Below, piece after piece: positions 1 through 64,000 of a DNA stretch of 64,000 nucleotides. The notes under the pieces are model-generated. The model was not told the DNA's origin and did no database searches. It saw only the letters and a list, made by a program, of their open reading frames with translations. The stretch's first letter is position 1, and each line of letters begins with the position of its first letter. This DNA comes from Solibacillus sp. FSL H8-0538 (GTDB lineage: Bacteria; Bacillota; Bacilli; Bacillales_A; Planococcaceae), in NCBI RefSeq assembly GCF_038003525.1, contig NZ_JBBOPI010000001.1, forward strand, positions 549,001 through 613,000, written 5' to 3'. A program made the translations under genes and the position numbers.

Positions 1-542
1 TAGTGTTAGAAAATGTTCGCGTACACGAATCAAATTTAGTTGAAATTCCGAGTTATACTACCGGTTTTAAATTAAATGGCTGGTTACTACTCATACCGGC
101 AACATACTTAGGGATTGCACAAGCAGCACGCGATTATGCCGTGGATTTTGCCAATACACACTCTCCAAATAGCTTAAATGGCCCAATTGCACAGCTTCCA
201 AATGTGCAGTCATTAATTGGTGAAATTGAGCTAGAGCTAATTAAAGCGCGCTTCACTCTTTATGGTGTAGCTAAGCTTTATAATGATCCAGCTAATAAAG
301 ACAAAATTATTAATGAAGTTAACGCTGCAAAACACGTCGTAACAAACGCCGCCATTAAAGTTGTCGATAAAGCGATGCGTCTAGTTGGTGCGAAAAGTTT
401 ACAACGAAGCAACCCATTACAACGTTATTACCGCGATGTTCGTGCAGGGCTACATAACCCGCCTATGGATGACATTACGATTAAAAAGTTAGCAGAGTCA
501 GCAATCCAACAAAACTTAAAAGAGAAAGAGGTAATCGTATGA
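1..542 (+). CDS. acyl-CoA dehydrogenase-like flavoprotein, C-terminal part (5' truncated by window edge)
   Basis: Only the last ~180 residues are present; the reading frame is open to the left edge, so the true start lies outside the window. The helical C-terminal domain resembles the acyl-CoA dehydrogenase / DszC-SfnB flavin monooxygenase superfamily: an alanine-rich helix (AQAARDYAVDFA), a long amphipathic helix, and a closing segment LQRYYRDVRAGLHNPPMDD typical of that fold. The canonical catalytic YEGT motif seen in the two dehydrogenases at 13.3 and 14.5 kb is absent. The stop overlaps the start of the downstream solute-binding lipoprotein (ATGA), so both are translated from one transcript. 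Similar flavoproteins sit next to amino acid/organosulfur ABC transporters in Bacilli, so a role in using a sulfur- or nitrogen-containing compound is possible; this is inference. Confidence 0.7.
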   Translation, partial: VLENVRVHESNLVEIPSYTTGFKLNGWLLLIPATYLGIAQAARDYAVDFANTHSPNSLNGPIAQLPNVQSLIGEIELELIKARFTLYGVAKLYNDPANKDKIINEVNAAKHVVTNAAIKVVDKAMRLVGAKSLQRSNPLQRYYRDVRAGLHNPPMDDITIKKLAESAIQQNLKEKEVIV

Positions 543-1408
543 AATTTAATAAATTTGTGAAATTAGCAGCAATTGGTTTTGCATCAATCTCCATTCTAGC
601 AGCATGTGGAAATGACACGGATAAAAGCGCAGCATCTGCATCAGAAGAGGGCGCAAAAGTAACGAAAGTAAAAGTGGCTTATGACCAAGCAAGTAAACCA
701 ATGACGTATATCGATGAAAACGGTAATGCTACAGGTTACGACGTAGAAGTGATGAAATTAGTGGATGAAGCTCTAGAAGATTACGAGTTTGAATATGTGG
801 GTACGACAAGCGATGACTTATTAATCGGTGTTGAGCAAGGGAAGTATAATGTCGGTGTTAAAAATGCCTTTTGGACGGAAGAACGTACAGAAAAGTACAT
901 TTTCCCTCAAGAATTCCTAGGCTTAAGTAGCGCAGGGTTAGTACTGAAAAAAGAAAATGCAAATATTAAAAACTTAAGTGATTTTGCATCAGCGGGCTAT
1001 ACGTTAGCGCCAATCGCGGCAAACAACGCACAGTACACAGTAATCGCCGAATACAATGAAGCAAATCCAGGTAACGAGGTTAAATTACAAGCGGGTGAAG
1101 ACTTCATAGTAGACGTTGTGCAATGGGTAAATGAAGGGCGCGTTGATGGCGGTGTTATTATTGAAGGTAGTTTCACAGGGCAAGTATTAACAGAAGGTGG
1201 CCCCTACTACAACTTAAAAGATGAAGTCGTTTATAACGAATTTGCGGTTATTAAAACATGGCCATTATTCAATAAAAAAGAACAACAATTTGCAGATGCT
1301 TATGATAAAGCAATTGCTGAAATTAAAGAAACTGATGCATTATCTAAGCTAAGTTTAGAATTTTACGGGAAAGACTTATTTGAAGTGCTAGAGTCAGTAA
1401 ACCGTTAA
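539..1408 (+). CDS. amino acid ABC transporter substrate-binding lipoprotein
   Basis: A 289-residue extracellular solute-binding protein. It starts with a short Lys-rich n-region, a hydrophobic stretch and a lipobox (SILAACGN, Cys at about residue 23), so it should be a lipid-anchored protein on the outer face of the membrane. The mature part has the bilobed SBP type-3 pattern of polar amino acid binders (YDQASKPMTYIDENGNATGYDVEVMK is the usual opening; the D-G-N-x-x-G-Y-D core is visible). It is the first gene of a four-gene transporter set with two permeases and one ATPase, as in the cystine (tcy) and yxeMNO-type systems of B. subtilis. The substrate cannot be fixed from sequence; cyst(e)ine or a related S-compound is a guess based on the neighbouring flavoprotein. 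Confidence 0.85.
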   Translation: MKFNKFVKLAAIGFASISILAACGNDTDKSAASASEEGAKVTKVKVAYDQASKPMTYIDENGNATGYDVEVMKLVDEALEDYEFEYVGTTSDDLLIGVEQGKYNVGVKNAFWTEERTEKYIFPQEFLGLSSAGLVLKKENANIKNLSDFASAGYTLAPIAANNAQYTVIAEYNEANPGNEVKLQAGEDFIVDVVQWVNEGRVDGGVIIEGSFTGQVLTEGGPYYNLKDEVVYNEFAVIKTWPLFNKKEQQFADAYDKAIAEIKETDALSKLSLEFYGKDLFEVLESVNR

Positions 1409-1411
1409 CAA

Positions 1412-1450
1412 AGCGAGCTGTTTGAGTCATTGCGCTCAAGCAGCTTTTTA
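1412..1450 (+). terminator. hairpin with T-run between binding protein and permease genes
   Basis: An 11-bp stem (1416-1426 with 1435-1445, one G-T wobble) is followed by five Ts. Lying between the lipoprotein gene and the first permease, it probably acts as a partial terminator or 3' stabiliser, so that more binding protein than permease is made. Confidence 0.65.
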
Positions 1451-1478
1451 AATACAGTGGAGAGTGGTGGGGTAGCGA

Positions 1479-2189
1479 GTGGAAAAATATTTTGATTTAT
1501 CGTATATTTCGTCTGCATTGCCAACGTTAATTCCATATTTATGGGTGACATTATACATTGCAGCCTTTTCGGTCATCTTTGGTTCGTTCTTAGGCTTACT
1601 ATTAGCTGCGGCGAAGCTTAGTAAAAGTAGAGTTCTTCAGTTTTTAGCGAATGGCTATACAACGATCATGCGTTGTACGCCATCCATCGTCTTATTATTT
1701 CTTGTGTATTACGGCATTCCAGCCTTTTCTGAAAATCTATTCGGTATAGACCTGCAAAGTGTATCGACAGGCGTTTTCGTTGTCATTACGTTTAGCTTAC
1801 AGTTTGCGGCAATGATGTCTGAAGTCATTCGTTCATCCTATATGGCCATTGATAAAGGGCAGTTTGAAGCGGCAGTAAGTGTTGGATTAACTCCCTTTCA
1901 AGCGTATCGCCGAATTATTTTCCCGCAAGCCTTTGTCGTAGCCTTACCGAACTTTGGTAACGGACTTATTTCGGTGCTGCAAGAAGGAGCACTTGCATAT
2001 ACGATCGGATTTATTGATATCGTCGGCAAAGCAAACTTGATTATTGCAAATAATTATGGCACACATACTTTAGAAATTTATATTGCACTCGCTGTGATCT
2101 ACTGGATTTTATCGATTACAATTGAGAAAATTTTCGCTTTACTGGAGAAAGCATTTAGTAAGGGGAAGCAGCCATTAAAAACAACTTAA
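1479..2189 (+). CDS. amino acid ABC transporter permease (first of pair)
   Basis: A 236-residue integral membrane protein of the HisM/GlnP type with about five transmembrane segments. The conserved EAA loop is seen as QFEAAVSVGLTPFQAYRRIIFPQA at about residues 128-151 (E-A-A-x-x-x-G then I-x-x-P-Q-A), which docks on the ATPase. A GTG start is used, preceded by a G-rich site (GGTGGGG) about 7 bases upstream. It pairs with the second, similar-length permease directly downstream to form a heterodimeric channel. Length and motif spacing are normal for the family. Confidence 0.85.
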   Translation: MEKYFDLSYISSALPTLIPYLWVTLYIAAFSVIFGSFLGLLLAAAKLSKSRVLQFLANGYTTIMRCTPSIVLLFLVYYGIPAFSENLFGIDLQSVSTGVFVVITFSLQFAAMMSEVIRSSYMAIDKGQFEAAVSVGLTPFQAYRRIIFPQAFVVALPNFGNGLISVLQEGALAYTIGFIDIVGKANLIIANNYGTHTLEIYIALAVIYWILSITIEKIFALLEKAFSKGKQPLKTT

Positions 2190-2202
2190 GGAGGCGCACA
2201 AC

Positions 2203-2913
2203 ATGAATTTTATAAACTGGGATTTTTTAGTCAATACATTTTTTGTTGCATTAAGTGGTGTACCTGTTGCGCTCCTTGTAACAGTTGTGGCAATGGCTTT
2301 TGCTGTACCACTTGGATTTTTATTAGCACTGACACGAATTCATGAAATACCGGTACTGAATTTCTTTACAAAAATATATATTTCCTTTGTTCGTGGGACA
2401 CCGGTTATTATTCAAATTTTCGTGCTGTATGCAAGTATACCGTTAATTTTAGATGGCATTTTCAAGAAATATAATATTGACTATGCGATTTATGATATTA
2501 ATCCGCTTTGGTATGCGTTTATTATTTTCTCGTTCAATACAGCAGCGGTCTTAATCGAAGTATTCCGTTCTGCCTTACAAACGGTACATAAAGGCCAGCT
2601 AGAGGCGGCGCATTCTGTTGGTTTAACGACACCACAAGCGTACCGCCGCATCATTATCCCTCAAGCACTCGTAGCTGCGATGCCGAATTTATGTACAGCG
2701 ACAATAAATTTAATCAAAGCGACGTCACTTGGATACGCGATTTCATTGCAGGAAATCACATTGAAAGCAAAAGTAGCGGCAAACTTTGGTTACAATTATT
2801 TAGAGGCATATATTGATATTTTTATTGTGTACTTAATTGTGTGTATGACGGTTGAATATTTATTTAAGTGGTACGAAAAACGTTTGAGTCGTTATAAATA
2901 TGTAGGTGCATAA
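2203..2913 (+). CDS. amino acid ABC transporter permease (second of pair)
   Basis: A 236-residue membrane protein of the same family as its upstream neighbour, with an EAA loop (QLEAAHSVGLTTPQAYRRII, then IPQA) at about residues 131-152. It starts with ATG after a strong AAGGAGG site, 13 bases after the previous stop. Two non-identical permeases of equal length are characteristic of TcyL/TcyM-like systems. Sequence features give the fold and role but not the transported amino acid. Confidence 0.85.
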   Translation: MNFINWDFLVNTFFVALSGVPVALLVTVVAMAFAVPLGFLLALTRIHEIPVLNFFTKIYISFVRGTPVIIQIFVLYASIPLILDGIFKKYNIDYAIYDINPLWYAFIIFSFNTAAVLIEVFRSALQTVHKGQLEAAHSVGLTTPQAYRRIIIPQALVAAMPNLCTATINLIKATSLGYAISLQEITLKAKVAANFGYNYLEAYIDIFIVYLIVCMTVEYLFKWYEKRLSRYKYVGA

Positions 2914-2925
2914 GGAGGAAGTCAA

Positions 2926-3681
2926 ATGTTAGAAATTAAAAACATCCATAAATCATTTGGGAAAAACGAAATTTTAAAGGGTGTAGATTTAACGATTGAT
3001 CAAGGAGATGTCGTCGTGATTTTAGGGCCGAGTGGTTCAGGCAAAACAACGCTTCTCCGCTGCATCAACTTTTTAGAACGCGCAGATGAAGGAACAGCAA
3101 ATTTCGGTGAGATTCACGTCAATTTGAATGATGCGTCCAAGAAAGATGTGCTTGCGATTCGCAAAAAAACCGCTTTCGTATTCCAAAACTATAATTTATT
3201 TAATAATAAAACCGCACTTGATAATGTGGCAGAAGGGCTAATTATTGGACGCGGCATGAACAAAGAAGAGGCGTATAAAATTTCGCGTGAAGCATTAAAT
3301 AAAGTAGGACTTTCGGAAAAATACGATTCGTATCCAAGTCAGCTTTCAGGTGGGCAGCAGCAACGTGTTGGGATTGCGCGCGCAGTTGCGTTGAATCCTG
3401 ACATTATTTTATTTGATGAACCAACATCGGCGTTGGATCCGGAGCTTGTTGGGGAAGTGTTAGGTGTCATGAAGGATATTGCCAAAGAAGGAACGACAAT
3501 GCTAGTCGTGACGCATGAAATGTCCTTTGCGCGTGATGTAGCAAATCGCATCATCTTTATGGATGGCGGGAACATAATAGAAGAAGGCTCACCACATGAA
3601 ATTTTTGTGAAGCCGAAAGAAGATCGTACAAAACAATTCCTACGACGTGTTTTACCAGAAGAATTTGATTACCAAATTTAA
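2926..3681 (+). CDS. amino acid ABC transporter ATP-binding protein
   Basis: A 251-residue ABC ATPase that energises the two permeases upstream. Walker A is GPSGSGKTT (about residues 35-43), the signature is LSGGQQQRV (about 140-148), Walker B is [14 protein letters not shown], and the H-loop is VVTHEM. This combination is the polar amino acid transport (GlnQ/HisP/TcyN) subfamily. It starts with ATG behind AAGGAGGAAGTCAA and closes the operon; the cobalamin riboswitch begins about 85 bases after its stop. Confidence 0.9.
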
Positions 3682-3766
3682 TTGTCAGAAAACTCTTGCG
3701 GATTATACGTACACTTTTTTCTGATTTCCGCTATAATAAATACTGTTACATAATTGGATAATCAAA

Positions 3767-3925
3767 GTAAAGGTTCTTGCCGCTGCGGTGGTAGGAAGTA
3801 AAAGGGAAGTCGGTGCAATTCCGATGCGGTCCCGCCACTGTAAATGCTAGTTTACTGTACAATGCCACTGTAAAGGGAAGGCGCAGTAAATGCTTGATGC
3901 ATAAGCCAGGAGACCTGCCTTTACG
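3767..3925 (+). promoter_or_regulatory. cobalamin (B12) riboswitch
   Basis: The conserved core of the adenosylcobalamin aptamer is readable. There is an opening GTAAAGGTTC-like stem, a GGTGGTAGGAAG segment, AAGGGAAGTCGGTGCAATTCC (3801-3822 region), GCGGTCCCGCCACTGTAA, and the B12 box AGCCAGGAGACCTGCC at about 3904-3919, closed by the partner stem ending TTTACG. A TATAAT box lies at 3732-3737. It precedes btuF and a rho-independent hairpin, so it should lower transcription of the B12 uptake genes when the cofactor is plentiful. Family assignment is from established knowledge of this riboswitch; the switching mechanism is inferred from the terminator. Confidence 0.93.
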
Positions 3926-3998
3926 TACACCAGTTGGACCTACGCGGATAGGAAGATGGCTTTTAACAGTGTTTTTTTGCGCGATTATTAGCTAGTCT

Positions 3999-4030
3999 CA
4001 GTCTCTCTGTCCATGGAGAGGCTTTTTTTT
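3999..4030 (+). terminator. rho-independent terminator of the cobalamin riboswitch
   Basis: An 8-bp stem (4000-4007 with 4016-4023, one wobble) with an 8-base loop is followed by an eight-T run. It is the likely off-state of the riboswitch expression platform ahead of btuF. Confidence 0.75.
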
Positions 4031-4114
4031 GTGGTTAAGTAAGTATGACTTTTTTTAACCATATAACAAAAGACACCATCTCGTCTTATTTTGGAGTGAG
4101 ATGTGGTCATTCTA
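4031..4114 (+). repeat. interspersed repeat family A, copy A1
   Basis: First half: an imperfect inverted repeat, GTGGTTAAG...TTTTAACCAT. Second half: the A-family hairpin ACACCATCTCGTCTTA with its partner GGAGTGAGATGTGGT. It begins exactly where the T-run of the riboswitch terminator ends and stops just before the btuF ribosome binding site. See the findings for the family. Confidence 0.7.
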
Positions 4115-4141
4115 TTGCGGCAAAAATTAGGAGGAATTACG

Positions 4142-5092
4142 ATGAAGAAGTTTTGGCAATTAGGGTTAAGCGCAATATTAGCGGTATTGATGTTAGTTGG
4201 ATGTAGCGGTGATACAGCAGAAGATTCCTTGCAAGTTGAAGAAACATCTGAAATAGAAGATGTAGCGCAAGCATTCCCAGTAACTGTAACTGATGCACAA
4301 GGGACCGACATAACGATTGAACAAGCACCAAAGAAAATTATTTCGTTAATCCCGTCGAATACAGAAATTTTATTTAGTTTAGGATTAGATGAACAAATTA
4401 TTGGTGTGAATGACTATGATAATTTTCCAGAGGCAGTTACAGAGAAAGAGCGCGTTGGTGGTATAGAATTTAATTTAGAGCAAATTATTGCATTGCAACC
4501 AGACATCGTGTTCGCGCATGAATCAGGTTTATATGTAATGGGTGAAGGGATTGCACAGCTTGAAGCAGCAGGTGTAAAAGTATTTGTAGTGAAAGATGCT
4601 GTTGATTTTGATGAAACATATGAAACGATTGAGCAAATCGGTTTATTAACAGGTAAGTCACAGGAAGCGACAAAAATTATTGCGGATATTAAAACAAAGC
4701 TGACAAATATTGAAGAGAAGGTAGCTGGGCTAGAAGCTAAATCAGTGTTTGTTGTAGTAGGGACAGACCCGGATATTTATGCGGCGGGTACAGGTACGTT
4801 TATCGATGAAATGCTACAAATAATCGGTGTTAAAAATGCAGTGGAGACAGACGGTTGGCCGATGTATAGCTCAGAGCAATTTGTTGCAAGTAACCCAAAT
4901 ACAATTATTGTGACATATGAAAATGATATTGAATCAATTAACACAAATGAAGCCTATGCGATAATGGATGCGGTAAAAAACGGGAAGGTTATATTAGTTG
5001 ATGGTGATACAACAAGCAGACAAGGTCCACGTTTAGCTGAAGGTGTCGAATCGATTGCGAAGGCAGTTTACCCAGAGGCTTTCGGTGAATAA
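4142..5092 (+). CDS. btuF: cobalamin/corrinoid ABC transporter substrate-binding lipoprotein BtuF
   Basis: A 316-residue cell-surface lipoprotein that captures cobalamin for BtuCD. The signal peptide ends in the lipobox LMLVGCSG (Cys at about 21). The mature protein is a Periplasmic_binding (TroA/BtuF superfamily) domain with the typical start KKIISLIPSNTEILFSLGL and the helix-linked two-lobe layout. ATG 4142 is chosen over an in-frame upstream start because AGGAGGAATTAC sits 5-6 bases before it and the signal peptide then has normal length. The cobalamin riboswitch upstream and btuC/btuD-cbiZ downstream support the B12 substrate rather than siderophore. Its 3' end overlaps btuC by 8 bases. 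Confidence 0.88.
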   Translation: MKKFWQLGLSAILAVLMLVGCSGDTAEDSLQVEETSEIEDVAQAFPVTVTDAQGTDITIEQAPKKIISLIPSNTEILFSLGLDEQIIGVNDYDNFPEAVTEKERVGGIEFNLEQIIALQPDIVFAHESGLYVMGEGIAQLEAAGVKVFVVKDAVDFDETYETIEQIGLLTGKSQEATKIIADIKTKLTNIEEKVAGLEAKSVFVVVGTDPDIYAAGTGTFIDEMLQIIGVKNAVETDGWPMYSSEQFVASNPNTIIVTYENDIESINTNEAYAIMDAVKNGKVILVDGDTTSRQGPRLAEGVESIAKAVYPEAFGE

Positions 5093-6080
5093 AAAGTATT
5101 TCATCTCGTATAGTTGCTCCCTTGCTGTATTGCTGATGAGCATCTGGTTTGGAATTTCATTTGGGTCGGTTGATGTTCCGCTCTCAACGTTATGGGATAA
5201 GGAAACAGATCCGGTTGCCTACAGTATTTTATGGAAAATCCGTATGCCGCGAGTCGTACTATCCGTATTAGTCGGCGCATCACTTGCGATTGCAGGAGCA
5301 GCATTCCAAGGATTATTAAAAAACCCACTCGCTGATCCATATACATTAGGGATTTCATCAGGTGCATCAGTTGGAGCGGTCACAACAATCTTTTTTGGTA
5401 TTTCAATACCGATTTTAGGCACCTTTACTTTACCAGTTTTCAGCATGATTGGAGCTGTTTTAACGATTGTTTGTGTGATGAGCTTTGCGCGTGTAGTGGA
5501 TCGTACGATGAAAATGGAAACGCTAATTTTAACGGGGATCATTTTTAGTTCATTTTTAGGGTCGTGTATTTCGCTCATGGTCGCATTAACAGGTGAGCAA
5601 CTGCGGGAAATTATAGGCTGGTTACTTGGAAGCGTGTCGATGCGCGGCTGGCCATATGTGAAAATGATTTTACCGTTCGTCATTATTGGGACGATTATTA
5701 TTTGGTTTAATCGTCGTGAATTAAATGCGATGGTTTACGGTGAGGAACGTGCACAGTATTTAGGTGTTAACGTTAAACGGAGTAAATATATGATCTTAGC
5801 AGGTGGCTCGATGCTGACAGGAGCTTCCGTTGCTGTATCGGGAACAATCGGCTTCGTCGGCTTAGTTGTTCCTCATATGGTACGTATGATTTGTGGTGCG
5901 GATCATCGACATTTATTACTGCTGTCGTTACTCAATGGAGCGAGTTTACTCGTCATTTGTGATTTAGTATCACGTACAATTATTGCACCAACTGAGTTAC
6001 CAATTGGTGTTATTACAGCATTTATCGGGGCTCCCGTATTTGCTTATATCTTTTTTAAACAGCGTACAAAGGGGGGCTAA
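5085..6080 (+). CDS. btuC: cobalamin ABC transporter permease BtuC
   Basis: A FecCD-type permease of about 331 residues with around ten transmembrane segments. Hallmark pieces are RMPRVVLSVLVGASLAIAG near the N-terminus, GNPLADPYTLGISSGA-like KNPLADPYTLGISSGAS, and the ATPase-contact region GTIGFVGLVVPHMVR. The GTG at 5085 is preferred to an in-frame GTG at 5043: it has a GAGG site 6 bases upstream, and the shorter form starts directly with the membrane domain. It overlaps btuF, indicating translational coupling. Part of the riboswitch-controlled BtuFCD importer. Confidence 0.87.
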   Translation: MNKKYFISYSCSLAVLLMSIWFGISFGSVDVPLSTLWDKETDPVAYSILWKIRMPRVVLSVLVGASLAIAGAAFQGLLKNPLADPYTLGISSGASVGAVTTIFFGISIPILGTFTLPVFSMIGAVLTIVCVMSFARVVDRTMKMETLILTGIIFSSFLGSCISLMVALTGEQLREIIGWLLGSVSMRGWPYVKMILPFVIIGTIIIWFNRRELNAMVYGEERAQYLGVNVKRSKYMILAGGSMLTGASVAVSGTIGFVGLVVPHMVRMICGADHRHLLLLSLLNGASLLVICDLVSRTIIAPTELPIGVITAFIGAPVFAYIFFKQRTKGG

Positions 6081-6082
6081 CA

Positions 6083-7543
6083 TTGCTAAAGGTACAAAAT
6101 ATTTCAGGTGGCTATAGCTCAACCCCAATCATACACAATGTTTCGTTTGAAGTCGGAAAAGGGAAAGTGCTCGGTATATTAGGGCCAAATGGTAGTGGGA
6201 AATCAACGCTACTAAAAATTGTGAGTGGCATTATTACACCAACGACAGGCAATGTCTTCATTGATGGGCAAGAAATGCAAAGCTATTCAGTAAAGCAGCT
6301 TGCGAAGAAGATGGCAGTTTTACCACAGCTCCATGCGAATACATTTTCAAACTCTGTACGTGACGCGGTATCTCTTGGGCGTTATCCTCATCAAACAGGC
6401 TTTTTCTCAACGTGGTCCGAACAGGATGAGCAGGCTGTACAAACGGCAATGGAACAAACGGGTGTAACAAAATATGAACATACGTTTTTAGAGTTTTTGT
6501 CGGGAGGCGAGCAGCAGCGCGTGTTTATTGCACAGGCGCTAGCGCAAAATTCCTCTATATTATTATTAGATGAGCCAACGAATCATTTAGATATTGCCCA
6601 TCAAAAGCAAATTCTCGATATGATTCGTAAAGAAGTAGTAGAATGTGGCTTAACGGTCGTGTCTATATTTCACGACATAAATTTAGCTTCTCTGTACTGT
6701 GATGAGCTTTTGTTAATGGAAAATGGGCAAGTGAAGGCGTTCGGCATGCCACATGAAGTGATTTTGCAGGAACAAATTGCCTCCGTATATGATGCACGTG
6801 TTGCTACATATCCACATCCGGAAATGCCAAAGCCTCAAATTACAATACTCCCAGCGAGTGAGCAGCAGCGAAAATTCGCTCATATTACAAAAGAAGACTT
6901 TATTATAACCAAAGATTATATTCAATTACTTGCCGACGCACCTTTAAAGGTTGTATCGTCAGCTGTACATAATGCAGGCATGGGCTGGTATGAAAATATT
7001 ATAAATCGTTCCATTTCACCATACTATAATATTGAGCATGTTAAAGAGGAGACATTAGACTTTTTAAAGGCACGCAATTTTGCACCGACGAATACAGTTG
7101 TAATGATGACAGCTGTTTCAACAGAGACTGTTGCTCTTGGAACATTTAAAGGGCATAGCTGTGAGATTGTTGTTATGGTAACAGCTGGCGTTGGCAACGG
7201 AGTGGATGTGACTCGGACGTTTGAGCGCAATGATGAAGCTTATATTGGTACGATTAATACGTGGGTGATCATAAATGGGAAACTGTCCGATGAAGCGTTT
7301 TTCCAGGCGATGATTACTGCCACCGAAGCGAAAACAAAGGCGCTTTTACAGGAAAAGATTCAAGATCCCCATACTGGCACAATTGCAACCGGAACAGCGA
7401 CGGATAGTTTACTCGTTGCAGCAACGCAAAGTGGTGAGGAAATGCCATATGCAGGTCCTATTACTGAAATTGGAAAGTTAATCGGCCGAGGTGTTTTTGA
7501 AACGACGGTACAGGCAATACAAAATTATAAGGCGAATAAATAA
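6083..7543 (+). CDS. btuD: BtuD ATPase fused to CbiZ adenosylcobinamide amidohydrolase
   Basis: A 486-residue two-domain protein. Residues ~1-255 are an ABC ATPase (Walker A LGPNGSGKST, signature LSGGEQQRV, Walker B ILLLDEPTNHLD, switch His in IFHD). Residues ~265-486 match the CbiZ family: the region from LKVVSSAVHNAGMGWYENI through AVSTETVALGTF, VTAGVGNGVD and the C-terminal GTATDSLLVAA is characteristic. CbiZ cleaves adenosylpseudocobalamin/cobinamide side chains so that imported corrinoids can be remodelled. The TTG start is preceded by AAGGGGGGC. Fusion of an importer ATPase with CbiZ has been noted in Bacillus relatives. The domain pairing suggests salvage of foreign corrinoids; the remodelling role is inferred from the family. 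Confidence 0.85.
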   Translation: MLKVQNISGGYSSTPIIHNVSFEVGKGKVLGILGPNGSGKSTLLKIVSGIITPTTGNVFIDGQEMQSYSVKQLAKKMAVLPQLHANTFSNSVRDAVSLGRYPHQTGFFSTWSEQDEQAVQTAMEQTGVTKYEHTFLEFLSGGEQQRVFIAQALAQNSSILLLDEPTNHLDIAHQKQILDMIRKEVVECGLTVVSIFHDINLASLYCDELLLMENGQVKAFGMPHEVILQEQIASVYDARVATYPHPEMPKPQITILPASEQQRKFAHITKEDFIITKDYIQLLADAPLKVVSSAVHNAGMGWYENIINRSISPYYNIEHVKEETLDFLKARNFAPTNTVVMMTAVSTETVALGTFKGHSCEIVVMVTAGVGNGVDVTRTFERNDEAYIGTINTWVIINGKLSDEAFFQAMITATEAKTKALLQEKIQDPHTGTIATGTATDSLLVAATQSGEEMPYAGPITEIGKLIGRGVFETTVQAIQNYKANK

Positions 7544-7564
7544 ATATAACTGATTTAAAAAATT

Positions 7565-7685
7565 GGTCTTTACCAAATCATGTGCTTTACTAGAAAAGAA
7601 AGTGTACTACTTTATTAGCACATGGAACGGAAAGCGTCCGCCTGGAGTGGAATGTGCTATCACGTACAGATTTTGGTGTAGAGCC
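7565..7685. repeat. interspersed repeat family B, copy B1 (121 bp, imperfect terminal inverted repeats)
   Basis: It begins GGTCTTTACCAAATCATGTG and ends ATTTTGGTGTAGAGCC; read inverted, the right end is GGCTCTACACCAAAAT, similar to the left end. The middle holds the hairpin-forming motif GGAACGGAAAGCGTCCGCC followed by TGGAGTGGAA. Copy B2 at 29936 has the same 121-bp length. The structure is that of a non-autonomous miniature element; the TIRs look like those of ISL3-type elements, at low confidence. Confidence 0.7.
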
Positions 7686-7714
7686 TAAAAAATAGATAGA
7701 AAAGGATGATGTAC

Positions 7715-8275
7715 ATGAAACTTTATACGAAAACGGGCGATACGGGAAAAACGAGCATTATTGGTGGACGTGTAGACAAAGACCATTTACGAGTAGAGGC
7801 TTACGGGACAATTGATGAATTAAATTCATTTATTGGCAAGGCAATTACTGAGTTAGACCAAACTATTTTTGCAGACGTAATAAAAGATTTAGTGACGATT
7901 CAACATGAATTATTTGATGGCGGCGGCGATTTAGCCAATGTGATGAAGGAACGCAAATACAAATTAACGGAAGCGCCGATTGACGTACTTGAGCAGCGTA
8001 TTGATGTGCTGTCAGATGAGGCACCACCCCTGCAAAAATTCATTTTACCTGGCGGGTCACCTGCTGCTGCAACATTGCATATCGCCCGTACAATTGCGCG
8101 CCGTGCAGAACGTAAAACGGTAACTTTAATGAAGTCTGAAGAGGATTTACCAGTAGTAGTACAAAAATATTTAAATCGTTTATCGGATTATTTATTCGCT
8201 GCAGCACGCGTAGTAAATTTCCGCTTGAAAGTTGCAGATGTAGAATATGAACGCAGTGCAAATGTATTTAAATAA
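7715..8275 (+). CDS. PduO-type cob(I)yrinic acid a,c-diamide adenosyltransferase
   Basis: A 186-residue protein that transfers the adenosyl group of ATP to cob(I)alamin to make coenzyme B12. The ATP-binding N-terminus KLYTKTGDTGKTSIIGG, the DELNSFIG segment, and the C-terminal LNRLSDYLFAAARV with R...N contacts are diagnostic of the PduO/MMAB family. ATG 7715 is preferred over two slightly upstream in-frame ATGs because AAAGG lies 9 bases before it. It follows the riboswitch-controlled btu genes, separated by repeat B1, so it may be co-transcribed with them. Its product is the cofactor required by IcmF at 16.4 kb. Confidence 0.92.
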   Translation: MKLYTKTGDTGKTSIIGGRVDKDHLRVEAYGTIDELNSFIGKAITELDQTIFADVIKDLVTIQHELFDGGGDLANVMKERKYKLTEAPIDVLEQRIDVLSDEAPPLQKFILPGGSPAAATLHIARTIARRAERKTVTLMKSEEDLPVVVQKYLNRLSDYLFAAARVVNFRLKVADVEYERSANVFK

Positions 8276-8289
8276 GCTTCCACAATAAC

Positions 8290-8336
8290 AAAGGGCTAGG
8301 CAGAAGTGATGTTCACTTTTACCTAGCCCTTTCTAA
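8290..8336 (+). terminator. strong rho-independent terminator after the B12 locus
   Basis: A nearly perfect 20-bp stem (8290-8309 with 8313-8332) with a 3-base loop and a short T-containing tail ends the B12 gene cluster. Confidence 0.8.
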
Positions 8337-8488
8337 TGGGTAAAAAACTATTACTTTAATAACAACATAATAAAGGAATTCATCTCACCTTTTTTGGAAC
8401 GGGCTATTTTTATCTGAAAATTTTATATAGCGATATATAAGAAAGCGCTGTTGCAAGTTAAAATTTTCTGAATTAACAATAAATACTG

Positions 8489-8517
8489 TTGACTGAATGC
8501 TCATTCATATTTACAAT
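8489..8517 (+). promoter_or_regulatory. promoter of the fadF gene with FadR-like operator in the spacer
   Basis: TTGACT (8489-8494) and TACAAT (8512-8517) are separated by 17 bases. The palindrome TGAATGCTCATTCA (8494-8507) lies in the spacer. It keeps the TGAATG...CATTCA half-sites of the B. subtilis FadR (YsiA) operator, though with a shorter centre. The rest of the 8337-8640 gap is AT-rich and shows nothing else recognisable. Confidence 0.65.
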
Positions 8518-8640
8518 ATATATTAATATGGAAAGATAGCTTATTTATAGGATGTTTATATTCACTTGCAATGAATGCAGAGAAACAGAGTTCATTCAAA
8601 GAGAATTGCAAGAATTGACGTTTCCAAAGGGGGAGAAAAG

Positions 8641-10950
8641 ATGAGTACACTACTAATTGTGAACTGGGTGTTTTTCATTGCAGTATTACTGTACGGCGGG
8701 GGGTTATTTGTATACTTACTAAAAACACGATATGAATTCGTTATGCTGGGAAGAAAAGAAGAATTCGATTCGAAAATACAAGAACGTGTTGCCGATATCG
8801 TCGAAAAAGTTTTCGGACAGAAAAAGTTATTGAAGGATAAGAAAAGTGGGTTAATCCACGTCATGTTCTTTTATGGTTTCTTAATGGTTCAGTTAGGGGC
8901 GATTGATTTAATTTGGAAAGGGCTTGCACCTGAATCGCACTTACCATTAGGACCATTTTATGAATTCTTCACATTCTTTGAAGAAATCGTTGCATTAGTT
9001 ATTTTAGTAGCGGTTGTTTGGGCATTCCACAGACGTTACGTTGAAAAACTAGTTCGCTTAAAACGTGGCTGGAAAAACGGCTTAGTCTTAATCTTTATTG
9101 GTGGTTTAATGGTTTCAACATTAATCGGAAACGGTATGGGTCTAATCTGGCATGGACATGGCTTTACTGGTTCGGAGCCAGTAGCATCGAGTATCGCTGC
9201 TATTTTTGGCTTCCTAACGCCAACTGCCGCAACTGTTGTTTTCTACATGATGTGGTGGGTGCATTTATTAATCCTTTTAACATTCTTAGTTTACGTACCA
9301 CAATCAAAGCATTTCCACTTAATCGCAAGTATTGTCAACGTAGCATTCAACCGTTTAGATCGCAAAGGAACACTACGTCCAATCGACTTTACTGCACTTG
9401 AAGAGGCAGAAGACGAAGCGGATATGCCAGCACTAGGGGTAGGCAAAATTCAAGACTTCACACATAAGCAATTAATCGACCTTTACGCATGTGTTGAATG
9501 TGGTCGTTGTACAAATATGTGTCCAGCAACAGGTACAGGTAAAATGCTATCACCAATGGATTTAATCGTAAAATTACGTGACCATTTAACATTTACAGGT
9601 GCTGTTGTAACGAAACAAAAGCCTTGGGTACCTTTCTCATTCTTTGCGAAAACGCAAGGAAACCAGTTAGCGATGGCAGCTGGAGCTGAAGGTGCAGTAA
9701 TCGAGGACGTTTATAGCCCATCATTAATCGGAGACATCATTACAGAAGAAGAAATCTGGGCTTGTACAACTTGCCGTAACTGTGAAGACCAATGTCCAGT
9801 AATGAATGAGCACGTGGATAAAATTATTGACCTTCGCCGTTATTTAACGATGACAGAAGGGAAAGTAAATCCAGATGCACAACGCGCGATGACAAATATC
9901 GAGCGTCAAGGAAATCCATGGGGTCTAAACCGTAAAGAAAAAGAAAACTGGCGTGACATTGATCCATCAATCTCTATTCCAACAGTGAAAGAACTGAAAA
10001 AATCAGGCGAAGAAATGGACTATTTATTCTGGGTCGGTTCAATGGGTGCGTTCGACAATCGTTCACAAAAAACTGCGCTTGCCTTTGCGAAACTGATGAA
10101 CAAAGCAGGGGTGAAATTTGCGATTCTAGGTAATAAAGAGAAAAACTCTGGCGATACACCGCGTCGTCTAGGAAATGAATTCTTATTCCAAGAGTTAGCA
10201 ACAGGCAATATCGACGAGTTTGAGAAAAACGGCGTAACAAAAATCGTTACAATCGATCCGCATGCATATAATATTTTTAAAAATGAATACCAAGATTTTG
10301 GCTGGAAAGGGGAAGTACTTCACCATACAGAGCTGCTATATGATTTAGTAAATGAAGGTCGCTTAACAATGGATTACCGTGTTGAGGAAACAATCGTCTT
10401 CCATGACTCATGTTACCTTGGTCGTTACAATGATGTATATGATCCACCGCGCGAGTTACTAAAAGGTATTCCAGGCGTGAAGCTTGTTGAAATGGAACGT
10501 AACCGCGAATCCGCTATGTGTTGTGGTGCAGGTGGTGGTTTAATGTGGATGGAAGAACATGTTGGAAACCGCATTAATGTTGCACGGACAGAGCAAGCAT
10601 TAGCAACGGAAGCATCGGTTATTTCTTCAGGTTGTCCTTATTGCTTAACGATGCTACAAGATGGTACGAAAGCGAAGGAAGTCGAAGAGCAAATCGGTAC
10701 GTACGATATCGCAGAGCTATTAGAGCGTGCTGTATTTGGTAATGGCTCACCTACGGAAGAGGAGGTCGCTGAGGAATTGGTTGAGGAAGTCACAGAAGTG
10801 TTAGCGGAAGCTGCAGTTGTTGCACAGGACGTTTCGGCTGGCGTACAAGAAACAAATGTGGATGCGAAACAAAAACAAGTCGCGGCTGAAGAAATTGTAG
10901 CTGAAACAATGGTAACTGAGCCAAAATCCGTAGAAGAACCTATTATTTAA
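8641..10950 (+). CDS. fadF: FadF-type membrane (Fe-S) oxidoreductase for acyl-CoA oxidation
   Basis: A 769-residue protein thought to pass electrons from acyl-CoA dehydrogenases/ETF to the quinone pool. Five or so N-terminal membrane segments (residues ~5-240) resemble the NarI/HdrE cytochrome module. Then come two 4Fe-4S clusters (CVECGRCTNMCP near residue 284 and CTTCRNCEDQCP near 376) and two CCG domains (HDSCYLGRYND near 588; ESAMCCGAGGG near 626 with SGCPYC near 663). ATG 8641 follows GGGGGAGAAAAG. In B. subtilis the orthologue (ywjF) also lies near acdA and rpoE. The last ~70 residues are a Glu/Val/Ala-rich tail that looks dispensable. Role from family knowledge; location in the membrane from sequence. 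Confidence 0.88.
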   Translation: MSTLLIVNWVFFIAVLLYGGGLFVYLLKTRYEFVMLGRKEEFDSKIQERVADIVEKVFGQKKLLKDKKSGLIHVMFFYGFLMVQLGAIDLIWKGLAPESHLPLGPFYEFFTFFEEIVALVILVAVVWAFHRRYVEKLVRLKRGWKNGLVLIFIGGLMVSTLIGNGMGLIWHGHGFTGSEPVASSIAAIFGFLTPTAATVVFYMMWWVHLLILLTFLVYVPQSKHFHLIASIVNVAFNRLDRKGTLRPIDFTALEEAEDEADMPALGVGKIQDFTHKQLIDLYACVECGRCTNMCPATGTGKMLSPMDLIVKLRDHLTFTGAVVTKQKPWVPFSFFAKTQGNQLAMAAGAEGAVIEDVYSPSLIGDIITEEEIWACTTCRNCEDQCPVMNEHVDKIIDLRRYLTMTEGKVNPDAQRAMTNIERQGNPWGLNRKEKENWRDIDPSISIPTVKELKKSGEEMDYLFWVGSMGAFDNRSQKTALAFAKLMNKAGVKFAILGNKEKNSGDTPRRLGNEFLFQELATGNIDEFEKNGVTKIVTIDPHAYNIFKNEYQDFGWKGEVLHHTELLYDLVNEGRLTMDYRVEETIVFHDSCYLGRYNDVYDPPRELLKGIPGVKLVEMERNRESAMCCGAGGGLMWMEEHVGNRINVARTEQALATEASVISSGCPYCLTMLQDGTKAKEVEEQIGTYDIAELLERAVFGNGSPTEEEVAEELVEEVTEVLAEAAVVAQDVSAGVQETNVDAKQKQVAAEEIVAETMVTEPKSVEEPII

Positions 10951-11032
10951 GGGGAAAAAGAAAATTGTTGATTATATTCAAGTAATTAAATTGCGAAAAT
11001 TTAAAATATTTTGTACAATTTCATTAACAAAG

Positions 11033-11061
11033 AAATGGGAGTTTACTAGACTCCCATTTTT
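11033..11061 (+). terminator. rho-independent terminator after fadF
   Basis: A perfect 10-bp stem (11033-11042 with 11050-11059), a 7-base loop and a T-run end the fadF transcript. Confidence 0.8.
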
Positions 11062-11074
11062 CGTACGCTTTCAT

Positions 11075-11088
11075 TGAGCGAGCGTTCA
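11075..11088. promoter_or_regulatory. FadR-like palindrome upstream of the thiolase operon
   Basis: TGAGCGAGCGTTCA shares the TGA...TCA frame and spacing with the site in the fadF promoter (8494-8507). It sits right after the fadF terminator and before repeat C1, where the promoter of the mmgA-acdA operon would be expected. No good -35/-10 pair could be fixed. Confidence 0.4.
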
Positions 11089-11130
11089 GTCGATTTTGAA
11101 TTTCGTAAGAAAATAGTAACAATTTTTATA

Positions 11131-11230
11131 TGTCTAGGCATTCGCGCGACATCCTCGAGGTCGCTTTAACTCCGCAAGCACACTTGTCAGGAGTCTCCAG
11201 CGCTTGTCGGGTGTAAACGGACGGGAATGC
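11131..11230. repeat. interspersed repeat family C, copy C1
   Basis: It starts AGGCATTCGCGCGACATCC, followed by TCGAGGTCGCTTTAACTCC, and ends GGGAATGCAC. Copies C2 (48181) and C3 (55064) carry the same parts in reverse orientation. It separates the putative operator from the mmgA start codon. Confidence 0.7.
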
Positions 11231-11254
11231 ACTTTTCCTAAAGGGGTGGGATGA

Positions 11255-12454
11255 TTGACAAAAACGGTGATTATAGACGGGGCAAGAACTGCTTTTGGAA
11301 AGTTTGGCGGCGCACTAGCAACATTAACAGCAAGTGATTTAGGTGGATTAGCGATCAAGGCTGCACTTGAAAAATCAAATGTTCCAGCAGAAACGATTGA
11401 TGAAGTAATCATGGGAACAGTTTTGCAGGCAGGGCAAGGACAAATTCCTTCAAGACAAGCGGCGGCAAAAGCAGGTATTCCGTGGAGCGTAAAAACGGAA
11501 ACAATCAATAAAGTATGCGCTTCGGGTATGCGAAGTGTCACACTTGCAGATCAGCTTATTCGTTTAGGGGACGAGGAAGTGGTAGTAGCAGGCGGCATGG
11601 AATCGATGTCGAATGCACCGTACTATTTGCCAAAGGGGCGTTTTGGTTTACGGATGGGTGATGCACAAATCGTTGACGGAATGGTTTATGACGGACTATC
11701 GTGCTCGTTTGATCCGAATCATGTACATATGGGCTCATACGGCAACTCGACAGCCGATGAATTTCATATTACGCGCGAGCAGCAAGATGCATGGGCTGTG
11801 CGTAGCCACGAACGTGCACTGCAAGCCATCCAAACAGGCAAGTTTGCCGAGGAAATTATACCGGTTGAAATACCTCAACGAAAAGGCGAGTCAGTTTCTG
11901 TAACTGAGGATGAAGCACCGCGAGTAGGCACAACCTTGCAAACGCTTGCAGGACTAAAATCAGCGTTTAGTAAAGAAGGTACAATTACAGCGGGCAACGC
12001 ACCTGGGATTAATGACGGCGCTTGTGCACTGGTACTCATGAGTGAGGAGCGCGCGGCAAAGGAAAATCGCACACCACTTGCGATGATTATAGGGCATGCA
12101 GAAATTGCGATAGAGCCAAAAGATTTCCCGCAAACGCCAGGGTTAGTAATTAATACACTACTCGAAAAAACAGGGAAATTACTACCGGATATTGACTTAA
12201 TTGAAATAAACGAAGCATTTGCAGCCGTAGCACTTGTGAGCAATCAACTAGCTGGACTCGACCCAGAAAAAGTGAATGTTAACGGTGGAGCAGTAGCGCT
12301 AGGCCATCCAATTGGGGCGAGCGGGGCACGAATTATTTTAACGCTTGCTTACGAATTAAAAAGACGTGGTGGTGGTCTTGGTATTGCGGCGATTTGCTCA
12401 GGTGGCGGTCAAGGGGATGCCGTGTTAATCGAAGTACCAAAACAGGGGGAGTAA
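11255..12454 (+). CDS. mmgA: acetyl-CoA C-acetyltransferase (thiolase)
   Basis: A 399-residue thiolase cleaving or forming acetoacetyl-CoA / 3-ketoacyl-CoA. The nucleophile is in [11 protein letters not shown] (Cys ~89). The NEAFAA motif, the [17 protein letters not shown] block (His) and the closing [10 protein letters not shown] (Cys) are all present. The TTG at 11255 follows AAAGGGGTGGGATGA; an overlapping ATG two bases earlier is out of frame. First gene of a tight operon (mmgA-mmgB-mmgC-like-acdA-tetR) that supplies the steps of short-chain fatty-acid or branched-chain acyl-CoA degradation. Confidence 0.92.
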
Positions 12455-12459
12455 GAGAA

Positions 12460-13311
12460 ATGACAATTCAAACGGTAATGGTAATTGGTGCTGGGCAAAT
12501 GGGGTCTGGCATCGCACAAGTTTATGCACAAGCAGGCTTTAACGTTGTATTGAATGATATGAAGCAGGAATTTCTCGAACGCGGCTTAGGTGTTATTTCA
12601 AAAAACTTAACGCGCGATGTGGAAAAGGGACGTAAAACTGAAGATGACAAACTAGCGATTTTAGAACGCATTTCGTTGTCATTAGCGCTTCGAGATGCAG
12701 CAAATGCGGACATTATTATTGAAGCCGCTGTTGAAAACATGGATATTAAGCAGTCTATCTTCAAACAGTTAGATGACATTGCACCTGCACACGCAATTTT
12801 AGCAACGAATACATCGAGCTTACCAATTACAGAAATTGCGGCAGTGACAAAACGTCCAGCCCAAGTAATTGGCATGCACTTTATGAATCCCGTTCCTGTT
12901 ATGAAGCTCGTTGAAATTATTCGCGGCCTTGCGACAACGGATGAAGTTTATAAAGCGGTAGAACATATGACACGCAAGCTAGATAAAACACCGGTTGAAG
13001 TAAATGACTTTCCAGGCTTTGTTTCGAACCGTATTTTACTGCCGATGATCAATGAAGCGATTTACACGCTGTATGAAGGTGTGGCATCAAAAGAAGCAAT
13101 TGATGATGTGATGAAGTTGGGGATGAATCATCCCATGGGCCCACTAACACTTGCGGATTTCATCGGCTTAGATACGTGTTTATCGATTATGGAAATCTTG
13201 CATGAAGGTTTGGGCGATAGTAAATACCGCCCGTGTCCGTTACTTCGCAAATATGTGGCAGCTGGCTGGTTAGGTAAAAAATCAGGACGCGGCTTCTACG
13301 TTTACGAATAG
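12460..13311 (+). CDS. mmgB: 3-hydroxybutyryl-CoA dehydrogenase
   Basis: A 283-residue NAD-dependent 3-hydroxyacyl-CoA dehydrogenase. The Rossmann motif is [14 protein letters not shown] at residues ~8-20. The catalytic region contains [11 protein letters not shown] and [18 protein letters not shown] (His of the His-Glu pair), then the [17 protein letters not shown] segment and the C-terminal helical domain. ATG 12460 is 5 bases after the mmgA stop, with GGGGGAG overlapping the end of mmgA. The product feeds thiolase directly upstream. Confidence 0.92.
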
Positions 13312-13323
13312 GGGGCGATTGAT

Positions 13324-14460
13324 GTGCATTTACAGTTTACAGCCGAGCAATTAATGCTGCGTACGATGGTGCGAGATTTTGCAAAAGCAGAAATAGAACC
13401 ATTCATCCCCCAAATGGAAGTGGGTGCTTTCCCAAAGGACATTGTCACGAAAATGGGCGAACTCGGTTTAATGGGCATTACAGCACCAGTATCTTTAGGT
13501 GGAGCTGACATGGATTTTACTTCGTATATTATTGCAATCCATGAATTATCAAAGGTTAGTGCCGTCATGGGGGTCATTTTATCCGTACACACTTCAGTAG
13601 GTACCAATCCAATTTTGTATTTCGGCAGTGATGCGCAGAAGAAAAAATATGTGCCGAAGCTTGCTAGGGGTGAATATTTAGGTGCATTTTGCTTAACGGA
13701 ACCAGCTGCGGGCAGTGATGCAGGCTCATTAAAAACACGTGCCGTCAAAAAAGGGGATCATTACGTATTAAACGGCTCTAAAGTGTTTATTACAAATGGC
13801 GGTGAGGCAGATGTGTATATCGTTTTTGCTTCCACAAATCCAGACAATCGCTCACATGGTATTTCGGCGTTTATCGTTGAAAAAGAGACACCTGGATTCA
13901 TCGTTGGCAAAGATGAGCGCAAAATGGGCTTACACGGCTCGCGCACCGTTCAGCTGACTTTTGAAAATATGATTGTACCAACCGAGAATCTACTTGGCGA
14001 AGAAGGTGAAGGCTTTAAAATTGCACTCGCTAATTTAGATGTCGGTCGGATTGGCATTGCTGCACAAAGTCTTGGTATTGCCGAAGCAGCACTTGAAGCG
14101 GCAACGGATTATGCAAAACAGCGCGTCCAGTTTGGAAAACCGATTGCCGAGCAGCAGGGGGTGGGGTTTAAGCTGGCAGATATGGCAACAAGTATTGAAG
14201 CGGCAAAACTACTCGTTTACCGGGCAGCCGACCTTCGTGCACAAGGACTCCCGTGCGGCAAAGAAGCGGCGATGGCTAAGTTATTTGCTTCAAAAACGGC
14301 CGTGCAAACCGCTATTGACGCGGTACAAATTTTCGGTGGCTATGGCTACACAGAGGACTATCCCGTCGAGCGTTATTTCCGTGATGCGAAAGTGACGGAA
14401 ATTTACGAGGGCACAAGTGAAATTCAACGCATTGTCATTAGTAAGCATTTACTAAGCTAG
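13324..14460 (+). CDS. mmgC: acyl-CoA dehydrogenase (MmgC-like)
   Basis: A 378-residue FAD-dependent short-chain acyl-CoA dehydrogenase. It has FCLTEPAAGSDAGSL and VFITNGGEAD signatures in the FAD/substrate region, an [14 protein letters not shown] segment, GGYGYTEDYPVERYFRDAK, and the catalytic glutamate in IYEGTSEIQR. The GTG start follows GGGGGCGATTGAT. It is 12 bases from mmgB and about 60 from a second, paralogous dehydrogenase. Substrate (butyryl-, isobutyryl- or 2-methylbutyryl-CoA) is not resolvable by eye. Confidence 0.88.
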   Translation: MHLQFTAEQLMLRTMVRDFAKAEIEPFIPQMEVGAFPKDIVTKMGELGLMGITAPVSLGGADMDFTSYIIAIHELSKVSAVMGVILSVHTSVGTNPILYFGSDAQKKKYVPKLARGEYLGAFCLTEPAAGSDAGSLKTRAVKKGDHYVLNGSKVFITNGGEADVYIVFASTNPDNRSHGISAFIVEKETPGFIVGKDERKMGLHGSRTVQLTFENMIVPTENLLGEEGEGFKIALANLDVGRIGIAAQSLGIAEAALEAATDYAKQRVQFGKPIAEQQGVGFKLADMATSIEAAKLLVYRAADLRAQGLPCGKEAAMAKLFASKTAVQTAIDAVQIFGGYGYTEDYPVERYFRDAKVTEIYEGTSEIQRIVISKHLLS

Positions 14461-14521
14461 TTTTATTCGACATTCTACCGTCTTACAAATATAGATTCAT
14501 AAAACAAAGGGGAATTTGACA

Positions 14522-15658
14522 ATGAACTTTCAACTATCAGATGAGCATGAGCAATTACGTGAAATGATTCGTGATTTTGCACTAAATGAAGTAGCGCCAA
14601 CAGCAGAAGAACGCGATGAAAATGAACATTTCGACCGCGCGATTTTTGATAAAATGGCGGAGCTGGGTTTAACAGGTATTCCGTGGCCAGAAGAGTACGG
14701 CGGCGCAGGCTTTGATTATCTTGCATACTGTATAGCGGTGGAAGAATTATCCCGCGTATGTGCATCTACAGGGGTAACGTTATCAGCCCATACATCACTT
14801 GCAGGTTGGCCGATTTATAAATACGGTAATGAAGAGCAAAAACAAAAATATCTTCGTCCTATGGCAGAAGGTAAAAAAATTGGTGCTTACGGCTTAACAG
14901 AGCCAGGTGCAGGTTCTGATGCTGGCGGCATGCGCACATATGCAGTAAAAGACGGTGACGACTATGTACTTAACGGCTCGAAAATTTTCATCACAAACGG
15001 TGGGGTTGCGGATATTTATGTTGTGTTCGCAGTAACAAATCCGGAAGCGAAAAACCGCACATCAGCATTTATTGTAGAAGCGTCTTCACCAGGTTTCTCA
15101 GTAGGAAAGAAAGAGAGAAAGCTAGGGATTCGTTCATCACCAACAACGGAAATTATTTTCGATAACTGTCGCGTACCAAAAGAAAACTTACTTGGCGAAG
15201 AAGGCGAAGGATTTAAAATCGCAATGAAAACACTTGATGGTGGTCGTAATGGAATTGCTGCGCAAGCAGTAGGTATTGCCCAAGGTGCATTAGATGCAGC
15301 GGTTGACTATGCAAAAGACCGCGTACAATTCGGTAAACCAATCGCAGCAAATCAAGGTGTATCATTCAAATTAGCAGATATGGCAACTCAAATTGAGGCC
15401 GCGCGCCTACTCACATATCAAGCAGCTTGGTTAGAATCAAATGATCTACCATACGGCAAAGCGTCTGCAATGGCAAAATTAATGGCTGGAGATACAGCGA
15501 TGAGTGTAACAACTGAAGCGGTGCAAGTATTCGGTGGTTACGGTTATACAAAGGATTATCCGGTAGAACGCTATATGCGCGATGCCAAAATCACACAAAT
15601 TTATGAAGGTACACAAGAAATACAACGCCTAGTTATTTCGCGTATGCTGACGCAATAA
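14522..15658 (+). CDS. acdA: acyl-CoA dehydrogenase (AcdA-like)
   Basis: A 378-residue acyl-CoA dehydrogenase, clearly paralogous to the gene before it. It has [63 protein letters not shown] and the catalytic Glu in [13 protein letters not shown] 14522 lies 8 bases after AAAGGGGA; an in-frame TTG two codons earlier is too close to that site. In B. subtilis acdA occupies the equivalent place between fadF and rpoE, which supports the name. Its product would hand electrons to ETF and then FadF. Confidence 0.88.
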
Positions 15659-15661
15659 TGT

Positions 15662-16303
15662 ATGCCGAACAATAGGGATAGGCTACGGGTTGAAACGTCA
15701 GTAAAAGATGAAAGTCTCATAGAGGTGCGTCGACAGCAAATTGTACGTGCTAGCGTTAAGTTATTTAAAGAAAAAGGCTTTCACCGTACGACAACACGAG
15801 AAATTGCCAAAGCGGCCGGGTTTAGTATCGGGACTTTGTACGAGTATATTCGTACGAAGGAAGACGTACTGTATTTAGTGTGTGATAGCATATTTAATGA
15901 AGTAATGAAGCGCTTATCAAACTTCCCGAAGAGTTCCGGTACAAAGGAAGATCTAACGGAAGCAATCAGGCAATATTTCCTGCTCATTGACAGTATGTTC
16001 GATGAATTTACAATTATGTACCAGGAAACGAAGTCATTGCCAAAAGATGCAATGCATTATGTACTCGACAAAGAGCTCGAAATGGTCGCTATTTTTGAGA
16101 CAATTTTACGTGGTTGTGTGAAATCAGGAGAAATTCAGTTGACAGAGGAAGCCGTTTATTTAGCAGCGAACCATTTAGTTGTACAAGGTCAAAGTTGGGC
16201 ATTCCGTAAATGGGCCATTCAAAAACATTATACAATTGAACAATATATTGAATTGCAAACAACGATGTTTTTACAAGGCATTATCCATTTTCAAAATGAA
16301 TGA
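15662..16303 (+). CDS. TetR-family regulator, likely FadR-type repressor of this cluster
   Basis: A 213-residue one-component regulator. The N-terminal HTH (residues ~25-70) reads RASVKLFKEKGFHRTTTREI and then AAGFSIGTLYEYIRTKEDVL, the standard TetR layout; the C-terminal ~140 residues are the helical ligand-binding/dimer domain. It starts 3 bases after the acdA stop with no clear ribosome site, so translation is probably coupled. Placement at the end of an acyl-CoA operon, and FadR-like palindromes at both upstream promoters, suggest an acyl-CoA-responsive repressor that controls its own operon. That role is inference. Confidence 0.8.
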   Translation: MPNNRDRLRVETSVKDESLIEVRRQQIVRASVKLFKEKGFHRTTTREIAKAAGFSIGTLYEYIRTKEDVLYLVCDSIFNEVMKRLSNFPKSSGTKEDLTEAIRQYFLLIDSMFDEFTIMYQETKSLPKDAMHYVLDKELEMVAIFETILRGCVKSGEIQLTEEAVYLAANHLVVQGQSWAFRKWAIQKHYTIEQYIELQTTMFLQGIIHFQNE

Positions 16304-16307
16304 TTCG

Positions 16308-16363
16308 CACGCCGCATATAGCAACCGTTTAAAACGATGCTTTACGCGGTGTTTTCTTATTAT
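16308..16363 (+). terminator. probable terminator after the tetR gene
   Basis: An imperfect long stem (CGCCGCATATAGCAACCG pairing with CGATGCTTTACGCGGTG across a TTTAAAA loop) is followed by TTTTC. It separates the beta-oxidation operon from icmF. Confidence 0.55.
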
Positions 16364-16428
16364 TTTAGGATAATAAAAAACTTCAGGGTGTTATGTCAAA
16401 ATTAGATAGTTAAAAGGGGAATGTTCAT

Positions 16429-19400
16429 ATGACAAAGGTTGAAGTGTATCGTCCAAAAAATTACGTTCGATTTGTCACGGCATCTAGTTTATTTGACGGT
16501 CATGATGCATCGATTAATATTATGCGCCGGATTTTACAGGCAAGTGGAGTGGAGGTTATTCATTTAGGGCATAATCGCTCTGTAGAAGAGGTTGTCAATG
16601 CAGCCATTCAAGAAGATGCGCAAGGGATTGCCATTTCCTCTTATCAAGGGGGGCATATGGAGTATTTTAAATATATGCATGATCTACTGAAAGAAAAAGG
16701 TGCCCCTCATATTAAAATTTACGGCGGTGGAGGTGGAGTAATCTTACCGCGTGAAATAAAAGAGCTGCATGATTATGGGGTTGCAGGTATTTACTCGCCA
16801 GAAGATGGGCGCCAACTTGGACTACAAGGGATGATTAATAAAAATATTGAAGGAACGGATTTTTCAACGCTACGTGGTGGATACATCGAACTGCTGGAGC
16901 AGCTTACAACAGACACGCCTGAAATTTTAGCGAATTTAATTACAGCAGCTGAGGCTGGAGAATTAGACGTAAAACAACAACTAATTGAATCAGCGCGCTC
17001 AAAATCAAAAAATACACCGGTGCTCGGCGTTACAGGAACAGGTGGCGCAGGAAAATCCTCGTTAACAGATGAGCTCATTCGTCGTTTTTTACAGGAATTC
17101 CCGGACAAGAGAATTGCGATTTTATCAGTAGATCCGACGAAACAAAAAACGGGCGGGGCGCTACTTGGTGACCGTATTCGCATGAATGCCATTTTTGATC
17201 AACGTATATATATGAGAAGTTTGGCGACACGTGGCTCTCGTACGGAATTGTCTGCGTCTATTGGGGACGTGCTTGATGTTGTAAAAGTAGCTGGTTTTGA
17301 TTTAATCTTAGTAGAAACGAGCGGGATTGGGCAAGGAGACGCTGAAATTACAAACTACACGGACCTTTCCATGTACGTGATGACGAGTGAATTCGGTGCG
17401 CCGACACAGCTTGAAAAAATCGACATGATTGATTATGCAGATCTTATTGCGATTAATAAATTCGAACGAAAAGGCTCTGAGGATGCGCTACGCCAAGTAC
17501 AAAAGCAGTACCAGCGTTCACATGAATTATGGAATGAACAACTGGATACAATGCCAGTTTACGGGACAATCGCGAGTCAATTTAATGACAAAGGAACGAA
17601 TGCACTTTTTGCCGCACTTGTGGCGAAAATTAATGAAAAGTTCGGCTTTAACTGGAAAACAGCTTACGAGCAGTTTGCGAAAACGCAAAAGCAGGACGTG
17701 ATCATTCCAAATGACCGCCGTTATTATTTACGTGAGATTACGGAAACTGTGCGCGGCTATCATAAAAAAGCACAAGATCAAGCAATGCTTGCGACCAAAC
17801 TGTATCAGCTAGAAGGTACGAAGAGGATGCTTCAGCTTTCTGAAACGGCTCTTCTAGCATCAATTGATTCCCTTATAGAAAGTGTACAGCAAGAACTATC
17901 GGCTGAGTCGAAGCAGGTTTTAGCGAACTGGAATGCACTAAAAGAAGCGTATGCAGGAGACGAACTTGTAACGAAAGTTCGTGATAAGGAGATTCGTACA
18001 ATTTTAACGTCAACGTCTTTATCGGGTATAAAAATTCCAAAAGTCGCTCTCCCAAAATTTAAAGATTACGGTGAAATTTTGCGCTGGGTATACGCAGAAA
18101 ATGTACCGGGGGAGTTCCCTTATACGGCAGGTGTATTTCCGTTTAAGCGTGAGGGTGAGGATCCAAAGCGCCAATTTGCAGGAGAGGGAACACCAGAACG
18201 AACGAATAAACGCTTCCATTATTTATCAAAGGATGATGATGCGAAACGTTTATCTACAGCGTTTGACTCGGTAACTCTATACGGTGAGGACCCACATACA
18301 CGTCCGGATATTTACGGCAAGGTTGGGGAATCTGGCGTTAGCATTTGTACGCTGACTGATATGAAAAAGCTTTATGATGGCTTTGATTTATGTGCGCCAT
18401 CCACGTCGGTTTCCATGACAATTAACGGCCCAGCGCCAATTATTTTAGCGATGTTTATGAACACAGCAATTGATCAGCAAGTTCGTCTACGTGAGGAACA
18501 GCTGAATCGCAACTTAACTATAGAGGAATTTACAGAAACACGCGAAAAAACACTTCAAGTCGTGCGCGGTACAGTTCAGGCAGATATTTTAAAAGAAGAT
18601 CAAGGGCAAAATACGTGTATTTTCTCCACAGAATTTGCGCTACGCATGATGGGCGATATTCAGCAGTATTTCATTGATCACAAGGTGCGAAATTATTATT
18701 CTGTATCCATTTCGGGGTATCATATTGCTGAAGCAGGTGCAAATCCGATTTCACAGCTTGCCTTTACGCTTGCAAATGGCTTTACGTATGTAGAGTACTA
18801 TTTAAGCCGCGGAATGCATATTGATGACTTTGCGCCAAACCTGAGCTTTTTCTTCTCGAACGGCCTTGATCCTGAGTACACAGTTATCGGGCGTGTTGCT
18901 CGCCGCATCTGGTCGGTTGTGATGCGGAATAAATACGGAGCGAATGAGCGTTCCCAAAAGTTGAAATATCATGTACAAACGTCTGGACGTAGCTTGCACG
19001 CTCAGGAAATTGATTTCAATGATATTCGCACAACACTTCAGGCACTTATGGCGCTTCATGATAATTGTAATTCGCTTCATACAAATGCATACGATGAGGC
19101 GATTACAACACCGACAGAGGAATCTGTCCGTCGTGCAATGGCGATTCAAATGATTATTACAAAGGAACATGGTCTTACAAAAAATGAAAATCCGCTACAA
19201 GGTGCTTTCATCAATGAAGAGCTGACAGATTTAGTAGAAGCTGCTGTTTTAGAGGAGTTTGACCGCATTAATGATCGTGGCGGTGTGCTCGGAGCGATGG
19301 AAACACAGTACCAGCGTGGTAAAATCCAAGAAGAATCGATGTACTATGAACATTTAAAGCATTCAGGGGAACTTCCGATTATTGGAGTAAACACGTATTT

Positions 19401-19671
19401 AAATCCGAACCCACCATCTGCTACTGATATTGATAACATGGAAATTGCGCGTGCTTCAAAAGAAGAAAAGGAACTACAAATCGCAAATTTACAGGAGTTC
19501 CAAGCGGGTCATATAACAGTCAGTGAACAGGCATTAGCAAAATTGAAGGAAGTGGCTGTTTCAGGAGGAAATATTTTCGAGCAATTAATGGAGACAGTAA
19601 AAGTAGCGAGTCTAGGTCAAATTACACATGCGTTATATGAAGTGGGCGGTCAGTATCGACGTAATATGTAA
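16429..19671 (+). CDS. icmF: fused isobutyryl-CoA mutase IcmF (adenosylcobalamin-dependent)
   Basis: A 1080-residue three-part enzyme that interconverts isobutyryl-CoA and butyryl-CoA (some members also act on pivalyl- or isovaleryl-CoA). The N-terminal B12-binding domain (~1-140) carries [19 protein letters not shown] with the cobalt-ligand His and a distal GGGGGV loop. A MeaB-like G-protein chaperone domain (~190-430) has the P-loop [16 protein letters not shown] near residue 200 and NKFE(R)KG. The C-terminal ~550 residues are the acyl-CoA mutase TIM barrel ([20 protein letters not shown] region, then [10 protein letters not shown]). ATG follows AAAAGGGGAATGTTCAT. It needs the cofactor made by the adenosyltransferase at 7.7 kb, and its product butyryl-CoA can enter the neighbouring beta-oxidation enzymes. 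Confidence 0.93.
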
Positions 19672-19852
19672 TCGAGTATAGAAAAAGAACAATAGCTATG
19701 TTATCAATTTTACTCATTCCATCTACTTAAATAGTTAATTTCTCTAATTTAATTAGACTTTTGAGAAATCATGAAAAAATCGTCATAAATTTACAACCGT
19801 GTCACTGAAATTTCGTTATACTGAATGTACCAAAAAGGGAGGAGTCCAGGCG

Positions 19853-20011
19853 ATGACGCAATATTTACGTTATATTATAATACTAGCTTGTTTAGTCGCA
19901 ACCTTCTTTTTATACAACAAGCAATTAGCATCCATTCCTCTTCTTATTTTGTCACTATTTTTGTTTTATATGGGTATTAAAGAAGTATCCAAATTAAAAA
20001 ACAAGAAATGA
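19853..20011 (+). CDS. small membrane protein, unknown function
   Basis: A 52-residue protein of mostly hydrophobic residues with two predicted membrane segments (about 6-20 and 24-43) and a Lys-rich C-terminus. ATG 19853 has GGGAGGAGTCCAGGCG just upstream; a longer in-frame form from 19799 would place the ribosome site inside the gene and is rejected. A TATACT box lies at about 19817. I do not recognise a family. It lies alone between icmF and rpoE. Confidence 0.6.
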   Translation: MTQYLRYIIILACLVATFFLYNKQLASIPLLILSLFLFYMGIKEVSKLKNKK

Positions 20012-20095
20012 AGCTAGCATAGTGGTAGAATCTTTGTATATAATGGGTATTATGCTTATGGTATGACATGTATTTAAAGAAAGGACGTGCACGAT

Positions 20096-20668
<573 letters not shown>

Positions 20669-20697
20669 GACACTTTTCATTTTTAACATGAAAATAC

Positions 20698-20809
20698 TTG
20701 ACTTCTTTTTGCGTTCCGTATAATCTTTTACTTGGGCTCCTTTAAACAGGAGAATGACCGTATAAACTATACGCTCCCCCTGCAAACTAATGCAGGTGGA
20801 GCGTTTTTT
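20698..20809 (+). promoter_or_regulatory. pyrG promoter, initially transcribed GGGC region and attenuator terminator
   Basis: TTGACT (20698-20703) and TATAAT (20719-20724, short 15-base spacing) precede GGGCTCC at 20734-20740, the likely start. A terminator follows: stem 20771-20784 with 20791-20804 (one mismatch) and six Ts. Its 5' arm contains CTCCCCC. This matches B. subtilis pyrG, where low CTP causes reiterative G addition at the 5' GGGC and the poly-G tract pairs with the terminator's C-rich arm to allow readthrough. The mechanism is from established knowledge; the match here is by sequence. Confidence 0.75.
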
Positions 20810-20888
20810 GTTTTTATAAAAGGAAAGTAAGTAGAGAATAGAATCTTTTTAGCAGATAGGAAAATATAAAGATTTTAGGCTATTTGCA

Positions 20889-20940
20889 TAACAATGGTCA
20901 CCATCTGGATTTCTTTTTTGGTCGAGATGTGTCTTTGTAA
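20889..20940 (+). repeat. interspersed repeat family A, degenerate copy A2
   Basis: GGTCACCATCTGGA ... GGTCGAGATGTGTCTTTGTAA keeps the right arm of the A-family second hairpin well and the left arm poorly. It lies in the 540-base gap between rpoE and pyrG. Confidence 0.5.
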
Positions 20941-21009
20941 GCTTCGAATTCATTACGTTTGAGCATATTAACTGTGTAAAACGTATTAGTTCTCAAGCTT
21001 TTCTTTTTT

Positions 21010-21176
21010 TAGTGGATAAGAAGGGATAATTTTCATATTCACATAAGAACGGACATCATCTCGTCCTATTTGGGTAGATAAGAATGTATACCTTTCCTAT
21101 CTACATCTGTAAGCACATCATCTCTCCCTATATTGAGCGAGATGTGTCTTTCTAAGGACGAACGATGTCTTTCTAA
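21010..21176 (+). repeat. interspersed repeat family A, tandem/nested copies A3
   Basis: One copy starts AGTGGATAAGAAGGG at 21011 and breaks off after the left arm CATCTCGTCC at about 21072. A complete copy follows (TAGATAAGAATG at 21075 to TCTTTCTAA at 21156) with the hairpin CATCTCTCCC/GAGCGAGATG. A further GATGTCTTTCTAA fragment (21164-21176) lies next to the pyrG ribosome site. Together these fill the space between the pyrG attenuator and gene. Confidence 0.65.
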
Positions 21177-21207
21177 AAGCAAGGATAGTAATAAGGAGGA
21201 ATTTGCA

Positions 21208-22809
21208 ATGACAAAGTATATTTTCGTAACAGGTGGAGTTGTATCTTCACTTGGTAAAGGGATTGTCGCAGCATCACTAGGGCGCTTACTGAAAAACCGT
21301 GGTCTGCAAGTAACAATCCAAAAATTTGATCCATATCTTAATATCGATCCAGGTACGATGAGTCCATACCAACATGGTGAAGTATTCGTAACAAATGACG
21401 GCGCAGAGGCGGACTTAGACTTAGGTCACTACGAGCGTTTCATCGATATTAACCTTGGTAAACACTCAACAGTAACATCGGGTCGCGTGTACCAATCTGT
21501 TTTACAAAAAGAACGTCGTGGCGATTACAACGGCGGCACAGTTCAAGTAATTCCTCATATTACGAACGAAATTAAAGACCGAATCCAACGTGCTGGCCGT
21601 GAAACTTCAGCAGATGTTGTTATTACAGAAGTTGGCGGAACTGTAGGGGATATCGAATCACTACCATTCCTAGAAGCAATTCGTCAAATGAAAACAAACC
21701 TAGGCCACAACAACGTAATGTACGTTCACTGTACATTAATTCCATACATCAAAGCTGCTGGTGAGATGAAAACAAAACCAACGCAACACTCTGTAAAAGA
21801 ATTACGTTCACTAGGTATCCAACCTAACATTATCGTGGTACGTACGGAACAAGCCGTTTCTCAAGAAATGAAAGAGAAATTAGCATTATTCTGTGACGTT
21901 CAACCACATGAAATCATCGAATCTCGTGATGCAGAGCACTTATATGAAGTACCACTTAACTTACATGCGCAAGACTTCGACGATATTGTCCTTGATCACT
22001 TTGGCATCGAAGCACCAGAAGCGGATATGACGGACTGGAAAGAGCTTGTAGATCAAGTTAAAAACCTTAAAAACAAAACACGTATTGCCCTTGTTGGTAA
22101 ATATGTCGAATTACAAGATGCCTACATTTCAGTGGCAGAAGCATTAAAACACGCTGGTTATGTATACGATTCTGAAATCGATATTAAATGGGTAAATGCA
22201 GAAGAAGTTACCACTGCAAATGTCGCGGAATTACTTGGCGATGTAGATGGCATCTTAGTACCAGGTGGCTTCGGTGATCGCGGTGTTGAAGGTAAAATTT
22301 TAGCTACTCAATATGCACGTGAAAACGACGTACCATTCTTTGGTATTTGTTTAGGTATGCAACTTGCAACAATTGAATTTGCACGTAACGTAATGGGTCT
22401 TTCAGGCGCGCATTCTACAGAGCTAGACAAAGAAACGCCATACCCTATCATCGACTTCTTACCAGATCAATCAGATGATATTGATCTCGGTGGTACATTA
22501 CGTCTTGGTTTATATCCATGTAAATTAACACCAGGTTCTCGCGCAATGGAAGCTTACGGTGAAGAGTTAGTGTATGAACGTCACCGTCACCGTTACGAGT
22601 TCAACAATGAATTCCGTGAAGCAGCGGAAGCAGCAGGTCTTGTCTTCTCAGGTGTATCTCCTGATAACAAACTTGTTGAAATCATTGAACTTCCAGAGAA
22701 AAAATTCTTCGTGGCTGGTCAATTCCACCCAGAGTTAATTTCTCGTCCACAACGTCCACAACCATTATTTAAGGAATTTGTAGGCGCAGCATTTAACAAC
22801 CAAAAATAA
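21208..22809 (+). CDS. pyrG: CTP synthase
   Basis: A 533-residue glutamine-dependent CTP synthase that aminates UTP. The synthetase domain (~1-265) opens with [20 protein letters not shown] (P-loop) and contains the [20 protein letters not shown] block. The glutamine amidotransferase domain (~290-530) has the nucleophile in FFGICLGMQ (Cys ~380) and the His-Glu pair in QFHPE near the end. ATG 21208 follows AAGGAGGAATTTGCA; the longer frame upstream comes from repeat DNA. Expression is probably controlled by the G-slippage attenuator about 400 bases upstream. Confidence 0.95.
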
Positions 22810-22817
22810 TTAACTTG

Positions 22818-22855
22818 AAATCGCTGAAAGCTCTGTGCTTTTAGCGGTTTTTTGT
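22818..22855 (+). terminator. rho-independent terminator after pyrG
   Basis: A 10-bp stem (22821-22830 with 22838-22847), a 7-base loop and six Ts directly after pyrG. Confidence 0.85.
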
Positions 22856-22860
22856 TGTGT

Positions 22861-23050
22861 GAACGAACTAAAAGGAGTCGCGAACGAACTAAAGGAGCGG
22901 CTGAACGCACTAAAAGGGTCCGCGAACGAACTAAAGGAGCGGCTGAACGCACTAAAACTAGGGGAACGCACTAAAACTTGTCGTGAACGAACTAAACGAG
23001 GCCGCCAACGAACCAAAACGGCCACTAAACGCACTAAATGCCACCACTGA
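22861..23050. repeat. tandem array of about nine 21-bp units
   Basis: Units begin GAACGAACTAAA or GAACGCACTAAA and are 21 bases long, except one of 19: starts at 22861, 22882, 22903, 22924, 22945, 22964, 22985, 23006 and 23027. Units 2 and 4 are identical; the last two are degenerate. The array lies between the convergent terminators of pyrG and ywjG. No gene with a ribosome site covers it. Confidence 0.85.
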
Positions 23051-23055
23051 ACTCA

Positions 23056-23090
23056 CAAAAAAAATCCACTATACTAAAGCACAGTGGATT
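23056..23090 (-). terminator. rho-independent terminator of ywjG
   Basis: Read on the minus strand, AATCCACT...AGTGGATT forms a stem followed by eight Ts (the A-run at 23057-23064 on the plus strand). Confidence 0.75.
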
Positions 23091-23102
23091 ACATTCTCTC
23101 AA

Positions 23103-23639
23103 CTATTCTTCTAACTCATCATCGTTGGTCATTTCATCATAAGAAAGCTTGATCGCCTCATAGATGAATAATGCAGCGATTAAATGCGGGAAGACAATGC
23201 GTTCACCTAAATTTGTTGGATGGGGTAAAATTCCACCGCGCATTTTCATTGAAACGTACGTATAAGCGAGTTCACTCAATTCATTCGATTCACTTGCAAC
23301 CTCACTAGCTACAGCTGAAAAAGGAATGAACGCATCATTTAGCTTTTTAGCAAGTGCGACAGCCTGTGAATCATTGCCGCTGCGTGTGAAAATAATAACA
23401 CGGTCAGCTGATAGTAATTCTGTTTCGGGTGTCCATTTTGCAAATTTCACAAAAGGTTCCGCGCTCGTTACGGCATTCATTGCAATGCCTTCGAATTCGC
23501 CGAAGCAGGCAAAATAAACATAACCTTGTCCGATGCCGGCCTGTGCTAGCAGGCGAGCAGTTTCTTCAATTGATTCTTCCTCACCTTGCTGGATACGTTG
23601 CAATAAACCAGTCAATTGAGTCGTTAGTATTTTAGACAT
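23103..23639 (-). CDS. ywjG: DUF2529 family protein (YwjG)
   Basis: A 178-residue cytoplasmic protein of the YwjG/DUF2529 family, recognised by its place between pyrG and spo0F on the opposite strand, as in B. subtilis, and by features such as GQGYVYFACFGEFEGI and LSADRVIIFTRSGNDSQAV. That second block looks like a SIS-type sugar-phosphate or phospho-ligand loop, but no enzymatic role is known to me. The start at 23639 is preferred over one 5 codons upstream because GAGAGGTGG precedes it. The C-terminus is acidic (DDELEE). Confidence 0.75.
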   Translation of the reverse strand: MSKILTTQLTGLLQRIQQGEEESIEETARLLAQAGIGQGYVYFACFGEFEGIAMNAVTSAEPFVKFAKWTPETELLSADRVIIFTRSGNDSQAVALAKKLNDAFIPFSAVASEVASESNELSELAYTYVSMKMRGGILPHPTNLGERIVFPHLIAALFIYEAIKLSYDEMTNDDELEE

Positions 23640-23707
23640 ATTTCCACCTCTCACTTAGTATAAAATTGTGAGTAATAAAAAGCAAAAAAGCAGAATTTGT
23701 AAAAAAG

Positions 23708-23733
23708 AAGGGAAATGTAATAAAGTGTAGAAT
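23708..23733 (+). promoter_or_regulatory. possible sigma-H promoter of spo0F
   Basis: AGGGAAAT and GTAGAAT are separated by about 12-13 bases, similar to the sigma-H pattern (AGGAWWT ... GAAT). spo0F is known to use sigma-H in B. subtilis. The match is partial. Confidence 0.4.
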
Positions 23734-23769
23734 ACAATATTTACTGACAATAAAAGAGGGGAATGCTAA

Positions 23770-24129
23770 GTGAAAGAAATTTTAATAGTGGACGATCAAA
23801 GTGGTATTCGACTATTGCTTAATGAAGTATTTAAAAAAGAAGGCTATAAAACACATCTTGCTGCAAATGGTTTAGATGCACTTAAAATAGCACAAGCAGA
23901 AAATGTTGATTGTGTGCTTCTCGATATGAAAATCCCAGGAATGGACGGGATTGAAATTTTGAAGCATCTAAAGGAACACCAATCGCAATTGCCAGTCGTG
24001 ATGATGACTGCTTATGGGGAGCAGGATATTATGGAGGAAGCAATTAGTCTAGGAGCGGAGCGCTATTTTACAAAGCCATTTAATATTTTTGAAGTGCGCG
24101 ACGCAGTGAGGGGGATTTTAACAGATTAA
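23770..24129 (+). CDS. spo0F: sporulation phosphorelay response regulator Spo0F
   Basis: A 119-residue single-domain receiver without an output domain, as expected for Spo0F, which passes phosphate from sensor kinases to Spo0B. The acidic pocket is [11 protein letters not shown], the phospho-acceptor is Asp52 in [13 protein letters not shown], the switch Thr is in MMTAYGE, and Lys102 is in FTKPFN. The GTG start follows AGAGGGGAATGCTAA. The neighbours pyrG-ywjG upstream and fbaA downstream match B. subtilis. Confidence 0.93.
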
Positions 24130-24165
24130 TCCAAAAAGGACCGAAAATATATTATGAACAACCGT

Positions 24166-24195
24166 ACAGGCAGTAGCGGATACTGCCTGTTTTTG
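24166..24195 (+). terminator. rho-independent terminator after spo0F
   Basis: A perfect 10-bp stem (24166-24175 with 24181-24190), a 5-base loop and a T-run. Confidence 0.85.
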
Positions 24196-24258
24196 TTATG
24201 ATGAATTTGAATGTTTTAAATAAAAAATATTTATGTATCTCCGAGGAGGATTTTTATA

Positions 24259-25113
24259 ATGGCATTAGTTTCAATGAAAGAAATGTTAATGACAGCAAAG
24301 GCTGAAGGGTATGCAGTTGGACAGTTTAATATTAATAATCTTGAATGGACACAAGCGATTCTACAAGCCGCACAAGAAGAGAATTCACCAGTAATTTTAG
24401 GTGTATCTGAAGGTGCCGCTAAATATATGGGCGGTTTCATTTCAGTTGTACACATCGTAAAAGGCTTAATTGAAAGCTATAATATTACTGTACCCGTAGC
24501 AATCCATTTAGACCACGGTTCAAGCTTCGATAAATGTAAAGAAGCAATTGACGCTGGTTTCACTTCAGTAATGATTGATGCTTCACATCATCCATATGAA
24601 GAAAATGTAAGCATTACAAAAGAAGTTGTAGCATATGCACATGCGCGTAACGTTTCTGTTGAAGCAGAGCTAGGTACTGTTGGTGGCGAGGAAGACGGCG
24701 TAATCGGTGGTATTATGTATGCTGACCCTACGGAGTGCAAAAACTTAGTAGAAGCAACGGGTATTGATTGCCTAGCGCCGGCACTTGGTTCAGTTCATGG
24801 ACCATATAAAGGCGAGCCGAACCTAGGTTTTGCTGAAATGGAAGAAATCTCTAAATTAGCAGAACTTCCATTAGTACTTCATGGAGGCACTGGAATCCCA
24901 ACGAAAGATATCCAACGATCAATTTCGTTAGGAACAGCAAAAATTAATGTAAATACTGAAAATCAAATCGAAGCAACTAAAGTCATTCGTGAAATTTTAG
25001 ACGCAGACAAAAAAGTATATGACCCACGCAAATTCCTTGGGCCAGCTCGCGAAGCAATTAAAGCAACTGTAATCGGTAAAATGCGCGAATTCGGCAGCTC
25101 TCAAAAAGCATAA
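24259..25113 (+). CDS. fbaA: class II fructose-1,6-bisphosphate aldolase
   Basis: A 284-residue zinc-dependent aldolase of glycolysis and gluconeogenesis. It has the [16 protein letters not shown] opening, the catalytic Asp and zinc His in [27 protein letters not shown], and the phosphate/metal block [10 protein letters not shown] with [10 protein letters not shown] near the end. ATG follows GGAGGATTTTTATA. It lies alone between the spo0F terminator and repeat A4. Confidence 0.93.
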
Positions 25114-25187
25114 TTTCCGTAAGTAGCAAACACATACTCAAATAATTGATTGCAAGAGAAGTGTCCGATATTCACCGGCCTTCTCGT

Positions 25188-25278
25188 AGTGGATAGAAAA
25201 GTAGAAGTTTCTAAAGTAATCCACATAAGAAAAGACAACATCTCGCCCTATTTTTCGGGCGAGATGTGTTTTTCTAAC
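25188..25278 (+). repeat. interspersed repeat family A, copy A4
   Basis: A complete copy. The first inverted repeat is GTGGATAG...AATCCAC. The second hairpin is CATCTCGCCC with a perfect partner GGGCGAGATG around a TATTTTTC loop, ending GTTTTTCTAA. It lies between fbaA and tal and could also act as a terminator-like structure. Confidence 0.75.
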
Positions 25279-25323
25279 TTTTTGGCAAGTAAACACGCTT
25301 AGGCGTCAGGAGGATAATTTATA

Positions 25324-25977
25324 ATGAAATTTTTTATCGATACAGCTAATTTTGAAGAAATCCAAGAAGCATACTCATGGGGGATTTTATCTGGCGTTAC
25401 AACAAATCCATCTTTAGTAGCAAAAGAACAAAATGTTTCTTTTCACGATCGCTTACGTCAAATCGCAGAATTAGTAGACGGTTCTGTAAGTGGCGAGGTT
25501 ATTTCGCTTGATGCTGAAGGTATGATCAAAGAAGGTATAGAACTTGCAGCAATTCACCCAAACATTACGGTAAAGCTACCAATGACGCCAGAAGGTTTAA
25601 AAGCATGTAAATTCTTTTCAGAAAAAGGAATTAAAACGAATGTAACGCTTATTTTTAGTGCAAACCAAGCATTAATGGCAGCTCGTGCTGGTGCAAGTTA
25701 TGTTTCACCATTTCTTGGGCGTTTAGACGATATTGGCCAAAATGGTGTGGAGTTAATTTCAACAATTGCTGATATTTTCACAATCCACGATATAAAAACA
25801 GAAATTATTGCAGCGTCAATCCGTCACCCACAACATATTACAGAGGCGGCATTAGCAGGTGCACATATTTCAACAACACCATTTAAAGTATTAAAGCAAT
25901 TATTCCACCATCCATTAACAGACAAAGGAATTGAAGGATTTTTAGCGGATTGGTCTAAGCGAGAAGGGAAATACTAA
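25324..25977 (+). CDS. tal: transaldolase / fructose-6-phosphate aldolase family
   Basis: A 217-residue short transaldolase of the MipB/TalC subfamily, carrying out aldol transfer in the pentose phosphate pathway. It opens [15 protein letters not shown] and has the [13 protein letters not shown] motif. The Schiff-base lysine is in [12 protein letters not shown], and [15 protein letters not shown] and [13 protein letters not shown] blocks are present. B. subtilis has its orthologue (ywjH) between fbaA and murAB, as here. Ribosome site CAGGAGGATAATTTATA. Confidence 0.9.
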
Positions 25978-26075
25978 ATACAAGCAAATACACCAAGGCA
26001 AAAAGTTTATTAGATGTGCATAAATTTGCCCGCTTAATAAATTTGAAACTTTCCAATCATGAGGGAGAACGCATA

Positions 26076-27359
26076 ATGGATGTTTATAAAATTACAGGCG
26101 AACGACGTCTAAAAGGTACAGTAAAAGTCAGTGGTGCAAAAAATAGTGCAGTCGCTTTAATTCCAGCATCGATATTAGCAGATTCTTCCGTCACTATTGG
26201 AGGGATACCAGAAATTTCAGATGCATGGACACTAAAGGCACTGCTCGAGGAAATTGGCGGTGAGGTCACTTTTGAAAACGGGAGAATGAAAATTGACCCA
26301 AGTAAAATGATGGCCATGCCACTACCGAATGGCAATGTAAAAAAATTACGTGCTTCATATTATTTAATGGGTGCAATGCTAGGCCGCTTTAAGCAAGCGG
26401 TTATCGGTTTACCGGGTGGATGCTTCCTAGGTCCACGTCCAATCGATCAGCACATTAAAGGCTTTGAGGCATTAGGTGCCAAAGTAACGAATGAGCACGG
26501 GGCGATTTATTTACGTGCGGATGAATTAATCGGTGCGAAAATTTATCTTGATGTAGCAAGCGTTGGTGCGACGATTAATATTATGCTAGCAGCTGTTCGT
26601 GCAAAAGGACGTACGGTCATTGAAAATGCAGCAAAAGAACCAGAAATTATTGATGTAGCAACACTGTTAGCGAATATGGGTGCAAAAATCAAAGGGGCAG
26701 GTACGAGCGTTATTCGTATTGACGGTGTGGATGAACTACATGGGACGAAGCATACAATTATTCCAGACCGTATTGAAGCTGCAACATTTATGATTATGGC
26801 TGCCGCAATTGGTGATGGTGTGCTCATTGATAATGTTATTCCGCTACATTTAGAAGCAGTAACAGCGAAGCTACGTGAAATGGGTGTAATAGTAGAGGAA
26901 GATGAAGAAAGTATTTTCATTCCAAAACAAGGTGCACTACAAGCAGTAGATGTGAAAACACTAGTATACCCCGGCATCCCTACAGATGTGCAGCAACCAA
27001 TTTCGGTGTTAATGACGCAAGCAACAGGTACTTCAAAGGTAACAGATACAATCTATTCTGCTCGCTTTAAGCATATTGATGAATTGCGCCGTATGAGTGC
27101 TAATGCACGTGTAGAAGGCAATACAGCCATTATTAAAGGACCGTCAAAGCTAGAAGGATCTACAGTAACGGCAAGTGATCTACGAGCTGGTGCTGCGCTT
27201 GTATTAGCAGGATTACTCGCTAAAGGTGAAACAGAAATCCACGATATTTACCACATTGAACGTGGCTATAGTGCATTAATAGAAAAGCTTTGTGCGTTAG
27301 GTGCAAATATTCGTAGAGAAAAGATTGTAACGAGTGCCAAAGAACGTGCAGAATATTAA
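26076..27359 (+). CDS. murAB: UDP-N-acetylglucosamine 1-carboxyvinyltransferase (second MurA, MurAB/MurZ)
   Basis: A 427-residue enolpyruvyl transferase of the first committed step of peptidoglycan synthesis. It has [16 protein letters not shown] (Lys, Asn of the active site) near residue 20 and the PEP-reactive cysteine Cys116 in [18 protein letters not shown] 26076 has GAGGGAGAACGCATA upstream; the longer frame has no ribosome site. A second copy, murAA, lies at 51.8 kb. Two MurA enzymes are normal in Firmicutes, and synteny assigns this as the MurAB paralogue. Confidence 0.92.
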
Positions 27360-27397
27360 TATTTACATCTACATGTAAGTGAATGATAAATAAAGTA

Positions 27398-27438
27398 TGC
27401 TACAATAAAAATAAATTTAGTGTTACTGATCATCAGTA
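27398..27438 (+). promoter_or_regulatory. extended -10 promoter and palindrome upstream of glpX
   Basis: TGCTACAAT (27398-27406) is an extended -10 with a weak -35. The palindrome TACTGATCATCAGTA (27424-27438) lies just past the expected start, where a repressor or RNA hairpin could act. No known operator is matched. Confidence 0.45.
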
Positions 27439-27515
27439 CTGTGAATGTTCAAAGACATTTACTTGACTGATGTTGTAAGTTTCGGCTTTAACCGATAACA
27501 GGAGGCAAATGAATA

Positions 27516-28478
27516 ATGGAACGTAGTTTATCAATGGAAGTAGTACGCGTAACAGAAGCAGCGGCAATTGCATCTGCAAAATGGATGGGTCGAGGACTTA
27601 AAAATGAAGCAGATGACGCAGCAACAACAGCTATGCGTATTATGTTCGATACAATTCCAATGCACGCAACAGTAGTAATTGGTGAAGGTGAAATGGACGA
27701 AGCGCCGATGCTTTATATCGGAGAAGAGTTAGGGTTACGTAATGGTGGACCAGAAGTGGACATCGCAGTAGATCCACTTGAAGGAACAAATATCGTAGCA
27801 AAAGGAACAAACGGTGCCATGACAGTACTTGCCATTGCAGACCGCGGTAACCTTTTAAATGCACCAGATATGTATATGGACAAAATTGCAGTAGGTCCAG
27901 AAGCAGCTGGTAAAGTCGATATTAATGCATCTGTTACGTATAATCTATTACAAGTAGCAAAAGCGAAAAACAAGGACATTTCAGACGTAGTGGCCGTCTT
28001 ATTAGATCGCCCACGTCACCAAGCCATTGTTGATGAGATCCGTGATGCTGGTGCGCGTATTAAGTTCATCCAAGACGGAGATGTAGGTGCTGCTATTAAC
28101 ACAGCATTTGACGAAACAGGTGTCGACATTATGTTCGGTATGGGCGGCGCTCCAGAAGGCGTCATCGCAGCGGTTGCATTAAAATGTTTAGGCGGCGACT
28201 TCCAAGCAAAATTAGTTCCAGAAGATGAAGAGCAGCTAGAGCGATGCAAAAAAATGGGGATTGATGTAGACAGAGTTCTTTATATGCATGATTTAGTTAA
28301 AGGGGACGATGCAATTTTTGCAGCGACTGCTGTAACAGATTCGGAGCTTTTAAAAGGTGTTCAATATAAAGGTTCTTATGCATTAACGCACTCTGTAGTA
28401 ATGCGCGCAAAAACAGGTACGGTTCGTTTCATCGAAGGCCGTCATAGTATTGAAAAAAAACCAACTTACGTTAAATAA
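27516..28478 (+). CDS. glpX: class II fructose-1,6-bisphosphatase
   Basis: A 320-residue GlpX-type phosphatase for gluconeogenesis. It has [13 protein letters not shown], the metal-binding VDPLEGTN motif, the [12 protein letters not shown]-like [13 protein letters not shown] segment, and the [14 protein letters not shown] loop. ATG follows AACAGGAGGCAAATGAATA. It sits between murAB and rho, as in Bacilli. Confidence 0.92.
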
Positions 28479-28491
28479 CTTCTAACATACT

Positions 28492-28520
28492 GATGCCCGG
28501 TGATTCGCCGGGCATCTTCT
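28492..28520 (+). terminator. terminator-like hairpin after glpX
   Basis: A perfect 9-bp GC-rich stem (28492-28500 with 28508-28516), a 7-base loop and a short TTCT tail. Confidence 0.65.
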
Positions 28521-28599
28521 ACTAAAAATTTCTCTGAAAAGAAACCCTACGATAAGAAAATCCTAAATAACAAAATAAAATATAGACTGGAGTCATAAG

Positions 28600-29883
28600 A
28601 TGGCAGCATTAACAATTGCTCAATTAGAAAATATGACGTTAAAAGAATTATATGCTCTTGCACGTGATTACAAAATTTCTTATTATAGCAAGCTAACAAA
28701 AAAAGAATTGATTTTTGCGATTTTAAAAACGCGCTCGGAACAAGAAGGATTCTTCTTTATGGAAGGTGTTCTTGAAATCGTTTCACAGGAAGGTTTTGGC
28801 TTCTTACGCCCAATTAACTACTCGCCTTCTAAAGAAGATATTTACATTTCAGCATCACAAATTCGTCGTTTCGATTTACGTAACGGGGATAAAGTATCAG
28901 GAAAAGTACGCCCCCCGAAAGAAAATGAGCGTTACTACGGACTACTTCAAGTTGACGCTGTAAACGGAGAAGATCCTGAAGTGGCAAAAGAACGCGTGCA
29001 CTTCCCAGGCCTAACACCACTTTATCCGGATCGTCAAATTAAACTAGAAACAGAATCTAATAAATTATCAACACGTATTATGGATTTAGTCGCGCCAGTA
29101 GGTTTTGGTCAGCGTGGCCTAATCGTTGCACCACCAAAAGCGGGAAAAACGTCTTTACTAAAAGAAATTGCGAACTCCATTACAACAAATTATCCGGAAG
29201 CAGAGTTAATTGTCTTATTAATTGATGAGCGTCCAGAAGAAGTAACGGATATCGAGCGTTCTGTCAAAGCGGATGTGGTCTCTTCAACATTTGATGAAGT
29301 ACCAGAAAACCACGTAAAAGTGGCGGAAATTGTATTGGAACGCGCACGCCGTTTAGTTGAGCATAAACGTGACGTAATTATTTTAATGGATTCAATTACA
29401 CGTCTTGCGCGTGCTTATAACTTAGTCATTCCTCCAAGTGGTCGTACACTTTCAGGTGGTATTGACCCAGCCGCATTCCACCGTCCAAAACGCTTCTTCG
29501 GTTCTGCGCGTAATATTGAAGAGGGCGGAAGCTTAACAATTTTAGCGACAGCTTTAGTTGATACTGGCTCACGTATGGATGAAGTCATTTACGAGGAATT
29601 CAAAGGAACAGGTAACTTAGAGCTTCACCTAGATCGTCACTTAGCAGAACGCCGTGTGTTCCCAGCGCTTGATGTTCGTCGCTCAGGTACGCGTAAAGAA
29701 GAGTTACTTCTTGAAAAAGATCAGCTTGAAAAACTATGGGCTATCCGTAAAACATTTAGTGATTCACATGATTTCTCTGAGAAGTTATTACGCAAATTGC
29801 GCACAACAAAATCAAACGAAGAATTTTTCGAAAAGCTAAATGAAGATATGAAAAAGGCGACAAAAGGTAAAGGCTTGCTATAA
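28600..29883 (+). CDS. rho: transcription termination factor Rho
   Basis: A 427-residue hexameric RNA helicase. The N-terminal helix bundle is [20 protein letters not shown]; the cold-shock-like RNA-binding domain has [20 protein letters not shown]. The ATPase core has a Walker A-like [14 protein letters not shown] near residue 180, then [12 protein letters not shown], the [13 protein letters not shown]-loop region and [17 protein letters not shown] follows TGGAGTCATAAG. Lacks the long insertions seen in some actinobacterial Rho. Downstream order rpmE-tdk-prfA is conserved apart from an inserted membrane protein gene. Confidence 0.95.
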
Positions 29884-29896
29884 TTAGTTGTTTTAT

Positions 29897-29935
29897 AACG
29901 CATAAAAGCGATTTCGCTTTTATGCGTTTTTTTTT
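29897..29935 (+). terminator. rho-independent terminator after rho
   Basis: A perfect 14-bp stem (29897-29910 with 29915-29928), a 4-base loop and a nine-T run. Repeat B2 starts directly at the end of the T-run. Confidence 0.9.
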
Positions 29936-30056
29936 GGTCTTTACCAAAACATGTCCTTTACTTTAAAAGAAAGTGTACTACTTTATAGGCACATGGAACG
30001 GAAGGCGACCACCTGGAGTGGAATGTGCTGTCAAGTTCAAATTTTGGTGTAGAGCC
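29936..30056. repeat. interspersed repeat family B, copy B2 (121 bp)
   Basis: Same length and order as B1: GGTCTTTACCAAAACATGTC at the left end, internal GGAACGGAAGGCGACCACC, and ATTTTGGTGTAGAGCC at the right end. It follows the rho terminator. The remaining 30057-30248 gap holds an isolated GAGGAGG ribosome-like site at 30157 but no gene of its own. Confidence 0.75.
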
Positions 30057-30248
30057 TTTTTTTGAAAAAAACTTTTATTTCACGAATTGCTTATGTTAAT
30101 TTGGTTTGCACCGTCATATTGTGTAAAAAGAAGTATTTTGTCGATTTGATAAAACCGAGGAGGAAATTAGTGTAAGAAAAGATTGAATTCTTTGTTTGAT
30201 GGATCCCGTATCGAGTGTGATTTTGAAAAATAAAAGGAGGCACTGTAA

Positions 30249-30761
30249 TTGGATAATGCGAATTTAGCGTTACGAATACTCAAAATTTTTGTTTTATTCG
30301 CAGCAGCTTTATTTGGATTCTTCGTATTTTTAGGAAACATATTGGATTATGATTCAAATTATCAATTTGTCCGACATGTACTAAGTATGGATACGACTTT
30401 TGAAGGCAATAATTTAATGTGGCGTGCTATTGAAAGTAGCGATATGCACACATTTGCCTATTGGCTACTCATAATAGCAGAATGCGTATTTAGTATTTTA
30501 GGATTTATCGGCGTATGTAAAATGGTGAAAGCATTAAAAGCACCAGCAAAGCAGTTTAATAGGGCAAAGGCATTTGGCTATTATACGTTTATTATAGGTG
30601 TAACTATTTGGTTCATCGGTTTTATCGTGATTGGTAGCGAGTGGTTTGCGATGTGGCAGTCTTCAATTTGGAACGGTAAGCAAACCGCGATGGATATTGT
30701 TGGAGTTTGGTGCGGATTCTTCGTACTATTTGCACTACGAGATGGTGAATTAGAAGATTAA
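30249..30761 (+). CDS. DUF2165-family small integral membrane protein
   Basis: A 170-residue protein with about four membrane segments (roughly 8-30, 74-94, 112-134, 146-163). The pattern LDYDSNYQFVRHVLSMDTTF after the first segment and the late WFAMWQSSIWNGKQTA are what I associate with DUF2165. The TTG start has AAAAGGAGGCACTGTAA upstream, a strong site. Function is unknown. B. subtilis does not have it between rho and rpmE, so it is an insertion in otherwise conserved order. Confidence 0.7.
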   Translation: MDNANLALRILKIFVLFAAALFGFFVFLGNILDYDSNYQFVRHVLSMDTTFEGNNLMWRAIESSDMHTFAYWLLIIAECVFSILGFIGVCKMVKALKAPAKQFNRAKAFGYYTFIIGVTIWFIGFIVIGSEWFAMWQSSIWNGKQTAMDIVGVWCGFFVLFALRDGELED

Positions 30762-30779
30762 CTAGTTGCATTATTATTG

Positions 30780-30890
30780 GGTGATATGATAAAATAACTT
30801 TCGTATGTAACGTGTACATATGTAGCCGACATATTCGGGCTATGTAAGGTACAGTTCGAAAATACTCTGTTCCAGATGGTTCAGGGCGAG
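30780..30890 (+). promoter_or_regulatory. rpmE promoter region and structured 5' leader
   Basis: A TATGATAAAAT box (about 30785-30795) is followed by a leader of about 110 bases. The segment ATGTAGCC ... GGCTATGT (about 30820-30847) forms a hairpin with two G-T wobbles. L31 genes of Firmicutes often carry an autoregulatory leader; this may be one, but the fold was only judged by eye. Confidence 0.4.
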
Positions 30891-30904
30891 AGGAGAAAAC
30901 GAAT

Positions 30905-31108
30905 ATGAAACAAGGTATCCACCCAGATTACAAAGTAGCATCAGTTACTTGTTCTTGCGGGAATTCATTCCAAACTGGTTCTGTAAAAGAAACAATCAAC
31001 ATCGAGTTCTGTAACGAATGTCACCCATTCTACACAGGCCGTCAAAAATTCGCGTCTGCTGATGGACGTGTTGACCGTTTCAACAAAAAATACGGTATCA
31101 ACAAATAA
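30905..31108 (+). CDS. rpmE: 50S ribosomal protein L31 (zinc-binding form)
   Basis: A 67-residue ribosomal protein L31. It begins [20 protein letters not shown] and carries CxC plus [13 protein letters not shown], i.e. the four-cysteine zinc-binding C+ type that is used when zinc is sufficient. ATG follows GAGAGGAGAAAACGAAT. Length and residues are fully typical. Confidence 0.96.
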
Positions 31109-31121
31109 TTTTCAAAAAAAG

Positions 31122-31157
31122 TGCCTGCCGGCGATTTCGCTTGGCAGGCATTTTTTT
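31122..31157 (+). terminator. rho-independent terminator after rpmE
   Basis: An 8-bp GC-rich stem (31122-31129 with 31143-31150) with a partly paired inner region and a seven-T run. Confidence 0.85.
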
Positions 31158-31159
31158 CA

Positions 31160-31190
31160 GTGGTTAAGAAAGTATAACTTGCTTAACCAC
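31160..31190 (+). repeat. interspersed repeat family A, half copy A5 (first hairpin only)
   Basis: A near-perfect 31-bp inverted repeat, GTGGTTAAGAAAG / CTTGCTTAACCAC, lacking the second CATCTCG hairpin. It starts three bases after the T-run of the rpmE terminator. Confidence 0.7.
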
Positions 31191-31280
31191 TAGGCTATTC
31201 TGGAAGGGCAGCCTGAATGCCTAAACCTTTATAGGAAATTTTCTTTTTAGACAAGATAAAAGTTTTGGGAGGTCATCTAA

Positions 31281-31853
31281 ATGGCACAATTATTTTTTAA
31301 ACATGGCGCAATGAATAGCGGGAAATCAATCGAAATTTTAAAAGTAGCACATAATTATGAAGAGCAAAACAAGGCCGTTCTTATCTTTACATCTGGCATT
31401 GATACCCGTGATGAAGTCGGTGTCGTTTCCAGTAGAATTGGTTTACGCCGTGATGCAATTGCCGTTTTTGACGATACAAATTTATTTGAAATGGTCAAAA
31501 ATCATGAAGAAAAGCTTTTTTGTGTTCTGATAGATGAAGTGCAGTTTTTAGCTAAAGAGCAAGTACAGCAGCTAACGAAAATAGTCGACGAACTTAATAT
31601 TCCAGTAATGTGCTTTGGACTAAAAAATGACTTCCAAAATGAACTCTTTGAAGGTAGTCGCTATATGCTCATTTATGCTGACAAAATTGAAGAGATGAAA
31701 ACAATTTGCTGGTTCTGCCATAAAAAAGCGACGATGAATTTACGCGTTGATGAAAACAAAAAACCAGTGTATACAGGTGATCAAATTCAAATTGGGGGGA
31801 ATGATTCATATTACCCTGTTTGTCGCAAATGCCATAGCAACCCACCGCTATAA
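31281..31853 (+). CDS. tdk: thymidine kinase
   Basis: A 190-residue type II thymidine kinase of the pyrimidine salvage pathway. It has the P-loop [16 protein letters not shown] at the N-terminus, the LIDEVQFL Walker B-like segment, and a C-terminal zinc-binding lobe with CWFCHKKA and CRKCH. ATG follows TTTGGGAGGTCATCTAA. Next to prfA, as in B. subtilis. Confidence 0.93.
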
Positions 31854-31919
31854 GAAAAAGTATTTTTATTAATGTTTTAGTTGAACTTCCTTAGAATAAT
31901 GAATTCAAGTCATTTTTCT

Positions 31920-31968
31920 GTTCTTTACCAAAACATGTGCTGTCGTGTACAGATTTTGGTGTAGAGCC
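31920..31968. repeat. interspersed repeat family B, short copy B3 (49 bp, ends only)
   Basis: GTTCTTTACCAAAACATGTG and ACAGATTTTGGTGTAGAGCC flank only about 9 bases; the internal hairpin of B1/B2 is deleted. The surrounding gap to prfA (31854-32130) is otherwise AT-rich and featureless. Confidence 0.65.
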
Positions 31969-32130
31969 CATTTCTCCTACTGAAAACTCTGAGTCAGCAT
32001 ATATAACAACAAATTCCAAACCGAGTTTTTATGGCATAATTGTAGCACGTACGCTACATTTTCTTTATACTAATATAGGTAGAATTATCGTGAAACGTAA
32101 TTTAAGAAATTTAAAATAGAGGTGATAGAC

Positions 32131-33201
32131 ATGTTTGATCGTCTGCAAGCAGTAGAAGACCGATACGAAAGATTAAATGAGTTACTAAGTGACCCTGAAA
32201 TTGTAAGTGACACAAAGAAATTACGTGAGTATTCAAAAGAACAGTCTGATATTCAAGATATGGTAGACGTATATCGTGAATACAAGCAAGTAAAAGAGCA
32301 ACTAGCAGATGCACGTGAAATGCTAGAAATCGAAAAAGACCCAGAAATGCATGACATGGTGAAGGAAGAGTTTAACGAATTAAGCGCTCAAATGCCAGAT
32401 TTAGAAGAACGTCTGCGTATTCTTTTAATTCCAAAAGACCCGAATGATAATAAAAACGTTATTATGGAAATTCGTGGTGCAGCTGGTGGTGACGAGGCGA
32501 ACATCTTCGCAGGTGACCTATTCCGTATGTATTCACGTTATGCAGAAGTGCAAGGCTGGAAAATGGAAATTATGGAAGCACATCCGAATGCAATGGGTGG
32601 CTACAAAGAAGTAATTTGTATGATTAGCGGCCAAGGTGCCTACTCCAAGTTCAAATATGAAAACGGTGCACATCGCGTTCAACGTGTCCCAGCGACAGAG
32701 TCACAAGGTCGTATTCATACGTCAACAGCAACAGTTGCCTGCCTTCCAGAGGTAGAAGAGGTAGACGTAGAAATTCACGAAAAAGATATCCGTGTTGATA
32801 CATTCGCATCATCTGGTGCAGGTGGTCAATCCGTAAATACTACGATGTCAGCTGTACGTATGACCCACTTACCAACAGGCGTTGTCGTATCGATGCAAGA
32901 TGAGCGTTCTCAGCTGAAAAACCGTGACAAAGCAATAAAAATTCTGCGTGCACGTGTTGCGGATATGTATATGCGTGAAGCGCAAGCAGAAGTTGATGCA
33001 ACGCGTAAGTCGGCAGTTGGAACAGGCGACCGTTCTGAACGAATTCGTACGTATAACTATCCACAAAACCGAGTAACAGATCACCGAATTGGTTTAACAA
33101 TTCAAAAACTTGACCAAATTATTGAAGGTAAGCTGGATGAGATTATTGATGCGTTAATTTTAGAAGAGCAAGCATCAAAACTTGCAGGTCTTAACGACTA
33201 A
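32131..33201 (+). CDS. prfA: peptide chain release factor 1
   Basis: A 356-residue class I release factor reading UAA/UAG. The codon-recognition loop is in the [19 protein letters not shown] region, and the catalytic GGQ motif is in [20 protein letters not shown] 32131 is preferred over an in-frame GTG three codons earlier because the AGAGGTG site spaces correctly to it. The stop overlaps the prmC start (TAATG), coupling the factor to its methylase. Confidence 0.95.
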
Positions 33202-34058
33202 TGCGTAAAACAATTTTTGAGGCCCTAAATGGGGCTTCTTCTTTTTTAGAGGAAAAAGGTCGCGAAGGTCATGCCGCAAGACTATTGCTACAGCATGTAT
33301 TAAACACAAATTATTCTGGATTAATGATGCACATGCAGGACCAACTAACCGATGAGCAATACGCTACGTTTACTAAGTATATTGAAGCACATGTGGAAGG
33401 GCGTCCGGTTCAGTATATTACAGGGGTGGAGGAGTTTTATGGGCGCATTTTTGAAGTGGATGAGTCAGTCCTAATTCCACGTCCAGAGACAGAAGAACTT
33501 ATTGTTGGCACAATCGACCGCATGACAAAGCTATTTGGCTCTCGAGCGGCTGTCCAGCTAACAGATATTGGAACAGGTAGCGGTGCAATAGCTGTTACGA
33601 TGAAATGCGAGTGGCCACAAGCAAGCGTAACTGCAACAGATATATCACAGCAAGCACTAGCAACCGCTGAAAAAAATGCGCAACGCCTGCAAGCACTTAT
33701 AGAGTTTAAGTTAGGTGATTTAACAGCGCCAATCGCGAATCAAAAATGGGATGTCGTGTTATCCAATCCGCCCTATATTGCCTTTGATGAAGCTTGCGAA
33801 ATGTCGGATGTGGTATTAGAACACGAACCACATTCTGCATTATTTGCAGAAGAGGACGGGCTTATTTTATACCGCAAGTTAGCGGAGCAACTGCCTTCAC
33901 TTATGAAACGTCCAGCATTAATTGGTCTAGAAATTGGGTATACACAAGGACAAGCCGTTGCACAAATGTTCCAAACACATTTCCCAAAAGCGCTTGTAGA
34001 AATTGTAAAAGACATTAATGGTAAAGACCGAATTATTTTTTGTGAAATATATGAATAA
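33201..34058 (+). CDS. prmC: release factor glutamine methyltransferase
   Basis: A 285-residue SAM-dependent enzyme that methylates the GGQ glutamine of release factors. It has a helical N-terminal substrate-binding domain, then the SAM motif DIGTGSGAIAV near residue 118 and the NPPYI catalytic motif (VVLSNPPYIAFDEA) near 189. Overlaps prfA by one base, so it is translated by reinitiation. Confidence 0.95.
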   Translation: MRKTIFEALNGASSFLEEKGREGHAARLLLQHVLNTNYSGLMMHMQDQLTDEQYATFTKYIEAHVEGRPVQYITGVEEFYGRIFEVDESVLIPRPETEELIVGTIDRMTKLFGSRAAVQLTDIGTGSGAIAVTMKCEWPQASVTATDISQQALATAEKNAQRLQALIEFKLGDLTAPIANQKWDVVLSNPPYIAFDEACEMSDVVLEHEPHSALFAEEDGLILYRKLAEQLPSLMKRPALIGLEIGYTQGQAVAQMFQTHFPKALVEIVKDINGKDRIIFCEIYE

Positions 34059-34066
34059 AATAGTTT

Positions 34067-34094
34067 CTCCTTGCCAACGCTAGTTTGCAAGGGG
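34067..34094 (+). promoter_or_regulatory. hairpin covering the spoIIR ribosome binding site
   Basis: CTCCTTGC (34067-34074) can pair with GCAAGGGG (34087-34094), one wobble, across a 12-base loop. The right arm is the Shine-Dalgarno sequence of spoIIR. Confidence 0.55.
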
Positions 34095-34103
34095 GAATGA
34101 AAC

Positions 34104-34655
34104 ATGTTAAACGATTACGAGATTAAAAAACATCCACGTAGTGAATTACTGCGTTCAGTATTTAAATTATTTTTTAGTTTACTAGTATTATATAGTGCTA
34201 CCTTATTTGTTCCAGCATTGGTATTAGATGTACAATCGCAGCACGAACGGCAAGCCGAGTCACTGAAAATACGTGTAGTTGCCAATAGCTCATCTGAAAG
34301 TGATCAACAATTTAAACAACTTGTTGTGGAAAATATCCAAGCTTTTGTCAAAAACAACGTAAATACAGTGCAAAATGATAAGATGTTTGAACAACTACAA
34401 ACACATTTACAAGAAAAATTTCCGAACGACAGCATTACCATGAAAACTGGGGATAACTTATTACCACCCAAGTTCCAATTTCATACATTTTACCCTCAAA
34501 ATTTTCACAATTCAGTTATTTTCGTGATAGGTGGAGGGCGCGGTGAAAATTGGTTTTGTTCAGTATTCCCAACGGTTTGTGAACGTTCAGATCAGCAGGA
34601 AAAAAGCAAAACTAAATTTCTTATATACGAATGGATAAAGGAAAAATCGGGCTGA
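34104..34655 (+). CDS. spoIIR: stage II sporulation protein R (SpoIIR)
   Basis: A 183-residue forespore-made signalling protein that triggers SpoIIGA processing of pro-sigma-E in the mother cell. One N-terminal membrane/signal segment (about residues 21-42) is followed by the extracytoplasmic domain with LKIRVVANSSSESDQQFK and the hallmark GGGRGENWFCSVFPTVC near the C-terminus. ATG follows CAAGGGGGAATGAAAC, and that site is buried in a hairpin (34067-34094). Expected to be sigma-F dependent; no clear sigma-F promoter was found in the 45-base gap after prmC. Confidence 0.9.
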   Translation: MLNDYEIKKHPRSELLRSVFKLFFSLLVLYSATLFVPALVLDVQSQHERQAESLKIRVVANSSSESDQQFKQLVVENIQAFVKNNVNTVQNDKMFEQLQTHLQEKFPNDSITMKTGDNLLPPKFQFHTFYPQNFHNSVIFVIGGGRGENWFCSVFPTVCERSDQQEKSKTKFLIYEWIKEKSG

Positions 34656-34658
34656 AAG

Positions 34659-34797
34659 TTATGCACATTTTCTGAAAACTTATACACAATCAATTAGGGA
34701 TTATCAACATAATGTGTATAAAATTGTAAACATCAACAACAGGAAGGGGATATGTTATGAACACAATGCAGTTAACTGTGGATAACGATGTGGATAA
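34659..34797. promoter_or_regulatory. DnaA-box cluster at the ywlC start
   Basis: Five 9-mers match the DnaA box TTATNCACA: TTATGCACA 34659, TTATACACA 34680, and on the opposite strand 34713 (TGTGTATAA), 34777 and 34789 (both TGTGGATAA, the perfect box). One-mismatch sites lie at 34701, 34755 and 34807. The cluster spans the spoIIR-ywlC gap and the first 14 codons of ywlC. Confidence 0.75.
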
Positions 34798-35788
34798 AAT
34801 GGAAAAATATTCACAAGCTGTGGATTTATTGAATAATGGTGAAGTCGTAGCATTCCCAACAGAAACTGTTTATGGATTAGGAGCAGTTGCAACGGATGAC
34901 GCTGCAGTGAAGAAAATTTTTGCTGCAAAAGGGCGCCCATCTGATAATCCTCTTATTGTTCATATTGGAAACATTGAGGAGCTAGCTCTTTATATAGAAG
35001 AAATACCTGAAGTTGCAAAACGATGCATGGATGCTTTTTGGCCAGGACCACTGACGATTGTCATGAAGGCTAAGCAAAACGTGCTAGCACCGAGTGTGAC
35101 AGCAGGTTTACAAACTGTGGGTATGCGTATGCCAGATCATCCGGTAGCGTTGGAATTATTACGCACGCTGAAAAAACCACTTGCTGCACCGAGCGCAAAT
35201 CGAAGTGGTAAGCCAAGTCCGACAAAGGCCGCGCATGTAGCGGAAGATTTAGCTGGTGTTATCCCCTGCATATTAGATGGGGGCTCAACTGGAATTGGCT
35301 TAGAGTCAACAGTGCTTGATGTAACACTTGAGCAACCTGTCATTTTACGTCCTGGTGGGGTGACAAAGGAAATGCTCGAAGCTGTTATTGGTTTTGTACT
35401 AGAGCCAAACTTAGAAGAGCAAAAAATTGAATCTACACCGAAGGCACCAGGTATGAAATACACACACTATGCACCAAATGCCCCTGTATATTTAATTGAG
35501 CAGGAGCCACAAATAATAGCGCAAGCCGTGTTACAACTGCAACAAGAAGGGCACCGGGTAGCATTATTAGCACCAACTCCATTCTGTGATCTAAAGGCAA
35601 ACTTCTTCTTCACATTTGGTGATGAATCAAACGTAGAACAAATGGGAGCAGTACTCTATGATGCACTACGAGCCTGTGATAAAACCGATGCAACAATTAT
35701 TTTAGCGACGTCAACTGAACTGCAAGGTGTAGGCGTAGCTATTATGAACCGTCTTGAAAAAGCAGCCGGTGGAAAATGGTATAAATAA
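34757..35788 (+). CDS. ywlC: threonylcarbamoyl-AMP synthase (Sua5/YwlC type)
   Basis: A 343-residue enzyme that makes threonylcarbamoyl-adenylate from threonine, bicarbonate and ATP for tRNA t6A modification. The YrdC domain (~1-215) has EVVAFPTETVYGLGA, the KGRPSDNPLIVHI motif and PLAAPSANRSGKPSPT. A linker KAPGMKYTHYAPNAPVYL leads to the C-terminal Sua5 domain (~240-343). ATG follows GGAAGGGGATATGTT. The first codons contain two perfect DnaA boxes. Confidence 0.93.
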   Translation: MNTMQLTVDNDVDKMEKYSQAVDLLNNGEVVAFPTETVYGLGAVATDDAAVKKIFAAKGRPSDNPLIVHIGNIEELALYIEEIPEVAKRCMDAFWPGPLTIVMKAKQNVLAPSVTAGLQTVGMRMPDHPVALELLRTLKKPLAAPSANRSGKPSPTKAAHVAEDLAGVIPCILDGGSTGIGLESTVLDVTLEQPVILRPGGVTKEMLEAVIGFVLEPNLEEQKIESTPKAPGMKYTHYAPNAPVYLIEQEPQIIAQAVLQLQQEGHRVALLAPTPFCDLKANFFFTFGDESNVEQMGAVLYDALRACDKTDATIILATSTELQGVGVAIMNRLEKAAGGKWYK

Positions 35789-35798
35789 TTTTTTTTGA

Positions 35799-35828
35799 AA
35801 TCCTCCAATATTTTTCGGGGGATTTTTA
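35799..35828 (+). terminator. rho-independent terminator after ywlC
   Basis: An 8-bp stem (35799-35806 with 35817-35824, one wobble) followed by a T-run. Confidence 0.75.
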
Positions 35829-35927
35829 ATTATGTAAAAATAGTAAGTAATTGTGCTAGGTAGAAGGATATTCAATTGGTGGCACGCATAAAATGAGTAA
35901 TAATTTATACAACGAAGGGAACTAAAA

Positions 35928-36419
35928 TTGGAAGAAATAATTACGGGTGTCATAATGGCTTTTGATGTTGTGGCATTATATTTGCTAGTGCCGAAAGTAT
36001 CTTCAAAGCTTTTACTTGCAATTTGGACAGCCTTTTTACACGCACTCTTTCCATTAATCGGGTTTCAATTTGGCGAATGGCTTACGTTACTTTTCACGGA
36101 ATGGACAAACATAATTTCCTCCATTTTACTATTTTGTGTTGGGCTTCAATTTTTGTTATCATCTAAAAATAAAGATTTTCCTCCCATACCATTGCCACTT
36201 TTAGCTATTTTAGCAAGCTTTGACACCTTTTCAGTTAGTCTTTCTTTTGGTATGCTGAGTTTACAAAAAAATTTATTTATTTTAAGTGCAGGTGTGGGGA
36301 CTTTTTTATTTTCTTATGCTGCACTAGTCATTGCAGAAAGAACGCATGTAATTCAAGGCTATTTTTTTAAATGGGTTGCAGGTATAACACTAATTACAAT
36401 TAGTATTATATCTATTTGA
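35928..36419 (+). CDS. mntP: MntP-like membrane protein (putative manganese efflux)
   Basis: A 163-residue protein with about six membrane segments. The two inverted-repeat motifs of the MntP family appear as AFDVVALYLL in the first helix and ILASFDTFSVSLSFGM in the fourth; the acidic residues in these helices are thought to bind Mn2+. The TTG start follows GAAGGGAACTAAAA. B. subtilis ywlD (mntP) occupies the same place before ywlE. The first motif is more divergent than usual, so Mn2+ export is likely rather than certain. Confidence 0.75.
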   Translation: MEEIITGVIMAFDVVALYLLVPKVSSKLLLAIWTAFLHALFPLIGFQFGEWLTLLFTEWTNIISSILLFCVGLQFLLSSKNKDFPPIPLPLLAILASFDTFSVSLSFGMLSLQKNLFILSAGVGTFLFSYAALVIAERTHVIQGYFFKWVAGITLITISIISI

Positions 36420-36456
36420 TACACTATTACATGATATGAAGAAAAGAGAGGGCTAT

Positions 36457-36900
36457 ATGAATATTTATTTTGTGTGCACAGGAAATACTTGTAGAAGTCC
36501 AATGGCTGCGGCTATATTAAAAAATAAAAATATTCCGGATAGCGAAGTTCGTTCAGCGGGGATCTATGCGCTAGAGGGAGGAGAAATGTCGGAAAACTCA
36601 CGTGCGGTGCTACTGCAGGAGAATATCCCTTATGATCATTTATCACGCCAAGTAAATGCGGCTGATATTGAATGGGCCGATTTGATTTTGACGATGACTT
36701 TAGCGCATAAGGAAATGATTATCCGTGCCTATCCTGAAGCAAAGCCTAGAACCTATACATTAAAGGAATACACCGCGCCTTATAGTTCACAAGATGTATT
36801 TGATCCGTTTGGTGGAGATCTTAATACATATAAGCAAACCTATCAAGAACTGAAGCGTTTAATAGATGAACTTGAAACGAAAATTACCGAGGGGGTATAA
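36457..36900 (+). CDS. ywlE: protein-arginine phosphatase YwlE
   Basis: A 147-residue low-molecular-weight phosphatase that removes phosphate from phospho-arginine and opposes the McsB kinase. The P-loop is VCTGNTCRSPMA: Cys7 nucleophile, Arg13, and Thr11, the residue known to give phospho-arginine specificity. The general acid is in DVFDPFGG. ATG 36457 has AGAGAGGG upstream; an in-frame ATG seven codons earlier includes that site. The downstream chemoreceptor starts 6 bases after its stop. Confidence 0.9.
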   Translation: MNIYFVCTGNTCRSPMAAAILKNKNIPDSEVRSAGIYALEGGEMSENSRAVLLQENIPYDHLSRQVNAADIEWADLILTMTLAHKEMIIRAYPEAKPRTYTLKEYTAPYSSQDVFDPFGGDLNTYKQTYQELKRLIDELETKITEGV

Positions 36901-36906
36901 CAGGCC

Positions 36907-38199
36907 ATGAATTCTCAAAAAAAATCGTTTAACTTACGAAATAAATTAGTATTATTTGTTGGAGTTTTAGCACTTGTTACATATACAACTAGTTTTGTGT
37001 GCATCGAATTTATTCAACCAATGTTCTTTGAGACGGTAGACCGTAAATTATTCGAGTTGATTACATATGGCCTTGGGATTTTTTGGTCCGGATTGTTAGC
37101 AGGAATTTTCAGCATTATTATTGTACGTCCATTACAGCGTTTAGAGGAAACGGCAACACGTGTGGCAGAGGGGAAAATTGGGAAAGACGTGGAAATGCCA
37201 AGAACGCATGACGAAATTCGTTCCGTTGCAATAGCGTTTCAGTTAATGGTGACCAACTTGCGTAAAATGGTAGATAGCATTGAGGATAATTTCAAAACGA
37301 CAAATGCTACAGTTATAGAGCTTTCAGATCAAACGGGATCTGCTGCGAAAAAAGCGGATCAAATTGCGCATAATGTGGGCCATATTTCTTCAGGTGCGGA
37401 GGCGTCCGCAATAGCTGTCCAAGAAACAGCAGAGGCGATTGAAGATGTACGCGAGCTTGCTTCTGAAGTAAATGAAAAAGCAGTCAATTCAGCAGCAAAA
37501 TCAAAGGTCATTATTAGCAATTTATTGAACACAACAGGTGCAATTCAAAGTTTAGTTGATAGCATCCGTCAAATTGCGGACGGTAATGAAACAGCACTGG
37601 AAAATATTCATGAACTAGAGAAAAATGCACAGCAGGTTGAGCGCATTATTAGTCTTGTTGGTGATATTGCTGCGCAAACGAATTTACTTGCATTAAATGC
37701 ATCCATTGAAGCCGCACGTGCAGGCGAGCATGGCAAGGGATTTGCGGTTGTAGCAGAAGAAGTGCGCGGCTTGGCAGATGAGAGTGCAAAGGCAGTACAA
37801 GGCATTACAACATTAATTCAAACAATGCAAAATAACGTAGAACTTGTTGTGAGACAAATGAATGAGCAGGTGGCATTCGCTGTTAAGGAGTCAACGCGTG
37901 TATCAGAAACGACGTCCGCTGTAGAGGGTATGTCAAAAAGTGTTTATGAAATGGCAGATGACGTTATTGGTATTTCGAAGCTTATAGAAAAACAAATGCA
38001 TAATATTGAGAAGACTGCCCGCCAGTCACAAGAGGTTGCAGCGATTGCAGAGCAAACATCTGCAAGTGCTCAAGAAGTTCGTAGTGCAACAGAGGAGCAA
38101 GCATTCGCAATTGAAAAAGTAGAAAATTTATCGCTAGATTTAAAACGTCAATCTGAAGATTTATATAAAGTGATACAACAATTTGATCGCTCAAAATAA
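36907..38199 (+). CDS. methyl-accepting chemotaxis protein with no large sensor domain
   Basis: A 430-residue chemoreceptor. Two membrane segments (about 12-34 and 50-76) are separated by only ~15 residues, so there is almost no extracellular ligand domain. A HAMP domain (~76-128, ending ...[14 protein letters not shown]) and a cytoplasmic signalling coiled coil follow, with the conserved hairpin tip [20 protein letters not shown] and [16 protein letters not shown]. It probably senses membrane or cytoplasmic state. Tightly linked to ywlE (6-base gap), which B. subtilis lacks at this locus, so it is an insertion here. Confidence 0.9.
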
Positions 38200-38306
38200 T
38201 GTGGGTTACTATTTAGTAGCGTTATATAAGTGGATTTAGCTAAAATGAACCAAAGGATACAAAGAGCAAGTATTCCCGTATTTATTATCGTTAAAGAAAA
38301 TAATTA

Positions 38307-38343
38307 AGAATGCCCTCGAATTAACAGAAGGCATTCTTTTTTT
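38307..38343 (+). terminator. rho-independent terminator after the chemoreceptor gene
   Basis: AGAATGCC (38308-38315) pairs with GGCATTCT (38330-38337), followed by a seven-T run. Confidence 0.8.
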
Positions 38344-38415
38344 GCGATTAAGAAAGTATAACGTACTTAATCACGAGAGCATATCGTGTTAATTAGGGGC
38401 GAATGGTGTCTCTTC
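38344..38415 (+). repeat. interspersed repeat family A, copy A6
   Basis: The first inverted repeat GCGATTAAGAAAG / CGTACTTAATCAC is good. The second hairpin (ATATCGTGTT...GGGGCGAATGGTGTCTCTT) is decayed. It starts directly after the T-run of the preceding terminator. Confidence 0.6.
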
Positions 38416-38886
38416 AACGTTTCATTAATTCGTTACTTCGAATAAATATGAATTATATTCAAGGATACTTGAATTTTCAGTATAATTAGAATAATATATA
38501 ATTAGTTACTAGTACATAAATCGTTTTCCTTTTGAGCTACCAAAGAAATAGAAGATTTTCGACATATAAAAACTCAATAAAAAAAGCAACTATATTACTC
38601 TAAAATACTAATTTTGTACCAAAAACGCACTGTATTTTTACTATAAAAATAGTGAAAACAGAGTAGTAGTCTGCTTCCTTATTATTATGTTAATATCCGA
38701 ATTTATCGACATAGTATTCATGAATTCAACATAAAAATCCCCTAAAAAATTAACATTTATATATTTAAATTAAAAATCATTCGTATTTAGAGGGAATGTT
38801 TTATTGCTTTGTTGGAAAATGCATGTTTTTCTTGTGAAAGAAATGGTACACTAATGTTGACTATATTTCGAAAAGAGGGAACCTCA
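38416..38886. other. AT-rich gene-free region with palindromes
   Basis: About 470 bases without a credible gene. It contains the palindrome ATTCAAGGATACTTGAAT (38457-38474) with TATAAT nearby at 38481, and a second inverted repeat, TATTTTTACTATAAAAATA (about 38634-38652). An extended -10 TGGTACACT (38844-38852) probably serves rpiB. Confidence 0.5.
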
Positions 38887-39324
38887 TTGAACATTGCGAT
38901 TTCTTCCGATCATGGCGGTAATAATTTACGTAAAGAAATTATGGCGCTATTAGATGAACTAGCTATTAGCTATGAAGATTTTGGTCCACAATCAAATGAC
39001 TCTGTTGACTATCCGGATTATGCAAAGCCTGTATGTGATGGTGTTGCAAGTGGGAAATTTAACCGTGGGATTTTAATTTGTGGAACGGGCATTGGTATGT
39101 CCATTGCAGCAAACAAAGTGAAAGGCATTCGATGTGCTTTAGTACACGATGTATTTTCGGCAAAAGCAACACGTTGTCACAATGACTCAAATATTTTAGC
39201 GATGGGTGAGCGAGTAATCGGCCCAGGACTTGCACGAGAAATTGCTGAAGCGTGGTTAAATACACAATTCGAAGGTGGCCGTCATACGCGCCGCGTTGAA
39301 AAAATTACAGAACTAGAAGGGTGA
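38887..39324 (+). CDS. rpiB: ribose-5-phosphate isomerase B
   Basis: A 145-residue RpiB/LacAB-type isomerase (ribulose-5-P to ribose-5-P). The opening NIAISSDHGGNNLRKEI, the active-site Cys65 in ILICGTGIGMSIAANK, and RCHNDSNILAMGERVIG are diagnostic. TTG 38887 is chosen because GAGGGAACC precedes it and the protein then begins at the expected first beta strand; the frame extends further upstream without support. Followed 6 bases later by ywlG. Confidence 0.9.
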   Translation: MNIAISSDHGGNNLRKEIMALLDELAISYEDFGPQSNDSVDYPDYAKPVCDGVASGKFNRGILICGTGIGMSIAANKVKGIRCALVHDVFSAKATRCHNDSNILAMGERVIGPGLAREIAEAWLNTQFEGGRHTRRVEKITELEG

Positions 39325-39330
39325 TGTGCG

Positions 39331-39888
39331 TTGACTAACTTACACGATTTGCAGCAGGATTTAGCGCAAGCCTTAAACGAATTCGAGCAACAAGTGAAGT
39401 TTGCGCCAAAGCAGTTATTCGTTATCGGCTGTTCCACATCTGAAGTGATCGGTGCTAAAATTGGCACTTCGGGTGCAATGGATGTGGCGGAAGTAATATA
39501 CGAGGAGTTTGCTAAGTTCGCACAAAAGCATGATCTTTATTTAGTTTTTCAAGGCTGTGAGCATATTAATCGCGCACTTACGATGGAAGCCGCAGCTGCT
39601 ATACAGTACAATTTAGAGCCTGTCGCAGTTGTTCCAGTACGAACTGCAGGTGGCTCGATGTCAGCATTTGCATTCACACAATTAAAAAATCCGGTAGTCG
39701 TGGAAGCAGTTTCCGCGCACATGGGGATTGACATTGGTCAAACATTAATTGGGATGCATTTAAAATTAGTAGCGGTTCCAATCCGCACGTCTGTCAAAAT
39801 GCTAGGTGAGGCTGTCCTAACAATGGCCACAACTCGTCCGAAATTAATTGGCGGCACGCGCGCTCAATATGAGTTACCAAACAAATAA
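39331..39888 (+). CDS. ywlG: DUF436/TIGR01440 family protein YwlG
   Basis: A 185-residue conserved protein of unknown function found next to rpiB and glyA across Bacilli. Family features include FVIGCSTSEVIGAKIGTSG, LVFQGCEHINRALT, PVRTAGGSMSAFAF, and a C-terminal TTRPKLIGGTRAQYE. The TTG start follows GAAGGGTGATGTGCG. No catalytic role is known to me. The conserved Cys and His residues could form a metal or ligand site. Confidence 0.85.
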   Translation: MTNLHDLQQDLAQALNEFEQQVKFAPKQLFVIGCSTSEVIGAKIGTSGAMDVAEVIYEEFAKFAQKHDLYLVFQGCEHINRALTMEAAAAIQYNLEPVAVVPVRTAGGSMSAFAFTQLKNPVVVEAVSAHMGIDIGQTLIGMHLKLVAVPIRTSVKMLGEAVLTMATTRPKLIGGTRAQYELPNK

Positions 39889-39938
39889 AAGAGAAGCATC
39901 GGGTATTCCGGAGCTAAGTTTAGGGGGATTTAAAGACA

Positions 39939-41180
39939 ATGGCATTTGAAAAATTAGCAGTACAAGACAAGGCAGTTCTAGAAGGCATTTATGCAGAAAA
40001 AAAACGTCAACAGGAAAACATCGAATTAATCGCATCAGAAAACTTCGTGTCAGAAGCAGTAATGGAAGCTCAAGGCTCAGTTCTTACTAACAAATACGCT
40101 GAAGGTTACCCAGGTAAACGTTACTATGGCGGCTGTGAACACGTTGACGTAGTAGAAGATATCGCACGCGACCGCGTAAAAGAAATCTTCGGCGCTGAAT
40201 ATGCGAACGTACAACCACACTCAGGTGCACAAGCAAACATGGCGGTATATCACACGATTTTAGAGCCAGGTGACACAGTTCTTGGAATGAACCTTTCTCA
40301 CGGTGGTCACTTAACACACGGTTCTCCTGTAAACTTCTCTGGTATCCTATATAATTTCGTAGAGTACGGTGTAACAGAAGATACGCATGTGATCGATTAT
40401 GAAGATGTACGCGCGAAAGCATTAGCAAACAAACCAAAACTTATTGTTGCGGGTGCTTCTGCATACCCACGTGCAATTGACTTCGCAAAATTCCGTGAAA
40501 TCGCGGATGAAGTAGGCGCATATTTCATGGTAGACATGGCGCACATCGCAGGTTTAGTAGCTGCTGGCGAACACCAATCTCCAGTACCTTACGCTGACTT
40601 TGTAACGTCAACTACACATAAAACATTACGCGGTCCTCGTGGTGGTTTAATTCTTGCTTCAAAAGAATGGGAGCAAAAACTAAACAAATCAGTATTCCCA
40701 GGTATTCAAGGTGGCCCTTTAATGCACGTAATTGCTGCTAAAGCAGTAGCATTTGGCGAAGCATTACAACCAGAATTCAAAGACTATATTAAACAAGTTA
40801 AAGTTAACGCGATTACTTTAGCTGAAACGTTAATAGCTGAAGGCGTTGAAATCGTATCAGGTGGTACGGATAATCACTTAGTATTATTAAACGTAAAATC
40901 TTTAGGGTTAACAGGTAAAGTAGCTGAACATGCACTTGATGCAGTAGGAATTACAACAAATAAAAACACAATTCCTTACGATACAGAATCACCATTTGTG
41001 ACATCGGGTATTCGTATTGGTACACCTGCAGTAACTTCTCGTGGATTCAAAGAAGAAGACATGAAAGAAGTTGGCTTAATTATCGCTGCAGTTCTTAAAA
41101 ACCCAGAAGACGAAGCAACAAAAGCAGATGCAAAAGCTCGTGTAGCAGCATTAGCTGACAAGCACCCACTATACGCGTAA
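39939..41180 (+). CDS. glyA: serine hydroxymethyltransferase
   Basis: A 413-residue PLP enzyme converting serine and tetrahydrofolate to glycine and methylene-THF. It has [14 protein letters not shown] near the start, [14 protein letters not shown], the PLP lysine (~228) in [14 protein letters not shown], and the [11 protein letters not shown] segment. ATG follows TTAGGGGGATTTAAAGACA. High use of the most common codons suggests strong expression. Confidence 0.95.
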
Positions 41181-41187
41181 TGTACTG

Positions 41188-41231
41188 AAAGAGGATACCT
41201 TTGCTTATTGCAAAAGTATCCTCTTTTTTTG
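41188..41231 (+). terminator. rho-independent terminator after glyA
   Basis: A stem of about 17 bp (AAAGAGGATACCTTTGC with GCAAAAGTATCCTCTTT, one mismatch) with a 5-base loop and a seven-T run. Confidence 0.9.
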
Positions 41232-41485
41232 AAAGTACTCTTTAGAAAATAGAGCTCCCCGACAATATCGGTTCTCGCTTTTAACATGATTACAAAAAAG
41301 AGCATAGTAGTAGCAAATATCTTTGCTGTATCGTAGTATCGTGCGGAAGTAGGAGACCTAAACTTTTGTGAATGCTGTTTTACTTTCGTGGCAAAAAGTG
41401 GACGGCTGTTAACTTGCCAATCCGCTACTTAGGGTCCTACAAGTTGCGGCAAGAGCGGAGGCTACTACATCAATTGTTCAAATTA

Positions 41486-41514
41486 AGGTCAAGCACATGT
41501 TTTGATAAAGAGCC
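41486..41514. repeat. family B end fragment (B4)
   Basis: AGGTCAAGCACATGTTTTGATAAAGAGCC is, inverted, a family-B left end (GGCTCTTTATCAAAACATGT). No matching partner end is visible. The rest of 41232-41575 between glyA and upp shows no gene; it may be a decayed element. Confidence 0.5.
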
Positions 41515-41575
41515 GAACGTTGCGCATAGAAAAGTTTACAAAAGCAACACAAGAATAAAGTCACTAATTAAAAAC

Positions 41576-41604
41576 TTTTGAGGGACGTTCTTTTCTGTTA
41601 TACT
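41576..41604 (+). promoter_or_regulatory. upp promoter
   Basis: TTTTGA (41576-41581) and TATACT (41599-41604) at 17-base spacing, about 35 bases before the upp start codon. Confidence 0.55.
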
Positions 41605-41638
41605 AACTTAGATTAAAAACAGTTAGGAGATGTCTACA

Positions 41639-42268
41639 TTGAGCAAAGTATACGTATTCGATCACCCATTAATTCAACATAAGTTAACTTATATTCGTGA
41701 TAAAAGTACGGGAACAAAAGAATTCCGTGAGCTAGTAGATGAAGTAGCGACATTAATGGCATTTGAAATTACTCGTGATTTACCATTAGAAGAAATTGAG
41801 GTTCAAACACCTGTAACTACAGCAAAAACTAAAGTATTATTAGGTAAGAAAATTGCAATTGTCCCAATTTTACGTGCAGGTATCGGCATGGTTGATGGCA
41901 TTTTAAAATTAATTCCAGCAGCTAAAGTTGGCCACATTGGTCTTTACCGTGATCCAGAAACGTTAAAACCAGTAGAATATTATGCAAAACTTCCTGCTGA
42001 TGTAGAAGAGCGCGATTTCATCATTGTTGACCCTATGCTTGCAACAGGCGGTTCAGCAGTGGAAGCGATTAACTCACTTAAAAAACGCGGCGCAAAAAAC
42101 ATTAAATTTATGTGCTTAATTGCTGCTCCAGAAGGCGTTAAAGTAATTCAAGAACTACACCCAGATGTAGATATTTACATTGCAGCACTTGATGAAAAGT
42201 TAAACGACCACGGTTACATCGTGCCTGGACTAGGCGACGCTGGAGACCGACTATTTGGTACAAAATAA
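41639..42268 (+). CDS. upp: uracil phosphoribosyltransferase
   Basis: A 209-residue salvage enzyme forming UMP from uracil and PRPP. It has [20 protein letters not shown] at the start, [14 protein letters not shown], the PRPP-binding motif [18 protein letters not shown], and [13 protein letters not shown] at the end. TTG 41639 is preferred over ATG 41630: the AGGAG site is too close to the ATG, and the TTG start gives exactly the usual 209 residues. Confidence 0.92.
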
Positions 42269-42277
42269 AAATATCAT

Positions 42278-42312
42278 GCGTCCTTTTAGTTTTACGCTAA
42301 AGGGACGTTTCA
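42278..42312 (+). terminator. terminator-like hairpin after upp
   Basis: GCGTCCTTTTAG pairs with CTAAAGGGACGT (two wobbles), followed by TT only; probably a weak terminator. Confidence 0.5.
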
Positions 42313-42332
42313 CTATGTAATGGAGGATGAAA

Positions 42333-43454
42333 ATGACGAAGAAATTTAAAGTAATGACGATTTTCGGCACGCGTCCAGAAGCTATTAAAATGGCGCCTCT
42401 TGTACTAGAACTTGAAAAACACCCAGAACAAATCGAATCGATTGTAACCGTGACAGCACAGCATCGCGAAATGCTCGATCAAGTTTTGGAAACATTTAAA
42501 ATTACCCCAGATTATGACTTGAATATTATGAAGGAACGTCAAACTTTAGTTGATGTAGCAACAAATGCATTACAAGGCTTAGATAAAGTGATGAAGGAAG
42601 CGAAGCCGGATATCGTACTTGTACATGGCGACACTGCCACTACATTTGTCGGGAGCTTAGCTGCATTTTATAACCAAATTGCAATCGGACATGTGGAGGC
42701 GGGTCTTCGCACAGGGCAAAAATATTCGCCTTATCCTGAAGAAATGAATCGCCAACTAACGGGTGTGATGGCCGACCTGCATTTTGCCCCAACAGAACAA
42801 TCTAAAGAAAATTTATTAAAAGAAAATAAGCTAGAAGAAGCAATTTTTGTTACTGGAAATACTGCGATTGATGCATTAAAAACGACAGTTAGTGAACAAT
42901 ATAGTCATCCGGTGTTAGATAAAATTGGCAAGGACCGCATGATTTTATTAACGGCACATCGTCGTGAAAATTTAGGCGAACCAATGCGTAACATGTTCCG
43001 TGCCATTAAGCGTTTATTAGCTGAGCATACAGATGTACAAGTTGTGTATCCAGTGCATATGAACCCCGCAGTTCGTGAAATTGCCAAAGAAATTTTAGGG
43101 GATGATGAGCGCATTCATTTAATCGAACCGCTTGAAGTATTTGATTTCCACAATTTTGCTGCGCGTTCGTTTATGATTTTAACGGATTCAGGTGGCGTAC
43201 AAGAAGAAGCGCCATCCCTTGGTAAACCTGTTTTAGTTTTACGTGATACAACAGAACGTCCTGAAGGAATTGCTGCAGGCACATTAAAGCTTGCGGGTAC
43301 AGATGAAGAAACAATTTACGACATGGCCAAAGAACTACTAGAGGACGAAAAAGCCTATGCAACAATGTCTCAAGCATCCAATCCATACGGAGATGGCTTT
43401 GCATCGCAGCGAATTGTGAAAGTTTTGATTAACTTTTTTCAAACTGGTGAATAA
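42333..43454 (+). CDS. mnaA: UDP-N-acetylglucosamine 2-epimerase (non-hydrolysing)
   Basis: A 373-residue GT-B-fold epimerase interconverting UDP-GlcNAc and UDP-ManNAc for wall teichoic acid or other polymers. It has KVMTIFGTRPEAIKMAPLV, the VHGDTATTFVGSLAAF block, HVEAGLRTG, TAHRRENLG and the ILTDSGGVQEEAPSLGKPVL nucleotide-binding region. ATG 42333 has GGAGG 6 bases upstream; the ATG at 42327 is too close. Same place as in B. subtilis, before atpI. Confidence 0.93.
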   Translation: MTKKFKVMTIFGTRPEAIKMAPLVLELEKHPEQIESIVTVTAQHREMLDQVLETFKITPDYDLNIMKERQTLVDVATNALQGLDKVMKEAKPDIVLVHGDTATTFVGSLAAFYNQIAIGHVEAGLRTGQKYSPYPEEMNRQLTGVMADLHFAPTEQSKENLLKENKLEEAIFVTGNTAIDALKTTVSEQYSHPVLDKIGKDRMILLTAHRRENLGEPMRNMFRAIKRLLAEHTDVQVVYPVHMNPAVREIAKEILGDDERIHLIEPLEVFDFHNFAARSFMILTDSGGVQEEAPSLGKPVLVLRDTTERPEGIAAGTLKLAGTDEETIYDMAKELLEDEKAYATMSQASNPYGDGFASQRIVKVLINFFQTGE

Positions 43455-43982
43455 TAAAACTGTATAAAATATTTTTTTTGCATAAAAAAAGACTGTTTAC
43501 AATATTTATGTAATAAATAGCGAAAATTAGCGTTTGTGAAAAATAGTGAGATTTATTGGTAGTTTTTCATACACAAATTTGTCAACAATTTGACAAGGAA
43601 TTGTATCATGTGAAGTTTTTCACCTTTACTAATTGACATCAAATACCCCCTATTGTATGCTTACAAAGGGTAAGAATGATAAGGGTTTCGTATAGTCTGA
43701 AGGCGTTGAAACACTTGTTATATCAAGTTTCTACTAGATTGACAGTTGAAACTAAAACTTGTCAATTTGCAACGTTTTTCTGCGTCTGGATTAAAGTCCA
43801 TAGGGCGAGGGTACTTAGTAGTGTACAATTAATTTGTCTTATTATATAAAATTATGTCGGACAAGTTAGTTATAAGCTTCGATTTAACCAAGCTTGTAGT
43901 GCATTCACTACGATTTTATTTCACGTAATGGTCGAAAGACACTTTCTTAACTCGAAAAAATGATTCAGGAGATTAATTGCCA
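43455..43982 (+). promoter_or_regulatory. atp operon promoter and long structured leader
   Basis: TTGACA (43633-43638) and TATGCT (43656-43661) with 17-base spacing is the best promoter. This leaves a leader of about 310 bases with several possible hairpins: ATTGACA/TGTCAAT near 43738-43767, AAGCTT/AAGCTT near 43874-43895, and GTAGTGCATTCACTAC near 43897-43912. No known riboswitch core is recognised. An additional TTGACA lies at about 43588. Confidence 0.55.
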
Positions 43983-44354
43983 ATGCTAGATTTGCATCAC
44001 ATTTTCGCTATGCAGAAGAAAGCGTTATTTTTTTTGCTCGCTCTTTGTGCTTTAGGCTGGGGATTTACAACATTTGAGACACTCTTCGCTGGTATAGCCC
44101 TAGGTGCGTTCTTTGGTACGTATAACTTTTGGATATTAGTTCGACGAATGGAAAAGTTTGACCGCTCCATTAGTGAAGGGACGAAAGCACCATCTATAGG
44201 TACGGCACTCCGGTTCGGATCAGGTGTTGCGGCAGTCGCTATTGCAATTTCGTTGCCACAATATTTTCACTTAATTAGCACGGTCATTGGGCTAATGATT
44301 CCGTACGTCTTTTTATTAGTAGAAAGAATCGTACATCATGTTAACAACCATTAA
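43983..44354 (+). CDS. atpI: ATP synthase subunit I
   Basis: A 123-residue membrane protein of the AtpI family, an assembly helper for the c-ring and possible Mg2+ handling factor. Four hydrophobic segments are visible (about 14-34, 33-52, 73-92, 95-115). ATG 43983 follows AGGAGATTAATTGCCA; a TTG two codons earlier is also possible. First gene of the ATP synthase operon and weakly conserved, as usual for this subunit. Confidence 0.85.
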   Translation: MLDLHHIFAMQKKALFFLLALCALGWGFTTFETLFAGIALGAFFGTYNFWILVRRMEKFDRSISEGTKAPSIGTALRFGSGVAAVAIAISLPQYFHLISTVIGLMIPYVFLLVERIVHHVNNH

Positions 44355-45110
<756 letters not shown>

Positions 45111-45168
45111 TTATAAATTTCCGCATTCAAAGTAGTGCGGTAATTTGAAACAAAAAAAACACACATAA

Positions 45169-45411
<243 letters not shown>

Positions 45412-45579
45412 TCTACGGATTATTGACAAGTGGCGGAGTACATTCCATGGGAAAACCTTCGCCATTCCTTTTGTATGAATAGGATTTTCTTATTCAACAA
45501 GCTTTTTGCTAAAAGTGAAATTAAAGATTTACACACTATAGATTTTGAACTCAAAGCTCTTGAAGGGAGTGAAACAATC

Positions 45580-46101
45580 GTGTTATTAGATTATCTTGTA
45601 CTAGGTGCTGGTGCTGAGAAGTTTAACAGTGGTGACGTATTAGCAACACTTGCGATTTTCCTACTATTAATGTTCCTTCTTAAAAAGTTCGCTTGGGGTC
45701 CTTTAATGGGAATCATGCAAGAACGTGAACAATTAGTTGCTAGTGAAATCGACGCAGCTGAAAAAGCTCGCACAGAAACTCGAGCATTACTAGAAGAACA
45801 AAAGAGCCTTCTTAAAGAAGCTCGCACAGAAGCGCAATCAATTATTGAAGGCGCTAAGAAGCAAGGTGAAGCTAGTCGTGAAGAAATCGTCACAGCTGCT
45901 CGCACTGAAGCTAACCGTCTAAAAGAATCTGCTGTTCGTGAGATCGAAACAGCGAAAGAGAAAGCAATTGCTGCTGTACGTGAAGAAGTAGTTTCACTAT
46001 CAGTACTTGCTGCATCTAAAGTTCTTGGAAAAGAAATTTCTGAAGAGGACAACAGCGCATTAATTAAAGAAACGATTGCGAAGGCAGGCGAAGCAAAATG
46101 A
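45580..46101 (+). CDS. atpF: ATP synthase F0 subunit b
   Basis: A 173-residue stator subunit. One membrane helix (about residues 20-40, [20 protein letters not shown]) is followed by a long charged coiled coil starting [19 protein letters not shown]. The frame is open 50 codons upstream, but GTG 45580 is preceded by GAAGGGAG at 11 bases and gives the normal length; the upstream part does not look like a b subunit. Stop overlaps the atpH start (ATGA). Confidence 0.9.
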
Positions 46102-46634
46102 GTCAATCGACTGTAGCTAAGCGTTATGCTCAAGCATTATTTGAACTAGCAGCAAGCCAAAACCTTCTAGTTGAAGTTGGCGCAGATTTAAAAGAGCTTA
46201 CAAAAGTATTAGAAACAAGCGATGAGCTAATTTCTTTACTAAGTGCTCCAAAAATCTCAAAAACTCGCAAAAAAGAACTTGTTGCACAAATTTTCTCTGG
46301 CGCACAACCAGCTGTTGTAAACACACTTTTATTATTACTTGATAAAAAGCGTGTAAACGAAGCGGTAATTGTAGCTGAAGAATTCCAAGCATTAGCAACT
46401 GCGGCTCAAGGCGCTGCAGATGCAAAAGTTTACTCTACTCGTGAACTAACTGAAGCGGAGCGCGCAGAAATTTCAAACGCCTTCGGCAAATTAGTTGGCA
46501 AAGAGAAACTAAATATTTCAAACGAAATCGATGCGTCATTAATTGGTGGCGTACGCGTTCAAATCGGCAACTACATTTACGATAGCACTGTAGCTTCTAA
46601 GCTAGAGGGTCTAAAACGTTTGTTAGTTGGCTAA
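46098..46634 (+). CDS. atpH: ATP synthase F1 subunit delta
   Basis: A 178-residue stator cap joining b to the alpha3beta3 head. The N-terminal six-helix domain opens [19 protein letters not shown], and the C-terminal signature is [21 protein letters not shown]. Overlaps atpF by 4 bases. Confidence 0.94.
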
Positions 46635-46657
46635 ATCTTAAGAAATGTGAGAGGTGA

Positions 46658-48172
<1,515 letters not shown>

Positions 48173-48180
48173 GTAGAAAA

Positions 48181-48292
48181 GTGCATTCATGGCCATTAAC
48201 CCACGAGTAGCGATGTCGCATCCATGTGACATCGCCTCAATGACCAACAGCGTGTTGGCCTCAAGCGACCTCGGGGGGGCATAAATGCCTGA
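48181..48292. repeat. interspersed repeat family C, copy C2, inside the atp operon
   Basis: GTGCATTCATGGCC at one end and AAATGCCTGA at the other. Between them are hairpins GCGATGTC/GACATCGC (48210-48235), CCAACAGCGTGTTGG (48244-48258), and the AAGCGACCTCGG segment shared, inverted, with C1. It fills the atpA-atpG gap. Confidence 0.75.
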
Positions 48293-48305
48293 ACATCTCT
48301 TTTAG

Positions 48306-50666
<2,361 letters not shown>

Positions 50667-50672
50667 TACTAG

Positions 50673-51098
<426 letters not shown>

Positions 51099-51109
51099 TT
51101 CAAATTTTC

Positions 51110-51140
51110 AAGCGGACAGAGCAATCTGTCCGCTTTTTTA
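51110..51140 (+). terminator. rho-independent terminator of the atp operon
   Basis: A perfect 11-bp stem (51110-51120 with 51125-51135), a GCAA tetraloop and six Ts. Repeat A7 begins at its end. Confidence 0.92.
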
Positions 51141-51222
51141 GTAGATAAGAAAGTATAACTTTCTTATCTACATAAGTAAGGACAGCATCTCGTCCTATGT
51201 GGGGCGAGATGTGTCTTTCTAA
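51141..51222 (+). repeat. interspersed repeat family A, complete copy A7
   Basis: The best copy. The first inverted repeat is GTAGATAAGAAAG / CTTTCTTATCTAC. The second hairpin GGACAGCATCTCGTCC pairs with GGGGCGAGATGTGTC, ending TTTCTAA. It follows the atp terminator's T-run directly. Confidence 0.8.
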
Positions 51223-51248
51223 ACTAATTAGAGGAGGCATCGATCACT

Positions 51249-51491
51249 ATGGATGTGTACACACAATTAGGCCAGCAAGCCATCGTTGGCATCGCTTCAC
51301 ATATTTTCTTTATTGGTATTGCATTTTATGCGTTGCAAGCTTTTCGTTTAGAGCAATTATTTAAAAAGGGAAAAACATTTCAAATTCAATTGATTTATAT
51401 ATTACTCAGCATTACTATCGGGGCATCTGTGTCTAATTTCTTCCTAAGCTTTTCTGGATGGTCAAAGCAGCTTCAGTATATAATTAATTAA
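51249..51491 (+). CDS. ywzB: DUF1146 family small membrane protein (YwzB)
   Basis: An 80-residue protein with two membrane helices (about 12-33 and 45-66). The middle motif FYALQAFRLEQLFKKGK and the place between atpC and murAA identify YwzB/DUF1146. Function unknown. ATG follows AGAGGAGGCATCGATCACT. Confidence 0.85.
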   Translation: MDVYTQLGQQAIVGIASHIFFIGIAFYALQAFRLEQLFKKGKTFQIQLIYILLSITIGASVSNFFLSFSGWSKQLQYIIN

Positions 51492-51849
51492 CGCCGTATT
51501 TTTATGAGGTATATGCCTTGTAGGGGGCAATAATTTGTTGTTGCTCGCTACAATGCCTATAGATTTCCCAGGGAATGAAAATTGTTTCTTCATATGACTA
51601 CTGTGGGGACTTCTTTAAAAATAACAATTTTTTAAGAATGTTTGTAAATTCACCATATTTATAGAGTCTGCGTAATATAAAAGTGTAGCTAATTAATTAA
51701 TTTTGCCGTAAAATAGTGATTTGGGTGCTTGAATGTAAGTATCTTTAGCTGTAACATTAGTTTTGTTTGTAAAAGTGATTGACTATTGAAATTTTAAAAT
51801 AAATGCTGGACTTATAGTATTGTAAGAATCGAATTCGGAGGGACGAATT
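51492..51849. other. 358-base gap before murAA with no recognisable gene
   Basis: AT-rich; no ribosome site with a credible frame. A TTGACT at 51779-51784 may be the -35 of murAA, but no convincing -10 at the right distance is seen. Confidence 0.4.
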
Positions 51850-53196
51850 GTGGAGAAAATTATCGTTACGGGAGGCCAGACGTTAAAAGGTAACGTTCGA
51901 GTAGAAGGCGCAAAAAACGCTGTATTACCAATCCTGGCTGCATCATTGTTAGCTTCTAAAAGTGTAAATATTATTAAGGACGTTCCTAATCTAGCGGACG
52001 TATTTACTATTGGGGAAGTATTAAAAAGTTTAAATGCAAATGTTGAATATATTGTAGAAAAAAATGAAATGATGATAGATGCTACTTGTGAGTTATCAAG
52101 TGAAGCACAGTTTGAGTTCGTGAGTAAAATGCGTGCATCAATTTTAGTAATGGGCTCATTACTTGCACGTAATGGCTTTGCACGTGTTGCACTACCTGGA
52201 GGCTGCGCAATCGGCTCACGTCCAATTGAGTTACATTTAAAAGGCTTTGAGGCAATGGGCGCTGTCATTTCATTCGGTCACGGCTATGTAGAAGCAAAAG
52301 TTACAGATAAATTAAAAGGCGCTGAAATTTATTTAGATTTCCCAAGTGTTGGTGCAACGGAAAATATTATGACAGCTGCATCTTTAGCAGTGGGTACGAC
52401 AATTATCGAAAACGCTGCAAAAGAACCGGAAATTGTAGATTTAGCGAATTTTATTAATGCGATGGGTGGACGCGTTATTGGCGCAGGAACAGCTACAATT
52501 CGTATTGAAGGCGTCAAAGAGTTACACGGCGCAGAACATTATATTATCCCGGATCGTATTGAAGCAGGTACATTTATGGTTGCTGCTGCAATTACACGCG
52601 GAGATGTCTTAATCGAAAACGCGCTACCAGAGCATATGACAGCTTTAATCGCAAAAATGCGTGAAATGGGCGTTGAAATTACAGAAGAGGGCGAAGGTTT
52701 ACGTGTACGCGCGAACAATCCATTAAAGGCAGTTGATATTAAAACGATGCCGCATCCAGGTTTCCCAACAGATATGCAATCTCAGATGATGGCGTTAATG
52801 CTAACAGCACAAGGCACAAGCATTATTACGGAAACTGTTTTCGAAAATCGTTTTATGCACGTAGAAGAATTCCGCCGCATGAATGCTGAGGCGAAAATTG
52901 AAGGTCGCTCTGTATTTATTGAAGGAGGCAAAGAACTTCAAGGTGCAGAGGTTTCTGCAACAGACCTACGTGCAGCAGCTTCGTTAATTTTAACAGGGCT
53001 TGTCTCGAATGGAATGACACGCGTAACAAAATTACACCATTTAGACCGTGGTTATGTAGATTTCCACAAAAAACTAGCATTACTTGGTGCAGACATCGAA
53101 CGTATTTACACGGATGTGGATGCAGAAGTAGAAGTAGAAGTAGAAGTAGAAGTAGAAGTAGCTACAGTAAAAGAAAAAAATCAATTTTCAGCTTAA
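51850..53196 (+). CDS. murAA: UDP-N-acetylglucosamine 1-carboxyvinyltransferase (MurAA)
   Basis: A 448-residue enolpyruvyl transferase, the main MurA. It has [16 protein letters not shown] (active-site Lys, Asn) and the reactive Cys119 in [13 protein letters not shown]. The GTG start follows CGGAGGGACGAATT. It is slightly longer than usual: six tandem GAAGTA hexamers (53125-53160) encode an [12 protein letters not shown] stretch, followed by [11 protein letters not shown]. This tail lies past the folded domain. The paralogue murAB is at 26 kb. Confidence 0.93.
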
Positions 53197-53242
53197 ATAT
53201 AATAGAAAAGAAACCGAGATCTCGGTTTCTTTTCTATTATAT
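53197..53242. terminator. 46-bp perfect palindrome after murAA (bidirectional terminator-like)
   Basis: Right after the murAA stop, a perfect inverted repeat with 23-base arms is centred between 53219 and 53220. The right arm is T-rich (GGTTTCTTTTCTATTATAT) so it may end transcription from either side. Confidence 0.7.
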
Positions 53243-53360
53243 ACACTTAAAACGATTCTATACGTAAAAAAAGCGTGCATGCAACATCAACAATCCTCTA
53301 TCCAGCTGTAACCCCTTCACATCTGCCTATAACTCATAATCCTAACCATCTCACCCGCAG

Positions 53361-53388
53361 GAATAAACGACTTTACAAAACATACAAT
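53361..53388 (+). promoter_or_regulatory. sigma-E promoter of spoIID
   Basis: CATACAAT (53381-53388) is a perfect sigma-E -10. GAATAAA (53361-53367) is a fair -35 at 13-base spacing. Only five bases separate the -10 from the spoIID start codon. Confidence 0.7.
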
Positions 53389-53393
53389 ACGAT

Positions 53394-54314
53394 ATGAAAA
53401 AATACATGCTACTTTTGATTATTCCGCTGTTATTTTTTTTGCCCATATTAATGTTTAAAGAAAAAGTATTGACTGACGTGTCACAACCGGCTCCTCTACC
53501 TTGTACTATTTATATAACGGTAGATCAGGCAGAACCAATTGAACTTGAAAGCTACTTAATTGGTGTTATTGCAGCAGAAATGCCGGCAAGCTTTCATATA
53601 GAGGCGCTAAAGGCACAAGCGATTGCCTCTAGAACGTATGCGATTTACAAAACAAATTATGGACAAACCCCGATTAAATCGACAACGGCTCATCAAGTTT
53701 TTTCAAGCCCTGAACAGCGTGAGGACAAGTGGTTGGCAGCCTTTCAGCAATACGAAGCGAAAATTGAGCAGGCAGTCTTACAAACGCAAGGGCAAATCAT
53801 CATGTACGACGCACTACCAATTAGCGCTATGTTCCATGCATCCTCCAATCAGCTAACAGAATCCGCACAAAATTATAGTGGTTATGCAATCCCTTATTTA
53901 CAGTCTGTAAAGAGCGATGAGCAACTTGACCCTGTTTCGCAGCACTTCACTTTCTCCGATCTAAATACGGCACTTCGCACGAATTTAGCAGCAAAGAATT
54001 TTCAATCCATTCGTTTACAAAAAAATAACACTAACCGCGTCAGCACGGTTCAAATCGGAACAAAATCGTGGACGGGCAGGGAGTTTCGGGATGCCTTGCA
54101 ACTCCGTTCGACGAGCTTTACAGTGACACCATCGAATAGTGGCCTTACGATCGTCACAAAGGGTTACGGCCATGGGGTTGGCATGAGTCAGCACGGTGCA
54201 AATGAAATGGCTGGGAGGGGGGATACAGCAGCGCAAATCATCAAGCACTATTACCCAAAAACAAAGATTGAGCCTGCTGCTTGCCAGCCAAATGAAACAA
54301 ATTCATCCAATTAA
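53394..54314 (+). CDS. spoIID: stage II sporulation protein D (SpoIID)
   Basis: A 306-residue mother-cell membrane-anchored lytic transglycosylase needed for engulfment. The N-terminal membrane helix (about 4-21) is followed by the SpoIID domain: ELESYLIGVIAAEMPASFH (catalytic Glu in this region), LKAQAIASRTYAIYK, FHASSNQLTESA, and the final GYGHGVGMSQHGANEMA motif. No Shine-Dalgarno sequence precedes ATG 53394, nor the in-frame ATGs at 53406 and 53451, and a sigma-E -10 lies 5 bases before it. The mRNA may therefore be leaderless. Confidence 0.92.
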   Translation: MKKYMLLLIIPLLFFLPILMFKEKVLTDVSQPAPLPCTIYITVDQAEPIELESYLIGVIAAEMPASFHIEALKAQAIASRTYAIYKTNYGQTPIKSTTAHQVFSSPEQREDKWLAAFQQYEAKIEQAVLQTQGQIIMYDALPISAMFHASSNQLTESAQNYSGYAIPYLQSVKSDEQLDPVSQHFTFSDLNTALRTNLAAKNFQSIRLQKNNTNRVSTVQIGTKSWTGREFRDALQLRSTSFTVTPSNSGLTIVTKGYGHGVGMSQHGANEMAGRGDTAAQIIKHYYPKTKIEPAACQPNETNSSN

Positions 54315-54405
54315 AGTGCTTAGACTAGAAAGCTACCGAAAAAATTCCAAATACTATGTTTAAAACTAGCCTCTGCTGTTTACACTGATGTCAGAGGTGA
54401 TGGAT

Positions 54406-55053
54406 ATGGGAGAAGAAAAACAAGGAAAACCTTCCCAAAAAAATTGGCAACAGCGACCATGGTTTTGGCCAGCTGTTTATAGCGGAATTGCGCTCGCTAT
54501 TATTGCCCTGATAATTAGCTATAATGCATTAATTGAGCGTCAGGAAGAACAACTCATGGAAGAAACGGCTGTACCGGAACAAACATTGGTAGAAACAGCT
54601 GCGCGTCAGGAAACGATGAAATATCCTTTTAAGGAAACTTACTTAGACAAAGTGACTGTGTTGCAAGATTTTTATGATATGAGTGCAGATGCTGAGACTC
54701 GTGAAAATGCATTACTTGTTTTTAAGCAAACGTTTTCGACTTCAACAGGCATTTCGCTAGCAATTAATAGCGAGCCGTTTGAAGTAGTGGCCGCAATGAG
54801 CGGAGAAGTGGCGGAAATTAAGGTTGATGAGTTTACAGGTAATTCGATTACGATCAACCATACAAACGGCATGCAAACTCGCTATAGCTCGGTTGCTGAT
54901 GTGCTAGTGAAGGAAGGCGACTATGTAGGGCAAGGCGAGCAAATTGCGACATCTGCTCAAAATGAATGGAATCCTTCAGCTGGTATTCACTTGCACTTTG
55001 AAGTATTAGAAGAAGGAACGCCGGTTAATCCGCGTAATCTTCTAGCATTTTAG
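54406..55053 (+). CDS. spoIIQ: stage II sporulation protein Q (SpoIIQ)
   Basis: A 215-residue forespore membrane protein that binds SpoIIIAH across the septum to form the feeding-tube channel. One membrane helix (about 25-45) precedes a LytM/M23 domain (~120-215) ending AGIHLHFEVLEEGTPVNPRNLL. The HxH motif is intact but the first zinc ligands are missing (SLAINSEPFEVVAA where active enzymes have HxG...D), as expected for inactive SpoIIQ. ATG 54406 is chosen from three nearby in-frame ATGs since AGAGGTG lies 7-8 bases upstream. A sigma-F promoter is expected but was not found. Confidence 0.9.
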   Translation: MGEEKQGKPSQKNWQQRPWFWPAVYSGIALAIIALIISYNALIERQEEQLMEETAVPEQTLVETAARQETMKYPFKETYLDKVTVLQDFYDMSADAETRENALLVFKQTFSTSTGISLAINSEPFEVVAAMSGEVAEIKVDEFTGNSITINHTNGMQTRYSSVADVLVKEGDYVGQGEQIATSAQNEWNPSAGIHLHFEVLEEGTPVNPRNLLAF

Positions 55054-55063
55054 GAAAACAAAA

Positions 55064-55181
55064 ATTCGCGCACCAATACATCCCTATCGTCAATAACACC
55101 GCGTCCATGCGGCATTGACGATAGGACTGACATCGTGTCAGGAGGCAAAGTGACCTCTTGGCGAGAGTGCGAATGCCTTGA
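55064..55181. repeat. interspersed repeat family C, copy C3
   Basis: Same orientation as C2. Hairpins CCTATCGTCAAT/ATTGACGATAGG (55083-55125) and CTGACATCGTGTCAG (55127-55141), then GAGGCAAAGTGACCTC and the end GCGAATGCCTTGACA. It fills most of the spoIIQ-spoIIID gap; the remaining 55182-55335 shows nothing clear. Confidence 0.75.
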
Positions 55182-55335
55182 CAATTTAAAATAAACTCTT
55201 CCAAAAAGTTCTGAATTGCAACGGTGACTCATATCGTGAAGAAATAGCTGATTTACTACTCATCGTACTACTTAGCGACAATAGAATTGAAGGATTAGAC
55301 GGCACATTCTTACATCCGATAGAGAGGGAGAGAAC

Positions 55336-55590
55336 GTGCACGAACATATTCGGCACCGTTGTGTTCGACTGGGAGAGTTATTAATTGAGACAGGTGAAAC
55401 CGTGCGAGCCCTCGCCAAAATGACAGGCTACTCGAAAAGTACAGTGCATAAGGATTTAACTGAGCGACTAGCGCAAATAAATGAGTCGCTCGCTCGCGAA
55501 GTAAAAGAAGTTTTATTGTACAATAAATCGATTCGGCATTTACGAGGTGGCGAGGCAACACGAAAGAAATGGGAGTCAAAACAAAAATAA
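55336..55590 (+). CDS. spoIIID: sporulation transcription regulator SpoIIID
   Basis: An 84-residue DNA-binding protein of the mother cell acting with sigma-E and sigma-K. The HTH (about 20-50) reads TVRALAKMTGYSKSTVHKDL, and the basic C-terminal IRHLRGGEATRKKWESK binds the minor groove side. The GTG start follows GAGAGGGAGAGAAC. Same place as in B. subtilis, before mbl. Confidence 0.94.
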   Translation: MHEHIRHRCVRLGELLIETGETVRALAKMTGYSKSTVHKDLTERLAQINESLAREVKEVLLYNKSIRHLRGGEATRKKWESKQK

Positions 55591-55634
55591 AAAAGCATTT
55601 AGATGAATTCAAAAGTACATCTAAATGCTTTTTT
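55589..55634 (+). terminator. rho-independent terminator after spoIIID
   Basis: A 17-bp stem (AAAAAAGCATTTAGATG with CATCTAAATGCTTTTTT) with an A/T-rich symmetric end, able to work in both directions. Confidence 0.85.
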
Positions 55635-55784
55635 ATGTTCAAAATTAACGCACTTATTACTTTCAAATAGGGAAAACCCTTCCATAAAATAAGGTGTAAT
55701 TCGTTATTGATTATGATAAAATGGTCAAGATGAAGAGATATAGATACGTATACATGTTTGATTTGGTAGGAAGGAGATAAAAAC

Positions 55785-56783
55785 ATGTTTTCAAAGGATA
55801 TTGGGATTGATTTAGGTACAGCGAACGTACTGATTCATGTGAAAGGAAAAGGAATTGTTTTAAATGAGCCTTCCGTAGTAGCAATTGATAAAAAAACAAA
55901 TAGGGTGCTAGCAGTTGGTGAAGAGGCACGTCAAATGGTAGGACGTACACCAGGCAATATTGTAGCCATCCGCCCATTAAAAGACGGTGTGATTGCGGAT
56001 TTTGATATTACAGAAGCAATGCTCAAGCATTTCATAAATAAATTAAATGTAAAAGGGTTTTTATCAAAGCCACGTATTTTAATTTGCTGTCCAACAAATA
56101 TTACGAGTGTCGAGCAAAAGGCCATTCGTGAAGCAGCAGAAAAATCAGGTGGTAAAAAGATCTATTTAGAAGAAGAACCAAAAGTTGCGGCAATTGGTGC
56201 AGGCATGGATATTTTCCAACCAAGCGGGAATATGGTTGTTGATATTGGTGGTGGAACGACAGATGTTGCTGTACTATCAATGGGCGATATCGTTACGAGC
56301 GAATCAATAAAAATAGCTGGTGATGTATTCGACAATGACATCTTGCAATACATAAAGAAAGAATACAAGTTACTCATCGGTGAACGTACATCAGAGGCAA
56401 TTAAAATAACAATCGGTACCGTCTTCCCAGGAGGCCGCAATGATTCAATGGACATCCGTGGGCGTGACATGGTGACAGGTTTACCAAGAATAATTACCAT
56501 CCAATCCGATGAAATTGAGCGTGCTTTACATGAATCTGTAGCAATGATTGTGCAATCAGCGAAAAATGTCTTAGAAAAGACACCACCGGAACTTTCTGCA
56601 GACATTATTGACCGCGGCGTTATTATTACGGGCGGCGGTGCGCTGTTACACGGGATGGATCAGCTATTAATAGAAGAACTTAAGGTGCCAGTTTTTATCG
56701 CAGAAAACCCAATGGATTGTGTCGCAATTGGTACAGGCATCATGTTAGATAATATTGATCGTGCGGCAGGTACTAAAATTTAG
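55785..56783 (+). CDS. mbl: actin-like cell-shape protein Mbl
   Basis: A 332-residue MreB-family filament protein that guides the elongation machinery along the sidewall. It has ATPase phosphate-1 IGIDLGTANVLIHVKGKGIV, phosphate-2 VVDIGGGTTDVAVLSMGDIV, and adenosine motif VIITGGGALLHGMDQ. The place after spoIIID and before flhO identifies Mbl rather than MreB or MreBH. ATG follows GGAAGGAGATAAAAAC. The 214-base gap to flhO contains no recognised feature. Confidence 0.94.
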   Translation: MFSKDIGIDLGTANVLIHVKGKGIVLNEPSVVAIDKKTNRVLAVGEEARQMVGRTPGNIVAIRPLKDGVIADFDITEAMLKHFINKLNVKGFLSKPRILICCPTNITSVEQKAIREAAEKSGGKKIYLEEEPKVAAIGAGMDIFQPSGNMVVDIGGGTTDVAVLSMGDIVTSESIKIAGDVFDNDILQYIKKEYKLLIGERTSEAIKITIGTVFPGGRNDSMDIRGRDMVTGLPRIITIQSDEIERALHESVAMIVQSAKNVLEKTPPELSADIIDRGVIITGGGALLHGMDQLLIEELKVPVFIAENPMDCVAIGTGIMLDNIDRAAGTKI

Positions 56784-56997
56784 ATTCATTCATTGGATAT
56801 GGGGCTGCACGATGCAGGCCAGTCAGTCGTTGTCGTATGGATGTGACGAACTTAGGCGAACCTCCTTTTTAAAAGGAATAAATCGTCCAGACCCGTACGA
56901 TTCAAAATCTAGATACATTGTTTTTTTGTGTCGATAGCGTAACGACAGAAACAAATATGCCAAGGCGAATTTGAACTAAAAATAAGAGGTGAATGGT

Positions 56998-57837
56998 TTG
57001 TTTAAAGGATTTTATACAGTTGCATCTGGTATGATTGCCCAACAGCGTAAAACAGAAATTTTAACAAATAATATGGCTAATGCCAATACACCTGGGTTTA
57101 AAGCAGATCAGTCCACAATTCGGTCATTCCCGGATATGCTCATGTCAGCAGTGAAGTCCACGACACTCCCAACAGAAAATGGGCTCACTCTTTCTTCAGC
57201 ATCTCCAATTGGCGCATTAAATACAGGTGTTTATTTACAAGAAACACTTGCAAATTATACACAAGGCACTATATATTCAACGAACTTTTCAACAGATGTA
57301 GCGTTAATCGATACGGCCATGCCAGTAGATGCTGATTCCGGTTCAAAGGGTTCGATTTTCTTCCGTCTGGAAAATCCAAACGGGGGAGAAGCTTATACGC
57401 GTAACGGGAACTTCACATTAGATGGTCAGGGCAACTTAGTAAACAGCAACGGCTTACATGTGTTATCGGATACAGGTGAACGTATTCAGCTAGCAAACGA
57501 TAACTTCCAACTAACTCCAGAGGGTGCTATTTATGATGAGAATGGCGTACAAGTTGCAACAATTGGCGTTTCCTTCTCAGCCAACCCAGACGTTTTAGTG
57601 AAGCAAGATAACGGTCTTTTCCAAACGATTGATGGGACAGTATTACCAACAGCCTATGGACAAGATGGCGTAGTATTCGCGATGCAACAAAGCTACCTAG
57701 AAGGCTCTAATGTCGATGCTGCAAGATCAATGACAGAATTAATGACAGCTTACCGAGCTTTTGAAGCAAACCAAAAAGTATTGCAAGCATACGATAAAAG
57801 TATGGACAAAGCAGTAAATGAAATCGGACGAGTATAA
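56998..57837 (+). CDS. flhO: flagellar hook-basal body protein FlhO
   Basis: A 279-residue rod/hook-family (FlgF/FlgG-like) protein. The N-terminal coiled region FKGFYTVASGMIAQQRKTEI then LTNNMANANTPGFKADQ carries the rod-protein signature. The C-terminal part, with SYLEGSNVDAARSMTELMTAYRAFEANQKVLQAYD, closes the filament-type coiled coil. TTG 56998 follows AGAGGTGAATGG; an in-frame GTG three codons earlier overlaps the ribosome site. Paired with flhP, 27 bases downstream. Confidence 0.9.
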   Translation: MFKGFYTVASGMIAQQRKTEILTNNMANANTPGFKADQSTIRSFPDMLMSAVKSTTLPTENGLTLSSASPIGALNTGVYLQETLANYTQGTIYSTNFSTDVALIDTAMPVDADSGSKGSIFFRLENPNGGEAYTRNGNFTLDGQGNLVNSNGLHVLSDTGERIQLANDNFQLTPEGAIYDENGVQVATIGVSFSANPDVLVKQDNGLFQTIDGTVLPTAYGQDGVVFAMQQSYLEGSNVDAARSMTELMTAYRAFEANQKVLQAYDKSMDKAVNEIGRV

Positions 57838-57864
57838 AATTAGACGCATAGGAGGATTTATAAC

Positions 57865-58704
57865 ATGCTCCGTACAATGTTTACAGCAACGAATACACTG
57901 TCACAATTACAAACGCAATTAGACAATATTAGTAATAATATTTCTAACAGCAATACTACCGGCTATAAAACGAAGCAAGCTAATTTTTCTGAAATGCTTT
58001 ACCAACAGTACAATACTGACAAACTGGACAAAACAGTTCGCCAATCACCAGTCGGCATACGCTATGGTGTAGGTGCACAAATTAGCCAAATTCAAGCAAA
58101 TCAGTCACAAGGCTCACTCCAAATGACTGATCGTGATTTAGACTTTGCTCTTACAAAAGAAAACCAATACTTCAATGTCCTGATGCCAGAAGGTGAAGGC
58201 ACGCGTACGGCATACACACGTCAAGGGAACTTCTACGTTTCGCCAACCGATAATGGACAAGTAATGCTTGTTAATAGTGATGGCTACGCGGTTGCTGATT
58301 CAAGTGGGCAACCTATTTTTTTTCCTGATAATGCTACTGGCTTTACTGTAGATGCTAATGGTACATTAAACGTGAACTATGCGGACGGCGATACACTAAA
58401 AATAGAGTTAGCCATCACCGCACTTCAAAAGCCACAAGCGATGGAGCAACTTCAAGGCGGTACGTATATTGGTCTACCCGGGAACCTGCAAGAGCTTGGA
58501 CTAAATGAAGCAGATATTTTAACTGATTTACAGGGCATCAACCGGTCAACAGTTGGGATTCAAATCGGTGCGCTTGAAATGTCGAACGTTGATTTATCAA
58601 AGGAAATGACAGATTTAATTGCCGCACAGCGTTCTTATCAGTTCAATACACGTGCGGTTTCGATTGCAGATCAAATGCTAGGCTTAATTAATGGCATTCG
58701 CTAG
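57865..58704 (+). CDS. flhP: flagellar hook-basal body protein FlhP
   Basis: A 279-residue paralogue of FlhO. It has LRTMFTATNTLSQLQTQLDN followed by ISNNISNSNTTGYKTKQ at the start and LEMSNVDLSKEMTDLIAAQR then SYQFNTRAVSIADQMLGL at the end. ATG follows TAGGAGGATTTATAAC. FlhO and FlhP are thought to be distal rod components in Bacilli. Confidence 0.92.
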   Translation: MLRTMFTATNTLSQLQTQLDNISNNISNSNTTGYKTKQANFSEMLYQQYNTDKLDKTVRQSPVGIRYGVGAQISQIQANQSQGSLQMTDRDLDFALTKENQYFNVLMPEGEGTRTAYTRQGNFYVSPTDNGQVMLVNSDGYAVADSSGQPIFFPDNATGFTVDANGTLNVNYADGDTLKIELAITALQKPQAMEQLQGGTYIGLPGNLQELGLNEADILTDLQGINRSTVGIQIGALEMSNVDLSKEMTDLIAAQRSYQFNTRAVSIADQMLGLINGIR

Positions 58705-58730
58705 CCAGAAGTTTTAAGGGAGAACAGCTT

Positions 58731-59018
58731 ATGACAAACGAGTTAAAAGGGAATGAACCACAATCGGAGCATGAGAACTTAGAACCGAAAAAGAAACGTA
58801 GTCGAGCACAAGAACCTTCAGACAAACCGACTCGCTGGGTACAACTCCGACTTATTCCAATCTGGCTACGTATTATTTTAGTTGCTGTCCTATTCATAGT
58901 GTCAGCAGCAATTGGGATGATCGTTGGTTATGGTTATATTGGCGATGGTGACCCAGGTGATGCACTAAAGTGGAGTACCTGGCAGCATTTACTTGATATT
59001 ATTGAAGGAATAGAATAA
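58731..59018 (+). CDS. EpuA-type small membrane protein (often labelled RNA polymerase subunit beta-like)
   Basis: A 95-residue protein. The N-terminal half is very polar (Glu/Lys/Arg). One membrane helix (about 47-70, IPIWLRIILVAVLFIVSAAIG) follows, and then GYGYIGDGDPGDALKWSTW and a short C-terminal helix. This pattern is the EpuA family. Database names calling it an RNA polymerase subunit seem doubtful; a membrane role is more likely. ATG follows AAGGGAGAACAGCTT. Same transcript as flhOP by spacing (26 bases). Confidence 0.75.
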   Translation: MTNELKGNEPQSEHENLEPKKKRSRAQEPSDKPTRWVQLRLIPIWLRIILVAVLFIVSAAIGMIVGYGYIGDGDPGDALKWSTWQHLLDIIEGIE

Positions 59019-59023
59019 AGCTA

Positions 59024-59058
59024 GCGAGCGCTCGCATGGAAGAAACGTGAGTGCTCAC
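59024..59058. promoter_or_regulatory. pair of related palindromes upstream of fabZ
   Basis: GCGAGCGCTCGC (59024-59035) is a perfect 12-bp palindrome. GTGAGTGCTCAC (59047-59058) is a near variant 23 bases downstream. They could be an operator pair or a hairpin; no known regulator is matched. Confidence 0.4.
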
Positions 59059-59088
59059 TTACTAGTCATTGCTTTTTAATTCGTTTTT

Positions 59089-59144
59089 AGTAGATAAGAA
59101 AGGACATCATCTCGCCCAATACTAGGCGAGATGTGTCTTTCTAA
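59089..59144 (+). repeat. interspersed repeat family A, short copy A8
   Basis: AGTAGATAAGAAAGGACATC joins the first half-arm straight to the second hairpin CATCTCGCCC / GGCGAGATG, ending TCTTTCTAA. The middle of the element is deleted. Preceded by TTTTT, as in other copies. Confidence 0.7.
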
Positions 59145-59196
59145 TAAAGTATACATAATTGGGACATCATACATACAAAAAGGGGTTAGATAATAT

Positions 59197-59634
59197 ATGT
59201 TAAGCGCAGAACAAATTCAAGCAATTTTACCGCATCGTTATCCATTTTTATACGTCGACCGTATTACGGAGCTAGAGGATGGAAAACGTGCAGTTGGAAT
59301 CAAAAATGTATCAATTAACGAAGACTTTTTCAATGGACATTTTCCAGGCTATCCAGTAATGCCTGGCGTACTCATTGTAGAAGCGCTCGCACAAGTTGGC
59401 GGAGTGGCTCTTTTAAATGCGGAGCAATTTAAAGGGCGTATTGTTTTTTTAACAGGCATTGATAACTGCCGCTTTAAACGACAAGTCGTACCTGGAGACC
59501 AATTAAAACTAGAAGTAGAATTCGTAAAACTTCGTGGCCAAATGGGGAAAGGACATGGGATTGCGACAGTAGACGGCGAACTTGTTTGTGAAGTTGATAT
59601 TTTGTTCGCAATCGGTCCTGTTCAACCAAAGTGA
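59197..59634 (+). CDS. fabZ: 3-hydroxyacyl-ACP dehydratase FabZ
   Basis: A 145-residue hot-dog fold dehydratase of fatty acid synthesis. The catalytic pair is His48 in [14 protein letters not shown] and Glu62 in [12 protein letters not shown]. It begins with [16 protein letters not shown] follows AAAGGGGTTAGATAAT. Followed by unrelated small genes. Confidence 0.95.
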
Positions 59635-59742
59635 CGTGATTTGCATTTATTTCGTAAAGGTTATAGAATGAATGGGTTGAATATAATCATTTCAAGTACA
59701 ATGAACGGAAGTTTGGCTTTAAACGTAGGAGGTTTTAAATAG

Positions 59743-60126
59743 ATGTATAAACAACTGTCTTCCGGTGTGAAAATAAGTATTACACGATCAATCTCAACGT
59801 CGTTTGAATCATATTTAGCGAGCATTGATTGGGACGAAGAGAAATTTTCAATGGAAAATTTCATGGAAAACTGGCAAAAATATTTTACGGAAAGTGCTGC
59901 TTGGTTTGACAAAGTACCACAAGAAGTATTACTAAGTACAGAATTTCATGCTGAAATTGCGAAAAAGATGGATGAAGTGATCGCAAAGGTGTTGAGCGAA
60001 GAGCCAACAGCGAAGCAAATCGCATCAATCGACAAAATGCAAAAGCAATTAGGCACGAATTACTCATATGATTGTAAAGCAGAAGCGGCCTATGTTGAGC
60101 AACTGTTAAAAGAAAAATTAAAATAG
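59743..60126 (+). CDS. hypothetical protein, 127 residues
   Basis: A soluble, mixed alpha-rich protein without signal peptide, membrane helix or recognised motif. Aromatic-rich middle (ENWQKYFTESAAWFDKVPQ) and a charged C-terminus ending LLKEKLK. A good AGGAGG site lies 10 bases before ATG 59743, and codon use looks like its neighbours, so it is probably real. I do not recognise the family. It sits between fabZ and a lipoprotein gene. Confidence 0.65.
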   Translation: MYKQLSSGVKISITRSISTSFESYLASIDWDEEKFSMENFMENWQKYFTESAAWFDKVPQEVLLSTEFHAEIAKKMDEVIAKVLSEEPTAKQIASIDKMQKQLGTNYSYDCKAEAAYVEQLLKEKLK

Positions 60127-60222
60127 TACCATTTAATTGTTAGGATAGTTCCTTCCGTTCTCGGGCACTCTATGAACGATCACAATTGTGATTAAGCGCT
60201 CGAAGAAAGGAGGGATTTTTTT

Positions 60223-60603
60223 ATGTTGAAAAGCACATTCATCGCCTACATGCTAGGTACAGTTTTACTCGTTGGCTGTAATACGAACACGGACAAAGTA
60301 AATGAAGAAACACCGATGGAGGACGTTAAAAATGGCGTTAATAACGGTGTCAATGACGTTGAAAACGGTGTCAATGAAGTGATTGATGACGTTGAAAATG
60401 GTGTAAACAACAACGAAGTCGACATGAACGGTACCGACACAAACGGGACTAATGGCCAAATTAATGAAGGTACAATTAATAATGGCAACGGAGACTACCA
60501 AAATGGTGTTACCGCGCCTGATACAGGTAATAATGTAAATAATGAAGACATTATTGAAGATAAAGCTGATCGGAAAGATAAAGACAATATTGATAATCGT
60601 TAA
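60223..60603 (+). CDS. low-complexity lipoprotein, unknown function
   Basis: A 126-residue secreted lipoprotein. The signal peptide ends in LGTVLLVGCNT (Cys at about 19). The mature part is almost entirely Asn/Gly/Val/Asp/Glu with repeats of the type DVENGVN and NGTNG, and ends in a charged KADRKDKDNIDNR. It is probably unstructured on the cell surface. ATG follows AAAGGAGGGATTTTTTT. A strong terminator follows. No function can be assigned. Confidence 0.7.
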   Translation: MLKSTFIAYMLGTVLLVGCNTNTDKVNEETPMEDVKNGVNNGVNDVENGVNEVIDDVENGVNNNEVDMNGTDTNGTNGQINEGTINNGNGDYQNGVTAPDTGNNVNNEDIIEDKADRKDKDNIDNR

Positions 60604-60604
60604 T

Positions 60605-60650
60605 AAAAAAATCAGAAACGTGCGATAGGCATCGTTTCTGATTTTTTTTA
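60605..60650 (+). terminator. rho-independent terminator after the lipoprotein gene
   Basis: AAAATCAGAAACG pairs with CGTTTCTGATTTT around a 12-base loop, followed by a long T-run. Confidence 0.88.
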
Positions 60651-60709
60651 TTGTAAAGGAAATAATAAAATTTCGCCTTGTGGAGAACAACCAACTAAGT
60701 AATTGCAAC

Positions 60710-60816
60710 GTCTAGGTGAAAGCGCCAGCCCCTCGATTCCGATAGTGAAGGCAAAGAGCGCCTTCACTTTGAACTTGCAAGCAGCTTGTCGGGGCGAAGC
60801 AGGCGATTTAACGCTT
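60710..60816. repeat. family D structured intergenic element
   Basis: GTCTAGGTGAAAGCGCCAGC begins it and CGGGGCGAAGCAGGCGATTT ends it. In the middle is a perfect hairpin, AGTGAAGGC / GCCTTCACT. It resembles a common Bacillales intergenic repeat (GTCTAGGCGC...GCCCC), recognised from memory only. One copy seen in this window. Confidence 0.5.
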
Positions 60817-60820
60817 TTAT

Positions 60821-60876
60821 TAATGATTAAGAAAGGACATTATCGCGTCCTAATTTGGAGCGCGATATGTCCTATT
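60821..60876 (+). repeat. interspersed repeat family A, covarying copy A9
   Basis: AATGATTAAGAAAGGACATT leads into the hairpin TATCGCG / CGCGATA, closing TATGTCC. The stem sequence differs from other copies (CATCTCG/CGAGATG) on both arms in a matching way. It abuts the ywpF stop codon. Confidence 0.65.
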
Positions 60877-61300
60877 AATTGTCTTTTAAGGTTGGTCGTT
60901 CCTTCATCCCATGTTCAAAGCGCTTCAGTAGCTCCTCATGTTGCAAGCCCTCTGCAAGAAGTTGTTTAAGTAATTGCTCGGCATATTTTTTGGGCTGTGG
61001 CTTCAAACGACCTTGCAATAAAACTGAAATATGATCGCCGATGTCCCGAATGGTGCTGACAACAACAGCAAACGGAGCTGGCTCATTATCAGGTGCAGTA
61101 ATAACCGCACAAGCATGAAATAACTCCCCAGATTGTAACAAGCGTTGAAAGACGTCGCGGTACGTTGCTGGAATAAAAAGCTCTAAAATCCAAAGCTGAT
61201 GACTATTTTCTTGGTTAATAATAATCCCATCCGTTAACGGGAATTTTTGTACACCATCTGCGGTCATCATATCAAACGACAGCATTTTAAACATCTTCAT
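60875..61300 (-). CDS. ywpF: YwpF family protein
   Basis: A 141-residue protein of the YwpF family, recognised by KMFKMLSFDMM at the start, PLTDGIIINQENSHQLWILE in the middle, and by its place beside the ywpH (ssbB) and fabZ genes as in B. subtilis. No catalytic motif, membrane helix or signal peptide. The start at 61300 is used since GGAGGGAGCGGTT lies just upstream on the minus strand. Function unknown. Confidence 0.8.
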   Translation of the reverse strand: MKMFKMLSFDMMTADGVQKFPLTDGIIINQENSHQLWILELFIPATYRDVFQRLLQSGELFHACAVITAPDNEPAPFAVVVSTIRDIGDHISVLLQGRLKPQPKKYAEQLLKQLLAEGLQHEELLKRFEHGMKERPTLKDN

Positions 61301-61555
61301 AACCGCTCCCTCCTGCAATCTTTTCCTAATTTTTAATATAACATAGAAAAATTGACAAATTAATTATTTCCATTTCGACGAAAAACGTAGTAAGATGGCG
61401 AGTTTTGTATCATTTACAAATTATGAAGAAATGTACTAATACGTCAAAAAACTCATTTCAACGTATAAATCCATTGAAATATCATCTTTCCGCTTTTGCC
61501 AATATTTATAGAAATCGCTTAAGATAAAGGCGAAGCAACGAAAGGAGGTGTCTCA

Positions 61556-61975
61556 ATGAATCAAGTCGGATTAGTCGGTCGGACGACAAAAGATCTCGTA
61601 CTTCGACAGCTATCGGACAAAAAGGCCCAAACAAGCTTCGTCGTCGCAGTCAATCGCAACTTCCGAAACAATCAAGGCGGTATCGATGCAGATTTCGTGC
61701 TATGTGTTGCATGGGGAAAATTAGCCGAAAGAATCGTTCGCTACTGTGGAAAAGGATCATTAATCGGAATAAACGGGCGACTGCATTCTAGAACGTATAT
61801 AAATAAAGCTAACCAAAAAGTATACACGACAGAAGTAGTCGTCGAGGACGTCCGATTTTATTCGCTCAAGTCACGTGGAAATGATGCTACACATCAGCTC
61901 GTCACAAGTGACAACGTGCCAGAACATTTTACGCTTCCCGACAAAGAAGCGGAACTACCAATTTTACAAATTTAA
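61556..61975 (+). CDS. ssbB: single-stranded DNA-binding protein, SsbB type (YwpH)
   Basis: A 139-residue OB-fold protein. It opens NQVGLVGRTTKDLVLRQL, has FVVAVNRNFRNNQGGIDADF and ends its domain at about 105 with TTEVVVEDVRFYSLK. It lies in the ywpH position, so it is the competence-related paralogue rather than the essential SSB. The tail is short and ends KEAELPILQI rather than the usual DDDLPF tip. ATG follows AAAGGAGGTGTCTCA. A possible promoter TTGCCA/TAAGAT (61496-61525) lies upstream; no ComK boxes were seen. Confidence 0.85.
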   Translation: MNQVGLVGRTTKDLVLRQLSDKKAQTSFVVAVNRNFRNNQGGIDADFVLCVAWGKLAERIVRYCGKGSLIGINGRLHSRTYINKANQKVYTTEVVVEDVRFYSLKSRGNDATHQLVTSDNVPEHFTLPDKEAELPILQI

Positions 61976-62159
61976 AACAAGTGGGCAAGCGTGGTACATG
62001 GAATTGTTTTCGTTATGTCAAAAGATTTGAGGTGATTTACTTATCTACTGCGTGACCGCACAGTAGTTAAAACCATTCTCCTATTCCGTCATTATATGCT
62101 ATCGCTTCATGATGAACGGAAAACTTACAACTGAATATGTGTAGAGAAGTAAGCAAAAA

Positions 62160-62200
62160 TAAGAGAGTCCAGCTTCAAGGCGTAGAGGCCAGACTCTCTC
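62160..62200 (-). terminator. terminator of the ywqA helicase gene
   Basis: On the minus strand AGAGAGTC ... GACTCTCT forms a stem with further inner pairing, followed by TTATTTTTG. It lies directly after the ywqA stop. The 61976-62159 gap holds only a small palindrome (CTACTGCG...CGCACAGTAG near 62046). Confidence 0.7.
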
Positions 62201-62202
62201 TA

Positions 62203-64000
62203 TTATTTCAACACAGTCGTATCGAGCATCATCAAATCGAATAGCTCATCATTTTGTAGCTCAGTTAACCACTGACTCGATTGAATAAGCTCCTCAGATA
62301 ATGCAGATTTCATCGTAATCATCTTATCAATTTTTTCCTCGATTGTTCCGATTGTAATAAATTTATGAACTTGAACGAACTGTGTTTGTCCAATTCGGTA
62401 GGCGCGATCGGTAGCCTGATTTTCTACCGCCGGATTCCACCAACGATCCGCATGCAGCACATGATTCGCAGCTGTTAAATTCAGCCCCGTCCCACCAGCC
62501 TTTAATGACAAAAGAAAAATCGGGAACTCACCAGCTTGGAACGCTTCAACCAAACGATCGCGCTGCTGCTTGGGCATACTACCTGTTAAAAAAGGTACGT
62601 CAATATCATAAATCTCAGACAAGCAATGTTGAAGCAAATTGCCCATGCCAATATATTGCGTGAAAATCAAACATTGCTCACCATTTTCAACAATCCCTGC
62701 AGCGAGCTCAACAATACGCTTTAACTTCACAGAACGGTTCAGCATCGTCTGTGCATCATCAAAAGGCTCCTTTAAATACAAAGCTGGATGATTACATAGC
62801 TGTTTTAACTTACTCAGCATCTTTAAAATACGGCCCTTTTTTTCAAAACCGGTCATTTGCTCTAGCTGTGCAAGCGTATCTTCAATATAGCCTTCATAAA
62901 GCGCAGCCTGTTCACTCGTTAGCGCACAAAACTCCTGTATTTCCTGTTTATCCGGCAAGTTTAACATTAAATCCGGATCACGCTTCGTACGGCGCAGTAA
63001 GAACGGGCGAATTTTTGTACGTAAAATGCGCTTATGCTGTTCGGACTCGTCTCGTTCAATGGGTAAAATAAACTGCTCCTGGAATTTGCCGAAGCTACCT
63101 AGATAACCTTTATGAATAAAGTCAAAGATCGCCCATAGCTCAGAAAGACGATTTTCTACCGGCGTTCCTGTCAGTGCAATATGGTGAATGCCTTGTAGCT
63201 TGCGGATCGAACGAGATTGAAGCGTTTGCATATTTTTAATATTTTGTGCTTCATCGAGCGTCACGGTTGACCATTCGACTTGCTGTAAAAACTCAGCATC
63301 TTGTGACACGGTTCCGTACGTTGATAAAATAACGTGTGGCTTATGTTCTTTTAAATAGGTAGTGAATTCCACTTCTTTTAAGCGCTTCGAGCCGTAATGC
63401 GTATAGACATTTAACATTGGTGCAAAACGAGCAAGTTCTTTTTGCCAGTTGCCTACAACGGACGTTGGACAAATGATAATTGTCGGCTTATCCTCCTGTA
63501 GCGTCTCAATGGTATACAGTAAATACGTAATGAGCTGCACAGTTTTTCCAAGGCCCATATCATCAGCAAGACAAGCGCCAAACTTTTGCTCGCGCATAAA
63601 CACTAGCCATTCAAAACCTTCCTGCTGATATGGACGGAGCTCTGCTTGCAGTAAGCTTGGCACCATCACTTTAGGCAAGCCTTGCTTATCATGTAGCTGC
63701 TCAATATACTCTTTTAAAGAATTTTGCATTTCAAAAGCGAAAAACGGGTCATCGCGTTCGGCATCTTCCTCGTCATCTTCAAGCGGTGCCGTTAACGTTT
63801 CAGGAAGCTCACGGAACAGTAATTCACGTACCGTCCAGTTTTCCTCGTCCGCTTGTTCCATTAATTCGCGCATTTCCATCATCCAGTTCGCATCAATACG
63901 GAACCATTCCGCACCAATTCGTACAAACTCACGCTTTTCTTCAACAAGCTTGCGGAACTGCTCGGCGGACATATCTTCTCCATTCATCGAGAACTGCCAT
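62203..64000 (-). CDS. ywqA: SNF2-family DEAD/DEAH helicase YwqA (5' part outside window)
   Basis: About 598 C-terminal residues of a larger Swi2/Snf2 ATPase; the frame stays open to the window edge (…W-Q-F-S before the first in-window Met), so the start is not included. Motif I is ADDMGLGKTVQ, motif II DEAQ (VTLDEAQNIKN), motif III LTGTPVENR, motif V LLSLKAGGTGLNL, motif VI DRAYRIGQTQ. The acidic patch LEDDEEDAERDD precedes the ATPase core. Located next to ssbB, as in B. subtilis ywqA. It probably remodels nucleoprotein complexes during transcription or repair; this is from family knowledge. Confidence 0.9.
   Translation of the reverse strand, partial: WQFSMNGEDMSAEQFRKLVEEKREFVRIGAEWFRIDANWMMEMRELMEQADEENWTVRELLFRELPETLTAPLEDDEEDAERDDPFFAFEMQNSLKEYIEQLHDKQGLPKVMVPSLLQAELRPYQQEGFEWLVFMREQKFGACLADDMGLGKTVQLITYLLYTIETLQEDKPTIIICPTSVVGNWQKELARFAPMLNVYTHYGSKRLKEVEFTTYLKEHKPHVILSTYGTVSQDAEFLQQVEWSTVTLDEAQNIKNMQTLQSRSIRKLQGIHHIALTGTPVENRLSELWAIFDFIHKGYLGSFGKFQEQFILPIERDESEQHKRILRTKIRPFLLRRTKRDPDLMLNLPDKQEIQEFCALTSEQAALYEGYIEDTLAQLEQMTGFEKKGRILKMLSKLKQLCNHPALYLKEPFDDAQTMLNRSVKLKRIVELAAGIVENGEQCLIFTQYIGMGNLLQHCLSEIYDIDVPFLTGSMPKQQRDRLVEAFQAGEFPIFLLSLKAGGTGLNLTAANHVLHADRWWNPAVENQATDRAYRIGQTQFVQVHKFITIGTIEEKIDKMITMKSALSEELIQSSQWLTELQNDELFDLMMLDTTVLK

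Follow-up and report, generated by a model that had tools for sequence, protein, structure and literature searches.

The window analysed here is a stretch of 64 kb corresponding to bases 549001-613000 of contig C1, in a genome of 3.93 Mb that comprises two contigs, with dnaA at the start of C1. Genes for thymidine kinase, prfA, prmC, a spoIIR-like gene and ywlC follow each other in this order, and ywlC lies approximately 583 kb after dnaA. The ywlC product matches TIGR00057 with 211.9 bits (cut-off 123.2), and the closest named YwlC proteins among the matches listed are those of Lysinibacillus with 71-72% identity. The product of the preceding gene scores 45.3 bits against TIGR02837, which is below the cut-off of 151.9, and the name spoIIR-like therefore leans partly on the position of the gene after prmC. 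Five perfect TTATNCACA boxes and another three with one mismatch are located within 157 bp (34659-34815; Table 1), in a stretch that begins directly 3' of the spoIIR stop codon and extends up to codon 20 of ywlC. The position of box 2 is retained in relatives, box 3 is retained by many of them, some having a perfect version, and box 7 is perfect in many relatives from the window's family. The unnumbered box is the weakest of the set and is present in some relatives only. A promoter scan of 34400-35000 revealed two weak matches, both within ywlC, compared to 2.5 expected, and detected no promoter-like site between the boxes and the ywlC start.

Table 1 Genes and DnaA boxes at the ywlC locus. 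Positions are those of the window; spacings are given relative to the preceding numbered box.
Feature	Position	Strand	Description
spoIIR-like gene	34104..34655	+	Stops 3 bp before box 1; neighbour, judged to lie outside the system
DnaA box 1	34659..34667	+	TTATGCACA, perfect, intergenic
DnaA box 2	34680..34688	+	TTATACACA, perfect, intergenic; box 1 to box 2, 21 bp
DnaA box 3	34701..34709	+	TTATCAACA, one mismatch; box 2 to box 3, 21 bp
DnaA box 4	34713..34721	-	TTATACACA on the minus strand, perfect; box 3 to box 4, 12 bp
Unnumbered box	34755..34763	+	TTATGAACA, one mismatch; overlaps the ywlC start codon
ywlC (tsaC/sua5), L-threonylcarbamoyladenylate synthase	34757..35788	+	ORF of 343 aa; start overlapped by boxes
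DnaA box 5	34777..34785	-	Perfect, within ywlC; codons xxT-GTG-GAT-AAx
DnaA box 6	34789..34797	-	Perfect, within ywlC; box 5 to box 6, 12 bp
DnaA box 7	34807..34815	+	ATATTCACA, one mismatch, within ywlC; box 6 to box 7, 18 bp

The whole window contains eight perfect boxes, of which five fall in this short stretch. When the 64 kb were resampled 500 times with a first-order Markov model, a maximum of two perfect boxes per 157 bp was obtained (11 of 500 resamplings), and among 20,000 resamplings of 34501-34900 the number never exceeded two, a value that was reached in 16. The genome as a whole holds 325 perfect boxes in 3.93 Mb compared to 197 reversed motifs, and for at least five perfect boxes in 149 bp a Poisson estimate at this genome-wide rate gives 2e-12 per stretch. 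Across the window, no enrichment was observed for sites with up to one mismatch (97 observed versus 86.7 expected), so the signal lies in the grouping of perfect boxes. The original prediction had listed five perfect boxes, two of them in the ywlC ORF (located here at 34777 and 34789), together with three one-mismatch boxes, and had described them as far denser than expected; all of these boxes were recovered, and both the resamplings and the Poisson estimate agree with the assessment of their density. With several TTATNCACA boxes in ~200 bp at a distance from oriC, the site has the sequence characteristics of an extra-oriC DnaA-box cluster, and it lies at the start of a ywlC/tsaC orthologue, where an orthologue of the B. 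subtilis ywlC cluster is to be sought.

Extra-oriC DnaA-box clusters as a kind, and the ywlC site of B. subtilis in particular, are already known. According to the available text of PMC4447404, DnaA of B. subtilis binds a region with nine sites upstream of ywlC (region 6), with Kd values of 0.25 uM for ATP-DnaA and 0.45 uM for ADP-DnaA, and 'appears to directly repress' the gene; it is this cluster that the original prediction had rightly named. In the accessible part of PMC12112137, expression of a B. subtilis ywlC-lacZ fusion is described to drop with an approximately twofold rise in DnaA. By analogy, the cluster of the window is in our judgement the counterpart of this DnaA-bound region, as gene and place are the same and the nine sites compare with eight sites with up to one mismatch. 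The immediate upstream gene differs, being ywlB in B. subtilis (PMC4447404) and the spoIIR-like gene in the window. The side of dnaA differs as well: arithmetic with the coordinate in PMC4447404 and a genome of 4.2 Mb places ywlC ~0.43-0.44 Mb before dnaA in B. subtilis, whereas it follows dnaA in the window's genome. Relative to the B. subtilis coordinates (PMC4447404), ywlC and tsaD each lie across dnaA at distances within approximately a factor of two, which is the pattern that inversions about the origin would give.

Conservation was analysed in 119 distinct genomes from three subsets, namely the best 30 YwlC matches of 200 genomes (L031-L060, the own genome among them), 29 of the best 30 TIGR00057 matches of 200 genomes (L062-L090; L061 was removed as a genome duplicate) and 60 further genomes (L091-L150), mainly one for each remaining listed genus. 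Within 340 bp around the ywlC start, at least one perfect box was present in 87 and at least two in 80 of these 119 genomes, compared to two and zero genomes for the reversed motif, and 32 genomes were without any perfect box; these counts refer to a sample that is tilted to good matches and leaves out low-scoring TIGR00057 matches. Near relatives, for which the original prediction had proposed a conservation check, mostly carry the cluster: within the window's own family, at least two perfect boxes are present in 37 of 39 genomes, compared to 43 of 80 genomes in other families. An alignment of 38 loci from the window's family revealed that the boxes and the start region are conserved above the spacers. 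At the family level, 24 of the 41 sampled families have at least one genome with at least two perfect boxes, and 15 have zero perfect boxes at ywlC in every sampled genome. The cluster is thus kept across families, as had been predicted, and reaches further than was guessed.

Among 80 separately collected loci that bear organism titles and may overlap in species with the TIGR00057-derived set, 17 have at least two perfect boxes. Counted from the titles, the cluster is present in 17 of 32 Bacilli and in none of 48 others, the latter comprising Clostridia, Negativicutes, unplaced titles and two archaeal-titled bins, a few of them with short upstream sequence. The Bacilli that carry it comprise, among others, both Lysinibacillus loci, Kurthia gibsonii, Planococcus citreus, Robertmurraya, Cytobacillus, Peribacillus deserti, Virgibacillus halodenitrificans, Brevibacillus, Halalkalibacter, Alkalicoccus and Enterococcus cecorum. 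Fewer than two perfect boxes were found, among others, in Paenibacillus (none in five of five loci), both Pontibacillus loci, Kurthia senegalensis, Virgibacillus indicus, Peribacillus tepidiphilus, Exiguobacterium undae and Apilactobacillus; no perfect box was present at ywlC in the Exiguobacterium locus sampled (L206). The ywlC cluster is common, yet some members of genera in which it occurs have lost it or never had it. The data would be explained most simply by a DnaA complex at ywlC that is old in Bacilli and both represses the gene and ties up DnaA. As a side observation, the locus titled Enterococcus cecorum (L247, Lactobacillales) carries two perfect and four one-mismatch boxes 5' of ywlC, with prmC upstream.

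A functional link of the cluster to spoIIR was rejected. The cluster is located downstream of the spoIIR-like gene, and seven loci with prmC upstream (L068, L119, L195, L197, L199, L232 and L247) have at least two perfect boxes and no spoIIR match before ywlC, as judged by phmmer and a profile built from its matches, which a very divergent spoIIR could escape. They include the titles Planococcus citreus, Kurthia gibsonii and Candidatus Kurthia equi, and prmC ends 164-366 bp before their PTETVYG codons. A further 16 loci with at least two perfect boxes had neither a spoIIR nor a prmC match in the searched stretch and are uninformative. The suggestion in the original prediction that the boxes are linked to spoIIR expression is therefore not upheld.

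The geometry of the boxes was compared in those 97 of the 199 loaded loci that have at least two perfect boxes, with pairs counted at up to one mismatch throughout. In the coding start, boxes are spaced -+ 30 bp in 59 loci, -+ 18 bp in 43 and -- 12 bp in 40, and upstream the spacings are +- 12 bp in 44, +- 33 bp in 38 and ++ 21 bp in 37. This spacing is common to the window's locus and many other families, the loci compared being without B. subtilis sequence. Perfect boxes lie both upstream and in the coding start in 74 loci, only upstream in 15 and only in the coding start in eight. The gap between the two groups differs by family. In many other families the coding boxes are found three codons further upstream of PTETVYG than in the window's family, and in some they lie elsewhere relative to this motif. 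The recurrent spacing, and the fact that the boxes straddle the start, speak for a defined repressing complex.

The window's genome was also scanned for pair patterns of perfect boxes only, with up to 30 bp between them. Such pairs occur at few places, namely at ywlC, near rlmH, near tsaD and in the gap between mnmE and jag; further pairs at the end of C1, beside the ribonuclease P gene and dnaA, represent oriC by inference. One group of perfect boxes (C1:3707097-3707383; L153, L154) is located between rlmH and the gene for a trypsin/PDZ protein, a second (C1:3428180-3428211; L156) directly 3' of tsaD, and two opposed, abutting perfect boxes (C1:3737727-3737744; L157) lie between mnmE and jag. 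Between the tsaD box group and an ABC-transporter gene there is a small ORF on the minus strand that has no Pfam match (L156:807-1193). The neighbours of these clusters include an ABC-transporter ATPase, which by our own reading is of the ABC-F type, the trypsin/PDZ protein, by the same reading of the HtrA type, and Jag. Divergent perfect-box pairs were detected at C1:619808, 2348353 and 2785087. At C1:619808-619840 and 2785087-2785119, an identical near-palindrome of 33 bp with TGTGGATAA at both ends is found, the two copies being oppositely oriented; this resembles a repeat family more than sites for DnaA.

The B. subtilis gene gcp we take to be tsaD, and yydA to be rlmH. Besides region 6, the available text of PMC4447404 names DnaA regions at gcp/ydiF, yydA, trmE/jag, yqeG/sda and ywcI/vpr. 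The first three are of the same motif and kind as the groups near tsaD, rlmH and mnmE-jag, respectively, which are their counterparts in the window's genome, whereas for yqeG/sda no perfect box was found upstream of yqeG (L328). The genes were then compared across the class by the presence of at least two perfect boxes within ~250 bp of each locus, using the best-scoring 30 of ~60 genomes each for tsaD, rlmH, mnmE, yqeG and the control gene pth. By this measure ywlC has the cluster in 26 of 29 (L062-L090) and 27 of 60 loci (L091-L150), tsaD in 19 of 30, rlmH in 16 of 30, mnmE in 11 of 30, yqeG in 4 of 30 and pth in 0 of 30; the reversed motif reached it in 1 of 29 loci of the L062-L090 ywlC set and in none of the remaining sets. 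Sorted by side, and leaving out one tsaD and two rlmH loci that could not be oriented, the boxes are downstream of tsaD in 18 of 29, upstream of rlmH in 14 of 28 and upstream of yqeG in 4 of 30 loci, with zero cases for the reversed motif in all three. In family f16, the two ywlC loci sampled, L138 (G214) and L093 (G369), are without a perfect box. The rlmH loci L278 (G214), L287 (G234) and L284 (G250) of this family have 2-4 perfect boxes upstream, which indicates that clusters are gained or lost singly.

We consider it probable that the ywlC site is a conserved DnaA-binding control region that both represses ywlC and ties up DnaA. DnaA would occupy the upstream boxes (+, 21 bp, +, 12 bp, -) as well as those in the coding start (-, 12 bp, -, 18 bp, +). 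The two groups may perhaps be joined as a single complex that covers the start codon of ywlC and its ribosome-binding site. When free DnaA is abundant, this complex would hold ywlC, which serves tRNA t6A synthesis, at a low level, and the ywlC cluster, as one of few strong extra-oriC clusters, would also sequester DnaA. We infer by analogy that the behaviour described for B. subtilis, namely DnaA binding at ywlC, a drop in ywlC expression with more DnaA and earlier initiation upon loss of six clusters, carries over to the window's organism, and that a single ywlC cluster would take a share in titration. Titration of DnaA, raised as a possibility in the original prediction, is plausible. In favour of this combined reading are the density of the boxes, their conservation and recurrent spacing, the synonymous codons retained at them and the B. 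subtilis findings. Against it speak the 32 genomes that have no perfect box, the loci with perfect boxes on one side of the start only, the lack of a promoter-like site between boxes and start, the clostridial peptide described below and the doubts of reviewers on titration. The E. coli sites datA, DARS1 and DARS2 are similar in that they are DnaA-box clusters outside oriC that tune initiation, but they act with IHF or Fis and alter the nucleotide state of DnaA; B. subtilis is without IHF, as stated in the accessible part of PMC13220808.

The cluster might instead act by titration only, as a passive DnaA sink whose location at ywlC is meaningless for ywlC itself, a reading that we regard as unlikely. 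It would be in line with the cluster that is retained downstream of tsaD, away from the tsaD promoter, since this favours a function beyond one promoter. It would also agree with the shifted initiation timing in B. subtilis, where deletion of six clusters together leads to earlier initiation (as far as reviewed in the available text of PMC5295017 and PMC13220808). The same reviews, however, doubt the weight of such clusters: according to them, no cluster with a significant role has so far been found and excess DnaA does not cause over-initiation, which was absent even upon ~tenfold overproduction (PMC13220808). Moreover, a sink could be placed anywhere and would not need a recurrent spacing, whereas 74 of 97 loci carry perfect boxes before as well as after the start, and for B. 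subtilis an apparent repression of ywlC by DnaA is described (PMC4447404, PMC12112137, in the parts available). The window genome's own tsaD cluster also precedes the small minus-strand ORF, so it may have a promoter role. In 44 of 44 genomes (43 one-contig genomes and the own genome, most genome sizes being rounded), ywlC lies at most 24% of the chromosome length from dnaA, with a median of 524 kb, but in G200, which is without the cluster, it is equally near dnaA, so the place of ywlC alone lends no support to titration.

Conversely, DnaA could tie tRNA modification to the replication state by repression only, with a cluster that has no titration weight. The boxes overlapping the ywlC start, the repression described in B. 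subtilis (PMC4447404, PMC12112137) and the reviewers' doubts on titration (PMC5295017, PMC13220808), each as far as these texts were available, would fit such a role. The retained cluster at the 3' end of tsaD suggests, however, a role beyond the promoter of a neighbouring gene, and we give repression without titration an equally low probability. A region that represses ywlC and also sequesters DnaA is the reading that we prefer.

A further explanation concerns the coding boxes, which might be a by-product of codon use together with an N-terminal peptide that is conserved (V-D-N/K, Y-P/S-Q). These boxes are spelled by xxT-GTG-NAT-AAx (V-D/N-N/K) twice and by xxT-TAT-NCA-CAx (Y-P/S/T/A-Q) once, and their codons were analysed in 82 of the 199 loci, picked on the peptide only. 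Here, GTG encodes the box valine in 76 of 77 and 62 of 66 cases compared to 27% of valines in the remaining gene, T precedes this codon in 68 of 77 and 61 of 66 cases compared to 29% of third positions, and the S/P/T/A codon 3' of the tyrosine ends in A in 59 of 59 cases compared to 37%. With one genome per genus, a filter that 37 of 82 genera pass, the box valines are GTG in 33 of 34 and 27 of 30 cases compared to 662 of 1912 valines in the remaining ywlC, T precedes GTG in 31 of 34 and 29 of 30 cases, and the complete box is spelled in 21 of 27, 11 of 14 and 20 of 24 cases. All of these codon counts, including those with one genome per genus, are uncorrected for the shape of the tree.

Tripeptides elsewhere in ywlC did not provide a clean control, as 13 of 19 V-[DNHY]-[NK] were spelled with box codons (82 one-per-genus loci), which could speak for a by-product. 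The ORFs of the window were therefore added as control, and box spelling was found in 0 of 11 V-[DNHY]-[NK] and 2 of 12 Y-[SPTA]-[QH] tripeptides. Furthermore, at the 12 commonest in-gene positions the stray spellings are concentrated, with 18 of 22 box-spelled cases at +50, +137 and +158 from PTETVYG (six loci each, from different genera), and they may represent further boxes or shared ancestry. L233 and L234 have box-spelled codons among these three sites, yet they are without perfect boxes at the gene start. In Clostridia a related peptide, [IV]D..[NIV][IV]D, is present but is not accompanied by boxes, which fits a by-product in that the peptide match is partly a matter of the protein. The near-fixed GTG and preceding T at the box valines, together with the non-coding boxes, which are conserved too, nevertheless make this explanation very improbable. 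We claim that the coding boxes are probably held by selection on synonymous codons; owing to the clostridial peptide, this claim is limited to codon selection and does not extend to boxes creating the peptide. A functionless chance cluster, for which nothing more than the shortness of the motif could be put forward, is practically ruled out by the conservation, the density in resamplings and the pth control (0 of 30).

Goranov 2005 reportedly may already describe some conservation among Bacillus species. For the depth of conservation, the two-group geometry and the codon constraint, we found no report in the open-licence literature, including the available text of PMC4634966, PMC8203912 and PMC10977104, and such a lack is weak evidence of absence. 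Beyond the single locus, it may be speculated, at long odds, that DnaA governs an ancient regulon of RNA-modification loci (tsaC, tsaD, rlmH and mnmE) and that the ywlC complex is a nucleoprotein switch of fixed geometry. These four genes all act in the modification of tRNA or rRNA, but the shared theme may be coincidence, since rlmH and mnmE lie near oriC and the tsaD cluster is located at the 3' end of its gene. If true, the regulon would couple replication initiation to decoding capacity, and the ywlC switch would be partly written in the codons of the enzyme it controls rather than being a loose sink.

Knowledge of extra-oriC DnaA clusters in Bacillus-type bacteria derives mainly from one species. 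The occurrence of the ywlC site in approximately two dozen families, its recurrent spacing and the codon-level constraint indicate that it must be under selection. The widely retained clusters at ywlC, tsaD and rlmH, set against the seldom retained yqeG/sda cluster, separate a core from lineage-specific additions, and the natural variants of the ywlC site offer a test series for titration, repression of t6A synthesis, or both.
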